Below, piece by piece: positions 1 through 64,000 of a stretch of 64,000 nt of DNA. Source of the DNA: Paenisporosarcina antarctica (GTDB lineage Bacteria; Bacillota; Bacilli; Bacillales_A; Planococcaceae); contig NZ_CP038015.1 in the NCBI RefSeq assembly GCF_004367585.1, positions 2,610,001 to 2,674,000 on the forward strand. Reading direction: 5' to 3'. A program made the translations under genes and the position numbers. The number at the start of each line of letters is the position of its first letter. The first letter of the stretch is position 1. Below the pieces are notes generated by a model. It was not told where the DNA came from. It worked only from the letters and a program-made list of their open reading frames with translations, and did no database searches.

Positions 1-361
1 CTTGAATGTATTCAATCAAAGAAATGCCATCTACTGCATTGTAAGGATCATTAGCTTCCGTTGTAACACCACATTTTGTAACGAGAAATGTGTATGCATT
101 TTTACCATTTGGAATATTTTTGTATGAACATATAAATCTCTCATTCTCTGGTTCATAGGTCATTTCATTCGTTTGCCCATCAAACTTTAACTCGACTTTT
201 TCAATGGTGTCCATTTCATCGCTCGTGAAAAGGGCTTTATCACGGTAATAAAACGTCGCGTTCCCTTGGTCAATAACAGGAGATGAGCCATCCGGAACAA
301 TTCTAATTTCCTCCACCCCACTTGTAATATAAGCTTTTGTCAGTGAATCGTTGTTATTCAC
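1..361 (-). pseudogene. 3' part of a secreted-type protein, 5' end lost, runs off the left edge
   Basis: On the minus strand an open frame runs from a possible GTG at 361 (open back to a TAA near 428) to base 1 without a stop. It encodes about 120 residues rich in Asp, Tyr and Thr, including FYYRDKALFTSDEMDTIEKV and a DPYNAVDGISLIEYIQ stretch. This resembles beta-sandwich accessory domains that end in a DP-x-N motif in extracellular glycosidases and phosphatases (X25-like); that assignment is tentative. There is no ribosome site or good start, and the sequence passes into interspersed repeat R1 just upstream, so the 5' end was probably removed by rearrangement. The rest of the gene lies outside the window. 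Confidence 0.4.
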
Positions 362-505
362 TTTAATAAACGATCTCCAAACTCTAAGCTCAAAACCATA
401 TTTGAAACTACAAAAATCAACATTTATTTACATGAAAAATATTACAGCAGTTTTTAGTAAATCGCAACAGCAAAGTTAGAATATTCAGAATTAGTTTTAC
501 TCTTT

Positions 506-855
506 GGGTGGCACCTTTTCCCCTTTTAGTACCTGTGCATTTTAAGCCAAATAGTGCCACCTGCTCACTTTTGGACGGTACACCTGCTGCATTATAACCT
601 AGGGAACGCAAAGAATATTGCGGCGGGTGTGCGTCAGTCGCTCGCCTTCAACCTTCACGGGCACAGGTCTTTGATTTTGGATGACTAGATTGGTACCACA
701 CTCTATAATAAATATCGCCGAAGATGCGGCGGCTCGGTGCTATCTATAAATATCATTCTGCGTTACTCGAATGAAGAATTTCACACACTCTACCGTATCT
801 GTGTAGGACACCAATGTCCTTCAATTTGTGGCTTACACAGGCACGAAAAAATACG
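506..855 (+). repeat. Interspersed repeat R1, copy 1
   Basis: The copy starts with the R1 hairpin (GGGTGGCACC at 506, GTGCCACC ending 561). It continues with the R1 modules GGCGGGTGTGCG...TCGCTCGCC (about 620-645), GCCGAAGATGCGGCGGCTCG (about 717-737) and the imperfect palindrome ending CTTACACAGG (about 800-842). Short open frames here are repeat shadows. 856-998 shows nothing further. Confidence 0.8.
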
Positions 856-998
856 CTCTATTGTAATTCCTAAAACATATTGTTAATAAATGTTATATGC
901 AACAATCAACGTAAATATAAAGGTGTGAAGTAAATGACACGAAGTGGTTACTTAGGGTAAGTTTAGCTAACTACTCTCTATTAAAAAGGAAATAAGGT

Positions 999-1136
999 TT
1001 ATAGTCGATTTTTAGTAAGAACTATTGCTTTATTTAAAAGTCTGATATCACTCCGTATAAGTTTTTTTATATAGGCAATATCGCAATTGTAATAATCTTG
1101 TTCTAACCGTCTGATTTCATGACGCATAAGTTTCAT
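999..1136 (-). CDS. Small basic protein of 45 residues, unknown
   Basis: ATG at 1136 is preceded by AAGGAGG 11 bases upstream. The frame encodes 45 residues beginning MKLMRHEIRRLEQDYYN and ending LLNKAIVLTKNRL, with TAA at 999-1001. The product is rich in Arg and Lys with regularly spaced Leu and Ile and could form an amphipathic helix. I do not recognise it. The good ribosome site and clean intergenic position favour a real gene, but the short length leaves doubt. Confidence 0.4.
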   Translation of the reverse strand: MKLMRHEIRRLEQDYYNCDIAYIKKLIRSDIRLLNKAIVLTKNRL

Positions 1137-1233
1137 AGGTGGAACGTCCTCCTTATTATTTTGCCTTTGTTTCTTTGTGTTTACCTCTTAATTCATGAAA
1201 TTAAACCGTTTGTCCCAAAAACATAAATAAAAT

Positions 1234-1275
1234 GAAAAAAAGGAGGAAAGTGAAAGTCTCACTTTGCTCCTTTAT
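1234..1275 (-). terminator. Intrinsic terminator of the CEO-synthase-like gene
   Basis: On the minus strand AAAGGAGCAAAGTGA pairs with TCACTTTCCTCCTTT (one mismatch), followed by a run of eight T. It lies about 20 bases past the stop at 1295. Confidence 0.8.
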
Positions 1276-1294
1276 GAATTATTTTCAAGCAATT

Positions 1295-2305
1295 TTATTG
1301 AACCAACAAGCCTCTAGCTTCTCTGAATTCCTTAATATGTTTATCGAGGATATGACCTTTGTCGATGACAATTGCTTCACGAACCATATCCGTCCAATTT
1401 CCATCAGATAGCATGTCTACCATTGTGCAAAACTCTTCGCTCAACACTTTTGTAACGGTATGTGGAAACATAGCAGGCGTATTATCGACTGTATAATGAA
1501 TCACACCGTCAACCGTATAAACCGGATCGTCAATAGTCGAAGGACGTGAAGTCTCAATTTCTAAGTTAGGATCGCAACTTACATCGACAATCATCGCACC
1601 GTTTTTAAGGCTTTTTAAATCTTCTTTATAGATGATTCGATCTGTTCTGCTAGTATCCCACATTACGCAGTTAACGAGAACATCATAATCGTTCATATTT
1701 TTTCTGAATAAGGATTCCAATTTTCTACCGTAAACGTCAACATCTGCGCCTAGTCCATGGAGAATTCTTAGAGCCCCTTTAGCTGTATGGCCATTGCCTA
1801 AAATCGCAACTTTAGTTTCATATGGCATCTTGCCACAGTATTGGTACGCTTGCAGAATCGCAGCTTCTCCAGCAATTTCTCTGTTGCGATAGAAGATATA
1901 CCTTCCACCATCAAACATTTCTTCCCAGGCCATAACGGTATGATTACCTGCTAATACTGCATCTGTAAATTTGATGTCTTGAACTGCATGTGCCCATCCA
2001 ATTAATAGTTTGCCAGGCGGCAACTTATCAAAGTAATCCGCATCACCTAATTTAACATCAACAATCCCGTCGCACTCCAACACACGCTCTCTAGAAACGA
2101 TATGTACGCCAGATACTCTATATTCTTCATCCGAATAGCCTAAATCAGACCCATACCCTTGTTCAAAATATAACTGGTCTACACATTTAATGTTCGGTAA
2201 ATCCTTTGGAAGTATCGCTCTTCTTTTTTCATTGTTCTTATGGCTTATGACAAACCCTAGTGTATAAATAATAAAACCTCCAGTGATGAGACCATCTCTT
2301 TTCAT
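1295..2305 (-). CDS. N5-(carboxyethyl)ornithine synthase-like NAD(P)-binding dehydrogenase
   Basis: The protein belongs to the alanine dehydrogenase/CEO synthase family, which reductively joins pyruvate to the side-chain amine of ornithine (or lysine) using NADPH. The N-terminus GFVISHKNNEKRRAILPKDL and the nucleotide loop AILGNGHTAKGALRILHGLG are diagnostic, and length (about 320 residues) is normal. The start is odd. A perfect GGAGG (2277-2281) is followed seven bases later by ATT (2269), where family members usually begin ATG before ...LGFVISHKNNEKR. The nearest in-frame ATG is at 2305, without a good ribosome site and before the GGAGG. So the original start codon seems mutated; initiation may use ATT or ATG 2305, or be weak. 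An R1 repeat sits 40 bases upstream of 2305. Product confident, start not. Confidence 0.8.
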   Translation of the reverse strand: MKRDGLITGGFIIYTLGFVISHKNNEKRRAILPKDLPNIKCVDQLYFEQGYGSDLGYSDEEYRVSGVHIVSRERVLECDGIVDVKLGDADYFDKLPPGKLLIGWAHAVQDIKFTDAVLAGNHTVMAWEEMFDGGRYIFYRNREIAGEAAILQAYQYCGKMPYETKVAILGNGHTAKGALRILHGLGADVDVYGRKLESLFRKNMNDYDVLVNCVMWDTSRTDRIIYKEDLKSLKNGAMIVDVSCDPNLEIETSRPSTIDDPVYTVDGVIHYTVDNTPAMFPHTVTKVLSEEFCTMVDMLSDGNWTDMVREAIVIDKGHILDKHIKEFREARGLLVQ

Positions 2306-2346
2306 CTTACCATATACCGGAAAGAATATAAGCATTATGTATTTAC

Positions 2347-2460
2347 GGGTGGCACCATACCCCCTTATGGTACCTGTGCATTTTAGGTAAAAAAGTGCCC
2401 CCCAATTCAAGAGGACAAGACTAACTGACGATCCTTGGATATAGGGGAGCATTTTGGAAC
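2347..2460 (+). repeat. Interspersed repeat R1, copy 2 (partial)
   Basis: Hairpin module 2347-2403 (GGGTGGCACC ... AGTGCCCCCC, right arm decayed) followed by the conserved flank AATTCAAGAGGACAAG. It abuts the 5' end of the CEO-synthase-like gene. 2461-2718 is very AT-rich and presumably holds the promoter of the riboswitch-led gene; no unambiguous promoter pair could be fixed. Confidence 0.75.
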
Positions 2461-2718
2461 TGCATATTCGACAACTTAAAAAAATTCACTTTTATTCACC
2501 TTATTATTTTCCGACTTAAATACTACTACCTTTAAATATCCAGTTAACTTAGTAGTTCTAAAATACTATATTTGATACTTTTAATGAGATAATAATATTA
2601 TTTAATAGTAAAAATATAGGTATTATATCCGTTTTAAAATATAGTCCTATAGTATATATTTATCTTAACAGATATGAATATGTCGATAGAAAGAGAGATT
2701 CGGCAATTCTTTATTTGA

Positions 2719-2796
2719 AAAAGGCAAAAATGTCGAAAGACGTTGACGCAAAGCTGCAGGTCTACGGTTTTACAAACTATGACGGCTGGGTTGCTA
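2719..2796 (+). promoter_or_regulatory. Cyclic-di-GMP-I (GEMM) riboswitch
   Basis: The segment carries the conserved blocks of the GEMM-I aptamer in order: GGCAAA (2723), CGAAAG (2734), GACGCAAAGC (2744) and GGCTGGGTTGC (2784). GGCAA and TTGCT form the closing stem. It lies 70 bases upstream of the WxL protein gene. No strong terminator follows. Instead CCTGA (2839-2843) can pair with TCAGG (2851-2855), which overlaps the AGGAGG ribosome site, and GGGTT of the aptamer (2788-2792) can alternatively pair with AACCC (2836-2840). This suggests control of translation; the sign of control is inference. Confidence 0.92.
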
Positions 2797-2866
2797 AGAG
2801 TGAAGAGTGATCGTTATCATTTTAATAAATCTTTTAACCCTGACCAACAATCAGGAGGAAACAATA

Positions 2867-3433
2867 ATGAATTCAATTTTCAAGAAATTAGTAACAGGAA
2901 CAGCAGTATTAGCTTTATCAATGACAGCATTTGCATCGGCTTCACTGGCGACTGATTCAAGCACAGAAATAACAGGTACCTCACTGCCTACACTATCTCC
3001 AGTAGTGACATCTTCATTTAATAGCATTACTTTAGATGGTAAAACCCAAGTAGTTACAGCTAAAATCAATACATTTGATGTTACGGATGCAACAGGAACG
3101 GGTAATGGGTGGAATGTCACAGTTTCAGCTACTCAGTTTACTCAAGCCGCAGGTGCAAATCCATTAGCTACAGGTGCATTATCTTTAGCAGCGCCAGTAG
3201 TAAATGAAAAAGAACTGGGTTCTTCAAACTTTGCTAATATTACTAAATCTACTGTGGGGTTAATCGATGTTGTAACTCCATTGACTTTGCTTACTGCTTT
3301 AGCTGGAGAAGGAATGGGTACCTACACAGTTTCTGATATTCCAATGACATTAACTTTACTGCCAAAAGAAGTTTATGCAGGAACTTACACTTCAACAATT
3401 ACTACAACAATTGAATCTGGACCTGGTCTATAA
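2867..3433 (+). CDS. WxL-domain cell-surface protein
   Basis: A 188-residue secreted protein that should bind cell-wall peptidoglycan non-covalently. ATG 2867 follows AGGAGG by eight bases; an in-frame upstream ATG at 2807 lies in the leader and lacks a ribosome site. A signal peptide (basic MNSIFKK, hydrophobic VLALSMTAFASAS, likely cleavage near ASLA) is followed by a Thr/Ser/Gly-rich domain. The WxL signature appears as NGWNVTVSATQFT, with the second conserved aromatic segment near the end (VYAGTYTSTITTTI). It is led by a cyclic-di-GMP riboswitch and followed by a DUF916 protein, the standard partner in WxL clusters. Adhesion or surface-matrix work controlled by cyclic-di-GMP is the likely role. 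Confidence 0.88.
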   Translation: MNSIFKKLVTGTAVLALSMTAFASASLATDSSTEITGTSLPTLSPVVTSSFNSITLDGKTQVVTAKINTFDVTDATGTGNGWNVTVSATQFTQAAGANPLATGALSLAAPVVNEKELGSSNFANITKSTVGLIDVVTPLTLLTALAGEGMGTYTVSDIPMTLTLLPKEVYAGTYTSTITTTIESGPGL

Positions 3434-3460
3434 AATAATTTATTAACTCGTATATTTGAC

Positions 3461-3488
3461 GCCATGTCTCAATGACATGGCTTTTTTT
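3461..3488 (+). terminator. Intrinsic terminator between WxL and DUF916 genes
   Basis: GCCATGTC and GACATGGC form a perfect 8-bp stem with loop TCAAT, followed by seven T. It lies inside the presumed operon, so the partner gene is probably expressed at a lower level through read-through or from its own promoter. Confidence 0.88.
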
Positions 3489-3568
3489 AGTATTTGGAAG
3501 TTCGGTTACTATGTAAATACCTATTACAAACAATAAAAATGTAAAATTTACATTTCAGGAGGGTTCCC

Positions 3569-4600
3569 ATGTTTATTCGTATTCTTGCAATAATAATTGT
3601 TCTTTTTAGTTTGCCAATATATGCTTCTGCTGCAGAATCTCAAAAAACTATGCAAGTAGTACCTATATATCCAGCTAATCAAGTAACTGCAACAAAAGGT
3701 TATTTTGATGTTGATGTCAAACCTGGAGAGCAGCTTACACTTTATGTCCGTTTGAAAAATAGTGATAAAAACTCGATCACGGTTCATGTGCAAGGGGCTA
3801 ACGCATATACGAGCTCAACTGGTGGTATTTTCTATGAAACAGAAGTAGATTCGGATGATTCGATGCTACTTGAAGATGCCGTTCGTATGACTAATTACTT
3901 AGAAGTAGAAGAAAGTGTAGAGATTCCTGCTGGTGAGTCGTTCGAAGTACCAATTCAAGTAACGGTTCCTGAAAGTGATGGAGAAACCTTACTCGGAGGA
4001 ATTCTCTTAACGCAAGAAGCAAAATCTAAAGATGAAGACTTAGAGGAAACTGGAAAAGACGAAGCGAAGTTTGTTATAAATACTGAAACAAGGTATGCAA
4101 TCGCGATTAAGTTAAACCTTGAAAACAAGTCTGATCCTAACTTTTCTTTAGGAAAGGCTGGTTTTATTTCAAATACTGCAAAAGTCTTTATTGAAATGAT
4201 AAATGATGCTCAAATGATTCAAGGAGAAATCGAAGGGTCTTATTCCATTTTAGATAGTGAGGGAACGGAGCTTTTTAAAGGGATGATAAATCCTTTGAAT
4301 ATGGCGCCAAAGTCTAAAATCAGATTTCCTTTTGCTTGGGACCACGAGTCGCTCGAAGATGGAAATTATACATTAGCTATAAAAGGACATGCTGGGAAAA
4401 CAGAATTTTCAGCTGAAGAAAATTTCACCATTTCAAACAAAGAAGTGCAGGAATATGCTGAAAAGTCTAATCCGAATGCTGTACTTAAACAAGGTATGCC
4501 AACTTGGGTTTGGATTGTTGGAGCCATTGTTTTTGGAATCATTATGTTTTTAATGGGCAGAAGAAAGAAACCAACAGTTAAAGACACTCATGTCCCATAA
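3569..4600 (+). CDS. DUF916/DUF3324 WxL-interacting membrane protein
   Basis: A 343-residue protein with an N-terminal signal peptide (hydrophobic core LAIIIVLFSLPIYASAA), two beta-rich extracellular domains (DUF916 about residues 30-150, DUF3324 about 160-285), one C-terminal membrane helix (WVWIVGAIVFGIIMFLMG) and a basic cytoplasmic tail (RRKKPTVK). This is the standard architecture of WxLIP proteins, which anchor WxL proteins and peptidoglycan at the cell surface. ATG 3569 follows AGGAGG by seven bases. The gene is 135 bases after the WxL gene with a terminator between. Clusters of this type often also encode a large WxL adhesin; none is visible here, so this is a minimal pair. Confidence 0.9.
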   Translation: MFIRILAIIIVLFSLPIYASAAESQKTMQVVPIYPANQVTATKGYFDVDVKPGEQLTLYVRLKNSDKNSITVHVQGANAYTSSTGGIFYETEVDSDDSMLLEDAVRMTNYLEVEESVEIPAGESFEVPIQVTVPESDGETLLGGILLTQEAKSKDEDLEETGKDEAKFVINTETRYAIAIKLNLENKSDPNFSLGKAGFISNTAKVFIEMINDAQMIQGEIEGSYSILDSEGTELFKGMINPLNMAPKSKIRFPFAWDHESLEDGNYTLAIKGHAGKTEFSAEENFTISNKEVQEYAEKSNPNAVLKQGMPTWVWIVGAIVFGIIMFLMGRRKKPTVKDTHVP

Positions 4601-4637
4601 AACACATCCTTAGTGAAAAAAATCGTTTCAGAATTGT

Positions 4638-4812
4638 GGGTGGAACGTTTCCCCCTTTTGGTACCTGTGGATTTTAGGTAAAATAGTGCCACCCAACTCA
4701 AGATGACAAGAAACAAGTGACAATGCCAAGGTTATAGCTGGACATATGAAGTTTTCCGACTCGCTTTGGAAGGCAAACCTACTGCATCATATCCTAGAGA
4801 GTAAAAACGAAC
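4638..4812 (+). repeat. Interspersed repeat R1, copy 3
   Basis: Hairpin module 4638-4694 (GGGTGGAACG ... AGTGCCACCC) followed by the b module CAACTCAAGATGACAAGAAA ... AACCTACTGCATCATATCCTAGAGAGTAAAAA. It fills the space between two convergent genes. Confidence 0.8.
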
Positions 4813-4827
4813 ATATATAGCAACAAT

Positions 4828-5508
4828 TTAATTCTTAATAGACTGTATAAAAAGACCGTCTCCTTGAAGCCATTCGGCTATAAAAACATCTCTGTAGTCA
4901 GTAATATTTTGGGTATTTAATTGTGATTTTAACCAAGATTCATTAAATCCCAAATCAATCATTTCATCCCATAAAACTTCACCATCTCTTATTAAAGTGA
5001 CTGGTACATAAACTGCTTTTGAAGGCATATTAAAATCCTCCTGAGCAGTTTTTTGGTACTTTGATTTCTTTAAAATACTAATCGACCCGTTCGCCTCTAA
5101 ATAACAATAGGCAACTTCACGAATAGAAAAGGTTTCACTTTGTCGAAGTAGACTTTGTAACTGATTAATATTCATCCTATTTTTCTTTAACGATTCTCGA
5201 TCTACGATTCCATTTTTGATAAGTGCCGAAGGTTCCCCTTCAACCACACCCCTAAATGCAAGGAATTTTTGACTTAGATATTCAACAGAAAAAAGTAATC
5301 CCCCCCAAATAATCATCGAATAAACAATATAAAATACGCCTATTTTATGATCATATACAGCATTTCCTAATAGTTCGCCTAATACAATAGCTGCAATAAA
5401 GGTAAAAGGAGTAATTTGATTAATGATTTTTTTTCCTACAAACTTAACTATTAAGAAAAGGAAAATAAATCCAATTATAAGTTCAATTGTTAAGTACATG
5501 ATTTTCAT
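4828..5508 (-). CDS. DUF421 (YetF-type) membrane protein
   Basis: A 226-residue protein with three N-terminal membrane helices (about residues 5-23, 36-53, 58-77) and a cytoplasmic DUF421 domain. Family-typical segments are the loop FTFIAAIVLGELLGNAVYD after the first helix and the soluble region GEPSALIKNGIVDRESLKKNRMN with LRQSETFSIREVAYCYLEANGSISI in separate blocks. The family is widespread in spore-formers; several members affect spores or stress resistance, but biochemical function is unknown. ATG 5508 follows GGAGTG by nine bases. The gene stands alone between an R1 repeat and a gene-free stretch. Confidence 0.87.
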   Translation of the reverse strand: MKIMYLTIELIIGFIFLFLIVKFVGKKIINQITPFTFIAAIVLGELLGNAVYDHKIGVFYIVYSMIIWGGLLFSVEYLSQKFLAFRGVVEGEPSALIKNGIVDRESLKKNRMNINQLQSLLRQSETFSIREVAYCYLEANGSISILKKSKYQKTAQEDFNMPSKAVYVPVTLIRDGEVLWDEMIDLGFNESWLKSQLNTQNITDYRDVFIAEWLQGDGLFIQSIKN

Positions 5509-7468
<1,960 letters not shown>

Positions 7469-7577
7469 TTTCTTTGGTGATACCAGAGCTCAAACTTTCA
7501 AGCCATATGGATACAAGGACTGGATTTACAAATATTTTTTAGTTACAAGTCATATTCGTATTTCTGTCCCAAAACCA

Positions 7578-7620
7578 GAAAACAGGTAATAGGAAATAGT
7601 ATCCTACTACCTGTTTTTAT
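7578..7620 (+). terminator. Intrinsic terminator after the P450 gene
   Basis: AAAACAGGTAATAGGA pairs with TCCTACTACCTGTTTT (one mismatch), followed by TATT. The stem starts about 110 bases after the stop. Confidence 0.82.
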
Positions 7621-7707
7621 TCGATTACATTGTTCTTCTCATCGTTCACACGTAGATGTAACACTTTCAATTTACTATTGAAAGTCCTATCTTAGATGTT
7701 TTTGAAA

Positions 7708-8487
7708 CTATATTGAATCCTTTTCTGTAGTCTCTCTCCGATCGTTAGATAGGAACCAACCTGCTACAGCAATTCCAATTAGAACGAAGTAAAAGGTTAG
7801 TTTCCACTCAAGCGAATGTGCAAAGTCATATGAGATAACCCCTACATCCGGATGTCCTAATGTTAGAACGACAAGCTTAACACCAACCCATCCGACAATC
7901 GTAAATGCAGCAATTTCTAGACCTGGTCTTGAATGAAGTAAGCTCACAAAATAGTTTGCAGCAAAACGCATGATGATTAATCCGATCAAGCCCCCAGCAA
8001 ATATCACGAGGAACTTACCACCATCCATACCGCCAATCTTCGGTAGATTTGTATTCGGAAGTGTTATTGCTAGGGCAACAGCAGCTAAAATTGAGTCAAC
8101 CGCAAAAGCGATATCTGCCAATTCTACTTTGAAAACCGTAAACCAAAAACCGGATTTCTTTTTTTCTTTTTCTGCTTCATTTTTGTCCTTTAGTTTATTG
8201 AAATAGAGTTTCCTCAAAATATGATTAAGCGCGATGAATAAAAGATAAAGAGCTCCTATTGCCTGGACCTGCCACACATCAACTAAGAATGAGATAACGA
8301 ATAATGAACCAAAGCGGAACACAAATGCACCTGCAAGTCCGTAGAACAAAGCTCTTTTTCGCTCTGCCTCAGGGAGATGCTTAACCATAATAGCTAATAC
8401 AAGTGCATTGTCTGCTGCCAATAATCCTTCAAGTAATATTAATACAAATAACACCCATCCATATTCCAGTAACATTGATATATCCAT
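7708..8487 (-). CDS. TerC-family integral membrane metal exporter (YceF/YkoY type)
   Basis: A 259-residue protein with seven to eight membrane helices. The TerC signature acidic motifs are present: EGLLAADNALVLAI in the first helix region and ELADIAFAVDSILAAVAL in the middle, whose Asp and Glu residues are thought to bind the metal. A charged cytoplasmic loop (KLKDKNEAEKEKKKSGF) separates the halves. Family members export manganese, often to load secreted metalloenzymes. ATG 8487 is chosen because GGAGG lies eight bases upstream; the longer frame begins at a TTG that overlaps that ribosome site. About 570 bases upstream on the same strand is a yybP-ykoY manganese riboswitch, which agrees with the function. 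Confidence 0.92.
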   Translation of the reverse strand: MDISMLLEYGWVLFVLILLEGLLAADNALVLAIMVKHLPEAERKRALFYGLAGAFVFRFGSLFVISFLVDVWQVQAIGALYLLFIALNHILRKLYFNKLKDKNEAEKEKKKSGFWFTVFKVELADIAFAVDSILAAVALAITLPNTNLPKIGGMDGGKFLVIFAGGLIGLIIMRFAANYFVSLLHSRPGLEIAAFTIVGWVGVKLVVLTLGHPDVGVISYDFAHSLEWKLTFYFVLIGIAVAGWFLSNDRRETTEKDSI

Positions 8488-8984
8488 ATAAAATGCCTCC
8501 AATTAATTTAAATTCCATTACTTGCTTTCGACGTGTCATGATAGTCAATTATTAACTATTTCAGTGCCTAAACTAGGCAACCACTATTAATTGCTTACTC
8601 CAGGATCGCTTATTAGTATGATTGACCCTGCCCATACTAGTATCAAAACTAGTTCCATGACTGGATTCGAGTTCTGCCTTGAATTGGTGGAAAGCTTAGT
8701 TGAAATATAGAATGCATACCATTTGAAAGCCATGCTTCGTATACAACTGAACTTCCCTTTGTCATTCAAAAGCATACCCGTCATCATGGGATTTCATGCC
8801 TGAAACAGAGGGTGAATGCAGAGCTAGCCATTGACCTCATTCCTCTGTCCTATTTTAAGATTAGGCTTAATTTTTCCTGTAAAATGATTGAATAATGGTG
8901 AGAAACCTCTTTTTCTTTGATCTCCTTTCACATAATCTTTACAGTTAGTTGATTTATTCACTCAATTGGTCCGTTTCCATTCAC
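8488..8984. other. Long untranslated leader between riboswitch and TerC gene
   Basis: No convincing gene on either strand; the only open frame (8587-8787, minus) has no ribosome site and an unremarkable composition. If the riboswitch at 9057-9150 serves the TerC gene, this is an unusually long leader. A deleted gene between them is the other explanation. Confidence 0.4.
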
Positions 8985-9056
8985 TAAAAAAAACCTTTGC
9001 CAGAAAACGGCAAAGGTTTTAAAAATAAAAAGACCTTTACCAATTGGTAAAGGTCT
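8985..9056 (-). terminator. Two stacked terminator hairpins behind the manganese riboswitch
   Basis: On the minus strand a perfect hairpin AGACCTTTACC/GGTAAAGGTCT (9031-9056) is followed by TTTTATTTTT, then a second perfect hairpin AAACCTTTGCC/GGCAAAGGTTT (8991-9019) followed by a T run. The first is the likely expression platform that the aptamer unfolds when manganese is bound; the second is a backup or a promoter-proximal insulator. Confidence 0.82.
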
Positions 9057-9150
9057 TGCTAACAACGAAATCGTTGCCAACAAAGCCGGGAGATAAAAAC
9101 CTCCGTAATGACGACCCTGCTGTAAAAGCTACTCCCCTTTAGGAGAACTG
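9057..9150 (-). promoter_or_regulatory. yybP-ykoY (manganese) riboswitch
   Basis: Read on the minus strand the segment starts with the diagnostic AAAGGGGAGTAGC (about 9141-9128), continues with a GCAGGGTCGTCATTACGGAGG arm, and reaches CCCGGCTTTGTTGGCAACG (about 9089-9071). These are the conserved internal-loop blocks of the class. Terminators follow directly, as expected for transcriptional control. The next gene on this strand encodes a TerC metal exporter. Confidence 0.9.
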
Positions 9151-9691
9151 TTATTCAACTAATTATTAATACTATATTCTAAGAACAACTCCAATGTCAA
9201 TTTAATTCTTTTTAATTTATACTAATTGAGAAAACAACAAAAATACGAATCATCATCGACGCATATCTTTTAGTGCACTCAGAATTAGTTTTAAGATTTC
9301 TTCCACACAATTATCCCCGTCTGAGACAGTCTCAATTACCTCCCTTCAGCCAACCAAACGGCTAGTTTGTAATTGGATTCTTATACCGAGTTTCAAATGA
9401 ATATCCCCTTATTAACTACATAGTAAAAAGCAGAGAAAGAATAATTCCCTAAAGTTTGTTTTGATAATAAGTTTGGAAGTTAGAAAAGCGTCTGACCATG
9501 CGATTGAACACAATAATTAGTGGCTAGTTGATTTATAAAAGTGGGAAAGAATGATTTTGTTAAATAGGGATTAAACTAGGCTTTATAGATGTCAACTAGA
9601 GGTTGCGGTGTATTGCAACTAAAGTTATCTTTACTTTTAGGACTAAACTTATTAATAATGGATTATAGGTTGTAGAAAGGGGATTATTGAA
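9151..9691. other. 541-base stretch without a gene
   Basis: AT-rich. It should hold the divergent promoters for the riboswitch leader (minus) and the XRE regulator (plus). No open frame with a ribosome site and no repeat copy was seen. Confidence 0.4.
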
Positions 9692-10144
9692 ATGATTTTT
9701 GGTGAAAAATTAAAAAGTGAGAGAAAAAATAAAGGGTGGTCTCAAGAAGATTTAGCAGAAAAATTATTTGTCAGTCGCCAATCAGTTTCAAAATGGGAAA
9801 CTAGTCAAAACTATCCCAGCATTGAAGTAGTGATCAAAGTGAGTGACCTTTTTGGCGTAACGATTGATGAATTATTGAGAAGTGATGAGGAGTTAAAAGA
9901 CAAGGTCATTAAAGATAGTAAGCAATTAGCACACCCGAATCTCAAAATATTATTTGATTCATTATTTTTAATAGGTTTTGCACTAATGATCATAAAAATA
10001 AGTATTCTTTTACTAAATAAATTTACTTCTTTAGATTTAACTTTGTATAGTGGAACGTTTTTTTGGAATTTTGGACCATTAATCCTAATGATCGGTGCAG
10101 GAATTGGTTCCAGTATTGTTAAGGAAAAATATAAAGAAGATTAA
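9692..10144 (+). CDS. XRE-family regulator with C-terminal membrane helices
   Basis: 150 residues. Residues 1-60 form an HTH_3/Cro-type DNA-binding domain (WSQEDLAEKLFVSRQSVSKW, then YPSIEVVIKVSDLFGVTIDELL). After a charged linker come two membrane helices (about residues 88-109 and 120-140). This layout is common in Firmicutes for membrane-tethered regulators that sense envelope stress; the target is unknown. ATG 9692 follows AAGGGGA by nine bases. The gene is monocistronic. Confidence 0.85.
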   Translation: MIFGEKLKSERKNKGWSQEDLAEKLFVSRQSVSKWETSQNYPSIEVVIKVSDLFGVTIDELLRSDEELKDKVIKDSKQLAHPNLKILFDSLFLIGFALMIIKISILLLNKFTSLDLTLYSGTFFWNFGPLILMIGAGIGSSIVKEKYKED

Positions 10145-10273
10145 TACAGTTCATTTGATCTAAGGCAGCAGAGTTAGAACGAGGTTTTATGTTACGTCTC
10201 AGCCAATCAGTTAGCCATATAGATTGATTATTTCTTCTTTCTACATATGACAAATTTATTTCCCGCATAGATA

Positions 10274-10311
10274 AAGAAGAGGATCCCCGCCACTGGGGAT
10301 CCTCTTCTTTG
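10274..10311. terminator. Bidirectional terminator
   Basis: AAAGAAGAGGATCCCC and GGGGATCCTCTTCTTT form a perfect 16-bp stem with loop GCCACT between the convergent XRE and LTA synthase genes. A-rich and T-rich flanks allow use from both sides. Confidence 0.9.
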
Positions 10312-10333
10312 CAACCGAAAGCAGGCTGCATCT

Positions 10334-12313
10334 TTACTTCTCAAATTTATTAATTAAATTGCCTTCCAACACATCATCGGACATTTTGAGCTCTTGTACC
10401 CCTTGGTCGAATGGCGCGCGGCATTGTTCTGTGGGCAATGTCTCCCCGCTTTCCCGCTCATAGCAGCTGCCATTCTCGTAGATGCCATCAGAAGAGGTGA
10501 TGAACGTTAAATCACCGGTGATGAAGGAGCCGTCGCGGAACGTCACCTTCCGTTCTTCCCCGTCCCAAAGATTGCTACCAATCCATTTTCTTCCGGACGA
10601 TGGAGCATCGATCAGGTCGAGAAGGGTCGGTGCGAGATCCAATTGACTGCCAGTCTGGTCAAATTGCTGCGCTTCATCGACTCCGGGAATGTGGAAGATG
10701 AGCGGAACTTTTTTATTGGCTTCGAAATAGGTTTGCTGTTCACCGGCGTCTGCAAACTCACTGAAAGCTGGGTCGTCTGCGGTCAAGCCGGTACTGTGGT
10801 CTCCGAATATGACCAGCATGGTATCATCCCATAGCCCCTCCGCTTTCAAGCGATCGACAAAATTGCCGATGGCTTGGTCGACGAAATGGATCGAGTGCAG
10901 GTAATTGCGGAAATGGCGCTTACTGTATTCGGCATAGCCGTCCATGTTCAATACTTTATGGTCATCCGGCATTTCAAATGGATGGTGGCTCGTCAGCGTG
11001 ATGATATGCGAATAGAACGGCTCTTCCATGTCCACCATCTTGTCGAGCGATTGCTGTAGCATGGCGTCATCATTAATGGCCCAGCCGATCACTTCGTCTT
11101 CTTCGAAATCACTTTCGCTGAAGAATTGGTCAATTCCGAGTTGCTTGTACATGATATACCGGTTCCAGAAACTCGGTTTATACGGATGAAAGACATTCGT
11201 GCTATAGCCTTTATCTTTCAAAATCTGCGGAAACGAATCGTATTCATTTTCTGCATAAAGCATATACGCCGAGCCTTTCGCTGTCGGATACAGCGATGTA
11301 TTCAACAGGAATTCTGCGTCCGATGTCCGGCCGACACCGGTCTGTTCGTAAAATTCCGGGAAATAAATGCCTTCTTCTGCAATAAGGCTATTGAGGTAAG
11401 GGGTGATTTCCTGGCCGTTAATCTCCCGGTTGATGACGAAGTCCTGAAGCGCCTCCACCTGAAGGACGATGACGTTCTTATCTTTCGCCATCCCTGAATA
11501 AGGGCTAGCTGCAGGTGCCTCGTTTCTCTCCTCGAACCAGCTTGCGACAGATTCCACTTCATCTTCGGTATATTCTTTTTTATTGATGAAATTATCTTCG
11601 GTATAACGTTGGAGGTTCGCCCCATGGAAGCCGAGAAGCCCCGTGAAATTATAGACTCGCATATTCGAAATGAGTTTGTTGAACTGCCAAGCTCCACCGT
11701 TTTCCATCGATTTATTGAAAGGAATGAAAGTGAGCTGGTAACCGATTATTAAAACAAGCAGGCCTGTCAATAATTTGGGGATTAGCAAAGGCTTTGCTGG
11801 CTGATGATTTCTCGTTTTCCTAAAATAATAGATGAGCAGCGGAATCGTCAGCAGAAGGTCGATGAAGAAAATCAGGTCGGTCCAGCTAAACAAGGCGAAG
11901 ACACTCTCCCCGACATCCCCGAGCTGCTTCATCTGCATCAATACGGTAATCGAGATGATGTCCTCAAAATAGCGGAAATAAATCACATCCGCCAATATGA
12001 TGAAGGACAGCAGCGCATTGATGATGAAAATGGCGACGAAACGCTTTCGGCCATGGAGGAACAGGATCCAAAATGTCGACAACAGAATCGTTCCGACACT
12101 GACCATGAGTACCCCTTCAAAAATCCGCAATTCCGTTTCTGCTCCGAACAGCCAACCGAAAAACTCCCTTAGGTAGTCAATAGGCATCAAGGTGACGAAA
12201 ATCGTACCGCTCACCTTTGCAAATATATATAATTTCAATAGCAAGATGAATAAAAGAATCATAAAATCCATCTGTTTTAACATAAAACGAAATACTCTTT
12301 TGGTTACTTCCAT
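10334..12313 (-). CDS. LtaS-type lipoteichoic acid synthase family protein
   Basis: A 659-residue membrane sulfatase-fold enzyme of the LtaS family, which moves glycerol phosphate from phosphatidylglycerol onto lipoteichoic acid or its primer. Five N-terminal membrane helices (about 18-33, 66-87, 91-113, 144-163, 178-198) precede an extracellular catalytic domain. Catalytic features are E287 in LQVEALQDF, nucleophile T330 in VGVGRTSDAEF, and the metal ligands in FGDHSTG (D505, H506). ATG 12313 is preferred because AAAGGATG lies about ten bases upstream; a TTG 21 bases earlier overlaps that site. GC content is visibly higher than in neighbouring genes and is shared with the gene at 12471. Whether it makes the main LTA chain or acts as a primase-like paralogue cannot be told from sequence. 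Confidence 0.9.
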   Translation of the reverse strand: MEVTKRVFRFMLKQMDFMILLFILLLKLYIFAKVSGTIFVTLMPIDYLREFFGWLFGAETELRIFEGVLMVSVGTILLSTFWILFLHGRKRFVAIFIINALLSFIILADVIYFRYFEDIISITVLMQMKQLGDVGESVFALFSWTDLIFFIDLLLTIPLLIYYFRKTRNHQPAKPLLIPKLLTGLLVLIIGYQLTFIPFNKSMENGGAWQFNKLISNMRVYNFTGLLGFHGANLQRYTEDNFINKKEYTEDEVESVASWFEERNEAPAASPYSGMAKDKNVIVLQVEALQDFVINREINGQEITPYLNSLIAEEGIYFPEFYEQTGVGRTSDAEFLLNTSLYPTAKGSAYMLYAENEYDSFPQILKDKGYSTNVFHPYKPSFWNRYIMYKQLGIDQFFSESDFEEDEVIGWAINDDAMLQQSLDKMVDMEEPFYSHIITLTSHHPFEMPDDHKVLNMDGYAEYSKRHFRNYLHSIHFVDQAIGNFVDRLKAEGLWDDTMLVIFGDHSTGLTADDPAFSEFADAGEQQTYFEANKKVPLIFHIPGVDEAQQFDQTGSQLDLAPTLLDLIDAPSSGRKWIGSNLWDGEERKVTFRDGSFITGDLTFITSSDGIYENGSCYERESGETLPTEQCRAPFDQGVQELKMSDDVLEGNLINKFEK

Positions 12314-12470
12314 AAATTGAACATCCTTTTCCAAGTTCTTTACTGTTCAATATTTTACCACGTGATGGACAGCAAAGGGATAAATTCCTAAATTATACTA
12401 GACCATATCATTTGCCAGCGATACACTAGTAAAAGAGCAAGTATCACCCAAGAAAGAAAGGATCACCCAT

Positions 12471-13241
12471 ATGAAAATCAAAAGAATATTCCTGTTCTTT
12501 ATCGGCCTGTGCCTGTTCGCTATCTCCATCCCTTCAAGCGGCATCATGCTGATGGAAGTCATATACAGAGCTGAAATGGTCAATAAATACAATATCACCG
12601 AACTCAATGGGATGTTTGAAGGGGCCCCGGCAAGTTATGAATTTACCGGAAACATAATCTCTACAACCCACGAGTTGAAAGATGAACCCCCTTATTTGAA
12701 TGATTGGGACGACCTCGTCTACCCAGCTGACATTTCAATTGCTGTTAACGGCGACATTATAGAAGTATTAGAAAGATACCCAGTTAAGCTAGAAAGGGAT
12801 GGACTTAAACAGAAAGGGCTTAACCAATACACCCATTACCTGTCCTATTGGCTGATTGAGAATCAGAAATCCGGCGAGAATTTCTTTGCCGTCACGCTTC
12901 AATTGAATGGCGCAGATACGAAACAGATTAAAGACGGCATCATGGATGGCTTTATCCCGCCGGATGAAATCGAATACGAATTATTGACTGTCCAGGAAGA
13001 CGGAACTGTAGAGAAAGACTTCTTCACCTACCAGGACAAAAGCAAATTGCAGACTCAATTGATTACACCGTTATTCGCTGGCCCTGCAGGTTATTACACG
13101 GATACCCTGACCGGCTATCCGTCTGCGATATTCCCGCTGATCTATCCATGGCTGACGACACTGATCGGAATCATCCTGATGCTCGTCTATTTCCCAAATA
13201 AAGTGGTTTTTAATAGAAGGAAACCGAAATCGATAAACTGA
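12471..13241 (+). CDS. Unknown membrane-anchored extracellular protein
   Basis: 256 residues. Membrane helices near both ends (about 7-29 and 225-245) bracket an extracellular domain with many acidic residues and tryptophans (DEPPYLNDWDDLVYPADIS). I do not recognise a family. ATG 12471 follows AAGGA by eight bases. It is divergent from the LTA synthase gene and has the same raised GC content, so the two may have been acquired or evolved together. A role in the envelope is inference only. Confidence 0.7.
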   Translation: MKIKRIFLFFIGLCLFAISIPSSGIMLMEVIYRAEMVNKYNITELNGMFEGAPASYEFTGNIISTTHELKDEPPYLNDWDDLVYPADISIAVNGDIIEVLERYPVKLERDGLKQKGLNQYTHYLSYWLIENQKSGENFFAVTLQLNGADTKQIKDGIMDGFIPPDEIEYELLTVQEDGTVEKDFFTYQDKSKLQTQLITPLFAGPAGYYTDTLTGYPSAIFPLIYPWLTTLIGIILMLVYFPNKVVFNRRKPKSIN

Positions 13242-13295
13242 AATTCACAGAAAAAGAGCCGCAAGTATCAGATAAACTGATGGTTGCGGCTCTTT

Positions 13296-13612
13296 GGGTG
13301 GCACCTTTCCCCCTTTTGGTACCTGTGCATTTTGTGTACAATAGTGCCAGCCAGTTCAAGAGGACAAAAAACAAGTGACGTTGAAGGTTTCTGGCTCGCT
13401 GCTTTCACATACCTGTGTAAGACTCTAATGTCTCTCAATTTGTGGCTTATACAGGTATGCAAAATCCTGGATTGAAACGAGCGTAACAGAGTGTCATCTA
13501 AACACTGCAGCAAGCTAGGTTTCCGGATCGCTTTGGACGGTACAACTGCTGCTTCATAAGCTTGAGAATTAGAAACTAGCGATGTTATTTTGTCACATCG
13601 TAAGTTCTCTTT
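13296..13612 (+). repeat. Interspersed repeat R1, copy 4
   Basis: Hairpin module 13296-13352, then TTCAAGAGGACAAAAAACAA, the CCTGTGTAAGACTC/CTTATACAGG palindrome, CACTGCAGCAAGCTAGGTTTC and the terminal variable hairpin GAAACTAGCGATGT ... CACATCGTAAGTTCTC (13572-13607), partly decayed. Confidence 0.8.
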
Positions 13613-13659
13613 ATTTGACGATTATCTAGTATAACTAAATAATTTAACCGAGTACCATT

Positions 13660-14394
13660 TTATTCCGTGTCTTCTTTAAATAATTCTTTTAAATATAGGT
13701 CTCTTCTATTCAAAAAACCTTTCATTATTTGGTAATGATCGGTGTCTTCGTATTCGATTTCAGAGACGGGTGTTGTATCAAAATTTAATATTTTTGATTC
13801 TGGATAACCTAATAATATTGGTGAATGTGTGGCAATAATAAACTGACTATTCCCTTCTTTTACTAACTGCCTAATGATTCTTAATAGTGCTAACTGCCGC
13901 GCTGGAGATAAGGCAGCTTCAGGTTCATCTAATAAATATATTCCTTTTTGCCCAAATCTATTGTTAAATAAACTAAAGAAAGCTTCACCATGTGATTGTT
14001 CATGCAAGGATTTACCACCATAGCTCCTAAAAATATCAGGACTATCTACAGATAATTGATCTAAGTAAGAAGCAAAATGAAAGAAACTCTCGGCTCTTAA
14101 GAAGAAGCCTTGATTAATCTTTGGCAGCCACGAAAGGCGAATATGTTCACCTAACGTAGAGTTCGAAGATTTAATTTCATACATATTATTACGTCCACCT
14201 CCAGCAGTATTAAATCCACATTGGTAGGCTATAGCTTCAAGCAACGTAGATTTTCCAGACCCGTTTTCTCCCACAAAAAAAGTTACTTCACTAGTAAAGG
14301 TAATTGAATTAGACCCTTTAATTGAGGGGATGGAAAAAGGATATGATCTATCATTAACTTTATCTTTTATAATGGTTACACTACGCAGAGACAT
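13660..14394 (-). CDS. AAA/ABC-type ATPase with one nucleotide-binding domain
   Basis: 244 residues. The P-loop GENGSGKST is followed by a shortened helical insert, an ABC-like signature SHGEAFFSLF, Walker B GIYLLDEPEAAL with D-loop SPARQ, and a switch histidine ATHSP. This is the RecF/SMC-like predicted ATP-binding family (YhaN/AAA_21 type), not a membrane transporter subunit. No partner nuclease (OLD/TOPRIM) is fused or adjacent, so the role is open; DNA-related or defence use is possible. ATG 14394 follows GGAG by nine bases. It is flanked by an R1 repeat. Confidence 0.82.
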   Translation of the reverse strand: MSLRSVTIIKDKVNDRSYPFSIPSIKGSNSITFTSEVTFFVGENGSGKSTLLEAIAYQCGFNTAGGGRNNMYEIKSSNSTLGEHIRLSWLPKINQGFFLRAESFFHFASYLDQLSVDSPDIFRSYGGKSLHEQSHGEAFFSLFNNRFGQKGIYLLDEPEAALSPARQLALLRIIRQLVKEGNSQFIIATHSPILLGYPESKILNFDTTPVSEIEYEDTDHYQIMKGFLNRRDLYLKELFKEDTE

Positions 14395-14604
14395 TCCATC
14401 AAACTCCTATGATTTTACAAGTTCTAATTTTGTATGAATATAATAACATGATTCTGTAACTTATTAGTACTAATAATTAGACCAACATCCGATTTGAATT
14501 ATTGATGTCCTGTATTTTTCATGCGAGGAATAGTGTAAGTACCACAACATTATTATAGAATTATTTTAATAAATATAGAAAAAAACAGCAATAAACACAT
14601 ACCC

Positions 14605-14648
14605 AAAGATCCCCCCATCCAATACCAATTTGGATGGGGGGATCTTTT
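14605..14648. terminator. Strong bidirectional terminator
   Basis: AAAGATCCCCCCATCC and GGATGGGGGGATCTTT form a 16-bp perfect stem followed by T residues on the plus strand and preceded by A-rich sequence. It ends the minus-strand CoA-transferase transcript. Confidence 0.9.
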
Positions 14649-14675
14649 TACAATCAATTCTATAACTAAATGAAA

Positions 14676-16190
14676 TTAAACAAACTGCTCAACTTTCTGT
14701 AACATCGTCCCATGCTGCTTAAGGTTCGTATGCCAAGAGAATGCTTTTTCAAGTACATGTGGAGTTTGACCGCCACGTGTTAAAGCTTCCCCGTAATATT
14801 CCCACATCAGCGCTCGGTACATTGGATGGACACAGTTTCCAATAATTAACGGTACTCGTTCGCGTGGAGCCAAGCCGCGTAAATCTGCGTAGCCCTGCTC
14901 AGTGACAACGATGTCCACATCATGTTCGGTATGGTCAACATGCGATACAAACGGTACGATGCTTGAAATATTTCCACCTTTTGCAATCGATTTCGTGACA
15001 AAAATTGCGAGGCGTGCGTTTCGAGCAAAGTCGCCAGAGCCACCTATGCCGTTCATCATTTTCGTACCTGATACATGCGTTGAGTTAACATTTCCATAGA
15101 TGTCGAACTCAAGTGCTGTGTTAATAGAAATAAGTCCAAGACGACGAATGATTTCGGGATGATTGGAAATCTCTTGAGGACGCATGACGAGTTTATCACG
15201 ATACTTCTCAAAGTTCCCGAACACTTGGTGCATCTTGTCCTCTGATAAAGTAATTGAACAGCAAGAAGCCGACTTCACTTTTCCGGCATCAATCAAGTCG
15301 AAAGCCGAATCCTGCAACACTTCCGAGTAGACATCGAGATCCGTAAATTCCGAATCTATTAAGCCGTGTAGTACTGCATTTGCAATAGAGCCTATGCCCG
15401 ATTGGAGCGGTGCGAGCTTATCAGTCAGTCGTCCTTCACGGATTTCACTACGAAGGAAATCTAATAGATGGTCTGCTATTTGCTTGGTTTCAGCATCTGG
15501 AGCCATGATGGTAGATGGTGAGTCCATCTGATTGGTGAACACGATGCCTTTCACTTTCGCAGGATCGATTTTAATTCCCTTTGTGCCAATTCGATCGTCC
15601 GGATTCATTAAAGGTATTGGTTTGCGTTCACCTTGCTTGCCCGGGTCATAAATATCATGAAGGCCCTCAAGCATTTCCGACTGTGCCATGTTGATTTCAA
15701 CAATAATATTCTTCGCATGTTTCGCAAATATCGATGAGTTTCCAACTGAAGTCGATGGGATAATATAGCCATCTTCAGAAATTGAGACCGCTTCCAATAT
15801 AGCGAAGTCTATCGGACCGATTACTTCAGAACGGATAAGCTCCGCCGTGTGCGACAAATGTTGGTCGACAAACAGCATGTCTCCATCATTTATTTTTCCA
15901 CGCATGACTGGATCTGCTTGGAATGGCAATCTTTTTCCAACGATGCCTGCTTTTGCAAAGGCCGTATCTATATCGGATCCGAGAGAGGCTCCCGTAAATA
16001 TATTTACTTTAAATGTTTCCGTTTCGGCACGCTTGACGAGCGCAAATGGAACCGCTTTCGCATCGCCCGCACGCGTAAATCCGCTTAATCCTAGTGTCAT
16101 ACCGTCAGTAATCCAAGACGCTGCTTTTTCTGGCGTAACAACGCGTCCTTTTAAATCTGGATGCTTGATTCGTTTCAGTTTTGTTTCCAT
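14676..16190 (-). CDS. Acetyl-CoA hydrolase/transferase family protein (succinate CoA-transferase-like)
   Basis: 504 residues, the usual length for the Cat1/AarC-type class I CoA-transferases, which exchange CoA between acetyl-CoA (or similar) and succinate or acetate through a glutamyl thioester. The catalytic Glu is in DVYSEVLQDS, the glycine-rich CoA loops are GLSGFTRAGDAKAVP near the N-terminus and KMMNGIGGSGDF in the C-domain, and EQGYADLRGLAPRERV is family-typical. ATG 16190 follows GAGG by eight bases. A LytTR regulator gene lies immediately upstream on the same strand, with candidate binding repeats between them. Acetate or succinate CoA balancing is the expected role; exact substrates are not predictable. 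Confidence 0.93.
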   Translation of the reverse strand: METKLKRIKHPDLKGRVVTPEKAASWITDGMTLGLSGFTRAGDAKAVPFALVKRAETETFKVNIFTGASLGSDIDTAFAKAGIVGKRLPFQADPVMRGKINDGDMLFVDQHLSHTAELIRSEVIGPIDFAILEAVSISEDGYIIPSTSVGNSSIFAKHAKNIIVEINMAQSEMLEGLHDIYDPGKQGERKPIPLMNPDDRIGTKGIKIDPAKVKGIVFTNQMDSPSTIMAPDAETKQIADHLLDFLRSEIREGRLTDKLAPLQSGIGSIANAVLHGLIDSEFTDLDVYSEVLQDSAFDLIDAGKVKSASCCSITLSEDKMHQVFGNFEKYRDKLVMRPQEISNHPEIIRRLGLISINTALEFDIYGNVNSTHVSGTKMMNGIGGSGDFARNARLAIFVTKSIAKGGNISSIVPFVSHVDHTEHDVDIVVTEQGYADLRGLAPRERVPLIIGNCVHPMYRALMWEYYGEALTRGGQTPHVLEKAFSWHTNLKQHGTMLQKVEQFV

Positions 16191-16269
16191 ATTCTCAACC
16201 TCAATTCAATTTCATGACTATTTTAATAATTCTAACAAACGAAGCCATGATATAGCGTTTTAGGGCAGG

Positions 16270-16307
16270 AAACAGGGATATACCCGCTGAAACAGGTAAA
16301 TACCTAT
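16270..16307. promoter_or_regulatory. Candidate LytTR-protein binding direct repeats
   Basis: AAACAGGGATATACC (16270) and AAACAGGTAAATACC (16290) are near-identical direct repeats with an exact 20-bp period, about two helical turns. LytTR proteins bind pairs of short direct repeats spaced about two turns apart. The site lies 80-117 bases upstream of the CoA-transferase start and just after the stop of the LytTR gene. Confidence 0.55.
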
Positions 16308-16320
16308 CTGAAAAAGACGA

Positions 16321-16965
16321 TTAGAAATCAAGTAATTTCCGGAAATAGCTAGCATACGATTGACTCACCGGAATTTTCGTGCCGTCATTCATCAACAGTA
16401 AAAGCGTAGAATGTGTGTCTGGATATACTTCGCGAATATGGTGGACATTGACAATAAACGATCGATGACAACGAACGAACAGTTCTCGAGGTAAGATGAA
16501 TTCAAACGTCTGAAGCGAATTGCGGTGCGTACCCGAAATTCCATTAGCTTCGACATGCGTTTTCTTCCCACGCACTTCCAAATACTTTACATCTGGAAAT
16601 GGCACTGGAATCCAACCGTCTTGCGTCTTCACCATTAGGACAGATTTACCTTCCGTGAATGAAGGATAAATGGCTGTCACACTGCCCACAACTTGTCCAT
16701 CGCGGTGGAAAGGAACGGCCATGCCATGGTATGGAACTGCAAACACATCTCGGTTGATGAAGTCCGATACCTTTTGTCCAGAGGTTAACGCCATGTGAGC
16801 AAGTGACCCAGACTTCACCAAATCACCAGCCTTTATTTTCAAATCCACTCTCACGCTTGGACGATAATAAACATAGTGTTCACCGTCTGATACTGCAATC
16901 GAAATTTCATCTGAAAATAATTCCCCCATAACGTCAAGCAGTTCATAATCTTGAAAATCCTTCAT
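16321..16965 (-). CDS. LytTR-domain transcriptional regulator with N-terminal sensor domain
   Basis: 214 residues. The C-terminal 100 residues are a LytTR DNA-binding domain (IPVPFPDVKYLEVRGKKTHV, then FVRCHRSFIVNVHHIREVYP and NDGTKIPVSQSYASYFRKLL). The N-terminal half (about 1-110) lacks a response-regulator Asp and looks like a small GAF/PAS-type sensing module (YYRPSVRVDLKIKAGDLV, AVPFHRDGQVVGSVTAIYPS). It is therefore probably a one-component metabolite sensor that controls the following CoA-transferase gene. ATG 16965 follows GAGGTG by nine bases. Confidence 0.87.
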   Translation of the reverse strand: MKDFQDYELLDVMGELFSDEISIAVSDGEHYVYYRPSVRVDLKIKAGDLVKSGSLAHMALTSGQKVSDFINRDVFAVPYHGMAVPFHRDGQVVGSVTAIYPSFTEGKSVLMVKTQDGWIPVPFPDVKYLEVRGKKTHVEANGISGTHRNSLQTFEFILPRELFVRCHRSFIVNVHHIREVYPDTHSTLLLLMNDGTKIPVSQSYASYFRKLLDF

Positions 16966-17040
16966 CTATAAAAGCACCTCTTTCTAAAGCAAACAATCTC
17001 TTCCTTCTATTATAAACATGATTGAGGATGTAGGGTTAAA

Positions 17041-17610
17041 GTCTGCGCTGGACATATAAAGGTTTCCGGCTCGCTTTGGACGGCACAACCGCTGCATTAT
17101 AACCTAGGGAGTAAAAAGAAGGTTGATTTGACGTTGTCAAATCAACCTTCTTCTTTTTTAAAAGCAATCTTGCGGCGGGTGTGCGTCCGTCGCTCGCCTT
17201 TAACCTTCACGTGCACAGGTCAATGATTTTGGGTTATTAGAGAATGGACATTTACTGCCTAGAAAAGAAGCCGCCGAAGATGAAATTTCGGTGGCTCGTA
17301 GCTAACTTTAAAGGATTATTCTGCGTTACTTGAAAGATGGGCTTCGCACATTCTACCGTAAATATGTAAGACACCAATCCCCATCGATTTGTGGCTTACA
17401 CAGGTACGTAAAATTCTTGCTTGTAGAATATCTCGAACAAAAAAGTGGCAAGACGTCTAGCCGTGTCACCTATTTATCACTACGGTTTTGAACTATCTTT
17501 CTTTAACAAGCACAGCGAGAGTGTCATCTCTAATAACTGCTCGCTATGGACCACAAAACCACTGCGTCATAACCTAGATACTATGAGAACTAGCGATGTA
17601 ACAAGTCATT
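17041..17610 (+). repeat. Interspersed repeat R1, copy 5 (long)
   Basis: Long copy lacking the first hairpin. It includes the b module (GGTTTCCGGCTCGCTTTGGA at about 17069), the variable hairpin 17116-17153 (AGAAGGTTGATTTGAC, loop GTT, GTCAAATCAACCTTCT, then T run), the d, e and f modules, and a GTGGCAAGACG/GTGTCACC segment near 17450-17490. It occupies the gap between the LytTR gene and the next gene. Confidence 0.85.
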
Positions 17611-17728
17611 CTATTATATAATTGATTTCAAAATAATAAGAGATTATTTCTACTTTTATTATGAGCTCAAGGGGTGGTCACTTCTATTGCTTTTCTTATA
17701 TACTAGAGTAAGATGTGAGGGATTTATT

Positions 17729-18346
17729 ATGCAACAATTAATGAAAATAGTATATGAGGTCATAATGATTTTACTTGTTATGCTGACCCTTGTTACCCTT
17801 TGGACCGAAGACTCTTATAATTCGACTATAAATTGGATAGTATGGGGTGTCTTTTTTATGGACTTTTTCATTCGTCTAATAACGTCAAAGGAAAAGTGGA
17901 ACTTTGTAAAGAAAAACCCCTTTCTTGTAATTGCCATCATTCCGTTTGATCAATTCTTTCAGGCAGCCAGAATTGTACGGATATTATATTTCTTTAGGAT
18001 TAAAACTATAACAAAGTATTATATTTCACCATACGTAAAAAAACTTTCTTTCCAATCCGTTAGTTTAATAGTATCCATCTTGCTCGTTATTTTGTTGGCG
18101 GAGACCTGGGTTATTTGGTACCTAGAAAATTCTGTCCAGACTTATTACGACGCATTGTTCGTTTTATCTGGTTATTTATTCTTTTTTGGTCATGGTGTAT
18201 TTGTAATTAAAGACCCCATATCAATATGGACTTTAACCGGGATATCCATTATCGGGATTGCAATTCAAGGTTTGGCACTTCAGTGGGCTTTTACTAAGGC
18301 AGAAACATTGTATTCTGCTATCAAAGAAAAAAATTCTGTTTCCTAG
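17729..18346 (+). CDS. Voltage-gated-channel-like membrane protein without a K+ selectivity filter
   Basis: 205 residues with about six membrane helices. Residues 1-75 resemble S1-S2 (MDFFIRLITSKEKWNFVKKN is the usual S2-S3 sequence), IAIIPFDQFFQAARIVRILYFF with spaced arginines resembles S4, and two further helices surround a pore-loop-like segment (ALFVLSGYLFFFGHGVFVI). The TVGYG filter of potassium channels is absent, so conduction or selectivity must differ, or the protein is a voltage-sensor-like relative. ATG 17729 follows GTGAGGG by nine bases; an upstream in-frame start at 17687 lacks a ribosome site. Monocistronic between two R1 copies. Confidence 0.75.
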   Translation: MQQLMKIVYEVIMILLVMLTLVTLWTEDSYNSTINWIVWGVFFMDFFIRLITSKEKWNFVKKNPFLVIAIIPFDQFFQAARIVRILYFFRIKTITKYYISPYVKKLSFQSVSLIVSILLVILLAETWVIWYLENSVQTYYDALFVLSGYLFFFGHGVFVIKDPISIWTLTGISIIGIAIQGLALQWAFTKAETLYSAIKEKNSVS

Positions 18347-18349
18347 AAA

Positions 18350-18680
18350 CAAGTGACGATGCATGGTTAAAGCTAGACTTATGAAGGTTTCCAGCTCGCT
18401 TTGGACGCCACAACAGCTGCATCATAACCTAAGGAGTAAAAAGAATGGTGAAGTGGCGTTGTCACATTACCATTCTTTTTTTAAAGGCAATCTGGCGGCG
18501 GATGTACGTCCGTCGCTCGCATTCAACCTTTTCACGTGCACAGGTCTATGATTTTGGATGACTAGATTGGTAGTACCACACTCTATAGTAAGTATCGCCG
18601 AAGATGCGGCAGCTCGGCTTCACTCACTTTCCCGTACCGGTTTAGGACATCAATGTCCCTCGATTGGTGGAAAACACACC
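18350..18680 (+). repeat. Interspersed repeat R1, copy 6
   Basis: Starts right after the channel-like gene with the b module, then the variable hairpin 18441-18477 (AAGAATGGTGAAGTGGC, loop GTT, GTCACATTACCATTCTT, T run), the d and e modules and part of f. 18681-18944 has no gene or repeat I can name. Confidence 0.82.
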
Positions 18681-18947
18681 CTGCTTAAAGATTTTCAAGA
18701 AGTGGTGGTATGATAAATTTATCCTATGTTATTTTATTGAAGATAAAAAATAACACCCCCTTTTAATGATGAATCATTGCGACATTATGTGAAAAATAGA
18801 CCACTGTCTACAAGCTCGCAGTGGAGAGTTCCAACGCTATTGACTGGCATATGAAATTAGTAGTTTTACTTATTAATTTTTAGACTGGATGACAATATGT
18901 AAGTTAAAGTCGTTTAAACGTTTATATTCAGACAGGAGTGAAATGTG

Positions 18948-20387
18948 ATGGGGGAAGTTCAAAAAATAGAGCATCAAGTTCAAACACCCACGATTGTCAT
19001 AGCAGGAGCCAGTGGGTATATTGGAAGAAATTTAATTAAAGAGCTAGTTAACGATGCTTCTATAATAGCCCTATCTAGGAGCTCATCTAAACAGAAACCC
19101 GGTGAGAAAGTAACGTGGCGTTCATGTGATTTGTTTTCGATGGTAGAAATAGAGGAAAGTCTGAGCGGAGCTGATTATGCTGTTTATCTCGTGCACTCAA
19201 TGCTTCCATCTGCTCGATTAACACAAGGTAACTTTGAAGATATGGATTTAATATTAGCGGATAATTTTGCACAAGCTGCACAGAAAAATGAAATCAAACA
19301 AATCGTTTATTTAAGCGGTCTGATTCCTGAAACAGATCATTTATCACGACATTTAAGAAGTCGATTAGAAGTGGAAAAAGTTCTTAGTTCTTATGGAGTC
19401 CCTGTAACTACATTACGTGCTGGATTAATTGTGGGTCCACAAGGTTCTTCATTCCCGATATTAGTTAAACTAGTCAAACGCCTTCCTGTAATGATCCTTC
19501 CGAAATGGACAAATACGTTAACGCATCCGATTGCCTTAAGTGATGTATTAATTGCATTAAAACAGTGCATTGGAAACCAATCTGTCTATAATAAAATCAT
19601 TGATGTAGGTGGTCCTGAAGTGATGACTTACAAAGAGATGATGTTGCGAACAGCCAAGTCGTTAGGGAAAGATTTACATGTATGGAGTATCCCTTTAATT
19701 ACACCTAACTTGTCTAGACTATGGGTAAGTTTAACGACGAATACACCTAAAAATATGGTATATCCTCTTATAGAAAGTCTCATTCATCCGATGACGGCTC
19801 AGCCGGAACGAATGGTTGAAGGAATCAGTTACGGTCAAACTCCTTTTTTAGAAGCGGCAGTTTCTGCGATCGAGATTGAAGACAATCAGATGAAGGAACA
19901 ACGAAAGAAAAAGGCGAATGCGAAGGGTTCACTGGATTTACGTGCACCTCGTGAACACAATGTTCGCTCTGTGCAAAGATTAATTTTACCTGAAGGAAAA
20001 AATGCCATTTGGGTTGCTTTATACTACGTTGAATGGTTATCAAAATTCCTAAAGCCTATTATTAAAGCGGAGATTGATGAAGAGTATAATTGTACATTGT
20101 CTACCATATTGAGTAAGGAACCTATGATGGTACTTTCATATTCCAAAGAAAGAAGTACACCAGATCGCGCGTTATTTTATATAAGTGGTGGCAAACTTGC
20201 CATAACAAAAGGAACTCATCGAGGCAGACTTGAGTTCAGGCATATCCCCGGAACGAATGAGTGCTTAGCGGCTATTCATGAATATGTACCTTCCTTGCCA
20301 TGGTTTATTTATCAATTCACGCAGGCGAAAGTTCATCTCTGGGTGATGAATAGATTTAAGAAGAGATTAAAACACTTGTCTGAATAA
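18948..20387 (+). CDS. Atypical SDR NAD(P)-binding protein with extra C-terminal domain
   Basis: 479 residues. Residues 15-300 are an extended/atypical short-chain dehydrogenase (NDUFA9/NmrA-like) with the dinucleotide loop GASGYIG (20-26), VYLSGLIP after strand 5, and LRAGLIVGPQGSSFPI. There is no canonical YxxxK pair, as usual in this subgroup. The C-terminal 150 residues form a separate basic domain (SVQRLILPEGKNAIWVALYY ... HEYVPSLPWFIYQFTQAKVH) seen in two-domain proteins of Bacillales; it may bind lipid or a quinone-like substrate, which is inference. ATG 18948 follows AGGAG by nine bases; a GTG three bases earlier is possible. Monocistronic between R1 copies. Confidence 0.82.
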   Translation: MGEVQKIEHQVQTPTIVIAGASGYIGRNLIKELVNDASIIALSRSSSKQKPGEKVTWRSCDLFSMVEIEESLSGADYAVYLVHSMLPSARLTQGNFEDMDLILADNFAQAAQKNEIKQIVYLSGLIPETDHLSRHLRSRLEVEKVLSSYGVPVTTLRAGLIVGPQGSSFPILVKLVKRLPVMILPKWTNTLTHPIALSDVLIALKQCIGNQSVYNKIIDVGGPEVMTYKEMMLRTAKSLGKDLHVWSIPLITPNLSRLWVSLTTNTPKNMVYPLIESLIHPMTAQPERMVEGISYGQTPFLEAAVSAIEIEDNQMKEQRKKKANAKGSLDLRAPREHNVRSVQRLILPEGKNAIWVALYYVEWLSKFLKPIIKAEIDEEYNCTLSTILSKEPMMVLSYSKERSTPDRALFYISGGKLAITKGTHRGRLEFRHIPGTNECLAAIHEYVPSLPWFIYQFTQAKVHLWVMNRFKKRLKHLSE

Positions 20388-20408
20388 GAAGAAATGTTGC
20401 GGCTCTTT

Positions 20409-20955
20409 GGGTGGCACCTTTCCCCTTTTTAGTACCTGTGCATTTTGTGGATAAAATAGTGCCACCCGACTTAGGTAAAGTTAAGCACCTGAAGATTTCC
20501 GGCTCGATTTGGACGGCACTCCTGTTGCATCATAACCTTGAGAGTAAATAGAATGATGATTTGACGTTGTTAAATCATCATTCTTCTTTTTTGAAGGCAA
20601 TCTTGCGGTGGATGTGCGTCCGTCGCTCGCCTACAATTTTCCCTTGCACAGGTCTTTGATTTTGGTTTACTAGAGAATAGACACTTACTGCCTAGAAAAG
20701 AAGCCGCCGAAGATAAAATTTCGGCAGCTTGTAGCTAACTTTAAAGAATCCATCTACGGTCTTTGAAAGAAGGGTTTTACTCACTTTCCGGTACCTGTGT
20801 TAGACACCAATGACCCTCAATTTTCGCTTACACAGGTATGCAAAAATCCTGGCTTGAAACGAGCGCAGCGGAGAATATCTCGAACAAGAAAGTGAAAGAT
20901 TGACTAGGTTTCCAGCTCGCTATGGACCGCAAACCCGCTTCACCATAACCCAAGA
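20409..20955 (+). repeat. Interspersed repeat R1, copy 7 (fullest copy)
   Basis: Most complete copy, about 547 bases: hairpin 20409-20467, b module, variable hairpin 20551-20583 (GAATGATGATTTGAC/GTTAAATCATCATTC, then TTCTTTTTT), d module (GATGTGCGTCCGTCGCTCGC), e module (GCCGCCGAAGATAAAATTTCGGCAGC) and f module (CACAGGTATGCAAAAATCCTGGC). It fits exactly between two gene ends. Confidence 0.88.
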
Positions 20956-20984
20956 TTCGATTTAGTTACATGATTTTTTAAGGA

Positions 20985-21587
20985 TTACACAATTCTTATT
21001 AAAATAATTGCTATTAAAAGAATACTTGTCATAACCATAGAGATTTTCTCTATTCGTTTTACTGACTGATTCTGATTTTCATTCGTTTGTTGAACCGTTT
21101 CTTTCAATTCCAAATTTCTTTGCACAAGTTGATTGATGTTCCGTTGCAACTCGATTACTGAATTATTTACTGTAGATACCGTAGAAGACATTGATACTAC
21201 TTGTTGTTCAAGTAAATTAGTTTTTGATTGAAGATCCCAAACATCTTTACCAACTTTAGATGACACATTCTTAATGACCCCAATTTGTTCTTTTAAGTAA
21301 TGCTCAGTCTCAGAAAAAGAACTTACAACTGTAGAACTCAACTCTTTAAATCTATTTTCATTTTTCTTTAATTGAGTTTCAAATTCCTTAGATTTTTCAG
21401 TAAAATGCGATTGGATTATTTCAAGCGCATCTGTTGTCTGCTTTACTCGTTCTAGCTGCTTCTCCACCAACAAATGTTGAGCCTCAATCTCTCTCAAATA
21501 TGTTGATGCTTTCTTGACATGTTTAATTTCAGTTCCTAATTCATCAATATATGACTCTAATTTATCAATGTTCTCTAATTGTCCCAC
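20985..21587 (-). CDS. Coiled-coil protein with C-terminal membrane anchor
   Basis: 200 residues, almost entirely heptad-rich coiled coil (about residues 1-175) ending in a single membrane helix (VMTSILLIAIILIRIV) with no tail, so it is likely tail-anchored with the coil in the cytoplasm. GTG 21587 overlaps the end of the helicase gene by 13 bases in another frame, with GGTGGTG as ribosome site. The overlap implies co-translation and a shared function with the nuclease-helicase. A membrane coiled coil joined to a DNA helicase suggests a sensor or anchor in a defence module; this is inference. Confidence 0.7.
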   Translation of the reverse strand: MGQLENIDKLESYIDELGTEIKHVKKASTYLREIEAQHLLVEKQLERVKQTTDALEIIQSHFTEKSKEFETQLKKNENRFKELSSTVVSSFSETEHYLKEQIGVIKNVSSKVGKDVWDLQSKTNLLEQQVVSMSSTVSTVNNSVIELQRNINQLVQRNLELKETVQQTNENQNQSVKRIEKISMVMTSILLIAIILIRIV

Positions 21588-24500
21588 GGATATTCACCAC
21601 CTATTCTTACTTCTTTAATTTTAGAACTTACATGTTTTACAAGTTCGCCATAAGAAAATTTATCTTCAAAAGATTTATTGACAATTTTTTTATCTTCTAT
21701 TGAATTATAACCATTAGTAATCAATATTTTGCTCAATATCAATTTTTCTTCCTGCATTAAAAATTCATTTGCTACATCTACAATGGATAACAATAATTCT
21801 TTACGAAGGCCATCTTCTAATGTAGTGATATGTTTAATAGAGTGAATTAAACGCTGTTTAGATTCTTGAGTTAAAGAGCCGCTACTAACTAAAGTAGTAA
21901 TTCCTTCTATTAAATTTAAAGCTGGATCATTTTTATAACTTTCTAGAAATCGACTTAATGTAATAGATAAATCTTTTATCTCATTATCATTTTTGGGTAC
22001 TGTCTTATCGTTTGTGTCCACATAATAGATTTTCCACCAATTATTTAAATTATGAGGAATGGCAACTGTTTTTTCTAATAAATACACATCGTCATTACGT
22101 TTAAAATAAGTTTCTAATTTATGTTGAAAGTCATCTGAATCTTCAAACTGTAGTACGTAATTAAACATATTTTTAAGTGATTGTTTACGAGAGTATATAA
22201 CATTATCGTTATACCATTTAAGTAAAATATAAGCATACTTATATAAAGGTGAAACAGAATGGCTTTCATAAACCTTTAAATAATCTAGCAACTCCATATT
22301 GTTGTATATAGCTGATTCTGTAAAAGTAGACTCATATTTTTGAATATGTTTAAAAACACTATCCTTAATATTGTCCTCATCATATTCATTTAGATTAACA
22401 ATAATTGTATTCGTCTTCCATTCTATTACCCAATCATCTACAAGTCCCAGAAGTGCCAGCCTGTATACTATTTTTTCATTATCACTCTGTTTTGGGATGT
22501 GCACTACCCCATTGTCTCTCAGATAATTAAAATAGAAATCACTGACTATTGCAGTTTCTTCATCAACATCCTTTAATCCTTTTTTCATTAAAAACATGAT
22601 ACTATTTAAATCGCCTTGTAAAACTCTTGTTGTTTTTTCTATTTCATCTAACTTCGTATTTAATCCAAATAAAATATTTCTTTGATTATCCGATAAACCG
22701 TCTTTTGTAAATAAAATATAACAATCAGAATCAGAACGATCCCTACCCGCTCTACCTGCCTCTTGATAATATGATTCTAGAGAAGAAGGAATACCGTAAT
22801 GAATAATAGAACGAACATCCGACTTGTCAATCCCCATACCGAAAGCCTTTGTAGCAACTAATACATCTAATTCATTATTCATAAATGAACTTTGAACGTT
22901 GTCTTTATATTTTGCAAAGTCTTGCGTTTCGAAGTCCTTTGGTTTGCTCCCACTATAAAAAGCCGTTTTTAAGCCCAATTGATTTCTCAGCTGATTACTT
23001 ATCTTAAAACATCCGCTATGACCACCTGCTGTCTGTGTAAAAATAATTAGAGGATAAGGTTTTTTATTTTCATTTACTATCTCAGCTAACTTATCTTGTT
23101 TCTCAACCCTGGTAGCCTCAACTACATGAAAATGTAATTCTTTTCTTGTAAAGTCTGAGATAGTTTTTACATTTTGGCTAGAAATATCTAATTCATTACG
23201 GATATCTTGTAATACTTTTGATGAGGCTGTAGCGGTTAATGCTAAAAATGTTGCGGTTGGCGCATATCTTCTTATAGTTCGAGCCAACGCTAAATAAGAT
23301 GTCCGAAAATCATGTCCCCACTCGGATAGGCAATGAGCTTCATCGATCACAGCATATGCAAATTGTTTATTTGCTTGTATCATCTGAATTCGATTGCGAA
23401 ATTCCTGTTGTTGAAACCTTTCCGGCGAAATAACTAAAAATAAAAATTTTCCCTCTGTAAATCCTTTTAAATTATCTGATGCAATTTGAGGTGGCAAATC
23501 TCCGTTAATATAATCGATACAATCGACAAAGTGTTTATCATTTAAACTTCTAACTTGATCAACCATTAATGATTTTATTGGTGCAACAACAAAACTGATA
23601 GCTGGCTGTAAAAAAGTGCAGATTTGATACGTTAAGGATTTACCACCTCCAGTTGGTAAAAATCCTACGGTGTCATTTCGATTTAATGTATTAATAATAA
23701 TATCAGTTTGTCCTGCATTAAATGTGTTGAATCCATAAAGCACATTTAATAAATATTGAAGTGACGACAAATGTTGGTCTTCTTTTATTGAATAATTCAC
23801 GATGTATCCTGTATTCATAGTACGATAATTATTTTCTTCAAAATAATCGTCTCTTATATAAATGATAGAGGGATCATTTAATGTATCATCCCAATATTTC
23901 CCAACTAAGTTGTCTATACAAATGTATTCTTTTTTCATTGAAGAATGGACATATATTTTAGGGAGTGCAATGGAATCATTAAACAGTTTCCCAACGACCT
24001 CTAACCATTTATTTAAATCCTCCAAAGCGAGTTGAAGTGATTGAGCCTGCTGCTGAGTACTTACTGCAAAATCCCACTGTTTATCGCTAAATTGAAGTTG
24101 CTCACCTTTGACTAATTCTATAATCAACATTTGAAAGCGGTAAATTTCGGTTAACTGATAGTGCAATTGATATGAAGATGGATTTTCCAAATACTTTTCG
24201 AATAATTTAATTTTCGATTCGTGTGTATAATAGTTTTCTCGTAGCTTAATGGTAAGATTTCTATAATCTTTATTTTTAATTTGCGCAGTTGAAATCCGAA
24301 TTACAGTGACTCCATATTTACTTAAAAACTTGTCCCTTACTTGATCTAGCTTTTGTTGATGTCTATCTTCATGATTAATACCATCCACTTCTATAACTAG
24401 TTTTAGCAGCGGACTATAGAAATCTACTTGTTGCTTTTCAAAATTACTATCTGGAATAATATGAGTGAGTGGACATTCTGCAATAAATAAATCTACTAAA

Positions 24501-24829
24501 AATCCTTTTTTATTATATATTTGACGTAATTCTTTATAAAGCGTTAAAGCAGGATAAAACTGATTCACATCATCTCCCCGAATTGAATGACTCCAATCTG
24601 TTGGTGAATTTTGAATAAACCGGACATCAGCCATTTCATGTAGATAAGATCGTTTTAAATGAAGTTTTTCACGTAAAAATGGTGTTGCAATTGTTGGATT
24701 TCCTCGAACAATAAAGTTTTGAATTATTGAAAGAATAGGATTATCCGAAGTCTTAGAAGACTTGTGAGATACATTTTTAATCACAAAATGGTTATTGACC
24801 TTCGCGTAACCGGTATTATATTGAAGCAT
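21575..24829 (-). CDS. RecQ-family helicase fused to an N-terminal PD-(D/E)xK-type nuclease domain
   Basis: 1084 residues. Residues about 85-205 hold a DUF559/Vsr-like nuclease fold: QVDFYSPLLKLVIEVDGINH with following D-x-x-R-x-x-x-L-x-x-Y-G-V and VIRIS. Residues 365-720 hold a RecQ-type SF2 helicase: motif I LPTGGGKS (391-398), motif II DEAHCLSEWGHDFR (496-509), motif III LALTATAS, and motifs V-VI AFGMGIDKSDVRSIIHYGIP and QEAGRAGRD. A helical region of about 360 residues follows without a recognisable HRDC domain or RecQ zinc site. The protein is therefore not housekeeping RecQ. ATG 24829 is chosen because AAAGGATG lies just upstream; ATG 24838 overlaps it. The gene overlaps the coiled-coil gene downstream. 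Anti-phage defence is the likely role, by inference. Confidence 0.85.
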   Translation of the reverse strand: MLQYNTGYAKVNNHFVIKNVSHKSSKTSDNPILSIIQNFIVRGNPTIATPFLREKLHLKRSYLHEMADVRFIQNSPTDWSHSIRGDDVNQFYPALTLYKELRQIYNKKGFLVDLFIAECPLTHIIPDSNFEKQQVDFYSPLLKLVIEVDGINHEDRHQQKLDQVRDKFLSKYGVTVIRISTAQIKNKDYRNLTIKLRENYYTHESKIKLFEKYLENPSSYQLHYQLTEIYRFQMLIIELVKGEQLQFSDKQWDFAVSTQQQAQSLQLALEDLNKWLEVVGKLFNDSIALPKIYVHSSMKKEYICIDNLVGKYWDDTLNDPSIIYIRDDYFEENNYRTMNTGYIVNYSIKEDQHLSSLQYLLNVLYGFNTFNAGQTDIIINTLNRNDTVGFLPTGGGKSLTYQICTFLQPAISFVVAPIKSLMVDQVRSLNDKHFVDCIDYINGDLPPQIASDNLKGFTEGKFLFLVISPERFQQQEFRNRIQMIQANKQFAYAVIDEAHCLSEWGHDFRTSYLALARTIRRYAPTATFLALTATASSKVLQDIRNELDISSQNVKTISDFTRKELHFHVVEATRVEKQDKLAEIVNENKKPYPLIIFTQTAGGHSGCFKISNQLRNQLGLKTAFYSGSKPKDFETQDFAKYKDNVQSSFMNNELDVLVATKAFGMGIDKSDVRSIIHYGIPSSLESYYQEAGRAGRDRSDSDCYILFTKDGLSDNQRNILFGLNTKLDEIEKTTRVLQGDLNSIMFLMKKGLKDVDEETAIVSDFYFNYLRDNGVVHIPKQSDNEKIVYRLALLGLVDDWVIEWKTNTIIVNLNEYDEDNIKDSVFKHIQKYESTFTESAIYNNMELLDYLKVYESHSVSPLYKYAYILLKWYNDNVIYSRKQSLKNMFNYVLQFEDSDDFQHKLETYFKRNDDVYLLEKTVAIPHNLNNWWKIYYVDTNDKTVPKNDNEIKDLSITLSRFLESYKNDPALNLIEGITTLVSSGSLTQESKQRLIHSIKHITTLEDGLRKELLLSIVDVANEFLMQEEKLILSKILITNGYNSIEDKKIVNKSFEDKFSYGELVKHVSSKIKEVRIGGEYPWDN

Positions 24830-25132
24830 CAGAAACATCCTTTAAATTATTTGTTGTAAAAACAATGGATATGAATTATGTATACGTGTTCTTTATTTTG
24901 AACCTAGTATCCCATCTTCTATTCTTTAACCTACTATGAAAGATTCTAATTATTAAACTATTTATTTTTCACTACTTGTTTTTACTCATTTCTTCACTTT
25001 ATATCCTTCTCAAAATGAAAAATTTTATTTCTGTGAACATTAGCATATAAGTAAATTATACCATGATAAAATATACTAAAAAGAAATTTTTTCCAATAAA
25101 AAAACTGAAAAAAGTAATGCACAGTCCTTTCT

Positions 25133-25362
25133 TTATTTTAATCCCAATATTTTACACACCATTCCATGTATTCCTTTGTATGACTTCGGATACATATAAG
25201 CCCCACATTGTTCACATTTAAACACAGGCGGAACAATTGGTCTACATCGTCCATTCGATCAAAGTCTCTTACTACTTGGAATGGAATTCTCTCTTCTGCC
25301 TGCCCGAAAGCTTCCAGACTGCGAGTACATTCACCGAGAGATGGAACGTAGTAGAGTGACAT
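25133..25362 (-). pseudogene. Frameshifted remnant ending in a zinc-ribbon-like segment
   Basis: One frame gives MSLYYVPSLGECTRSLEAF and onward for about 40 residues; a different frame gives PPVFKCEQCGAYMYPKSYKG then IHGMVCKILGLK and a TAA at 25133-25135. The CEQCG and HGMVC cysteines look like a zinc site, so the second frame is probably genuine and the first joined to it by a lost frame. I do not know the family. 24839-25132 is AT-rich without features. Confidence 0.35.
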
Positions 25363-25409
25363 TGTCGCTATTACGGTATGAGTATGTCGAAGGATGTTGG
25401 AATAGCTGT

Positions 25410-25580
25410 GGAGAACATTGACAAACTTATTCTCTAATTATTTGTTCCGTGTATTCAAAATTGAAAGAGACAACTAAGCGACCAAGTCACTTAATTGTCT
25501 CTTTCTCTTGACTTTCGTCCACTTAATAATTTCATTATTTCCCTTCATATGTGTTCGCTTATAACAACTTCTCTCTGTGA
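25410..25580 (+). repeat. Interspersed repeat R3, copy 1
   Basis: Carries the R3 core hairpin GAGACAACTAAGCGAC/GTCACTTAATTGTCTC (25467 onward, with mismatches, then T-rich) and the flank TTTCGTCCACTTAATAATTT ... CATATGTGTTCGC. Same orientation as the other three copies. Confidence 0.7.
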
Positions 25581-25744
25581 ATTAAAAGGAGTAAAATTAT
25601 AATTGTCTTTCGTAAGACATTATGATTTTTTAAAAAATTTTATGTTATCTTGTTCTCACCGCTGTTCCATGATATGGATTAATATCCTCGTTTCATAATA
25701 TTATAATCGGCTAGCCATGCCACCTTTTTATCACTTCGGTTTAG

Positions 25745-25855
25745 AACTATTTTTCTTTAACGAATACAACCAGAGTCCCACCATATGGAAGCAACGTTTC
25801 CACACAACATCTTAAATCTCCCCAAAATGCTACAAACCCAAAGATGGGTTATCAC
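25745..25855 (+). repeat. Interspersed repeat R4, copy 1
   Basis: Contains AATACAACCAGAGTCCCACC, TTTCCACACAACATCTTAAA, TCTCCCCAAAATG and AAACCCAAAGATGG; a matching copy lies at 35990-36100. The left edge joins an R1-like piece (CGGCTAGCCATGCCACC at 25710). Confidence 0.6.
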
Positions 25856-25864
25856 CTAGCCTCA

Positions 25865-26075
25865 CTTATCGACAAATGAATGAGGAAAATCCACATTGGA
25901 GAACATGGTCATACCTGATTTCTACTCATTAGTTCCATGGATTCAAAATTAAAAGAGACGGTCAAGTGACCTAGTCACTTGATCGTCCCTTTCCCTTGAA
26001 GATGCAACTTCGTCTACTTTATAATTATGTGTTCGTATACAACCACTTCGCTCGAGTGCTGCCCCAGCGACACTC
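25865..26075 (+). repeat. Interspersed repeat R3, copy 2
   Basis: Starts with TTATCGACAAATGAATGAGG (decayed coding tail, see copy 4), then GAGACGGTCAAGTGAC/GTCACTTGATCGTCCC hairpin and the flank to CTCGAGTGCTGCCCCAGCGAC. 26076-26194 holds a short R2-like 3' end (ACAAAGGTACCAGATTT). Confidence 0.72.
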
Positions 26076-26194
26076 CGACAAAGAAAACTTTTTTTACAAA
26101 GGTACCAGATTTACTAATGTTTTACACTTAGAGAGCCATGAAGTCTAGCTTTTAAATGTTAAGAAAAAACAGACAACTACAAATGTAAAGTGAC

Positions 26195-27727
26195 TTAAAA
26201 ATCATAATAACTGATTGCCCCCGTATACTCATCACATACCCAATCCCAACGTGTTACTCGTTTAGTTAAGTTAACATTATAAAGAGGATTTTTTACATAG
26301 CAAACTTCTAAACTATCGGTTGTTTGTTTTGCAATGGCTAGGATATACTTTTCTTTTAATTCATTTGCAGTTGAATATTCGTTATTAGTCATTGATATAG
26401 GAGCACCCATACTATCGACACTCTTTATTTCAATATATTCTATATTACTACCCCTATATACTTCTAAATCATAGCCTAAATTACTTTTACTAACATCTTG
26501 AACTCTGTCTACACTATCTTCTCTCTCCAGAAATGCTGCTAAATTCGTCTCTACACTTCTCCATTTTTTCAGTGAATTACTATATTTAGTGACATTATCT
26601 TTAAACTTGTCATTACTAATAACATTTTGATTAGTATTGAATGTAGAAATAGCCTTATTAAGACTATTACTTTCTTCTATCATTATTTCATGAATTACTT
26701 TTATATCTTCTAGTAGATTAATATTCATAGGTATCCCTAAATTTTTTACAAAGTATTCTAAATCATTCTTATCATTTATTTTAATATTTAGTTTTTCCAG
26801 AAATATGCTATCAATAGTTTCTGAACCATTAAGCTGATTTATTGAGAGAAATCCTTTACTTTCAAAACACAAAAATTTAGCACTCTTCAATAATTCTTTT
26901 ACATCTAGATTTAATTGAAATCGATATTTCCTAATACTTTCTGCTAATATTTCTACTCCCCCGATTAAGGTGGGAGAATAATTTTTTGAACCATCTAAAA
27001 CTTCCTCTAAAGTTAGTTGTTCTGCCCCATAACTCTCTGCGAACTTTAATAAGCCAGGAAACCGACTTTCATAATTTTTATCAATAGGAGAATATTTTGT
27101 ATCTTTCATGATAGATAAAAAGTCTTCTTTATTTAGCCACGAAGGATTCAATTTTAACTCACTAGTTGAATATGATTTACCATCATCATTAATAAACCAT
27201 TGATTATCATTTAAACTTGATTTAAATTTACTGATAAAATATTCTTTGAATTTTTGTGTTTGTGAAAACTTTGAATAAACACTTTCATTTTTATCTGATA
27301 GAATATTAAATATCCCTTGAAATTCTTGTTTACTAAATTGACTCTTTATTGTTTTCACCATTAATTCACAGCAATCTTCAATGGAGTTGAATGTTGCATC
27401 ATCGTATACAATTTTAGTTCTTGATGGGTCTGTAGAAAAATCACCATTGACCTTTATAGGTAACCCCACATTATCTTTTGTGGGCATAAAGGAATGTGCT
27501 ACTGACCTTGAAGCATCAACTGCTACAATTTTCATATTCTCATCTAATAAAAATGCTATTGCCTCTATCTTGCTATTTTCTCCTCGGCAAACAAGCCAGT
27601 TTTCTTTAATACCGTCCTCCGTAACGGTCAATAATTCTTGGTCACCGTTTAACTTCCTTTTAACACTCATTAACTTTTCAATATTTGTATCAAATTCAAG
27701 TTGTTTAATTTTTTTCAGAAATAACAA
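26195..27727 (-). CDS. C-terminal part of a split GHKL-ATPase/DUF3883 protein
   Basis: 510 residues; TTG 27727 is only the first available start, with no ribosome site. The C-terminal 110 residues are a DUF3883 (NOV-like) domain, a restriction-endonuclease-like fold (GYDLEVYRGSNIEYIEIKSV is the E-x-K core). The rest is an unannotated linker. The frame continues directly from the upstream GHKL gene: between them one in-frame TAA (27748-27746) interrupts ...KYSPLKDY-stop-YFDSSSLLFLKKIKQLEF, and the usual middle of the ATPase domain seems to be missing. It is probably the 3' part of one broken gene. Confidence 0.7.
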   Translation of the reverse strand: MLFLKKIKQLEFDTNIEKLMSVKRKLNGDQELLTVTEDGIKENWLVCRGENSKIEAIAFLLDENMKIVAVDASRSVAHSFMPTKDNVGLPIKVNGDFSTDPSRTKIVYDDATFNSIEDCCELMVKTIKSQFSKQEFQGIFNILSDKNESVYSKFSQTQKFKEYFISKFKSSLNDNQWFINDDGKSYSTSELKLNPSWLNKEDFLSIMKDTKYSPIDKNYESRFPGLLKFAESYGAEQLTLEEVLDGSKNYSPTLIGGVEILAESIRKYRFQLNLDVKELLKSAKFLCFESKGFLSINQLNGSETIDSIFLEKLNIKINDKNDLEYFVKNLGIPMNINLLEDIKVIHEIMIEESNSLNKAISTFNTNQNVISNDKFKDNVTKYSNSLKKWRSVETNLAAFLEREDSVDRVQDVSKSNLGYDLEVYRGSNIEYIEIKSVDSMGAPISMTNNEYSTANELKEKYILAIAKQTTDSLEVCYVKNPLYNVNLTKRVTRWDWVCDEYTGAISYYDF

Positions 27728-27745
27728 TGAACTGGAATCAAAGTA

Positions 27746-28213
27746 TTAATAATCTTTTAAAGGACTATACTTGTGGGGAATTCGAATTAACGGGACTTTT
27801 ATTTGCTCTTCAAGTAATTTATTGGTTAATTCTCTAGAAAAAGTAAGTCCAATATTTTTACTAAGGATATGTACTCTATCGGCCAAATTGACTACGGATT
27901 TAAATCCTATACCTCTATAACCTATAGTTGTACCTCCCCTTTTTTTTGTGGAAGCACCACTTCTACAAACAGCTAAAATATCTTCTTCTGAAAATTCCCT
28001 TCCGTCATTTGCAACTATAATCGTGTTATTAATTTTCTTTATAAGAAACCTACTTGATAATGCATCATCTGCATTTTGCAGAAGCTCAATAATTGAACGT
28101 TCTTGATAACTTTCAGCAATATAGGTTTCCATACTTGCCAAATCTGAAAGAAGAATAGGCGAATTTTTAGCTTCAAGAAAAAATTGTTTTTGCAATTCAT
28201 CAATTAAAATCAT
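27746..28213 (-). CDS. N-terminal GHKL (HSP90/sacsin-like) ATPase part of the split DUF3883 gene
   Basis: 155 residues from ATG 28213 (GAGGTG seven bases upstream). The Bergerat ATP-binding motifs are clear: IIELLQNADDA (N-box), NDGREFSEEDI (G1) and TIGYRGIGFKSVVNLAD (G2). The frame stops at TAA 27746-27748 before the domain is complete, and the remainder continues in the same frame at 27727. Intact relatives are single proteins with GHKL at the N-terminus and DUF3883 at the C-terminus, often in defence or restriction neighbourhoods. This copy is either inactivated or needs stop-codon read-through. Confidence 0.72.
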   Translation of the reverse strand: MILIDELQKQFFLEAKNSPILLSDLASMETYIAESYQERSIIELLQNADDALSSRFLIKKINNTIIVANDGREFSEEDILAVCRSGASTKKRGGTTIGYRGIGFKSVVNLADRVHILSKNIGLTFSRELTNKLLEEQIKVPLIRIPHKYSPLKDY

Positions 28214-28280
28214 TTTTTTCACCTCAATATAATAAGAAATCTCCTCATATAGTTATGAAGAGACCCCGTTTTGATTTTAT

Positions 28281-28601
28281 TTAATATTTTTGTGGATAAA
28301 TTCTTAGTTTAGAAATTACTTCGCCTTTTGGGGCATCAATAGTCTCTGAAAAAGGTTGAATACCTTCAAAGTTTTCTTCCTCTATTGTTGTATATTCTGT
28401 TCCAATTATTTCTCCAATATTGTTATAAGCACTAATGATAATTTTAATATCGTATTCGATTTCCCCGAATACTTCCCCAATTACCTTTGCTTCAAAGTTT
28501 TCATTATAATCATTATACTCAAGAAATGCATTTACATTAATTTCAACACCATGTTTAGTTTCAAGATTTTCTAGTTTATCAATTAATATTCTTTCTGACA
28601 T
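28281..28601 (-). CDS. Small acidic beta-rich protein, unknown
   Basis: 106 residues from ATG 28601, which has GGGGGA six bases upstream; a longer frame to 28652 lacks one. The sequence (FLEYNDYNENFEAKVIGEVF ... IDAPKGEVISKLRIYPQKY) is acidic and looks like a single beta-sandwich. I do not recognise it. The same GGGGGAATAA ribosome site precedes the genes at 29345 and, as GGGGGAAG, 30272, which supports a linked group upstream of the split GHKL gene. Confidence 0.6.
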   Translation of the reverse strand: MSERILIDKLENLETKHGVEINVNAFLEYNDYNENFEAKVIGEVFGEIEYDIKIIISAYNNIGEIIGTEYTTIEEENFEGIQPFSETIDAPKGEVISKLRIYPQKY

Positions 28602-28724
28602 GTTATTCCCCCTAAAATGTTTTGGTATTCTGTAAAATAGTAACATAGTCATATATTAAATATACCAATTTTTATCTTTTTATATTCTTTTGCTAGTTCT
28701 TAATCGTTCCCTCTCCAAAAAATG

Positions 28725-28925
28725 TTAATGTGGAGAACATGGATATACCCGATTTCTACTCATTAGTTCCAAGGATTCAAAATTGAAAGAGACGATAAAG
28801 TGACCAAGTCACTTTATCGTCTCTTTCCCTTGAAGATGCAACTTCGTCCACTTTATATTTTCATTATTCTCCGTCATATGTGTTCGCATACAACAACTTC
28901 GCTCGAGTGCTGCCCCAGGGACGCG
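28725..28925 (+). repeat. Interspersed repeat R3, copy 3
   Basis: Cleanest copy: TGTGGAGAACATGGATATAC, then the perfect hairpin GAGACGATAAAGTGAC/GTCACTTTATCGTCTC (28788-28822) with TTTCCC, and the flank ending CTCGAGTGCTGCCCCAGGGAC. Confidence 0.78.
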
Positions 28926-28940
28926 AATTATTAACCCACA

Positions 28941-29345
28941 TTAGATTTCAATGACACTATTCGACTCTAGTGAAGTTCTCAATTGATCAATGTCGTTAAA
29001 TGGGCTTGTTCTAACGATGGAACTTAAATGATGCATACCGGAAGCAATTAACTCTTGATTGTTCTCATTCATTCCTTTATCAATTAATTCAAAAGTTTTA
29101 TCAATTGCATCTCTTCGTTCTCTAAATATGTGTTCAAAAATGCTTCTGTATAAATCATATTTAAGTTCAATTTCTCTTAATGCAATTTCTCGTTGCATTT
29201 GTATTTGTGCAATTTCTCGTTCCGTAACTTGATGTTCTCTATATGCTTCGCCAACAACTTTGAAGAAGCTTAAAATATCTTGTTTAGGTAAAATTTTTAC
29301 TACTTCCTGAATTCTTTGCAAAGCTAGTACATTTGTATTTCCCAC
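28941..29345 (-). CDS. Cytoplasmic coiled-coil protein, unknown
   Basis: 134 residues, GTG 29345 with GGGGGA eight bases upstream. Predicted long helix with alternating Glu/Arg (REIAQIQMQREIALREIELKY) and a helical C-terminus. It starts three bases after the stop of the gene at 29349, so the two are translationally linked. Function unknown; it is likely a partner of the glycine-rich membrane protein. Confidence 0.65.
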   Translation of the reverse strand: MGNTNVLALQRIQEVVKILPKQDILSFFKVVGEAYREHQVTEREIAQIQMQREIALREIELKYDLYRSIFEHIFRERRDAIDKTFELIDKGMNENNQELIASGMHHLSSIVRTSPFNDIDQLRTSLESNSVIEI

Positions 29346-29348
29346 TAA

Positions 29349-30272
29349 TTATTCCCCCTTTAGATTCACTATTGTCGTATCGATTAAAATTGAAAAACTT
29401 GTAGCGAGGTTTCCAATATACTGTATATTTTCTATATCTTTTTTGGTATAATAACTCCTTTTAAAAACTTTTTTCCGAATTAGTTTTATCCATTTTGACA
29501 GAAATTTATATGGAAACAACACTTTATTTATCTTTGTTACTTCATGATTAAAAACCTCTCTAGATTTTTCTAGTGCAAACTTCAATTCTTTAGCTCGCTC
29601 AGCCATAAGCTCCATTGAAAGGACTTGCTCTTCCATCTGATCTATAGATTTTAAAATAATATTCATCTCTAGTTCAATTTCTTTTATTTTCTTCCCAGCT
29701 TTCACATGGCTAAAAGCACCATAAGCTACTAATGCAGGTACTGCTACTAGACCGCCAAGAACAGTAGTCCCTAAAGCCATTCCTCCTCCCCCTGCTGCAA
29801 GTGCTCCACCACCAAACCAAGCGAGTGTCGCATTGGTAGCAGCGGCACCTGATAGAGTTGCAATAGTTGCTCCTGTGGTAGCCGCTCCAAAACTTGATAC
29901 TAGAGCCCATGATCCTAGTGCAGTACCTATACCAGTTGATATACCTTTTGTTGTATTAATAGCCATTTCCCCTGCAGTTAAAGTTGAGTAGATTTGTTGA
30001 AAATCTACTCTTTCATTAATCTCAAGTAAACCTTTATCAGCTAAATTACGATCCTTAATTTGAATTGTCTCAATTATGTGTGAAATTTTTTTTAAGACTC
30101 TGATTGAATTTACTTTTTCAACAATTAATTTTTCTAAATCCTTGTTAAGCAAATCAGTTTTATTTTTCACTTTTTCGTTTAATTGTCCATAATCATCAAC
30201 TAACTCATCATAATCTTCTACTTTTCTTTCAATTCTACCTGATGCCCCTAGAGTAATAATATTATTAAACAT
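29349..30272 (-). CDS. Coiled-coil protein with a glycine/alanine-rich hydrophobic core
   Basis: 307 residues from ATG 30272 (GGGGGAAGC just upstream; a longer frame to 30329 has no ribosome site). Charged coiled coils flank a hydrophobic centre of about 95 residues (about 105-200) made of short Gly/Ala-rich blocks: TGIGTALGSWALVSSFGAAT, ATNATLAWFGGGALAAGGGG and MALGTTVLGGLVAVPALVAY. Such segments can insert into membranes as helical hairpins, as in pore-forming effectors and membrane-remodelling proteins. Together with the coiled-coil partner downstream it could form a two-gene effector system. Family not recognised. Confidence 0.68.
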   Translation of the reverse strand: MFNNIITLGASGRIERKVEDYDELVDDYGQLNEKVKNKTDLLNKDLEKLIVEKVNSIRVLKKISHIIETIQIKDRNLADKGLLEINERVDFQQIYSTLTAGEMAINTTKGISTGIGTALGSWALVSSFGAATTGATIATLSGAAATNATLAWFGGGALAAGGGGMALGTTVLGGLVAVPALVAYGAFSHVKAGKKIKEIELEMNIILKSIDQMEEQVLSMELMAERAKELKFALEKSREVFNHEVTKINKVLFPYKFLSKWIKLIRKKVFKRSYYTKKDIENIQYIGNLATSFSILIDTTIVNLKGE

Positions 30273-30561
30273 TTGCTTCCCCCTGAGATAGATAAAGCAG
30301 TAATTGTTAAGTAGAACCTTTTGTACCAAAGAATATTTGCAACTATTCTCTAATAAAAATATACTAGTTGAAAGTTACATAAACTCTTCATTTTTACCAT
30401 TTACTGTTTATATTTATTACTTTTATCATACGACATATGAATCATTTAATCTCTACAATATTGTCGACAAAAAACGACATCTTGGCTTATAAGTAATAAT
30501 GTGATTACTAAGGTTTTAGTCGTACAATCCTAGAGCTTACTGTATTTAAACATAGTAAAAA

Positions 30562-30607
30562 CCTCCAATATTAAAATTACACATTATTGTAATTTTAATA
30601 TTGGAGG
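30562..30607. terminator. Perfect 19-bp inverted repeat, terminator-like
   Basis: CCTCCAATATTAAAATTAC (30562) and GTAATTTTAATATTGGAGG (ending 30607) with loop ACATTATT. On the minus strand it is followed by five T. It lies upstream of the gene cluster at 30272 and insulates it from minus-strand transcription. Confidence 0.6.
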
Positions 30608-30659
30608 TGACAGTAATTATAAAAGGATTCTCAGGTTAGGTAACCTTGGTTGAGGAAAC

Positions 30660-30705
30660 GGGTGGCACCTTTTCCCCTTTTGGTACCTTTGTATTTTGGA
30701 TAATA
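30660..30705 (+). repeat. R1 hairpin, left half only
   Basis: GGGTGGCACCTTTTCCCC ... GGTACCTTTGTATTTTGGATAA without the right arm; it abuts a decayed secreted-protein gene. Confidence 0.65.
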
Positions 30706-30957
30706 TTCAATTTTACTACCAGCGTCAAAGTTAATAACGATAGGTTCTTTGTTATCATCGAATTTAACAATACCACCTTTAATCCTTCTTTTCTTCTGCT
30801 GGATTCATCGCCGTAATGCTATCTAACTTAGCATTATCTTTTTCTAGTTAGGATTGTACATGGGCGGTAACGGGTGCTGCTGTGCTTGCTGATGCATAGA
30901 TAAGTGTTAACATTACTAGTGACAAAGGAATAGCCAATAAGCGGTTCTTCTACACAT
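30706..30957 (-). pseudogene. Decayed secreted-protein gene
   Basis: Read on the minus strand after AGGAGAAATT and ATG 30957, one frame gives a good signal peptide (KNRLLAIPLSLVMLTLIYAS then ASTAAPVTAH) and stops; further frames give LEKDNAKLDSITAMNPAEEK and GGIVKFDDNKEPIVINFDAG. At least two frame changes or stops separate these pieces, so a small secreted protein gene has been lost, next to an R1 fragment. Confidence 0.55.
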
Positions 30958-31105
30958 AATTTCTCCTATAATTATATTTACTTACCATGTTAGTAAGTTA
31001 TAATTAGGGAATATTCAGACTATTACCACTATATTAGAAAAAATAGTAATTTTGTATTAAAATAACTTCTATTGACGGATAGAAGTTAATAAAATGATGG
31101 CAAAC

Positions 31106-31138
31106 AAAAAGTGGAGGATTAGTCCCTCCACTTTTTTT
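31106..31138 (+). terminator. Intrinsic terminator hairpin
   Basis: AAAAGTGGAGG and CCTCCACTTTT with loop ATTAGTC, then T run. No plus-strand gene reads into it now; it is A-rich on the other side too, so it may end the minus-strand DHODH-fusion transcript after the R1 copy. Confidence 0.7.
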
Positions 31139-31181
31139 ATTTTCTTCAGTTGTAATTGCATTTTTACTTAGTGACTACCAT

Positions 31182-31270
31182 GGGTGGCACCTTTTCCCTG
31201 TTTGGTACCTGTGCATTTTGGATACAACAGTGCCACCCAACTCCTAGCTGGAGATATACCCAATTCCTCC
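31182..31270 (+). repeat. Interspersed repeat R1, copy 9 (hairpin plus short flank)
   Basis: Hairpin 31182-31238 (GGGTGGCACC ... AGTGCCACCC) followed by AACTCCTAGCTGGAGATATA. It lies directly at the 3' end of the minus-strand DHODH-fusion gene. Confidence 0.78.
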
Positions 31271-31274
31271 AACC

Positions 31275-33080
31275 TCACAAGTCAACTTCCCTCATATGGA
31301 AAAAGCGATACGTAGTAACCAGCCCAATAATAAATAGACTTAAAGCAAAATAGGCAGGAAGTAAATGGATAAACGTGGTGTAGCCAATTAAAAGATGAAT
31401 CGATATGGCAGCTGCGAAAGCTGGGAGGCCACCAATAAGTAGCGTCCACCATACCCATTTGTTCCCTTGTTGGAATCCCCACAAAGACAACGTAAGAACT
31501 AAAAACCCAACACTCAGTAAAGCACTCCCAAAACCAGCGCGATCATGCGCTATGACAGATAATAGCCTTTCATTAAAGGCATGAAGCATCTCTGGGGACA
31601 TACAAATATACAGTAAATCAGTTGGCACAAAGATCTTCGTAACGCCTACAAATGAAATAATGATACCTCCAAGAATGAACGAGAACCCTAGGGTAACAAA
31701 TGCAAGTTGACCAAATAAACTGCGTCTCCAACTGACGTGATTTCTTGTATTAAATGACGAAGGGGTTCCATTCAAATGTCTTGTCTTTATAAAACCAACT
31801 ATATAAAAAGGTAAAAGTATGAGCCAGAAGATGAGGTGGAGCCAATCAAAATAGCCATACCCAATGAATAGAAAGATTCCCATAAAGCCAATGATGGCAG
31901 CCAAATCAATCGCTTGTTTTGCCCAAAGTAAGCCATTGCGTACCCCATATCTCGCTAAAGACATATAAACAATCCCACCAGAAATCATGGTGCCCGCGAG
32001 TGTCATTCGGTCATGTGCCATAAAGAATAAAATCCGCTCATTAAATAACAGGATTTCATCCCTTTCCATTCCAAGAAACTGCTCATCATATGGCAGAATG
32101 ATCGAGGTTAAGCTAAAAAGAAGCGCTAAAAAACCACCAGTTAAAATCATCAAACCAAATAACCAATACCAAATCCAGGTTGTATTTGTTGGGTATTCAG
32201 GTTGTACTTCCGAAAGCAATGCTTCGTTAATTCGTTTAGTTAGCCCTGGCCCTGACAAAACATAGCCACCTGATAACAAAACAAGGGACGCACCGGCACC
32301 CAGTAACGACAATGCATCAGCCGGTTCATTAATCCCGCCGACCGTAAGAATAGGTAGTTCAAAGTGATGAGCTCTTAAAAACTGAACCCCGTCTAGTAAT
32401 TTTGACAGATTTTCTTCAGATGATTGGTTTAATTGTTCATCCAAGACAACACCAGAAAAATTAGTTTGAATTTGTTCAATAGGTAGTTCTTCTACTTGAT
32501 TGACAGGTACAGCCAAATAAATGGGTTTATTTGATGTGTGGTGAAATCTCTCGAAACTAGTCGATTGTACAACAAATGCATCTGCGTACATGTCTAACTT
32601 CTCCAGCATTTCTACTTGTTCATCAACCGTTCCCGCTAACCTAATCAAAAGCGGTTGCTTTGGTTTCCACTTTTTAAGCTGTTGAAGTGTTTGATCAATT
32701 CCAATGGATTCATAGTGGGGTGAGAACTCAATCATTTGCTTAGTATAGTTAATGGAAGGAGTGGTAGCATCCGTGACACTATTTTTCGTTACTGGACCGA
32801 CTTCTATAAAACCAAATCCTAGATTAGAAAATGCCTTAGATCCTGTTAATAAAGGATCTATTTTACCAGATAGTCCGACCGGATTTGGAAACGTGATGTC
32901 TTGAATCTCTCTTTGCACTAAAACAGATGATTCCTCTCGACCTAAAAAGTTAATGAAGCGTCCTCCACCGGGAAGAGATGCGATTCTAGTCATCCCGCTG
33001 TGGATAAACTCTCTTGAAACAGGAGGAGGAAGCTTTTTTGAAATTGGTTTAAATAAAACATGGTATGACCAATCAGGCAT
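31275..33080 (-). CDS. Dihydroorotate-dehydrogenase-like domain fused to a duplicated membrane domain
   Basis: 601 residues. Residues 1-310 resemble class 2 (quinone-linked) DHODH: NPVGLSGKIDPLLTGSKAFS, NLGFGFIEVGPVT and the FMN-phosphate end LTVGGINEPADALSLLGAGASLVLLSGG with GPGLTKRINEAL. The catalytic serine loop (usually N-x-S-S-P-N-T) is not recognisable (VVQSTSFERFHHTS), so ordinary pyrimidine synthesis is doubtful. The C-terminal half has about eight membrane helices and an internal duplication, NERILFFMAHDRMTLAGTMI versus NERLLSVIAHDRAGFGSALL. ATG 33080 follows GAGGAG by nine bases; the longer frame to a GTG at 33131 lacks a ribosome site. It may be a membrane flavin oxidoreductase with quinone or another carrier; substrate unknown. 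Confidence 0.78.
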   Translation of the reverse strand: MPDWSYHVLFKPISKKLPPPVSREFIHSGMTRIASLPGGGRFINFLGREESSVLVQREIQDITFPNPVGLSGKIDPLLTGSKAFSNLGFGFIEVGPVTKNSVTDATTPSINYTKQMIEFSPHYESIGIDQTLQQLKKWKPKQPLLIRLAGTVDEQVEMLEKLDMYADAFVVQSTSFERFHHTSNKPIYLAVPVNQVEELPIEQIQTNFSGVVLDEQLNQSSEENLSKLLDGVQFLRAHHFELPILTVGGINEPADALSLLGAGASLVLLSGGYVLSGPGLTKRINEALLSEVQPEYPTNTTWIWYWLFGLMILTGGFLALLFSLTSIILPYDEQFLGMERDEILLFNERILFFMAHDRMTLAGTMISGGIVYMSLARYGVRNGLLWAKQAIDLAAIIGFMGIFLFIGYGYFDWLHLIFWLILLPFYIVGFIKTRHLNGTPSSFNTRNHVSWRRSLFGQLAFVTLGFSFILGGIIISFVGVTKIFVPTDLLYICMSPEMLHAFNERLLSVIAHDRAGFGSALLSVGFLVLTLSLWGFQQGNKWVWWTLLIGGLPAFAAAISIHLLIGYTTFIHLLPAYFALSLFIIGLVTTYRFFHMREVDL

Positions 33081-33149
33081 TTTTGATGCTCCTCTAATAC
33101 GTCTAAGTGACTGTATTGTACCATTTTCCACCTAATTGAAACACAAATT

Positions 33150-33650
33150 CTGGTGTGTACAGGCACTTTGGTTTACTAGAGAATAGTCACTTACTGCTCA
33201 GAAAAAAAGCCGCCGAAGATGCGGCAGCTCGTAGCTATCTTTAAAGTATCCATCACGTTCTTTGAAAGAAGGGTTTCACACACTTTCACGTACCTATGTA
33301 AGACACCAAGTATCCCTCAATGTTTGGCTTACACAAGTACGCAAGACCCTGGCTTGAAGAGAGCACAGCGAGAGTGTTATCTCTAACATTGCATCGACTA
33401 GGTTTCCGGCTCACTTTGGACGGCACACCTACTGCATCATAACCTTGAGAATAGGAAACTAGCGATGTGACGTTGTCACATCGCTAGTTTCATTTCAGAT
33501 AGGCAATTTTCGGTGGATGTGCGTCCGTCGCTCGCCTTTCAACCTTCACGTGTAAAGTTCCATGATTTTGGTTTACTAGATTGGTACCATACACTCTATA
33601 ATTAGTATCGCCGAAGATGAGGGCAGCTCGTAGCTAACTTTAAAGATGTT
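33150..33650 (+). repeat. Interspersed repeat R1, copy 10 (rearranged order)
   Basis: Modules occur in order e, f, b, variable hairpin, d, e: GCCGCCGAAGATGCGGCAGC (33210), palindrome GTACCTATGTAAG/GCTTACACAAGTAC, GGTTTCCGGCTC, hairpin GAAACTAGCGATGTGAC/GTCACATCGCTAGTTTC (33455-33491), GATGTGCGTCCGTCGCTCGC and a second GCCGAAGATGAGGGCAGCTC. The order shows that modules shuffle or that two copies recombined. Confidence 0.82.
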
Positions 33651-33666
33651 TTCACCTACACCTGTT

Positions 33667-34107
33667 TCAATATCTATAAACGCTATCACATGTTCCGCCA
33701 ATTGGTTCATAAAAACAATGTTGTTTAAATTGACCTGCAAAAGGTTGATTGTACCATGTTGGAGGGCAAGGTCCATATGGATTAAAGTACCAAAGGGCGT
33801 ATTTCCCTGGATGTTTTCCCCAAAAATCCAAAGTCTGTCTTGCTAATCTTTTTTCAACTTCTCTCGCTCTCTGATAAAATAGATTACCTTTTTGAACAGC
33901 TTCAAAAGAATAATTTCCTCCTTGAATATGAAAAATGACATCTCTAATTGTTCTTACATCCCTAAAGTCTAAACAATCAGATCTAGCACGATTAACAATT
34001 ACATTTCCAACATATAACATTCCTTGCTGACCTTCACCCTCGGCTTCTGCTCGCATCATCCTTGCCATTAACTCAACGTCTGAATCTCGGTACTTTATTC
34101 TCGGCAT
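33667..34107 (-). CDS. cwlJ: Spore cortex-lytic cell wall hydrolase, CwlJ-like
   Basis: 146 residues, the length of CwlJ rather than the longer SleB. It is the hydrolase_2 (SleB/CwlJ) catalytic domain alone: MARMMRAEAEGEGQQGMLYV with the catalytic Glu (E21/E23 region), VGNVIVNRARSDCLDFRDVR, FYQRAREVEKRLARQT, and LWYFNPYGPCPPTWYNQPFA with KQHCFYEP. The enzyme cleaves muramic-lactam peptidoglycan of the spore cortex during germination. There is no signal peptide, as in CwlJ, which is placed in the coat by the mother cell. No gerQ neighbour is visible. ATG 34107 follows AGGGGTG by six bases. It shows that the organism forms spores. Confidence 0.9.
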   Translation of the reverse strand: MPRIKYRDSDVELMARMMRAEAEGEGQQGMLYVGNVIVNRARSDCLDFRDVRTIRDVIFHIQGGNYSFEAVQKGNLFYQRAREVEKRLARQTLDFWGKHPGKYALWYFNPYGPCPPTWYNQPFAGQFKQHCFYEPIGGTCDSVYRY

Positions 34108-34186
34108 TTATTCACCCCTATATATAGTATGAAAAAAGCCATTAATTAGAATCTAATTATTTTCGCGCTTTTCATTGCAAGGTGAT

Positions 34187-34460
34187 GGGTGGCATCTTTC
34201 CCCCTTTTGGTACCTGTGCAATTTGACGACAATAGTGCCACCCGACTCAAGAGGACAAGTCACGATGCGTTGTTAAGTCACGCACATGAAGGTTTCCGGC
34301 TCGCTTTGGACGGCAGAACTGCTGCATCATGGCCTAGATAGTAAGAAGAATGGACACTTACCTCATAGAAAAGAATCTGCAGAAGTTAAAATTTCGGCAT
34401 CTCATAGCTAACTTAATGAATCATTCTGCGTTTTTTTAAAGAAGGGTTTCCACACTATAC
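34187..34460 (+). repeat. Interspersed repeat R1, copy 11
   Basis: Hairpin 34187-34243 (GGGTGGCATC ... AGTGCCACCC), ACTCAAGAGGACAAGTCAC, GGTTTCCGGCTCGCTTTGGA, a decayed e module (GCAGAAGTTAAAATTTCGGC) and the start of f. Confidence 0.8.
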
Positions 34461-34759
34461 AGTTTGCAATCTCTGGCTTGAAACTTTACAGACCAAAGAT
34501 AAATGGTGGCAGACAACGATTTTAGTTGGTGTGCCTGGCAGAACGCAGTGAAGCTTGGCGACCTAGGACTTCCGCTGCGCATGATTCAGTGGGGGGAGTT
34601 CGTTAAAGAAGCAGCCTGGCTATGGTCTGCGATTCTATGTATTGAAAAATGCCGAACTTTGAAAAAGCTTCGGCATTTTTGAGAATATTATATACTTGTA
34701 TTCTTTTCAACTTCTGTTCTAGGAATCTCTAAATTGGGTAAAAGGATTTATCAAGTTGA
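34461..34759. other. Gene-free stretch with a GC-richer remnant and a terminator
   Basis: A plus-strand frame at about 34511-34680 reads DNDFSWCAWQNAVKLGDLGL and QWGEFVKEAAWLW but has no start or ribosome site and may be a decayed gene piece. GAAAAATGCCGAA/TTCGGCATTTTT (34642-34682) is a bidirectional terminator for the minus-strand GDPD gene. Confidence 0.45.
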
Positions 34760-35593
34760 TTACTTTTCTTTTCTTGGGTCAACATAGTCAGGATAGTCCG
34801 TAATAATACCGTCCACTTTCATTTCCAGAAGAAAGTCAGCAGATGCCTGACTACGTACTGTCCATGATTGTATTTTCATTCCTAGTGAGTGTACTAGATT
34901 GACTAGGTCTTCGTTGATTAATCCGTAACTTGGATTAAAATAATCAGCGTATGCACTAAACTCTTTTAAAGCTTGTGGTGTTGTATGTGCTTTTGACCAT
35001 GTCAGCACTCCAATTGGAATATTCGGTAGAAGGGTGTTCATTTTTTTCATAGATTCAAAGTTAAACGATTGAAGGATCATTTTTTGATTTTGCGGTTTAT
35101 CAAGATTGCGATCTTTTAATTCCTCAGCAATGCTTTCTTCAATGCCAGGATAGAGTTCTGGAGCCTTTAATTCAAGTAAAATACCAATCTTCCCATGATA
35201 TTTGTCTAGAACTTGGTCAAACGTAGGGATTTTTTCTCCAGCAAATTCAGTGCCCTTCCAGCTTCCTGCATCTAGACTTCTCAGTTCATTCAAAGTTAAG
35301 TCTCTTACATACCCACTGCCATCTGTTGTTCTATCAACTGAAGTATCGTGAATTATGACTAATTCACCATCTTTAGTTCTTTGAATATCCATCTCGATAT
35401 AGTCTGCTTTCATTTCTATTGCTTTGTCAAAAGCAGCCATCGTATTTTCAGGCGCATAGCCTGCCGCACCACGATGGGCTATATTATCTACTTTCCTTAC
35501 TTCTCCAGTTGATTCTTCAGCAAAAGCCTGTGTTAACGGACTAAATAAAATTAGTAATGATAATCCTGTACCCAATAATGTTTTTTTATTCAC
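34760..35593 (-). CDS. Secreted glycerophosphodiester phosphodiesterase
   Basis: 277 residues. A Sec signal peptide (KKTLLGTGLSLLILFSPLTQ, likely cut after AFA) precedes a GDPD TIM-barrel. Catalytic and metal features: HRGAAGYAPENT (H40, R41), YIEMDIQRTKDGELVIIHD (E67, D69, H82), LLELKAP and the final WTVRSQASAD with DGIITDYPD. It hydrolyses glycerophosphodiesters, or wall teichoic acid ends, to glycerol 3-phosphate outside the cell, as GlpQ does. GTG 35593 is chosen (GGAG nine bases upstream); ATG 35602 overlaps that site. Monocistronic. Confidence 0.9.
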   Translation of the reverse strand: MNKKTLLGTGLSLLILFSPLTQAFAEESTGEVRKVDNIAHRGAAGYAPENTMAAFDKAIEMKADYIEMDIQRTKDGELVIIHDTSVDRTTDGSGYVRDLTLNELRSLDAGSWKGTEFAGEKIPTFDQVLDKYHGKIGILLELKAPELYPGIEESIAEELKDRNLDKPQNQKMILQSFNFESMKKMNTLLPNIPIGVLTWSKAHTTPQALKEFSAYADYFNPSYGLINEDLVNLVHSLGMKIQSWTVRSQASADFLLEMKVDGIITDYPDYVDPRKEK

Positions 35594-35989
35594 TATTATC
35601 ATCTCCTATTCTATTACGTTTGTATTGCTACTACTGGTTAATTAAACATAGCATTCCTATAGTTATTTTCACCGTGTTTATGTAGAGGGTAATTGAGAAA
35701 ACCTACTTTCATCTTGCTTTTATAGGAATTCCTTGTCTTTTCTGTAATGGAAATTTTGCAATGGTTCCAACAACTCTACCGATTGCTAAAAATGAAAGGG
35801 TGACTATAGGAAGAGCTTTTTTCATCAAATCTGTTTGATCCGTTTAGGGCCTCCTCATATTTGACTTGCTCTGTTAGTGTAGTTGTTGAATATGAAGAGG
35901 GTATGAATACTGTGTTAAGACATTATTAGAATAATTACCCATATTACAATTCGTATTTTTTTAATGGATCGTTCTATCAGAGAGAGGGC

Positions 35990-36100
35990 ACTGAATACAA
36001 CCAAAGTCCCGCCATATAAAAAGCACTGTTTCCACAACATCCTAAATCTCCCCAAAATATGCATAGCTGTACCTCTGAGCCAAACCCAAAGATGGATTAT
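35990..36100 (+). repeat. Interspersed repeat R4, copy 2
   Basis: GAATACAACCAAAGTCCCGCC, TTTCCACAACATCCTAAATC and AAACCCAAAGATGG match copy 1 at 25745-25855 in order and orientation. Confidence 0.6.
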
Positions 36101-36204
36101 TTTTTTTGACTAATCGAACATCCCTACCATCATCTATTTCCCTTCATCCCCCCATTTTAAAAATTTTCATCATTTTCCGATTCTGTGTCCCTTTTTAACA
36201 TTTT

Positions 36205-36264
36205 CCCCAGAGAAACGACATGTTTTCCCTAGGGATACGACACGTTTCTCTGGGGGAAACGTGT
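36205..36264 (+). promoter_or_regulatory. Overlapping palindromes upstream of the sigma factor gene
   Basis: CCCCAGAGAAACG (36205) pairs perfectly with CGTTTCTCTGGGG (36243-36255). The right arm also forms a second palindrome, ACACGTTTC/GAAACGTGT (36240-36264). The two folds are mutually exclusive. GAAACG-type boxes repeat three times. Either an RNA switch-like leader or an operator array about 100 bases before the start codon. Confidence 0.5.
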
Positions 36265-36355
36265 ATTTTCACCATTGGACTGAATTATTTGATTCTCCTA
36301 CACTGTTGTTACCTGGGAATAACTCTGATGTGCACATTGGCAAGGCAGTAGGAAA

Positions 36356-36841
36356 ATGACGAATTTTGAAGAAGTGTTGGAGCAGTACGAACCTATGATT
36401 TATGCGTGTTTACGGAAGTTACGTATTTACAAAAATCATGAGTCGTTTATTCAAGTTGGGCGAATTGGGCTGTGGAAAGCTTGGCTGCGATTTGATGAAA
36501 CAAAAGGGGATTTTACGCCTTTTGCTTTCCGCAGTATTTATGGAAGTTTGCTAGATGAGTTGAAAAAAGAAACAAAAGATGATCGCCTGGTTCCCGCAGA
36601 GGACCAAATTCTTGAACTGATGGTCAATAAGCATAGTCGCACAAATTGCATCGAATGGTCTGAGAAGGTTAAAGAAGCTTTGTCGCAGTTAAAACTGCAT
36701 GAACAACAACTGATTCACTTGTTGTTTGTCGAAGGGTATTCGCTGGATGAGGTAGTCGTTCACTTAGGAGTTTCGAAGTCTTGCGTCAAGAAAAGAAGAG
36801 AGCGTACTTTGGATAAACTAAAAGAAATGATGACAAATTAA
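36356..36841 (+). CDS. Small sigma-70-family RNA polymerase sigma factor
   Basis: 161 residues with sigma region 2 (YEPMIYACLRKL ... FIQVGRIGLWKAWLRFDETK, then FTPFAFRSIYGSLLDELKKE) and region 4 (LHEQQLIHLLFVEGYSLDEV and LGVSKSCVKKRRERTLDKLK); no region 1.1 or 3. It is close to SigI-independent, ECF-like sigma-70 proteins of Bacillales (YlaC/SigO-like size). No anti-sigma gene follows. The leader holds overlapping palindromes. The target promoters are unknown; ComK is encoded 1.2 kb downstream on the other strand. Confidence 0.85.
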   Translation: MTNFEEVLEQYEPMIYACLRKLRIYKNHESFIQVGRIGLWKAWLRFDETKGDFTPFAFRSIYGSLLDELKKETKDDRLVPAEDQILELMVNKHSRTNCIEWSEKVKEALSQLKLHEQQLIHLLFVEGYSLDEVVVHLGVSKSCVKKRRERTLDKLKEMMTN

Positions 36842-36852
36842 TACACGAGAAA

Positions 36853-36882
36853 AATGCCCACCTATCAATTAGGTGGGCATTA
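36853..36882 (+). terminator. Intrinsic terminator after the sigma gene
   Basis: AATGCCCACCTA and TAGGTGGGCATT with loop TCAAT, followed by a weak T tract. Confidence 0.85.
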
Positions 36883-36969
36883 TTTGACTCTTACTGCAGT
36901 CAAAGAATTAGTTTCTGTTGCAATTTATGCTACTAAACAGTTTCAAACGGCATATATTCAGCTCAGCAT

Positions 36970-37015
36970 CTAAAGGTGCCACCGATATAGTGTATATTCT
37001 GAATTTTTTTTACAC
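36970..37015 (+). repeat. R2 repeat, 3' end
   Basis: GGTGCCACC followed by TAGTGTATATTCTGAATTTT and TTTTTACACAGATACTC, the R2 terminus. It overlaps the last codons of the minus-strand gene at 37010. Confidence 0.55.
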
Positions 37016-37705
37016 AGATACTCTTTTTTCACTATTTTGGACATATGCTTGATCATTTAACACCTCCACCATGTCATCCAGCCAAGCCTCGCACTTCTTA
37101 GGAGTAAACGGAAAAGGATGTTTCGGATACCCCTTCACAGGATCCCATACTGCAATTGGCTTTTTGCCATGGGTGGCTAACATGTCATCCACATCCAACA
37201 AGCCATATACATCCGCAAGTTCTTTGGCTTCACTCTTTTTTCCCCACCCATAGAGTAACCGGTCAGCCCCAGAGATTACGTTAGACCATTCAGACTGTGG
37301 ATTACTGACAAATCGGGAATGCACGATTCCTGCATATTCACATCTTTTTAATAGTCCTAAAAATTCGTTCCCTTCACAAAGATCCGACAAATTCACAATC
37401 TTCATGTCATTCCATGCCATATGCTCCATCAATCGCATCAGCTGAAACTGCGTTTTATCCGGCTTCGATTCTGTCCATTCTCCTGAATGTACATCTAAAG
37501 TAGGCTTACAACTGCCTGGTTTAAATATCACGATGACTGCATCTACACGGAGTTGTTTCTCAAAATTAAGTGCACTTGTGCCTTCTCTACGCTTAATCCT
37601 CGCCTCTGGTCGTATTAATATACGGTCACCAGCAACGGTCTCTTCAAAAAATTGACTCCACACAATGAACCTTTCACCTAATAGCTTTTCCGACAACATC
37701 TCCAT
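37010..37705 (-). CDS. Unknown protein, possibly DUF1643-related
   Basis: 231 residues from ATG 37705 (GTG 37720 and ATG 37699 are alternatives; GGGGTGA lies upstream). It reads VDAVIVIFKPGSCKPTLD, MRLMEHMAWNDMKIVNLSDL, LLYGWGKKSEAKELADVYGL and KGYPKHPFPFTPKKCEAWLD. The layout of a (N/K)PG/S loop, a W-G block and a pKHP motif is reminiscent of DUF1643, but the match is from memory and weak. A second, decayed 5' piece of this gene is at 59640-59795, so it belongs to a duplicated accessory set. Confidence 0.65.
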   Translation of the reverse strand: MEMLSEKLLGERFIVWSQFFEETVAGDRILIRPEARIKRREGTSALNFEKQLRVDAVIVIFKPGSCKPTLDVHSGEWTESKPDKTQFQLMRLMEHMAWNDMKIVNLSDLCEGNEFLGLLKRCEYAGIVHSRFVSNPQSEWSNVISGADRLLYGWGKKSEAKELADVYGLLDVDDMLATHGKKPIAVWDPVKGYPKHPFPFTPKKCEAWLDDMVEVLNDQAYVQNSEKRVSV

Positions 37706-38087
37706 CCCATCACCCCACACAAATTAATCTAACTTTTCCTAATTTGGCTGAAACTTTCTCAAATGAGCGCTTTTATATGAGAAATTAATACAGAATTCTG
37801 CTTACATTCAAGCTTATAGAAGGTATATATATTCTTTTGTAAAGAAACAATATCCTGTCGAACATGTGTATGATCAGCATTTCTAAGGGAACGTTTTTTT
37901 CACCTAACTGGGTTAATAGACCGTTTTGGGAAACGATAGAAGAATTTCCGCCGTATACAAAATATTAGCGGCTGAAGATGCAATTTCAGCCGCTTTTGTA
38001 TTTTCTATATAGGTAATAAATGTAGGAGACCTTTATATTTTTATTTAATTCATTTTCACTTCAGGAATTAAGCAAATATCCTCAATG
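37706..38087. other. Gene-free stretch with one terminator
   Basis: AGCGGCTGAA/TTTCAGCCGCT with T-rich end (37967-37999) is a terminator-like hairpin that also occurs, decayed, beside the duplicate at 59890-59935. Nothing else recognised. Confidence 0.5.
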
Positions 38088-38588
38088 TTATTTTTGTAAA
38101 GTACGTGGCCTTTCTACGTAGATCATCATGTTACGGCGCTTCGACCGGTACACTTCCATCATCGAATACATTCTTTGTTGTTGATTGTTTAAAACATGCT
38201 TAGAGACTTTTACTTGAAGAGACATGCCATTGTCAAACACTACTTCCGACGTGTTACCACTCAACACATTTACATGAAAATGGTGATTGAATATCCAAAC
38301 ACATTCCGGATGTATATGCGAAAGTGTTGGGCATGCAGCCACTTCTTCTTCCGTATCAATCAGCAAGGGAGTCTTTTGCGGATATTCCATTAACTTACGA
38401 ATAGCCTTTATTCGACCATCAAAAGTAGAAGCATTACGGATACACGACTCTTCCAATAAGGATAAAATTGACATTCTTGAAAGATACTCACCATTCTTCG
38501 TTATAATCCGGGTCCGGTATCCATCAACAAAAACCGGGTCCAAAGCCAATGTATCTCGATTTATTAAGTACGAATCACACTGCAACAA
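38088..38588 (-). CDS. comK: ComK-family competence transcription factor
   Basis: 166 residues, slightly shorter than B. subtilis ComK. Core matches to the family are TPLLIDTEEEVAACPTLSHI, HPECVWIFNHHF, VVFDNGMSLQVKVSKHVLNN and QQQRMYSMMEVYRSKR. ComK binds AT-rich boxes (AAAA-N5-TTTT) as a dimer of dimers and switches on DNA-uptake genes. The short C-terminus suggests that the MecA/ClpCP-recognised tail may differ. TTG 38588 is the likely start (AGGAGA eight bases upstream). Monocistronic; the 3' flank is a terminator region and the 5' flank an R1 repeat. Confidence 0.85.
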   Translation of the reverse strand: MLQCDSYLINRDTLALDPVFVDGYRTRIITKNGEYLSRMSILSLLEESCIRNASTFDGRIKAIRKLMEYPQKTPLLIDTEEEVAACPTLSHIHPECVWIFNHHFHVNVLSGNTSEVVFDNGMSLQVKVSKHVLNNQQQRMYSMMEVYRSKRRNMMIYVERPRTLQK

Positions 38589-38928
38589 AAAAATTCTCCT
38601 TTTCGATCTCCTATGACTATTCTACCAAGTAATCCAGTAATTGCATACTAAATATTTGGAATAATAGATTTTTTATGGTAAATAGGTAGGACACTCACTA
38701 AGGGGTAATATTACCCACCTCTCAGCTCCTTCTCCTCAATTTTTTTAAAAAAATTATGGACTTCTTTTTTAGGTCTATTTCCTCTCATAAAACAGGCGAA
38801 TTTCAATTTTCACCGATATTGTTCTTTCAAAATTGAATTTTGGCCGTCTTTCATTATTTCGCTGAGCCTTAGACGCACTTGCGATGCAGTTTTCACATAC
38901 GGTATGCTAATTTTATAGCGATGATTCC

Positions 38929-39232
38929 GGGTGGCACCTTCCCCCTTTTTGGTACCTGTTCATTTTGGGTACAATAGTGCCACCCGACATAAAATGCGAG
39001 GGTAAAGTTTGGCACGTGAAGATTTCCGGCTCGCTCTGGACAGCACAACCGCTGCTTCATAACCTGGGGAATATAAAACATTTTGCGGCGGGTGTGCGTC
39101 CGTCACTCGCCTACAAGCTTCTCATGCACAGATCTTTGATTTTAGCTTACTAGAGAATGAAAACTTAATGCTTAGAAAAAAGCCGCCGAAGATGCGGGCA
39201 GCTCGTAGCTAACTTTAAAACATCTCTCCATG
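38929..39232 (+). repeat. Interspersed repeat R1, copy 12
   Basis: Hairpin 38929-38985, then ATGCGAGGGTAAAGTTTGGC, GGCTCGCTCTGGACAGCACA, GGCGGGTGTGCGTCCGTCAC and GCCGCCGAAGATGCGGGCAG. The left flank TATAGCGATGATTCC and the right flank also occur at copy 15 (53265-53400), so these two are closest relatives. Confidence 0.82.
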
Positions 39233-39296
39233 TTCTTTGTGCCTTCACATTTTTCAGTGATGTGCAGACCAGAAGTGCCATGCACCCATTGATAAA

Positions 39297-39809
39297 TCAT
39301 GTAGGTTCGAAAATTTCTACTATCCGGTCCGCCCTTATACGATTATGACACAGCTTGTATATTTGATCCAAAAAGGTTTCAGTGTTTAAAATTGAAGTGG
39401 GAAGTGGAATTGTCATCGTAGTAGTGCCAAAGGTTTGCTTAAAATATGATTTCCTAATGTAATTTTTTCCATCCCTTTTTAAAGGGTTGTATTTCCACGA
39501 AAGTAAGGTGGCACCATCTTCGTCTATTGTCCGGTTTAACTCGGCAATGGTTGTTGATTTATCATGCGCATAAATGACTAAATAATAGTTGTCATTTCGG
39601 TGCCAATCGATGAATAAGAAAAAATAGGAATCTTGTCCAAGTTTAGCTACTTCAAAGGCAGATATAATTGGTTTTCCATTCGCCCATTGATGGAATTGCG
39701 TTAAGGTATCATTGAATGTGTCTAATTTATTCAATTCATAGGTTGTAGAAGTAGACTCATTCCAGCGTTCTAAATAATTACTTACCATCATAGCCTGCTT
39801 TTTCTCCAA
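39297..39809 (-). CDS. Unknown 170-residue protein (intact copy)
   Basis: TTG 39809 with GGGAG eight bases upstream. Soluble alpha/beta protein: ISAFEVAKLGQDSYFFLFID, WHRNDNYYLVIYAHDKSTT, LNRTIDEDGATLLSWKYNPL and FGTTTMTIPLPTSILNTETF. I do not recognise a family. A near-identical copy at 54019-54530 carries a frameshift. Immunity-type or phage-encoded small proteins often look like this, but nothing proves that here. Confidence 0.65.
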   Translation of the reverse strand: MEKKQAMMVSNYLERWNESTSTTYELNKLDTFNDTLTQFHQWANGKPIISAFEVAKLGQDSYFFLFIDWHRNDNYYLVIYAHDKSTTIAELNRTIDEDGATLLSWKYNPLKRDGKNYIRKSYFKQTFGTTTMTIPLPTSILNTETFLDQIYKLCHNRIRADRIVEIFEPT

Positions 39810-40508
39810 GTTAGCATCTCCCTATTTTTTACTTGTTACTGAATAAATCAGTAATACCTGATTCTTAGTAACTTAATTTTATCATAGAGAGGTAAGTACA
39901 TAGGCTTTCCACTCGGCAAGAATCCGTAAAAACAACTCAAATGAACTCTGTAGGATATCACCATAAATCGTGCATATCATCGCAGTATATACAAACTTAG
40001 CAGAATCACTCGCCACAGTACTGACTTGCTTTTCCTTCTTCTGAATATAATTAATTACTGAGTACCATTGTTATCAGCTCCTCCTATTTGGTGGGGGTGG
40101 GTATCGGAAGTTCTGTGATTGGTGATTGAAAACAATGGTTTTACGTTTTAACTATGCCATCTATCTATTTAGCCTAATAGGTACCCGAATACCCACGTGG
40201 TGAATACTCAAGCATGGTTAAAGTTACGCACATGAAGGTTCTATGATTTTGGTTTACTAGATTGGTACAACACTCTATCATAAGTATCGCCGAAAACGCT
40301 TGCCGTTCGTAGCTAACTTTAAAATATCTCTCCACGTTCTTTAAATGAAGGATTCCAAACACTATAAAAGCTTGATACTTTTCCCTGGATGCGAATTTTT
40401 TAATTAATTCGTTCATTAATAACAGAAAGTTCTTACATTTACGAGTGGAATATATTATGATAAAAAGAGACATGTAAGAGTACATGTGACAAAGGAGCGA
40501 ATTGATAT

Positions 40509-40790
40509 ATGAGATTTAATGTTCATGTAATAATGGGGTTAAATGATGATTCAGTTGGACTTGCATACAAGTTAAAAGAAAATTACAAAGTTGTTTATAT
40601 TTGTGATGACACCGTTGAGGTACTAGAAAAACGTGAAGACTTTACCTATGTCCACGAAGACTTTATCCATGCTATGGACCCTCTAGTTACTAAGGTTATT
40701 GTTTATGAACCACCCTATAAAACTGGCAAGATAGTTAATAAATCAAGATCGTTTGTTATGGAGAGGAAGAGTCCTGTTGAAGAGGATTAA
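40509..40790 (+). CDS. 93-residue protein of a locally amplified family, copy 1
   Basis: ATG 40509 follows AAAGGAG by nine bases. The protein starts MRFNVHVIMGLNDDSVGLAY, continues KVVYICDDTVEVLEKREDFT and ends with a conserved YEPPYKTGKIVNKSRSF block and an acidic-basic tail. It looks like a single small alpha/beta domain without membrane segments; family unknown to me. Five whole or broken copies lie between 40.5 and 61.8 kb. All intact copies share a leader with two ACATGT palindromes (40470-40492) and the same terminator, so each is a self-contained unit. Confidence 0.75.
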   Translation: MRFNVHVIMGLNDDSVGLAYKLKENYKVVYICDDTVEVLEKREDFTYVHEDFIHAMDPLVTKVIVYEPPYKTGKIVNKSRSFVMERKSPVEED

Positions 40791-40810
40791 GCTTTAGGGA
40801 TTACGAATGA

Positions 40811-40848
40811 AAAAGCAGCTGAGATTGTATTTTCGGCTGCTTTTTTTG
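40811..40848 (+). terminator. Terminator of 93-residue gene, copy 1
   Basis: AAAAGCAGCTGAGA and TTTCGGCTGCTTTTTTT form the hairpin; the same terminator follows the other family copies. Confidence 0.85.
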
Positions 40849-40974
40849 CGTTTAGAATTAATAAAAATGATAGGATTTTCTTTCAAAATCCTATTCAGGA
40901 AGAATACATAAACGGCGGCAGATCAAACTCTGGCGAAAGATTTTCAATAAGATTTACCACTGTATCGGCTCTGG

Positions 40975-41095
40975 TTCACAGGTTCGCTTTGGACGGCAAA
41001 CCTGCTGGATCATAGCCTAGGAAGTAAAAAGAATTTTGCGGCGGGTGTGCGACCGTCACTCGCCTTCAACCTTCACTTGCATATTTCTTTCGAGT
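40975..41095 (+). repeat. R1 fragment, copy 13
   Basis: GGTTCGCTTTGGACGGCAAA, GGATCATAGCCTAGGAAGTAAAAAG and GGCGGGTGTGCGACCGTCAC, running into R2. Confidence 0.72.
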
Positions 41096-41096
41096 G

Positions 41097-41370
41097 CTGT
41101 CCCTGGGACCCGTTTTTTTAGGTGCCACCCATGCTGGATACTATTTCTGATAAGATCGGCTGATAATTAGCAAAAAATTGATACACTTCATAATTGTTTA
41201 TCAAAATTTCCCGATATATTTGTTACTGGTGGAACCGCTTAAATTATTACTATTTATTGAATTGAAAATTTATTCATAAATAATTTCAAGAAACCCACTG
41301 CCTACAGCTTTTATTAAATTTCCCATGCAATTGTAGTGTATTTTCTGAATAGTTTTTTACACAGGTACCC
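41097..41370 (+). repeat. Interspersed repeat R2, copy 1
   Basis: Starts CGAGTGCTGTCCCTGGGAC, then AGGTGCCACCCATGCTGG, TTTCTGATAAGATCGGCTGA, ACTTCATAATTGTTTATCAA, a decayed GGTGGAACC, CCTACAGCTTTTATTAAATT, TAGTGTATTTTCTGAATAG and TTTTTACACAGGTACCCGAT. Further copies are at 43265 and 62130, partial ones at 59979 and 61225. Confidence 0.78.
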
Positions 41371-41414
41371 GATTTTACTCAATTTTGAAACAGAACGAAA
41401 TCAGTAGAAGCTTA

Positions 41415-42110
41415 TTAAAGGTGAAGGTCTAATTCTCTAATTTCACCAGTGCTTACCAATAACTGAAGCTTATTTCTTCCAATTAACTTAACTCCTACTT
41501 TGCTTGCTAATGTAACAGCTTGATTGGTAAATTCAGTTGTTGTAATAACATACGCTTCAGTACAGTCATAATATGGCATTCCAGTATAAACTTCTTGGAT
41601 AGCCTTATTCCCTAATTTACTATCTTGGCTGTACCTCTTAACTTGTACTGCTATTCTTCTATTATGTTTTATTAATATTAAGTCAACTCCCTGATCTCCA
41701 CTGAGTGCCGTAAGTTCAACCATATAATCTCTTTTTTGAAAAAATTCCTTTAAGTAATATTCAAATTCTATTCCACTCATTTTATCTAGTTCTACCATCA
41801 AAGTATCAATATTTGGTGTTTGCCACTCTTTTTTTATTGAGTGAATTTCCTTTTTTAAATAGTTTCCTTGTATATAGGTATAACATTGAAGACAGTATTC
41901 TGAATTGTCACTCGTCTGATTAATAACAATCTCCCTAATACAACTAAATGTTTTACAGACTTTATTCTTATTTTTTCTTTTTATTTGGCTTTCACCTCTA
42001 TGTCTATTACTGAATTGATAACATTGATTACAGTATTCTTTACTTGGGCTATTAACTAAAGGGAGAAAATTACGAACGCATCCATGATTTTTACATCTTT
42101 CCAATCTCAT
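41415..42110 (-). CDS. Mrr-type restriction endonuclease with two zinc-finger-like repeats
   Basis: 231 residues. The C-terminal domain (about 105-225) is Mrr_cat: MSGIEFEYYLKEFFQKRDYM, TALSGDQGVDLILIKHNRR, AVQVKRYSQDSKLGNKAIQE, with PD-(D/E)xK residues D143 and Q156-x-K158. The N-terminal 90 residues have two similar Cys sets, C6-C11-C27-C30 and C52-C57-C73-C76, likely two zinc knuckles for DNA reading. Such enzymes cut modified or foreign DNA. ATG 42110 precedes MRLERCKNHGC. No methylase is nearby, which fits a modification-dependent enzyme. It lies inside the block bracketed by the 1.66-kb direct repeats. Confidence 0.87.
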   Translation of the reverse strand: MRLERCKNHGCVRNFLPLVNSPSKEYCNQCYQFSNRHRGESQIKRKNKNKVCKTFSCIREIVINQTSDNSEYCLQCYTYIQGNYLKKEIHSIKKEWQTPNIDTLMVELDKMSGIEFEYYLKEFFQKRDYMVELTALSGDQGVDLILIKHNRRIAVQVKRYSQDSKLGNKAIQEVYTGMPYYDCTEAYVITTTEFTNQAVTLASKVGVKLIGRNKLQLLVSTGEIRELDLHL

Positions 42111-42369
42111 TACCTTCTTCTGTATTAGTAATAGTTAAAAATTTCTCAACGCATTGGATTATTCAAGATATATGTCTTAATCTTCTTTATTAATCCTCGC
42201 TGAAACTAAATCTATAAAAGTGGAAATGCCCTAGTCCTCTTTTTTCAGAGTGTAAGTCTAAAGCCAAAAAGGTAATCAGATCGCTTACTTACTAGTTGAG
42301 CACTCACTCCTTAGAGCGAGCTGGACTTAAACGCCTACTTTAAGAGATCAACATCTAATGGCGTATATG

Positions 42370-42712
42370 CTACCCAAGTTTTATTCGAATAAAATTTATT
42401 CTTAAACTGAATGTTAGCATCGCTGGAATTACTAATTCTACAGTCCTAACAACTTCACTAGGCACCTTCTTCTCCATAATAAACAATTTTGTTACTCGAA
42501 GAAATTGTCCTTTTTTATATGGTGGTTCATAGGAATATACTATAAATAAGGTGTGATCGATTAAATCGACAAATTGTTGATCGACAAAGGTAAAGTGTTT
42601 ACGCATGTACTCCTTTAACGTAACCATCACAAATATAAACAACTTCATTTCAAGTCGCTGGTCCAATTGAATCTTGATTAAACCCCATAATGATATGAAT
42701 ATTAAACTTCAT
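42370..42712 (-). pseudogene. Frameshifted, inverted member of the 93-residue family
   Basis: ATG 42712 starts MKFNIHIIMGFNQDSIGPAT then a stop; another frame gives EVVYICDGYVKGVHA; a third gives RKHFTFVDQQFVDLIDHTLF and YEPPYKKGQFLRVTKLFIME. These match the 93-residue family in order, so the gene is broken by at least two frame changes. It is the only family member on the minus strand and the most diverged. Confidence 0.7.
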
Positions 42713-42914
42713 TAAACAATACTCTCCTTCTTGCTTTTACACAAACAACTCACTCTTCATTTTAATCTATTCCGACTATATATGTAAGAAATTTCAACCA
42801 AATAATTGTCATTGTTTAACCGCATTAAGAAATGAAAAAAGGGTAAGTGATTTTCACATAAAACATGCGCCCGAAAGTACTTCGACCGCTGTTAGATTTT
42901 CTGTATTGGTTTTA

Positions 42915-43078
42915 AAACCGTGAAGACTTTACTTATGTCCACGAAGACTTTATCCATGCTATGGACCCTCTAGTTACTAAGGTTATTGTTTATGAACCAC
43001 CCTATAAAACTGGCAAGATAGTTAATAAATCAAGATCGTTTGTTATGGAGAGGAAGAGTCCTGTTGAAGAGGATTAAG
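42915..43078 (+). pseudogene. 5'-truncated member of the 93-residue family
   Basis: Begins inside the gene at the EDFTYVHEDF codons and continues to the same stop as copy 1, nearly identical in sequence, followed by the same terminator (43097-43135). The 5' half and leader are missing. The following DNA leads into R2 copy 2. Confidence 0.75.
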
Positions 43079-43264
43079 CTTTAGGGATTTAGAATATAAA
43101 AGCAGCTGAAATTGTATTTTCAGCTGCTTTTTTGCGTTTAGAATTTATAAAAATGTATAGGGTTTTCTTTCAAAATCCTATTCAGGAAGAATACATAAAC
43201 GGCGACAGCTCAAACTCTGGCGAAACATTTTTAAAAAGATTTACCACTGTAATGGCTCTTCCTT

Positions 43265-43512
43265 TAGGTGCCATCCATGCTGGGATACTATTTCTGATAA
43301 GATCGGCTTATAATTAGCAAAAAATTGAGACACTTCATAATTGTTTATCAAAATTTCCCGATTTATTTGGTACGAGTGGCACTTAAATTATGACTATTTA
43401 TAAAATTAGTTATTTATTCAGAATCAATTTAAAGAAACCTATTGCCTACAGCTTTTATAGATTTCTTTATACAATTGTAGTGTATTTTCTGAATAGATTT
43501 TCACAGAGGTAC
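43265..43512 (+). repeat. Interspersed repeat R2, copy 2
   Basis: TTTAGGTGCCATCCATGCTG, GATAAGATCGGCTTATAATT, the GAGTGGCAC counterpart, CCTACAGCTTTTATAGATTT and TTTTCACAGAGGTACCCGAT, in the same order as at 41097. Confidence 0.78.
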
Positions 43513-43592
43513 CCGATTTTCAACTTTCTTTTTCTAGGTCAGTTTTTAATAAAGTCTATATCAGATTTTACATTTTACTCCAGGTAGATAGT

Positions 43593-44003
43593 TTAGTGTT
43601 TCACTATGAATTCCCGCAAGTCTTGGCATATATTCTGAATGGCATCGTCCCCTTTGTAATTTTGATGAATAGGTAATTCAACCACATACTCTTCAAATTT
43701 TTTAGAGGTCATCTTTAGGGTCAATCCATGAAGATCTAAATACGTTAAAAACACATATGCAGCTGTTTTCTGATTCCCGGTACTAAATATATGATCAGTA
43801 GATATAGCATGTAAGTACACACATGCTTTTTCAACAATGCTTGGAAATTGTTCTAGTCCCAATAATTTCGTTCGAGGTCTTTCTAACATCGAGTAAAAGC
43901 TGCCTTGAAATTTTACTCCAGCATTGTTTGAATCATGGGTTTCAGACATGACATATTCATGTAGCATGAGTATGTCATGCGTCTTTAGTATATATGCTTC
44001 CAT
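43593..44003 (-). CDS. Doc/Fic-fold toxin with altered active site
   Basis: 136 residues; ATG 44003 follows AAGGAG by six bases. Doc features are LKTHDILMLHEYVMSETHDS at the N-terminus, VEKACVYLHAISTDHIFSTG and NQKTAAYVFLTYLDLHGL. The Fic motif H-x-F-x-(D/E)-G-N-(K)-R is HIFSTGNQKT: His, Phe, Gly and Asn remain, while the Asp/Glu is Thr and the Arg is Lys. Doc phosphorylates EF-Tu; whether this variant is active is uncertain. The upstream gene, ten bases away, encodes an AbrB-type protein, the presumed antitoxin. The pair lies at the 3' side of the lasso cluster. Confidence 0.82.
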   Translation of the reverse strand: MEAYILKTHDILMLHEYVMSETHDSNNAGVKFQGSFYSMLERPRTKLLGLEQFPSIVEKACVYLHAISTDHIFSTGNQKTAAYVFLTYLDLHGLTLKMTSKKFEEYVVELPIHQNYKGDDAIQNICQDLREFIVKH

Positions 44004-44013
44004 TCGATTCTCC

Positions 44014-44268
44014 TTAACGGTCTTTAAGATTCTCAAACATGGTGGTGTATTTATTCATCACTCTGTCCATCGATTTCAATAAATTTGGATTCATATCCAT
44101 ATTCATCACTTTTTTCATCATAATTCCATCTGTTTCTTTATTTAAAGTGAGCTGCAAATCATCGCCTTTTTGCAAATTCAATCTCACAGCCAAATCTTTC
44201 GGTATGCCAACGGATAAACTATACCCCATCTGATTTACTTTACGAAAAAATTGCTGATTGTCTTCCAT
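44014..44268 (-). CDS. AbrB/MazE-type antitoxin
   Basis: About 84 residues from ATG 44268 (an alternative ATG at 44292 gives 92). The N-terminal half is a SpoVT-AbrB domain: FFRKVNQMGYSLSVGIPKDL and AVRLNLQKGDDLQLTLNKET. The C-terminal part, rich in Met and charged residues, would bind and mask the toxin. Its position directly before the Doc-like gene gives a type II toxin-antitoxin operon that the antitoxin would auto-repress. Confidence 0.82.
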   Translation of the reverse strand: MEDNQQFFRKVNQMGYSLSVGIPKDLAVRLNLQKGDDLQLTLNKETDGIMMKKVMNMDMNPNLLKSMDRVMNKYTTMFENLKDR

Positions 44269-44540
44269 TGTTTCACACTCATTTCCTAGCATTTCTTATT
44301 TGAATTGGGATTGGTGCCATACTGACTATTTCGTTTCTCAACTATTTATACAAAAGACACCACCCATTAGGCTTGCATCAGAGTGGTGATGGCTTTAAGT
44401 TTATGCACTTGTAACGATAACTTTGTTTCTCCTCCCAGTGGTCGACACTACACTCACTATAAATAACGAAATATTGCGTAAATTCACTACATAATAACTA
44501 CCTTTCTCATCAACTATAAGGCACTGGTTAAAAGAGCAAC

Positions 44541-46337
44541 TCATATACTCGACTTTAGTTGGTTACCTAGTAGATTGCTAAACATTCCTTTTTTATCTCT
44601 CGCTAGCTTGTTGTAGCCACCAACTTGAATAATTTGTCCTCGATCCATTACCAATACTTGATCTGCATTACGGATAGTGGATAAGCGATGGGCAATGACA
44701 ATAATGGTCATGGTCCCCTTTAGTTTTTCTATGGCTTTTTGAATCTTCACTTCGTTTTCTGTGTCTAATGCACTGGTTGCCTCATCTAGGACAAGAATCG
44801 ACGGTTTACGTAAGATGGCTCGAGCTAGTACAAGTCGTTGTCTTTCGCCCCCTGAAAGTCGAATGCCTCGATCACCAATGAGTGTATCTAGACCTTCCGG
44901 TAACAGTTTGACAAAGTCCGCCGCCGCAAACTCCAATGCCTCGAAAAGGGATGCGTCGCTAGCTTCAGGGTCCAAAATCTTCAAATTTTCACGTATCGTT
45001 GTATTAAACAAAAATGGATCCTGTGGGATATAACTAATGGATTTTCTGAGTGACAGTAAGTGTTCTCGTTTAAGTGGGATATGATCAATCGTGACCTCAC
45101 CCAGATCTGGTTTATTTAAACCCGTTAAAATATCAATTAACGTACTTTTTCCAGCACCTGATCGACCTACGATAGCAGTCATGCGGTTAGCTGGTATATG
45201 TACTGTTATATTTTCAAGTGCGTACGTATCTTCATTTTGCTTGTATTTAAAAAAGACATTATGACAACTGATACCAGATGTAATTTGGATAGCTTTACTA
45301 GTCTGAATATCTGTATCATTTATCTCTTTTGCTTCTATACATTCATTCTGTAAATCTATTAATGCTTTAAACGATGGGAGTGTGGCTCCTAGTTGCTCTA
45401 ACATAGATTGTATACTTGTAAATCTCGGCCATAACCTTGAAAAAATCACCATGATCAACATTAATTGTGCTGGCTGCGACATGAACATCTTAATGGATAA
45501 AAATACGAAAACCGCAATTAATAAAGCAGAGACCACTTTGAAGATCATTTGAGAAGTTATATTAACAGTAGTCAGTTTAATCCTGTTTTGTTCCATTTTT
45601 TCACTTAAGGAGAAAAACCAGTTCATGTGGGATTCTTCTAATGAATTACTTTTGATATCCTTCATTCCGTTAAAGTGATCCGTCATTCCCGCCATGTATG
45701 TTTGTGATAACTCATAGGATTCCTTTCCGAAAGACTGAGACTTATTAATGAATTTTCTTGAAAAGATGATGAGAATTAATCCGAAAAATAAGATAAAACT
45801 TGTCAATTTGTAGGATAAATAAAAGGCTACCCCTATTTGAATCAAGGTAAATATAATAGAAGATAAAAACTGTAAAAATAAATTAATGCCAGCGCTCACA
45901 TGAAACGTTTCGTTTGACATGATATTGATGATATCTGATTTCCTCTTTTTAAGATAAAATCCCCAATTTGCATGTAGCAAACTTTTATACGTATCATCTC
46001 TTAAATGTCGAATAAAACCTTGCTGGATTTTTACACCTAAAATGGATTGTTGGCGTTTAAAAATACTTTGTCCCACCATCAAAAGTACATATATACCCAA
46101 AATGATGATGAGACTCATTGTCTCAGGAATGCCTATGAATAAGTCAGTAATCCAACGGAGAATCGGAATTTCCGTTGTACTAAAGTCTATAATTCCAGTG
46201 ATGCTGATCAATGGAATTAACAAGAAAATACTAGCACTCTCTAAAAAACCGATTAACATCATGCAAATGAGATTAATATAAAGAATTTTCCCTGAATACT
46301 CATGTATGCGTTTTAAAAAGTGTAAGAGATGCTTCAA
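44541..46337 (-). CDS. Lasso-peptide ABC exporter (type D), fused permease-ATPase
   Basis: 598 residues. Six membrane helices in the first 320 residues are followed by an ABC ATPase with Walker A GRSGAGKST, signature LSGGERQRLVLARA, Walker B SILVLDEATSALD and H-loop IVIAHRLST. There is no N-terminal peptidase domain, as expected where a separate B2 protein removes the leader. It exports the mature lasso peptides and gives self-protection. TTG 46337 is the start, with AGGAGG eight bases upstream. It is the last gene of the lasso operon, separated from the peptidase gene by 283 bases, so it may have additional expression control. Confidence 0.9.
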   Translation of the reverse strand: MKHLLHFLKRIHEYSGKILYINLICMMLIGFLESASIFLLIPLISITGIIDFSTTEIPILRWITDLFIGIPETMSLIIILGIYVLLMVGQSIFKRQQSILGVKIQQGFIRHLRDDTYKSLLHANWGFYLKKRKSDIINIMSNETFHVSAGINLFLQFLSSIIFTLIQIGVAFYLSYKLTSFILFFGLILIIFSRKFINKSQSFGKESYELSQTYMAGMTDHFNGMKDIKSNSLEESHMNWFFSLSEKMEQNRIKLTTVNITSQMIFKVVSALLIAVFVFLSIKMFMSQPAQLMLIMVIFSRLWPRFTSIQSMLEQLGATLPSFKALIDLQNECIEAKEINDTDIQTSKAIQITSGISCHNVFFKYKQNEDTYALENITVHIPANRMTAIVGRSGAGKSTLIDILTGLNKPDLGEVTIDHIPLKREHLLSLRKSISYIPQDPFLFNTTIRENLKILDPEASDASLFEALEFAAADFVKLLPEGLDTLIGDRGIRLSGGERQRLVLARAILRKPSILVLDEATSALDTENEVKIQKAIEKLKGTMTIIVIAHRLSTIRNADQVLVMDRGQIIQVGGYNKLARDKKGMFSNLLGNQLKSSI

Positions 46338-46620
46338 AACCCGATCCTCCTATCCCAGTGCTACTTCCTTTTTGTCCCCTATGACTGGACTATCCACATA
46401 TATGTGGTGAAGAAAAGGTATCGACATCTACAAAAATGGGATACCTGGTACTAACATATTTGACATAAGAGAATACGAATAATGGGGTTGTTGATGCGTA
46501 GATAATCTTGAGGGTAGGGTCCATTACTATATTCAATTCGAAATGGGCATACGTAAAATCGTACATTGCTTGAATATTACAAGAATAAATCACAAAATAC
46601 AGGTAGACTTCTTACAACTT
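46338..46620. other. Gap between lasso peptidase and exporter genes
   Basis: 283 bases. A 67-codon minus-strand frame (46390-46593) starts with GTG and has no ribosome site, so I do not call it. No terminator is evident. It may hold an internal promoter. Confidence 0.35.
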
Positions 46621-47100
46621 CTAAAGACTTTCTTCCTCTAGGGACTGTAAGTTAGATGCTTTCGCAAATTTAGCCACAACCGTGAATCTTTCCATCACTT
46701 CAGCACCGGAGATATAATAGGGCCCACTACGTAACCACGCATGTGCAATTAAATCTCCTTTTTCATCTTTAGCCGTACCTAGATAGAGAGTACTGTCAAT
46801 GTTTCGTTTCTCCAACATGTTCATACCAGCAATGGCCTTTACCAGACACTGACTTTCCCAAAAAGTATAGCCACTCATTAGTTGAATGGCTCTAGATACA
46901 CTTGCTAAATCCTCTTTACTCGATGGAACAAGAGAATAAGAAGTCTCTTTCATCGGTACGCCAAGGGTTGAGGCCACCTTTGAAAATGGGATGCTCTTGA
47001 GATACCGGGCACGACCTAACTGAATAAACGCCTCAACAAGTAGAAACTTTGTTTTCCTATTTACCTTCGAAAAAGCTCGAGCCTTTTTGATCATCTTCAT
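46621..47100 (-). CDS. Lasso leader peptidase B2 (transglutaminase-like)
   Basis: 159 residues of the Transglut_core3 family (lasso B2). Catalytic Cys is in YTFWESQCLVKAIAG (C85) and His in KGDLIAHAWLRSGPYYI (H120), with acidic partner in the same segment. The enzyme cuts the precursor after the conserved leader end (Thr-Met) so that the cyclase can close the ring. ATG 47100 follows AGGAGG by six bases; the gene begins 30 bases after the B1 gene. Confidence 0.9.
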   Translation of the reverse strand: MKMIKKARAFSKVNRKTKFLLVEAFIQLGRARYLKSIPFSKVASTLGVPMKETSYSLVPSSKEDLASVSRAIQLMSGYTFWESQCLVKAIAGMNMLEKRNIDSTLYLGTAKDEKGDLIAHAWLRSGPYYISGAEVMERFTVVAKFAKASNLQSLEEESL

Positions 47101-47130
47101 TATTGCCTCCTAGAGGTTTATCGGTTGAAA

Positions 47131-47436
47131 CTAGGCATCGACTTTATCTTCGATCGTAATTAAGCCATCCTTTTTCAATTTACTTAAAAAGTCAGTGACT
47201 TGTTCCTCACATTCCGTTTGATCCACTTCATATTGAGATCGTAAGGTTTCAACTAATTGTTGAAAAGTAAGCGGTTCCTTTATGAGGTCCCAAATCGCTC
47301 CACCCAATTCGCCTAAGTTATAATACTTCCCATTGTGAACACTTAACATCACTTTATCTCCATCCATATCACTTACGATGTTTCCAGGACTTTGACTATA
47401 TACATGGTTCGTTGTACTTTCTACGTTTTTATTCAT
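47131..47436 (-). CDS. Lasso RRE protein B1 (PqqD-like)
   Basis: 101 residues of the PqqD/RRE fold: VMLSVHNGKYYNLGELGGAI then WDLIKEPLTFQQLVETLRSQ and LSKLKKDGLITI. It binds the leader peptide (W-x-x-P-x-L motif here) and delivers the precursor to B2 and C. ATG 47436 overlaps the 3' end of the kinase gene by eight bases, so the two are translationally coupled. Confidence 0.9.
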   Translation of the reverse strand: MNKNVESTTNHVYSQSPGNIVSDMDGDKVMLSVHNGKYYNLGELGGAIWDLIKEPLTFQQLVETLRSQYEVDQTECEEQVTDFLSKLKKDGLITIEDKVDA

Positions 47437-48364
47437 CTTTTCCCTCCGTTGCTATTGTAGTTAATATGAGATCCACTAATTCATGAGCTGAAAAACGTGA
47501 GACTGGTCTACGTAATTGATAAAAACCAATTTTATTGATCATTTTACTAGAATGAGTAAAATGCCAGTCCATTACTCCAGAACGCTCGATAAAAAAATTA
47601 CGATACGTATTGGTATACAACGTATAAAATCTTTGGAGATTTTGAATAGGTTGAAGATTGATCTCATCATTGTCTCCCTTGATCAATTCAAACACACCAG
47701 CAAGTGGGAGTGGTTCGGTAACAAACTGAGATGGAACAGGAACAGCGAATTTATCTTCTCTAACAAAGAGTGGTTTATAATTTGTTGATTCCATATTAAA
47801 GTGGTGTAAGCTTTCCATCCATAATTTCTGTTGCGGATATGAAGGAGTTACCATGGGTACATTATCACTAGTAAGGGATACGGGTATGACATCATCACTC
47901 AAGAGTTTATAGCCTCTTGTTAAAAATGCAGAAGCAAGAGTAGACTTCCCAGCTCCAGAATCACCAACAATGGCATATGCCTTTCCATCTATGGCTATCG
48001 CACTTCCATGTATGGGAAGGATTTTTCTTTGCATTAATATGGCACCCATACAGGTCCCAAGGATAAAAAGTCGAATTTCATCTTCATCCGCCCCTTTATA
48101 AGGTGAAACTAAGATTTCGCTACCATATTGAATCAAAAATATGGCAGTTTCAGATATATGAAACATAATCCAGTCTTTCTTAATGACAAAATCATCATCG
48201 TCAATTGAATGCTCTGACCATAAACTAGTCAGATCAGCTTTTTCAATTACAATATCTATTCCAACATCCTCTGTGTTGATAGTAGGAATCTCTGGTAGAG
48301 GAAATTCACTTGTAATAGTTAACCCGAATGCTTTGTAAATCGGCTTTTTTTCAACAGTGAGCAT
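47429..48364 (-). CDS. HPr-kinase-like lasso precursor kinase
   Basis: 311 residues. The C-terminal HprK-type domain has P-loop AIVGDSGAGKSTLASAFL (134-142), PIHGSAIAIDGK before it and SDDVIPVS after it. Homologues in paeninodin-type clusters phosphorylate the C-terminal serine of the precursor. All three precursors here end in serine, which fits. ATG 48364 follows AAGGAGA. A 215-base gap to the third precursor holds a weak CCCCTA/TAGGGG hairpin (48453-48481) that may lower downstream expression relative to the precursors. Confidence 0.9.
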   Translation of the reverse strand: MLTVEKKPIYKAFGLTITSEFPLPEIPTINTEDVGIDIVIEKADLTSLWSEHSIDDDDFVIKKDWIMFHISETAIFLIQYGSEILVSPYKGADEDEIRLFILGTCMGAILMQRKILPIHGSAIAIDGKAYAIVGDSGAGKSTLASAFLTRGYKLLSDDVIPVSLTSDNVPMVTPSYPQQKLWMESLHHFNMESTNYKPLFVREDKFAVPVPSQFVTEPLPLAGVFELIKGDNDEINLQPIQNLQRFYTLYTNTYRNFFIERSGVMDWHFTHSSKMINKIGFYQLRRPVSRFSAHELVDLILTTIATEGKDE

Positions 48365-48578
48365 GGTAATAGTCTCCTTTATTAAAAAATGATCTGAAGT
48401 AACAACAAAGTCAGGGATAAGATAATTGCACTAAATGGTCAATATATAAAGACCCCTAAAAATAGCAAATATTGATAGGGGCTAAATTCAATAATCTCAC
48501 GAGCTACAAGGGTTCATATGTACGAATCCAAGCAGAGTTTTTGCATAGAACAGAACCACACGCTAATTATTCTTTCTT

Positions 48579-48713
48579 TTAGCTGCCCATTGGCTCTTTT
48601 TTAGACTTATTATTATCATGAAAAGCTGAATCTGAGAATTCACCATTAACCCCAAACATTGTCATATTTACATCAAGAACTTCTAGTTCGGGTTTCTTCC
48701 ATTCTTTTTTCAT
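48579..48713 (-). CDS. Lasso peptide precursor A3 (distinct core)
   Basis: 44 residues from ATG 48713 with GAGAGGAAG upstream. The 19-residue leader MKKEWKKPELEVLDVNMTM has the W-x-x-P-x-L RRE motif and Thr at -2. The 25-residue core begins FGVNGEFSD, so ring closure between Phe1 and Asp9 is expected (9-membered), and ends KKEPMGS with C-terminal Ser. The tail is longer and more charged (AFHDNNKSKK) than that of A1 and A2. A different conformation or activity is likely. The upstream DNA (about 48721-48835) is a decayed copy of the cyclase gene 3' end. Confidence 0.9.
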   Translation of the reverse strand: MKKEWKKPELEVLDVNMTMFGVNGEFSDSAFHDNNKSKKEPMGS

Positions 48714-48869
48714 CGTATTCACTTCCTCTCATTTAAACTGTTTTAAAATAACTAAATGATTAACCTACCTATTAAAAACTAATAATCAGTATACGTGGCA
48801 CCACTTGGCTTTGGTCCCTGCTAAACCTTTTTTTGTGAGAACACAATTAAACGCGAATGACTCTTTCTT

Positions 48870-49001
48870 TTAACTAGAAGTTATCTTACCTACAGGCGTG
48901 TTAGCAGGAAAAGATGCATCTGTGTGCTCACCACCAAAATTTAGCATTGTCATATTTACATCGAGAACTTCTAGTTCAGGTTTCTTCCATTGTTTTTTCA
49001 T
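48870..49001 (-). CDS. Lasso peptide precursor A2 (core identical to A1)
   Basis: 43 residues from ATG 49001 with GAGAGGAGG upstream. Leader MKKQWKKPELEVLDVNMTM, with Thr at -2. The 24-residue core begins LNFGGEHTD (ring Leu1 to Asp9 predicted), has ASFPANTPVG in the loop and tail and ends KITSS. The DNA of the core is identical to that of A1, while the leaders differ at four positions, so a recent duplication or gene conversion is likely. Confidence 0.92.
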   Translation of the reverse strand: MKKQWKKPELEVLDVNMTMLNFGGEHTDASFPANTPVGKITSS

Positions 49002-49131
49002 CGTATTCACCTCCTCTCAATTAAACTAATTTAGAAATAAATAAATGATTGCTTACATACTAAAAGCGTATAATCACGATCAGTGACAGTCTCTTTTGGG
49101 GAACACAATTAAACGCGAGCTACTGTTTCTT

Positions 49132-49263
49132 TTAACTAGAAGTTATCTTACCTACAGGCGTGTTAGCAGGAAAAGATGCATCTGTGTGCTCACCACCAAA
49201 ATTTAGCATTGTCATATTTACATCGAGAATTACTAATTTGGGTTTCTTCCATTCTTTTTTCAT
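49132..49263 (-). CDS. Lasso peptide precursor A1
   Basis: 43 residues from ATG 49263; GAGAGGAGG starts two bases after the cyclase stop, so A1 is coupled to the cyclase gene. Leader MKKEWKKPKLVILDVNMTM; core begins LNFGGEHTD and ends with two serines, as in A2. Asp9 is the predicted ring acceptor. The core has no Cys, so the peptide is class II. Phe and Pro in SFPANTP are candidate plug residues; this is a guess. Confidence 0.93.
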   Translation of the reverse strand: MKKEWKKPKLVILDVNMTMLNFGGEHTDASFPANTPVGKITSS

Positions 49264-49278
49264 CGTATTCACCTCCTC

Positions 49279-51219
49279 TCATTTAAACTGTTTTAGAAAT
49301 CGATACACGATTAAACAACGCATTAAAAACTTATAATCAGGATCCGTGGCACACTCTGGTCTAGGTCCCAGCTCAACCTTTTGTAGTGCTGACTTTATGG
49401 CCCCACCATCTAAATATTCCAAAACTCTTTTATCGCGACTAAGTTGCTGCACTTCATCTATAAACATGTTCCATTTAGGTATCATGCGATGAACCCAATC
49501 GGCACCTTGAACACCTCGAACTCGTTGATTTAGTCTGACTTTATCAGGTAAATAATTTTCTGTTGCCCTTCGAATTAGCGCTCGATCTACTCCATTTTGT
49601 ACATATTGATTTTCAGGCACTGATAAACAGAAACGAATTAAACGAATATCATTGGTTGGATCCCGTTTCCACACTGAGTAACGTAATGACAGTTTGGCTG
49701 CAAGCGTACTGCCTGCATTCCACTGAGAGACATCTTCAAAGTGTTTTTTTCTTTGACTAAAACTATCAGAATTGGAATACGATCCAGTTTGGTCAATTCC
49801 GCATTCTCTAAATTTGGCATAAACACCCATTTTTGTTGCGAATTCAGGGTTAATTAGAGCAGGGATACTGTAAGGAATCCCCTGAGGAAAGGCTCGGTCA
49901 ATCATTGGAAACCCAATTCTTGCGATAGTAGGCAGGCTGCCTAATCTAGCCACTCCTGCATTTTCTCTATACTGATCTAATTCTTTAAAAAGTCGAACCC
50001 ATTTTAATTTCTTTAAAAGTGTCGCGTAATAGTCAAAAGCTCCCCCCCAAGATATGGTGAAATTACCTCTGTCACCATTAAGTAATATCCCTATGTCTTC
50101 CTCATGAGCTTTTTCAAACATGCCCTTTAACCAAAAGGAGTTTTCAAAAAATTTATATGGCATTTCCATAATTTCTAGAAAATCATCGATTTCTGAAAGG
50201 GAGTCTTTGCCTTCAAAATCATGGTAATGATCTGAAATACCACCAACATACTCGACAGTTGACTTAATAAAAGGTCTCTCATCTGCCAATAAGTAGGTAG
50301 GTGTAAAGTCTTTAAAATCATCGGGAGGAATATAACTAAATGTATGTAACAATTTTTTTTCTCTCTGTAGATTCTTTGCAGCAAATCCAACAACCGCTCC
50401 TGAATCCAAGCCCCCGCTGAGTTGTGACCCTACTTTTCTGTGTGTCCTTAACCGTGAAGTAACAGCTTCCTGAAAGACACTTTGAAACGCTTCGACATAT
50501 TCCCCATCTGACTTAAGTTTTAGTCTCTTTCCTTGCGTAATATATGAATATCGTTTAAGCGTCACTTTATTATTCACGATTGATATGCTATGAGAGGGAG
50601 GTACCTGTTCTATATTTTGATAAGGCGTAATTGAGGAGTCGACTCCATCAACCATTCCGGATATCGCCAAATACTCAGCTAACCATTGTTCGTTTAATTT
50701 TTTCTCTATATAAGGTAGCGCCAATAATGGATCGATTACGGTACAAAAAGCAAAGTTTTCTTGGTTCTTGTGAAAATAAAGCGTTCGACTCCCTGAAAAA
50801 TCTCTTGCCCCAAATAGCCTTTGTTGTCTCTGATCCCAAATCATGAAGGCAAAATCACCGACTAAGTGCTTCAGACATTCTTCCCCCCATTTTTGATAAC
50901 TTAGTAGAATAAGTTGACTATCAGTAAGAGCGCTTCTATCCGCTTCCTCAATAGTTAACAGGTCAAATAATTCCTGACGATTATCTATGATGGCATCAGC
51001 TGTTATCGCCAACTGTCTTTCATAATCATAAAATGGCAGCGTCTCATCCACTGATTCGGGCGTAACCCACTGGGCATGACTGCCAAGAAATACTTTAGTA
51101 TCATTCCATATTTGTCTAGAATCTGCCGGGAATTTTTCTAGATAACTCATTAAAATTGTACCGTGCTGAATTCTCACAGGATCTTTATTAAACTGGTAAA
51201 TTCCCGTAATTGCGCTCAT
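49279..51219 (-). CDS. Lasso cyclase C (asparagine-synthetase-like)
   Basis: 646 residues. The N-terminal glutaminase-like domain lacks the catalytic Cys (starts MSAITGIYQF), as in lasso cyclases. The C-terminal domain has the ATP-pyrophosphatase loop SGGLDSG (268-274) and RRATENYLPDKVRLNQRVRG. It activates the Asp9 side chain of the core as AMP ester and joins it to the freed N-terminus. ATG 51219 is chosen (GGTGGGGAAA upstream) over a longer frame to 51252. The stop is 15 bases before A1. Fragments of its 3' end recur before A2 and A3. Confidence 0.93.
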   Translation of the reverse strand: MSAITGIYQFNKDPVRIQHGTILMSYLEKFPADSRQIWNDTKVFLGSHAQWVTPESVDETLPFYDYERQLAITADAIIDNRQELFDLLTIEEADRSALTDSQLILLSYQKWGEECLKHLVGDFAFMIWDQRQQRLFGARDFSGSRTLYFHKNQENFAFCTVIDPLLALPYIEKKLNEQWLAEYLAISGMVDGVDSSITPYQNIEQVPPSHSISIVNNKVTLKRYSYITQGKRLKLKSDGEYVEAFQSVFQEAVTSRLRTHRKVGSQLSGGLDSGAVVGFAAKNLQREKKLLHTFSYIPPDDFKDFTPTYLLADERPFIKSTVEYVGGISDHYHDFEGKDSLSEIDDFLEIMEMPYKFFENSFWLKGMFEKAHEEDIGILLNGDRGNFTISWGGAFDYYATLLKKLKWVRLFKELDQYRENAGVARLGSLPTIARIGFPMIDRAFPQGIPYSIPALINPEFATKMGVYAKFRECGIDQTGSYSNSDSFSQRKKHFEDVSQWNAGSTLAAKLSLRYSVWKRDPTNDIRLIRFCLSVPENQYVQNGVDRALIRRATENYLPDKVRLNQRVRGVQGADWVHRMIPKWNMFIDEVQQLSRDKRVLEYLDGGAIKSALQKVELGPRPECATDPDYKFLMRCLIVYRFLKQFK

Positions 51220-51326
51220 TTTCCCCACCCAATCTGAAAGATTATTGACCAATAATTTATAATTAAATTTTTGTGAATTTTTGTATTAATACTTTTGATA
51301 ACCCATGTCTTATCTCTTTAAGGGGT

Positions 51327-52556
51327 TCACCTCATAAATGATGATTTTCTCCATGCCCATAAAAAGGGCCGTAAAGGAAAATATAAAAAGTATAGAGGTT
51401 TGGGTAACTTCAATAAATTTGTATCTGCAGGTTTTGGATAAAATAATTTCACAATAACAATAAACTTCTGAACATTTGACATCATTGAAAACAAACGATC
51501 TGAGAAGATTGACTTCAGAGCTGCAATTAGGAACGAAAAATGATTATTCTTATGGTCTTTTACCACTGTAATTTGAGACTGGCATTTGATTTGTAAATCA
51601 CCCATTTCAACAATATAGAATATGGCCAATTGTGCTAGCTTTCTTGAACGTTTTCCTTTTATTACTGTTTTCATTTCTTTATTGATTGGTGTTTTTAATA
51701 GCTGAGTGGTTAATATAAGTGCTTGTCCTAAATGGTGGTGGTCGTACATATTTAGGAAGTAACTAGTGTCATCACTAGAGATTCTGTTTCTTATCAATTG
51801 GTCAATATCCGCTAACCAACGAAGACGAAACCATCCATGCCTATTGCCATGAGTTATAAGAAATGAAAATAAATCTTCTTTTCCCAAAAAGTAGACTGGA
51901 TAACTTGTTAGCTTACTAACCCTCTTTCTTTCCCATAATTCATTAAAGCTATGTTCAATATTAGGAAAAGGATGGAGTCTCCAATGAATTTCAATCTGTA
52001 TCCTTTTTTGAGGATGAAAATAACTTACATGATGGTTCTGCCATGTCCACCCGACAAATGTATTTAATTTCCCTTCTCTCTCGTATCCACTATTTAATAG
52101 AAGTTCATCTGCTCTTATTAAATCAGTTTTAGTAATTAGGATATCTAAATCCTTGGAAGTACGCAGAGATATATCCCCGTAAATGTCTGTAGCTATGACC
52201 GGACCTTTTAAATAAATGAGCTTAATTTGATTTTCCATAAACAATTTACTGACTTGTTCCATTTCTCCACTTAAGCGAAGCATATTAAATGTGTTTTTTT
52301 TATATTCATCGCCTAATAGTTGAACAATCTTTTGAGGTATCCATATTTGTTCTTTCATTTGAATTAATTTTGTATAAATTAATGGATATAGACGATGATG
52401 AATTGCTAATTGAATAAATAACTCCCAATCAACTTCTGTAACCAATTCATTTGTGACTCTCAAATCACTATCGTCATTTTTCGTATTCATAATTGTAAGC
52501 AGTAATGTTAATTCCTTGGGGATGGTAGAGAAATCAAGATCATAATTATTATTCAT
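51327..52556 (-). CDS. Lasso-cluster nucleotidyltransferase-family protein (N)
   Basis: 409 residues of the NTP_transf_5 family. Motif: LIYLKGPVIATDIYGDISLR then TSKDLDILI (G-D-x-x-x-R-x-x-x-D-x-D). In paeninodin-type clusters such proteins accompany the kinase; for pseudomycoidin the homologue adds hexose to the phosphorylated C-terminal serine. A matching tailoring step is expected here by inference. ATG 52556 follows GGAAGGTG by six bases. It is the first gene of the operon; a TATAAT at 52667-52662 (minus strand) is a possible -10 with no convincing -35. Confidence 0.87.
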   Translation of the reverse strand: MNNNYDLDFSTIPKELTLLLTIMNTKNDDSDLRVTNELVTEVDWELFIQLAIHHRLYPLIYTKLIQMKEQIWIPQKIVQLLGDEYKKNTFNMLRLSGEMEQVSKLFMENQIKLIYLKGPVIATDIYGDISLRTSKDLDILITKTDLIRADELLLNSGYEREGKLNTFVGWTWQNHHVSYFHPQKRIQIEIHWRLHPFPNIEHSFNELWERKRVSKLTSYPVYFLGKEDLFSFLITHGNRHGWFRLRWLADIDQLIRNRISSDDTSYFLNMYDHHHLGQALILTTQLLKTPINKEMKTVIKGKRSRKLAQLAIFYIVEMGDLQIKCQSQITVVKDHKNNHFSFLIAALKSIFSDRLFSMMSNVQKFIVIVKLFYPKPADTNLLKLPKPLYFLYFPLRPFLWAWRKSSFMR

Positions 52557-52823
52557 TTTTTCACCTTCCAAATTCTACTAAATTTTTTATATTTAAAAAT
52601 TAAATTAGGCACAAAGTTTTTAATTTATAAAATTTTTATATAATATAAATCATTATACCTAGATATACCATGTTATATTGTCGTAATGAGCTGTCTTATT
52701 AGTTCTATTTTCACATTACTTTATATAACTTCGTCGAATATTGTATTTATTTAGTTAATTTCACACAGCCGTGATTTTTCGTAATAAAAACATAATTCAG
52801 TTATTATTTCAAAAAAAAAAAAA

Positions 52824-52853
52824 GAAGAATTGATAAATAACCATCAATTCTTC
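52824..52853 (-). terminator. Terminator insulating the lasso operon from upstream transcription
   Basis: On the minus strand GAAGAATTGAT and ATCAATTCTTC form a perfect stem (loop GGTTATTT) followed by a run of T (plus-strand A13 at 52811-52823). It lies 270 bases before the first lasso gene. Confidence 0.8.
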
Positions 52854-52919
52854 CTAATAAATTAATATATTAATTTGTATCTTTTACAACCACATTCAGA
52901 CAGTTCCCTCTTTTTTGCG

Positions 52920-52985
52920 CTTGTCACCTTACCCCTTTTGGTACCTGTACATTTTGTAAAACAGTATTGCCAATACTAAGGGATA
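52920..52985 (+). repeat. R1 hairpin module, decayed (copy 14)
   Basis: TTGTCACCTTACCCCTTTTG, GGTACCTGTACATTTTGTAA and CAGTATTGCCAAT match the hairpin module with lost arms. Confidence 0.55.
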
Positions 52986-53038
52986 ATTTCGCAAATCACT
53001 CGTTACCTTCTAACATAGCCCATTTGGAATTTTAGCTG

Positions 53039-53200
53039 CTAGTAATTGCATCCCTCGTATTCCGGTTGATTGAAGAAAGCCGATGGTCGAGAATTTGATT
53101 GATTATCCATTAGTTCTTTTCCTATGTATTGTTCACAGGACCCTGCACCGAAGTCGTAGATTGATTTAGACATCCTGCCGAAATGGTTATCTGTTGGCAT
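53039..53200 (-). CDS. Possible 53-residue protein or gene remnant
   Basis: ATG 53200 to TAG 53039-53041, open for 53 codons in an otherwise stop-rich stretch: MPTDNHFGRMSKSIYDFGAG, SCEQYIGKELMDNQ and PSAFFNQPEYEGCNY. No good ribosome site precedes it, and an in-frame stop lies three codons upstream. Codon use looks coding, so it may be a truncated gene displaced by the adjacent R1 insertions. Family unknown. Confidence 0.3.
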   Translation of the reverse strand: MPTDNHFGRMSKSIYDFGAGSCEQYIGKELMDNQSNSRPSAFFNQPEYEGCNY

Positions 53201-53264
53201 TGATCAGTCACGACATAATTATAGTTTGTACTGTCAGCTTTTTCGTCAAGCTACTGAAGAGGAC

Positions 53265-53400
53265 AAGAGACTTAATCTCTTGCTTAGTGACGATGCGTGG
53301 TTATAGCGATGATTCCTGGGTGGCACCTTCCCCCCTTTTGATACGTGTGCATTTTGGGTACAATAGTGCCACCCGACATATAATGCGAGGGTAAAGTTCG
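53265..53400 (+). repeat. Interspersed repeat R1, copy 15
   Basis: ACTGAAGAGGACAAGAGACTTAATC flank, then hairpin 53318-53374 and ATATAATGCGAGGGTAAAGTT. Its right end joins directly to the truncated zinc-ribbon gene at about 53400. Confidence 0.82.
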
Positions 53401-53701
53401 CGATTAATTGCAGAAACAACTCATCTTGATCTACATACAATTCACCATGAATGATAAACTGATAGCCATCCGATTCTTCTGCTTTCGCTTCCATGATGAT
53501 ACCAATTGGATCCAAGCGCTTTCTTAAACGCAAACGGTGTACCTTTCCTTCACAGTCCCGAATCGTAACACCTTCCGGATAGCTCGTTGCTTTTATCCCT
53601 AGTTTATTAAACATTTTCTCGTTATAACAATCCAAACATAAAAGCTCTGTTCCGAAATGGATATAAGCATCTGTATTTCCGCACAGTTGGCATTCGTACA
53701 T
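53401..53701 (-). pseudogene. Zinc-ribbon protein gene truncated by an R1 repeat
   Basis: ATG 53701 (GAGGTGGCGGGG upstream) starts MYECQLCGNTDAYIHFGTEL and LCLDCYNEKMFNKLG (two C-x-x-C pairs), then VTIRDCEGKVHRLRLRKRLD and HGELYVDQDELFLQLIA. After codon Ala-100 or so the frame enters R1 DNA and adds repeat-derived residues (NFTLALYVGW...). The paralogue at 60540-61104 shows that about 90 further residues are missing. Confidence 0.75.
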
Positions 53702-54018
53702 CCCCGCCACCTCTTTCACTTCTTTTTTCACTCATTCTCTAACTGTTTCCGTCCCTAGCTCGCGAATTATTATGAATAAATTATTACAGAAGAGTTCTAT
53801 ACGACACCTATCCTAACAGAAACCATAGGTACCCGTTTTTTAGTAGGGGTAGGTATCGGAAGTTCTGTGATTGGTACTTCTTCTTTACACAGAAACATTG
53901 GTTTTTAACTATGCCATCCATCTATTTAACATGGTAGGAACCGATTTGAGGTCAATTCATTTGGTCACATTTTTTTCAGTGATGTTCAGACCAGAAGTGC
54001 CATGTACCCTGGGATCAA

Positions 54019-54530
54019 TCATGTAGGTTCGAAAATTTCTACTATCCGGTCCGCTCTTATTCGATTATGACAAAGCTTGTATATTTGATCCAAAAAGGTT
54101 TCAGTGTTTAAAATTGAAGTCGGAAGTGGAATTGTTATAGTAGTAGTACCAAAGGTTTGCTTAAAATATGATTTCCTAATGTCATTTTTGCCATCCCTTT
54201 TTAAAGGGTTGTATTTCCACGAAAGTAAGGTGGCACCATCTTCGTCTATTGTCCGGTTTAACTCGGCAATGGTTGTAGATTTATCATGCGCATAAATGAC
54301 TAAATAATAGTTGTCATTTCGGTGCCAATCGATGAATAAGAAAAAATAGGAATCTTGTCCAAGTTTAGCTACTTCAAAGGCAGATATGATTGGTTTTCCA
54401 TTCCCCATTGATGGAACTGAGTTAAGGTATCATTGAATGTGTCTAATTTATTCAATTCATAGGTTGTAGAAGTAGACTCATTCCAGCGTTCTAAATAATT
54501 ACTTACCATCATAGCCTGCTTTTTTTCCAA
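54019..54530 (-). pseudogene. Frameshifted second copy of the 170-residue protein gene
   Basis: TTG 54530 opens the same N-terminus as the intact copy (EKKQAMMVSNYLERWNESTS). Near 54403-54420 the DNA reads TTCCCCATTGATGGAACTGAG where the intact copy has TTCGCCCATTGATGGAATTGCG, one base fewer, so the frame is lost; the remaining 129 codons stay open in the original frame. Confidence 0.78.
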
Positions 54531-55234
54531 GTTAGCATCTCCCTATTTTTTACTTGTTACTGAATAAATCAGTAATACCTGATTCTTAGTAACTTAATTT
54601 TATCATAGAGAGGTAAGTACATAGGCTTTCCACTCGGCAAGAATCAATAAAAACAACTCAAATGACTCCTGTAGGATATCACCATAAATTGTGCATATCA
54701 TCGCTGTATATACAAACTAAGCTAAATCAATCACTCGCCACATTACTGACTTTCTTTTTCTTCTTCTGAATATAATTAATAACTGAGTAACCATTGTTAT
54801 CAGCTCCTCCTAATTGGTGGGGGTGGGTATCGGAAGTTCTGTGATTGGTGATTGAAAACAATGATTTTAGGTTTTAACTATGCCATCTATCTATTTAGCC
54901 TAATAGGTACCCGAATACTCACATGGGGAATACTCATGCTTGGTTAAAGTTACGCACATGAAGGTTCAATGATTTCGGTTTACTAGATTGGTACCACACT
55001 CTATCATAAGTATCGATGAAAACGCTTGCCGCTCGTAGCTAACTTTAAAATATCTCTCCACGTTCTTTAAATGAAGGATTCCAAACACTATAAAAGCTTG
55101 ACACTTTTCCATGGACGCGAATTTTTTAATTAATTCGTTCATTAATAACAGAAAGTTCTTACATTTATGAGTGGGATATATTATGATAAAAAGAGACATG
55201 TAAGAGTACATGTGACAAAGGAGCGAATTGATAT

Positions 55235-55516
55235 ATGAGATTTAATGTTCATGTAATAATGGGGTTAAATGATGATTCAGTTGGACTTGCATACAAGTTA
55301 AAAGAAAATTACAAAGTTGTTTATATTTGTGATGACACCGTTGAGGTACTAGAAAACCGTGAAGACTTTACCTATGTCCACGAAGACTTTATCCATGCTA
55401 TGGACCCACTCATTACTAAGGTTATTGTTTATGAACCACCCTATAAAACTGGCAAGATAGTTAATAAATCAAGATCGTTTATTATGGAGAGGAAGAGTCC
55501 TGTTGAAAAGGATTAA
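55235..55516 (+). CDS. 93-residue family protein, copy 2
   Basis: Differs from copy 1 at only four positions (for example EVLENREDFT and PLITKVIVYE). Leader with ACATGT palindromes, AAAGGAG ribosome site and terminator (55535-55572) are all kept. It is part of large direct repeat copy B. Confidence 0.75.
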   Translation: MRFNVHVIMGLNDDSVGLAYKLKENYKVVYICDDTVEVLENREDFTYVHEDFIHAMDPLITKVIVYEPPYKTGKIVNKSRSFIMERKSPVEKD

Positions 55517-55794
55517 GCTTTAGGGATACAAATGAAAAAGCAGCTGAGATTGTATTTCCAGCTGCTTTTTTTGCGTTTAGAATTAATAAAAATGAATAGG
55601 ATTTTCTTTCAAAATCCTATTCAGAAAGAATACATCAAAATTTTATTTTGTCCACCTTTTGTTCACTTTTTATACCCAAAATTAAATTTTGCCCACAAAA
55701 AAGATCCCAAATATTAATTATCTCGAGTTTGTGAAAAGTCATCTCTCTTAGAGCCACTTGCGTTCATAGGCTTTATAAAGTATGCTTTTAAAAA

Positions 55795-56374
55795 ATGAGA
55801 GTGGTGACTGACATAACTTCTTATGTATTAAGTGTGGGTTTGAATGGCATGAAAGGACAAATTATTAAAGTCGAGGCGACAGTGAGGAATGATAAGGAGC
55901 AGTGTGTCATTATCGGACTCCCTGATACCTCTATTAAGGAATCTAAAGAACGGATATTGAATTGTTTGCATGCCCTTGGCCAAGATATTGATATGAAGAA
56001 AATCACAATACACTTGTCTCCTGCCGATGTTAAGAAACAAGGTACCTCTTATGATGCCGCGATGTTACTAGCAGTACTACAGGCGATGTCTAAAAACCCT
56101 GTACCCATTTCCGACAAAACATGCATTATTGCTGCACTAACTTTGGATGGTCATTTAACTACTTTTCACAGCATGATTCCAACTATTCATCAAGCGATAT
56201 TACTTGGCTTTAAGCAAATTTATCTCCCCCCATTGAACTATCTATATTTGCACAAGCAACAGATATTGAACTGATTCCACTATCTCATATGACACACTTA
56301 CTCTCCCATTTACGAGGAAAACCCTCCCTTTTCAAAGATGAAATGATCCTTATTCCATTAGATAACTATCCCTC
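55795..56374 (+). pseudogene. YifB/ComM-type AAA+ protein gene, N-terminal remnant cut by IS21
   Basis: The first 145 codons give a ChlI/ComM N-terminal domain: DITSYVLSVGLNGMKGQIIK, ATVRNDKEQCVIIGLPDTSI, ITIHLSPADVKKQGTSYDAA. Near 56230 one base is lost in a C run and the frame changes; the restored frame reads ELSIFAQATDIELIPLSHM and LLSHLRGKPSLFKDEMI before the IS21 end at 56375. Past the IS (59006) the frame could continue as STEENDKVPHVCFSAILLH and then stops. The AAA+ domain is absent. Family members aid branch migration in transformation. Confidence 0.82.
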
Positions 56375-56535
56375 TGATTACAGCCATTAAAATTTACCAT
56401 CTCTGCCAACTTATTTACCACCTAGCGCCAAAGAATTTACCAGTAAACGCCAACCATATTACCACATGACTGAATACCTTTATATAATGAATGTGCACAC
56501 CTTATGGTGTGACATTGTTATAGGAGGTATTTTTT

Positions 56536-58092
56536 ATGCTTCAATATTCCAGGATTTTGAGGTTGAAGGAGGAAGGGTTTAGTCTAAGAAGTATTGCATC
56601 GAGTACCGGAAATTCAAGGCAGAAAGTGACGGAGGTGATTGAGCGTGCTGAGAAGAAACGACTGTCAGGTCCACTTGATGAGGAGATGGATGATAAGTGG
56701 CTTGAAGATTTTCTCTTTCCCGAAAAGGCACTTGAAAATTCAGGTCGACAGCCCCTGAAATTCGATTATATCCATGATGAATTGGCAAAGCCCAATGTCA
56801 CACTGACTCTCCTTCATCATGAATATGAGGCGGAATGTCGGATGAACAACAAGATTCCTTATTCATATCGAAGTTTTCTTCGTCATTACAGTAATTATGC
56901 GGCCAAGTATAAAGCTACTATGCGGATCCGTCGTAAACCAGGAGAAATCATAGAGGTCGATTGGGCTGGTTCTACGGCTTTTATCCTCGATCGCGATACG
57001 GGAGAAAAGGTGAAGGCATATGTCTTTGTGGCAACTTTACCGTGTAGCCAGTTGTCTTATGCGGAAGCCAGTCTCTCGATGAACCTGTCTTCGTGGATCA
57101 CCGCACACAACCATATGTACGAATATTTCGGTGGGACAACGCAAATCATCATACCAGATAACCTGAAGGCAAGTGTGACGAAACATACGCTACAGGAGCT
57201 CGTCTTAAACCCTACATATCGGGAGATGGCAGATCATTATAAAACCGTCGTCATGCCAGCTAGGGTGGGTGCACCTAAAGACAAGCCAAGTGTAGAGGGG
57301 GCTGTCGGTGTTATTTCCACATGGATCATCGCTGCACTTAGAAACACTCATTGTTTCAGTATTGATGAATTGAACCATGAAATTCAGAAGAAGTTAAAGG
57401 AGTTCAACAACCGGTCTTTTACAAGAAAGCATGGATCTCGGTTTTCCGCATTCGAAGAAGAGGAGAAATTTGCGCTTTCCCCCCTTCCTTCCAAATCCTA
57501 CAAAATGTCGGTCTGGAAAACAGCCAAAGTGCGACCTGACTATCATGTCTCTATTGAAAGTATGTTCTACTCTGTCCCCTATGAATATATCAACAGACAG
57601 ATAGAAATACGGATAACAGAAAATCTAATCGAGGCCTACTTCAACCATATGCGGATCGCTTCCCATAAACGATTATATGGCAAGTTCGGGCAGTTTTCTA
57701 CTAATCCTGACCACATGCCAGATAATCATCGGATCTATATCGAACAGAATCCAGAGAATGCAAAAGAATGGGCAAAAGGTATTGGAGAGAATACTTTAGC
57801 GGTGATTGGATATTTATTAGAGCATTCACAGAATGAGAAATTGGCATTGAAATCAATCTTCTCTTTGAAGAAGACTGAGCAACGCTATTCAAAATATGAG
57901 ATCGAGCGTGCCTGCAAGATGATCCTCTCTATGACGCCAAGACCGTCGGTCAAGGCTGTACAGACGCTTCTATTGAATAATAAAAAGAGTGATACGGAAC
58001 AAGAACTGAACAGGAAGATTGAAAAGAGAGAAAGCAAATATGGCTTTACACGTGGAGATGCATATTACGGGGGGAGAGATAACAATGAATGA
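56536..58092 (+). CDS. istA: IS21-family transposase IstA
   Basis: 518 residues. N-terminal helix-turn-helix (RLKEEGFSLRSIASSTGNSR), then an rve/DDE integrase core with PGEIIEVDWAGSTA (first D), IIIPDNLKASV (second D) and APKDKPSVEGAVG (E). The C-terminal part has the Mu-type beta-barrel segment VSIESMFYSVPYEYINRQIE. Full length for the family. The stop overlaps the istB start by eight bases. Confidence 0.95.
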   Translation: MLQYSRILRLKEEGFSLRSIASSTGNSRQKVTEVIERAEKKRLSGPLDEEMDDKWLEDFLFPEKALENSGRQPLKFDYIHDELAKPNVTLTLLHHEYEAECRMNNKIPYSYRSFLRHYSNYAAKYKATMRIRRKPGEIIEVDWAGSTAFILDRDTGEKVKAYVFVATLPCSQLSYAEASLSMNLSSWITAHNHMYEYFGGTTQIIIPDNLKASVTKHTLQELVLNPTYREMADHYKTVVMPARVGAPKDKPSVEGAVGVISTWIIAALRNTHCFSIDELNHEIQKKLKEFNNRSFTRKHGSRFSAFEEEEKFALSPLPSKSYKMSVWKTAKVRPDYHVSIESMFYSVPYEYINRQIEIRITENLIEAYFNHMRIASHKRLYGKFGQFSTNPDHMPDNHRIYIEQNPENAKEWAKGIGENTLAVIGYLLEHSQNEKLALKSIFSLKKTEQRYSKYEIERACKMILSMTPRPSVKAVQTLLLNNKKSDTEQELNRKIEKRESKYGFTRGDAYYGGRDNNE

Positions 58093-58834
58093 ACAGACGT
58101 TAAACAAATTACATGAGATGAAACTCAGTGCAATGGCTGAGGCTTATATTGAACAAGAAACAAATCGTGACTTTCAGAAGATGGATTTTGACGAGCGTCT
58201 TTCGTTACTTGTCGACCTTGAATATTCCCGCCGAAAAAGCAACAAGCTTCAACGTCTGATACAAGCATCTTCGTTCATCAACTCAAATGCATGTATTGAA
58301 GACATTGAATATTTCGCAGACCGTAGACTCAACAAAGAGTTGATACTCAAACTCGCGAATGGTGCTTATCTAATGGATGGACACGATATTATCTTGAAAG
58401 GACCGACAGGCTCCGGAAAGACCTATCTCGCTACAGCCTTTGGCGTATCGGCTTGTCGACAATCGTTCAAAGTGAAATACATCCGATTACCTGAACTATT
58501 GGATGAACTGACTCTGGCCAAACTCGCAGCAGATGGAAGCTATCGAAGACTCATCAAAAAATATACAAAAGTGGATCTGCTCATCTTAGATGAGTGGCTA
58601 TTAACTGAACTTTCTACCGAAGAGGCGACAATCCTATTAAAGATATCGGAATCGCGACATAAGCTGGCGTCTACCATCTACTGTTCACAGATCGATCCAA
58701 CTGGATGGCATCTTAAGTTAGGAAATGAAACAATAGCTGAAGCGATACTGGATCGGATCATACATGACTCCTATCAAATCATGATAGACGGTGAAATATC
58801 CATGCGCGAGAGACATGGTTTAGTGCAGGCGTAA
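58085..58834 (+). CDS. istB: IS21-family helper ATPase IstB
   Basis: 249 residues of the DnaC-like AAA+ family: Walker A LKGPTGSGKTYLATAFG, Walker B VDLLILDEW, and sensor region STIYCSQID. It selects target DNA and stimulates IstA. ATG 58085 has GGGGGGAGA seven bases upstream; the usual longer frame from 58019 overlaps istA too far. Confidence 0.95.
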   Translation: MNEQTLNKLHEMKLSAMAEAYIEQETNRDFQKMDFDERLSLLVDLEYSRRKSNKLQRLIQASSFINSNACIEDIEYFADRRLNKELILKLANGAYLMDGHDIILKGPTGSGKTYLATAFGVSACRQSFKVKYIRLPELLDELTLAKLAADGSYRRLIKKYTKVDLLILDEWLLTELSTEEATILLKISESRHKLASTIYCSQIDPTGWHLKLGNETIAEAILDRIIHDSYQIMIDGEISMRERHGLVQA

Positions 58835-58869
58835 CTCAATATCATCTAGCTTTTTTCAATATCAAATGC

Positions 58870-58909
58870 GAAAACCCTACAACATAAACACAACGTTGTA
58901 GGGTTTTCG
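58870..58909 (+). terminator. Terminator at the 3' end of the istAB transcript
   Basis: GAAAACCCTACAAC and GTTGTAGGGTTTTC form a 14-bp perfect stem inside the element. Confidence 0.85.
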
Positions 58910-59040
58910 TATTCTTGGTAAAGTGGTTGGCATTGAGTGGTAAAAATCTTGTCACTCGGTGGTAAATTTCTTGGCAATAGTGGTAAAATCCAATGGCTGT
59001 AATCACCCTCCACTGAAGAGAATGATAAAGTCCCACATGT

Positions 59041-59375
59041 TTGTTTTTCTGCTATCCTGCTCCATCCTTTTTGAACCGGGAACTCTTGAAAGATTTTCTG
59101 CCACCACCTTACGCGAAAACGAATGCTGATTATTGTACCTATTGCCTCACCTATCGACAAACAGTTGAGGAAGATCCACATGTAGAAAACGTGGACATAC
59201 CCGATTTCTATTCATCTGTTCCATGAATTCAAAAGGGAAAGAGACGATCAAGTGACCAAGTCACTTAATCGTCTCTTTCAATTGAAGATGCAACTTCCTC
59301 AACTATAAATTTTCATTGTTCTCTGTCATATGTGTTCGCATGCAACAACCTCGCTCGAGTGCTGTCCCTGGGTCA
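59041..59375 (+). repeat. R3 copy 4 with coding-like 5' tail
   Basis: The frame from TTG 59041 to TGA 59226 ends KTNADYCTYCLTYRQTVEED then VENVDIPDFYSSVP. It is followed by GAGACGATCAAGTGAC/GTCACTTAATCGTCTC and the R3 flank to CTCGAGTGCTGTCCCTGGG. R3 copy 2 carries a decayed form of the same codons (LTYRQMNEENPH), so R3 may descend from the 3' end and terminator of a small Cys-containing gene. Confidence 0.6.
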
Positions 59376-59639
59376 GACTCAAATGCATCTAAATTTGTGG
59401 CTGCCCCAGGGACACGCCGACAAAGATAACATGCAGTCAGATCTTGAATTGTAGTAAAATGTCAGAATTCTGTAGAATTGTTTCCATCCCTGGGACGCGA
59501 ATTTAATTTAAGCTTGTCTTCAATGTTTTAACCCTTATATTCCGTTAGACAGAAATCACTTGGTATTCGCTTTGATATAAAGTCACAACTATACTATTAA
59601 TCTACTAGAAATAAATTCATCACGATTACTCCCACTGCG
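59376..59639. other. Gene-free stretch with CCCTGGGACGCGAA phrases
   Basis: GTGGCTGCCCCAGGGACACG (about 59398) and CATCCCTGGGACGCGAATTT (about 59490) repeat a phrase also present at 5709, 28913, 60268 and 61148. No gene seen. Confidence 0.4.
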
Positions 59640-59795
59640 CAATGTTGTTTCTTAAAATTTAATGTACTTGTACCTTTTCGACGCTTAATGCTCGCCTCTG
59701 GTCGTATATTAATTTACGGTCATCAAGAAAGTTCTCTTCAAAAAATTGACTCCACAATAACCTTCACCTAATACCTTTTCCGACAATATCTCCAT
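59640..59795 (-). pseudogene. 5' remnant of a second copy of the gene at 37010
   Basis: The DNA matches about 37550-37705, for example GAGGCGAGCATTAAGCGTCG and GTGGAGTCAATTTTTTGAAG on the minus strand, with small deletions that break the frame. The upstream flank and the hairpin unit near 59890-59935 also match the 37.7-38.0 kb flank. Confidence 0.65.
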
Positions 59796-59978
59796 CCTAT
59801 CCCCCAAACAAATTGATCTATCCTTTCAAATTTCGACAAATTACCAAAAAATCCTTTAAAAATTAAATAAAGAAAAATAGGCTATTTTCATCCATGAAAA
59901 TAAGCAGCCGAAAATGCAAATTCGACCGCCTCTGTATTTCTATATAATTCATTGGAATGATAGCGGTCTCCAACAAAC

Positions 59979-60210
59979 GGTGCCACCCATGGTCGGTTTT
60001 GTGATCAAATTGACAAATAATATGCGAATAATTGAAAAAATAGACACTTTTGAAACTAAATATTCCCATTATATCGCTATGGGTGGGACCTCTATTTTTA
60101 TGATAATTCATGAAAACGTTTTTTATAAGGATAAAATTTAATGAAAACTATCTAACACTATATCCAGTAAATTAATTATGCATATTTAGTGAATTAATTG
60201 AATTGTTTTT
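59979..60210 (+). repeat. Interspersed repeat R2, diverged copy
   Basis: GGTGCCACCCATGGTCGGTT ... ATGGGTGGGACC pair as the R2 inverted arms; AATTGTTTTTTACAGGTACC is the R2 terminus. The middle is poorly conserved. Confidence 0.6.
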
Positions 60211-60284
60211 TACAGGTACCCGACACTATGAATTGTAGTAACATGTCAGAATTTTGTAGAATTGTTTCCATCCCTGGGACGCGA

Positions 60285-60535
60285 AAATTTAGACACCAAT
60301 GTCCCTCAATTTGTGGCTTACACAGGTACGTAAAATCCTAGCTTGAAGCGAGCGCAGCGTAGATTATCTCGAACAATAAAGTGGCAAATCGGCTAGCTGT
60401 GCCACCAATTTATCACTTCGGTTTTGAACGTTTCTGTAACGAGTTAGCGAGAGTGTCATCATCTAACACTGCATCGAGCTAGTTTTCAGCTCGTCATGAA
60501 CAGCAAACCCGCTGCATCATAACCTTGAGAATAAC
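60285..60535 (+). repeat. Interspersed repeat R1, copy 17 (f, g and b modules)
   Basis: ACACCAATGTCCCTCAATTT, GTGGCTTACACAGGTACG, AAGTGGCAAATCGGCTAGCTG/TGCCACC, GAGAGTGTCATCATCTAACA and ACCCGCTGCATCATAACC. Ends a few bases from the frameshifted zinc-ribbon gene. Confidence 0.78.
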
Positions 60536-60539
60536 CAAC

Positions 60540-61104
60540 TTAACTCTTATTTTGCCACTCGATTTCATCTGAAGGATCCAAAGTCTCAAGCTTTATCTGA
60601 AACCCTTCATAAGCCATTAGCATCTTGCCGATTTCATCCCAAGTGTACGATTTTCCGTCAACAACCAACTTAGGAACGACTTCCTCATCAGGATCATAGG
60701 CAATTCTCCCAGCCAAGGTTGTTCTTCAACGTATCGTAAGATTTGCCGTTTGGAAACTGTCCTTGCTCCACATACACCTCTGCCATTCCAATCTCTGCTT
60801 TCGCGATTAATTGAAGATACAACTCCTCTTGATCTGCATCCAATTCACCATGAACGACAAACTGAAACCCATCCGATTCTTCTGCTATCGCTTCCATGAT
60901 GATGCCAATTGGATCCAAGAGCTTTCTCAAACGCAAACGGTGCACCTTACCTTCACCGTCACGAATCGTAACACCTTCCGGATAGCTCTTTGCTTTTATC
61001 CCTAGTTTTTTAAACATTTTCTCGTTATAACAATCCAAACATAAAAGCTCTGTACCGAAACGGATATAAGCATCAGTATTTCCACACAGTTGGCATTCAG
61101 CCAT
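60540..61104 (-). pseudogene. Zinc-ribbon protein gene, second copy, one frameshift
   Basis: ATG 61104 (AGAGGT eight bases upstream) starts MAECQLCGNTDAYIRFGTEL and LCLDCYNEKMFKKLG, then VTIRDGEGKVHRLRLRKLLD and QGQFPNGKSYDTLK. Near 60720 the frame shifts, and the true C-terminus follows: TLAGRIAYDPDEEVVPKLVV, DGKSYTWDEIGKMLMAYEGF and PSDEIEWQNKS to TAA at 60540. Restored length is about 188 residues. Two C-x-x-C pairs and a basic middle suggest a nucleic-acid or regulatory binder; family known to me only as an unnamed DUF-type protein. Confidence 0.7.
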
Positions 61105-61224
61105 CCCCGCTACCTCTTTCACTTTCTAATTTTTACTCATTCTCTACTTGTTTCCGTCCCTGGTACGCGAATTATTATGATTAAATTATAACAGAAGAGT
61201 TCTATACGACACCTATCCTAACAG

Positions 61225-61316
61225 AGGGGGAACCCATTCCCTACAGCTTTTATGGAATTTCCCATGCAATTTTTAGTGTATATTCTGATTAATTTTTCAC
61301 ACAGGTACGCGATTTA
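61225..61316 (+). repeat. R2 repeat, 3' part
   Basis: GGGAACCCATTCCCTACAGC, TTTTATGGAATTTCCCATGC and TTTTTCACACAGGTACGCGA match the R2 end. 61105-61224 and 61317-61461 show nothing else. Confidence 0.65.
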
Positions 61317-61541
61317 ATAATTTCATGGCTGTTCATACTCAACACTTGAGATAAATAGGTAACCATCTTAGCTTATTTGTTACAGAAAGAAGAAATGACT
61401 GCTACTATTTTTGATTAAAAATGGGCCATCTTAATTTAACGAATACTATTTCTTTAAAAAATAACAGAAAGTTCTTACATTTATGAGTGGAATATATTAT
61501 GATAAAAGGAGACATGTAAGAGTACATGTTACAAAGGATAT

Positions 61542-61811
61542 ATGAGAATTAATGTTCATGTAATAATGGGATTAAATGAGGATTCAATTGGACTTGCAAA
61601 CAATTTAAAAGAAAATTACGAAGTTGTTTATATATGTGATGGCATCGTTAAAACCTTACATGTACGCGAAGACTTTACCTATGTCGGTGAACAGTTTATC
61701 CATGATATGGATCCTCTCGTTACTAAGGTTTTTGTTTATGAACCACCCTATAAAACTGGCAAGCTAGTTAACAAATCAAGATCGTTTGTTATGGAGAGGA
61801 TTAAGCTTTAG
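61542..61811 (+). CDS. 93-residue family protein, copy 3 (89 residues, diverged)
   Basis: MRINVHVIMGLNEDSIGLAN, EVVYICDGIVKTLHVREDFT and YEPPYKTGKLVNKSRSFVME; the last residues are shortened. The leader lacks nine bases compared with copies 1 and 2, so AAAGGA lies only three bases from the ATG, too close for good translation. Terminator (61823-61862) kept. Confidence 0.7.
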   Translation: MRINVHVIMGLNEDSIGLANNLKENYEVVYICDGIVKTLHVREDFTYVGEQFIHDMDPLVTKVFVYEPPYKTGKLVNKSRSFVMERIKL

Positions 61812-61822
61812 GGATTTAGAAT

Positions 61823-61862
61823 AAAAAAGCAGCTGAGATTGTATTTTCAGCTGCTTTTTTGC
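61823..61862 (+). terminator. Terminator of 93-residue gene, copy 3
   Basis: AAAAAAGCAGCTGAGA and TTTTCAGCTGCTTTTTT with a T run. Confidence 0.85.
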
Positions 61863-61984
61863 GTTTAGAATTTATAAAAATGTATAGGGTTTTCTTTCAA
61901 TATTCTATTCAGTAATAATCATAAACGGCGACTGTTCAAACTCTGGCGAAACATTTTTAAAAAAATTTACCACTGTATCGGCTC

Positions 61985-62100
61985 CGTTTTCCGACTCGCT
62001 TTGGACGGCAAACCTGCTGCATCATAACCTAGGAAGTAAAAAGCATTTTGCGGCGGGTGTGCGTCCTTCGCTCGCATTCAACCTTCACGTGCATAGTCTT
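61985..62100 (+). repeat. R1 fragment, copy 18
   Basis: CGACTCGCTTTGGACGGCAA, CTGCTGCATCATAACCTAGG and GGCGGGTGTGCGTCCTTCGC, then directly R2, the same junction as at 40975-41100. Confidence 0.75.
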
Positions 62101-62129
62101 TCGAGTGCTGTCATTGGGACGATTTTTTA

Positions 62130-62385
62130 AGGTGCCACCCATTATGTATTTTGATCTATTTCTGATAAGATCGGGTGATAATTTGCTAAAAAATGATACA
62201 CTTCATAATTTTTTATCGAAATTTTTCAATTCAATTGTTACGGGTGGCACCACTTAAATTATGAATATTTATAAAATTGAATATTTCGTCATAATTAATT
62301 TCAAGAAACCCATTACCTACAGCTTTTATAGAATTCTTTAAGCAATTGTAGTGTATTTTCTGAATAGTTTTTTACACAGGTACCC
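62130..62385 (+). repeat. Interspersed repeat R2, copy 3 (arms best preserved)
   Basis: TTAAGGTGCCACCC (about 62126-62140) and GGGTGGCACCACTTAA (about 62241-62257) are clear inverted arms about 100 bases apart; then CCTACAGCTTTTATAGAATT, TAGTGTATTTTCTGAATAG and TTTTTACACAGGTACCCGAT. Confidence 0.8.
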
Positions 62386-62492
62386 GATTTTTAAACACAA
62401 TTTTACACTGTCTAATAAATTGGGGCTTAACCAGGTACCTGTTTTTCGTAGCTTTTTGAATGGCTGTAATCACAGCACAGGAATGGATTTTA

Positions 62493-63491
62493 TCATTCCT
62501 TAAAATTCTTCTCAAATCTCCATGCATCCTTACACATAGAAATTATATCTCGTTCAGCTATCCAACCTAATTCTCGTTTTGCTTTCGAAACATCAGCGTA
62601 GCATGAAGCAATATCTCCCGGTCTGCGTTCTATATTTTCGTAAGGTATTTCGATTCCATTTGCTTCTTCAAAAGCTTTCACTAATTCCAATACACTGGTT
62701 CCTTTACCGGTTCCTAAATTATACTTATGAACACCTTCTGAGTGATTGTTCAATGCAGCAACATGGCCATCTGCTAAATCAAGCACATGAATATAATCGC
62801 GAACTCCTGTACCATCGACAGTTAAGTAATCATTTCCAAAGACTTTCAATTCCTTTAATTTACCTTTAGCCACTTGAGTAATATAGGGCATAAGATTATT
62901 TGGTGTACCATTGGGTGCTTCACCGATCAATCCACTCTCATGAGCTCCAACAGGATTGAAATATCTTAGGATTGATATAGAAAACTGTGGGTTGGCTTTA
63001 GCAACATCTGTTAAAATGCGCTCGCTCATCGCTTTCGTTTCACCATATGGATTCGTTGTTGGCAAAAGATCCATATTCTCTACAAGCGGTACAGTAGTAT
63101 TGTCACCATATACTGTTGCCGAAGAACTAAATACAAATTTATTTACGCGATATTTAAGGCAAGCTTTGACAATAACCATCGTATTTACTATGTTGTTATA
63201 ATAATATTCTATTGGCTTTTTTACAGATTCACCAACCGCCTTAAGTCCAGCAAAATGAATAACAGCATCAATCTTACAGTTACTAAAAATCACATCAACA
63301 GCTTGTACATCCGTTACATCAATCTCATAGAAAGTTACTTCTTTATCTGTAATTCGCATAATCTTCTCAACCGTCTCACGTTTACTGTTACAGAGATTAT
63401 CAGCAATTAATACTGTATGTCCTGCTTCTAGTAATGCAATGGAGGTGTGAGAACCTATATAGCCAGCTCCGCCGGTTACTAGTATGTTCAT
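62493..63491 (-). CDS. galE: UDP-glucose 4-epimerase
   Basis: 332 residues. NAD loop VTGGAGYIGSH (5-15), FSSSATVYGDNTTVPL with catalytic Ser, NPYGETKAMSE with Tyr-x-x-x-Lys, and ILRYFNPVGAHESGLIGEAP. Interconverts UDP-glucose and UDP-galactose for surface polysaccharides. ATG 63491 follows AAGGGAG by nine bases; the longer frame to 63521 is less likely. It follows a flippase gene on the same strand, so it belongs to a polysaccharide cluster that continues to the right. Confidence 0.95.
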   Translation of the reverse strand: MNILVTGGAGYIGSHTSIALLEAGHTVLIADNLCNSKRETVEKIMRITDKEVTFYEIDVTDVQAVDVIFSNCKIDAVIHFAGLKAVGESVKKPIEYYYNNIVNTMVIVKACLKYRVNKFVFSSSATVYGDNTTVPLVENMDLLPTTNPYGETKAMSERILTDVAKANPQFSISILRYFNPVGAHESGLIGEAPNGTPNNLMPYITQVAKGKLKELKVFGNDYLTVDGTGVRDYIHVLDLADGHVAALNNHSEGVHKYNLGTGKGTSVLELVKAFEEANGIEIPYENIERRPGDIASCYADVSKAKRELGWIAERDIISMCKDAWRFEKNFKE

Positions 63492-63566
63492 TAGGCTAAC
63501 GCTCCCTTTTAAAATGTTCAATTCTACTTAACCGTTATATCACTATAGTAGCTCCATTTTCCTTAA

Positions 63567-64000
63567 TTACTTTCTGTTTTTTATTAAACCCTTTGCTATA
63601 ATAACTAAATATTTAAATTCTCTTGTCTTAAAAAATAAACCACTGAAAATTACACCTGTCACGCTTATGCATATAAACACCATTAAGAGGAACGAAAGAA
63701 TAGTAGTCTCTTCTATAAATTTAAATATATATTGAATAACCATAATATTCGCCAGTGCTACCATTAAATACTTTAGCCAAACGATATAGTAAGTCAAAAC
63801 ATTCTTCTTTAATCCATATTTGTAAACAATCATTGGGTCAAACCAAACGTTTGTTATAACTCTAGTTATAGTGGTAGCCACCAACACCCCAAAGAGACCA
63901 AAATCATCCACTAAATAAAGTGATAAAGATAAATTGATTACAGCAGAAACAGCTGGCCGATACTTGCCATGTACAAATAATCCCATTGTCGAGCGGAATG
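63567..64000 (-). CDS. Polysaccharide flippase (Wzx/MATE-like), C-terminal part, runs off the right edge
   Basis: The frame is open to base 64000, so the start lies outside. The visible 144 residues hold four to five membrane helices: VINLSLSLYLVDDFGLFGVL, VATTITRVITNVWFDPMIVY (family-typical), YLMVALANIMVIQYIFKFIE and ILSFLLMVFICISVTGVIFS, ending FKYLVIIAKGLIKNRK. The sequence FRSTMGLFVHGKYRPAVSAV is typical of oligosaccharide-repeat-unit flippases. Confidence 0.85.
   Translation of the reverse strand, partial: FRSTMGLFVHGKYRPAVSAVINLSLSLYLVDDFGLFGVLVATTITRVITNVWFDPMIVYKYGLKKNVLTYYIVWLKYLMVALANIMVIQYIFKFIEETTILSFLLMVFICISVTGVIFSGLFFKTREFKYLVIIAKGLIKNRK

Follow-up and report, generated by a model that had tools for sequence, protein, structure and literature searches.

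What does a lasso-peptide locus with three consecutive precursor genes make, and how did such an array arise? The locus considered here, from Paenisporosarcina antarctica, occupies positions 44541-52556 of the window (the whole stretch of 64,000 nucleotides that was analysed) and forms a single minus-strand run of nucleotidyltransferase (N), cyclase (C), precursors (A1-A3), kinase (K), RRE protein (B1), peptidase (B2) and exporter (D). We read it, with a probability of about 90%, as a complete class II lasso cluster of the paeninodin/pseudomycoidin type, in which a short unit was duplicated in tandem to build the array, and from which two peptides are predicted.

Composition and type of the cluster

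The genes, in the order in which they would be read, are:

51327..52556, minus strand: N, PF14907 nucleotidyltransferase, PsmN-like, 409 aa (NTP_transf_5 4.6e-58, 197 bits, Pfam)
49279..51219, minus strand: C, lasso macrolactam cyclase, asparagine-synthetase-like, 646 aa, ATG at 51219 (Asn_synthase 2.3e-25, Pfam)
49132..49263, minus strand: A1 precursor, leader MKKEWKKPKLVILDVNMTM, core LNFGGEHTDASFPANTPVGKITSS (NF033524 42.5 bits)
48870..49001, minus strand: A2 precursor, leader MKKQWKKPELEVLDVNMTM, core the same as A1 (NF033524 53.8 bits)
48579..48713, minus strand: A3 precursor, leader MKKEWKKPELEVLDVNMTM, core FGVNGEFSDSAFHDNNKSKKEPMGS (NF033524 53.3 bits)
47429..48364, minus strand: K, HprK-like kinase (Hpr_kinase_C 1.7e-07, 31.4 bits, Pfam, just below the cut-off of 33.3)
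47131..47436, minus strand: B1, RRE, PqqD-like leader-binding protein (NF033536 lasso_PqqD_Bac 135.9 bits, cut-off 80; PqqD 2.2e-18)
46621..47100, minus strand: B2, leader peptidase, transglutaminase-like (NF033537 lasso_biosyn_B2 94.1 bits, cut-off 33; Transglut_core3 4.7e-18)
44541..46337, minus strand: D, MsbA-like ABC exporter, TTG start after GGAGGA (ABC_tran 2.1e-32)

An earlier note on this DNA had claimed a complete minus-strand lasso cluster, and every gene it named is present and open where it was placed, with no stop or frameshift in any of them by open-reading-frame reading. Precursor, B1/B2 and asparagine-synthetase-like cyclase lie side by side, and we assign the cluster to class II because the cores lack Cys; Asp9 is present in them for ring closure. 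All three precursors exceed the 27-bit cut-off of NF033524 (lasso_PadeA_fam, the paeninodin precursor family) and have a leader Trp within a WxxPxL-type motif, as described in PMC13381572, with Thr at position -2, whilst His-Lys-Asp-Asp in K goes together with a C-terminal Ser in the cores, as in the kinases of the paeninodin family. The PF14907 nucleotidyltransferase inside the cluster points to the pseudomycoidin subtype. The type proposed in the earlier note thus agrees with the NCBIfam and Pfam models and with the gene set in relatives, and the cluster is a fresh representative of an already known kind. Linear polyphosphorylated peptides (LPP) were ruled out by WxxP rather than YxxP leaders and by the presence of the cyclase and B2; a search of the genome for a second PqqD-type RRE, and with it a possible LPP cluster, returned only B1 of the lasso cluster.

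Near-invariant columns, taken from 66-79 relatives, show no departures in K, B1, B2 and N and two in C, which keeps 121 of the 123 columns conserved in 79 relatives. K retains H119, K140, D157 and D158 (conservation in 76 relatives), B2 retains C85 and H120 (70 relatives), N retains D136xD138 and E189 (66 relatives), and B1 keeps Gly42, as the RRE Gly described in PMC13381572. The closest PDB entry to B1 is 9x90 chain B (6.3e-31), identified in the excerpt of PMC13381572 as its PbaB1-leader complex. PDB sequence matches to K are HprK and unrelated P-loop proteins only; the kinase motif and the roles of kinase and PsmN are reviewed in PMC9266682 (excerpt). N had no match in a sequence search of the PDB, and its AlphaFold model (mean pLDDT 83) gave nucleotidyltransferase-fold enzymes as top fold matches, none at E <= 0.001.

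Against NF033535 the cyclase reaches 407 bits where the cut-off is 525, and the four relatives' cyclases tested beside it fall short as well (358-410 bits). One of these four, from Priestia aryabhattai plasmid pB2.3 (L117), bears a lasso-cyclase annotation in the public record, and we regard the cut-off as a naming threshold that does not define this branch. Paenibacillus sp. FJAT-29882 (L002) and this plasmid carry the nearest cyclases (74% identical over residues 1-645, and 73%), and C falls in a nine-row clade with a support of 96, whose inner order the cyclase tree does not fix. Both loci have the order C-A-K-B1-B2-D, as here, with related cores (LGKNGEYTDAAFPDNFPLKDITSS and LGGSGEYTDAAFPTHTPKGDLTFES) and similar exporters (D is 73% identical to the Paenibacillus copy and 76% to the Priestia copy), but a single precursor each against three here. 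N of the Paenibacillus locus starts 2.6 kb upstream of C, and N was not found in 13.2 kb of the Priestia locus.

Amongst characterised systems, paeninodin (Paenibacillus dendritiformis C454) has in common with this cluster the precursor family NF033524 and, going by the excerpts of PMC9266682 and PMC8498205, cyclase, B1, B2, HprK-like kinase and C-terminal Ser, and differs in that three precursor genes are present here. Pseudomycoidin (Bacillus pseudomycoides DSM 12442) combines kinase and nucleotidyltransferase, as here, which the same excerpts report to yield a phosphorylated, hexosylated lasso; the precursor array and the cores set the present locus apart, and the likeness is drawn from review description. 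In the caulosegnin cluster (Caulobacter segnis), according to an excerpt of PMC13352647, one enzyme set turns three precursors into three lassos, yet that cluster belongs to another phylum, has 8- and 9-residue rings and is likened by description.

Promoter-like sites were no commoner than chance (25 against 38 expected from shuffles), and no Rfam family matched at 38000-60000. The idea of a terminator or attenuator in the A3-K gap was rejected: a hairpin can be drawn, but it folds no better than shuffles (z -0.13), and a minus-strand terminator scan listed none there.

Two distinct cores from three precursors

The precursors comprise 43, 43 and 44 codons, in line with the earlier statement that two are not longer than 43, and GAGGAGG precedes the A1 ATG. 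All three reported genes are present, but the count of products needs correction, as A1 and A2 encode the same core and only two peptides are predicted. The rings predicted earlier, Leu1-Asp9 for A1 and A2 and Phe1-Asp9 for A3, are backed by the agreement of Asp9 with family models and relatives, and the computed monoisotopic masses of the dehydrated cores are 2428.166 Da (A1/A2) and 2710.208 Da (A3). All three end in Ser, as do 94 of 96 relatives' precursors. That neither core had been recognised as a known peptide also held: neither occurs among the precursors read from relatives, and 12-letter pieces of both found no match in papers of the PMC text library. The core of paeninodin is not known to be related in sequence to either. 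The best matches of A2 beyond its own genome were 65% identical among 261 family genomes and 62% among 398 class genomes.

A1 and A2 are identical over all 75 nt of core DNA, whilst their leaders differ at 6 of 57 nt and their flanks at 28 of 109 nt. The A3 core shares 42 of 75 aligned nt with A1/A2 (3 gap columns), whereas its leader differs from that of A2 at 3 of 57 nt and the adjoining remnant and downstream DNA at 30 of 109; the core has therefore changed more than neighbouring decayed DNA, and the leader hardly at all (nominal p 0.027).

We consider it fairly likely that A3 is processed too. A less probable alternative is that only A1/A2 is productive, A3 being a paralogue in decay with a Phe1 core that escapes cyclisation. 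It draws on the absence of Phe at core position 1 in all 96 relatives' precursors, on an A3 tail that lacks the ITSS/LTFS-like ending seen in its nearest relatives, and on one change in the 18 nt of the A3 ribosome-binding stretch; given the first and last of these, production of A3 could be low or the gene in decay. However, A3 is open, its leader has largely been spared the change seen in the adjoining DNA, and Gly2, Gly5, Glu6, Asp9, Phe12 and the final Ser fit the LGxxGEYTDAAF...S pattern of near relatives.

Origin of the array

The array is a true repeat: a 219-nt stretch occurs three times, at spacings of 288 and 262 nt, and the outer copies match the middle one at 91% and 61% identity. 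In each spacer lies a copy, now decayed, of the 3' end of the cyclase gene:

49021..49094, minus strand: decayed cyclase 3'-end copy, A1-A2 spacer (local alignment score 63; reached by 0 of 2000 shuffles, maximum 40)
48732..48837, minus strand: decayed cyclase 3'-end copy, A2-A3 spacer (local alignment score 119; reached by 0 of 2000 shuffles, maximum 39)

As a control for the second, 2964 random 150-nt stretches of the window scored at most 36. These remnants indicate that cyclase tail and precursor were duplicated together, in tandem, as the array grew. The duplicated unit would have been ~285 nt long, comprising ~110 nt from the 3' end of the cyclase gene, the ribosome-binding site, the precursor and ~35-40 nt downstream; its cyclase part would then have decayed. 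In the present array the same peptide is encoded by both A1 and A2, and another by A3.

Duplication of whole C-A modules (C-A-C-A) with later loss of the cyclase bodies could also leave such remnants, and two consecutive C-A modules do occur in 17 of 79 relatives. We think this improbable, as both spacers retain just the last ~75-110 nt of C, and in those 17 relatives the second module has a quite different, two-Cys core, whilst the A3 ring fits the type of its own cluster.

Under the short-unit duplication that we prefer, a bolder and tentative reading, to which we give rather less than even odds, is that the array is a lasso peptide caught diversifying: the duplication would have released spare copies, conversion between A1 and A2 may hold their core constant in two doses, the Phe1 core of A3 may be evolving faster than decaying neighbour DNA under a constrained leader, and the result would be a two-peptide producer whose peptides may act together.

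Distribution and arrays elsewhere

Paeninodin-family precursors are patchily distributed, occurring in the own genome and three others among 261 family genomes (the order-level search covered the same 261) and in none of eight congeners. This patchiness, together with the plasmid-borne Priestia relative, suggests horizontal gain of the cluster. In one congener (G073) homologues of both flanks lie on one 28.5-kb contig in which none of the lasso genes has a DNA match; their order is scrambled and partly repeated, and a clean empty site is not claimed. A silent or disabled cluster with no product, which the patchiness might also accommodate, is highly improbable given the intact reading frames, the retention of nearly all conserved residues and the identity of the A1/A2 cores despite their diverged flanks.

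None of the 79 nearest cyclase loci has a precursor array. Across 398 Bacilli genomes, however, arrays were found in 6 of the 40 precursor-positive genomes, Paenisporosarcina antarctica included, so the array is neither unique nor, as the earlier note had it, a mark distinguishing this cluster from its type. The five others (G303 and G505 with four precursors each, G545 with three, G384 and G408 with two each) likewise repeat paeninodin-family precursors between C and K, but their cores are alike or nearly so within each array, whereas here one is clearly different. Compared with the cyclase tail of its own cluster, none of their 10 spacers showed a resemblance, against both spacers here. No description of this array was found in the papers searched, including the excerpts of PMC11705953, PMC10931772 and PMC13352647.

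Proposed biosynthesis and significance

By homology, B1 would bind the WxxPxL leader and B2 would cleave after the Thr-Met pair, C would close the ring round the threaded tail by joining the side chain of Asp9 to the N-terminal amine of residue 1 (Leu in A1/A2, Phe in A3), K would phosphorylate the C-terminal Ser, and D would export the finished product. N probably adds a hexose to the phosphate placed by K; this proposed tailoring of the phosphorylated Ser, which we favour slightly, follows the pseudomycoidin literature only. The products are presumably secreted competition or signalling peptides.

The cluster adds two lasso cores that are absent from the relatives' precursors read. With nearly alike leaders in A1-A3, it can serve as a natural experiment on the tolerance of a single cyclase for different cores (Leu1 against Phe1), and its DNA still records how a precursor array arose.

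Cluster organisation and relatives

The run of lasso genes on a single minus strand that the earlier note had described was borne out: from 52556 to 44541 the order is nucleotidyltransferase (N), lasso cyclase (C), three precursor genes (A1, A2, A3), HprK-like kinase (K), RRE protein (B1), leader peptidase (B2) and ABC exporter (D), with every frame open. The genome is 3.97 Mb in two contigs, the window being C1:2610001-2674000, and the surroundings contain the following:

39245-40912 and 53965-55638, 1.7-kb direct repeat, copies 95.6% identical
41418-42110, protein with an Mrr-type restriction endonuclease domain (Pfam 92 bits)
43593-44292, overlapping MazE/AbrB-like and Fic-domain genes, directly downstream of D
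56536-58834, IS21-type transposase/IstB pair

The repeat brackets the lasso cluster, the Fic/AbrB-like pair and the Mrr-like gene, and recombination between its copies could delete the whole region. The overlapping genes are possibly a toxin-antitoxin pair; the MazE/AbrB-like match is weak (16.6 bits, under cut-off), the Fic-domain match scores 36.9 bits, and the Fic protein is also matched by PADLOC candidate PDC-S23 models. The Mrr-type protein is similar to ZorD models at their nuclease end. The IS21-type element is absent in a congener (G073), because sequences matching window positions 56372 and 59013 lie ~5 nt apart there.

K scores slightly under its Pfam cut-off (31.4 vs. 33.3 bits) and C under that of the NF033535 lasso cyclase model (407 vs. 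525 bits), the latter not counted against membership because all four relatives' cyclases tested, one of them a lasso cyclase by name in its own record, share the shortfall (358-410 bits). Scanning genomes with the cyclase gave 247 encoding stretches, the best 80 of which yielded the 79 loci that all relatives' counts cover. We tested C, K, B1, B2 and N at conserved columns (>=97% among 79, 76, 74, 70 and 66 usable homologues respectively, leaving out rows with <75% coverage or an internal stop): all are retained in K, B1, B2 and N, and C departs at two only, with Ser47 in place of Cys and Leu116 in place of Pro. The kinase His-Lys-Asp-Asp, peptidase Cys and His, RRE Gly42 and the DxD and Glu of N are retained. 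N lies upstream of C, as here, in 9 of the 79 best loci and downstream in 58, and no N was found in 12 within the stretch examined.

Two successive cyclase-precursor modules occur in 17 of the 79 best loci (L011, L013, L018, L021, L024, L025, L029, L030, L032, L033, L037, L039, L044, L052, L057, L060 and L073). Cores of second modules carry two Cys, e.g. NGPGNANADCFDV...SNASC, and it is possible that they represent a disulfide-bearing lasso subtype in Bacillota.

N was modelled with AlphaFold (mean pLDDT 83.2, pTM 0.83), and the top PDB matches of the model are nucleotidyltransferase-fold proteins, LnuA and ANT(2'')-Ia among them, with FKRP, a sugar-phosphate transferase, lower; none reached E 0.001, so the chemistry of N is putative. 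The presumed roles of K and N rest on the kinase and PsmN functions given in two reviews (PMC9266682, PMC8498205). The closest PDB match of B1 is 9x90 (6.3e-31), the structure of PMC13381572, which describes leader binding by a WxxP-preferring RRE; B1 would bind its leader likewise.

Precursor cores

At least one precursor was found at E < 0.001 in 78 of the 79 best loci, that of L079 by eye only. Among 96 precursors from these loci, matched by a pattern requiring Thr at -2, core residue 1 is A (42), L (24), N (11), G (8), H (5), T (2), W (2), S (1) or K (1), with Phe, the first residue of the A3 core, in none; the final residue is Ser in 94 and Cys in 2. The precursor of a same-family genome (G201, locus L084) is letter-identical to that of Sporosarcina sp. 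BP05 (L004).

The earlier note did not recognise the cores as known peptides. Neither the A1/A2 nor the A3 core occurs among the relatives' precursors examined (part of the retrieved loci), the best non-own match of A2 reaches 65% identity among the 261 family genomes and 62% among the 398 class genomes, and 12-letter pieces of both cores turned up in none of the papers of the PMC library searched. Against plasmids, the sole match of A3 is the precursor of L117 (residues 1-31 of 44). L117 is a related lasso cluster on the 66-kb Priestia aryabhattai plasmid pB2.3, and its gene annotated 'aldolase' encodes the kinase homologue, which shares 70% identity with K. The lasso products would have monoisotopic masses of 2428.166 Da (A1/A2) and 2710.208 Da (A3).

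Divergence within the array

Both spacers align to the cyclase 3' end, A1-A2 with a score of 63 (maximum 40 in 2000 shuffles) and A2-A3 with 119 (maximum 39 in 2000), and random 150-nt window stretches (n=2964) reach at most 36. The C tail and the sequence 3' of A3 share CAAAA close to the expected junction, a possible trace of recombination through this brief match that could also be chance in A-rich DNA. Array units are spaced 262 and 288 nt apart, and the 26-nt difference fits a loss within the first spacer.

The p values for the array are nominal, with few sites and alignment-dependent, and a replaced core would mimic a fast-evolving one. A1 and A2 are identical over the 75 nt of core and stop, silent sites too, and differ at 6/57 nt in the leaders (p 0.006) and 28/109 in the flanks (remnant plus downstream). 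Recent conversion is the likely source of this core identity, because protein-level selection alone leaves the silent identity unexplained. A2 and A3 differ at 3/57 nt in the leader, 33/75 in the core and 30/109 in the flanks (core vs. flank p 0.027). This is the fair comparison, since the A1-A3 test (p 0.006) takes in the living cyclase's own constrained end as A1 flank and is biased towards the result.

Arrays across Bacilli

The precursor array had also been proposed as a distinguishing mark. The array itself is real, and none of the 79 best cyclase loci has a tandem one, but as a mark it does not hold in the sampled Bacilli genomes. Paeninodin-family matches (E <= 0.001) were present in 40 of 398 Bacilli genomes, own genome counted, and arrays (two or more matches within 1 kb) in six of these 40: the own genome, G303 (4), G505 (4), G545 (3), G384 (2) and G408 (2). 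Inside each of the five other arrays the cores are alike or nearly so; for example, G408 has two identical cores and leaders with one difference, resembling A1/A2. Each of the 10 spacers in these five arrays was compared with the cyclase tail of the cluster in which it lies (RBS excluded, 500 shuffles); none had the footprint, with 186-499 of 500 shuffles reaching the observed score. A lasso cluster with three precursors has been published before, that of caulosegnins I-III (PMC13352647). Given the five other genomes with arrays, array formation is recurrent, as read from these sequences, and within the 398-genome sample both the tail footprint and the distinct third core are peculiar to the cluster of P. 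antarctica.
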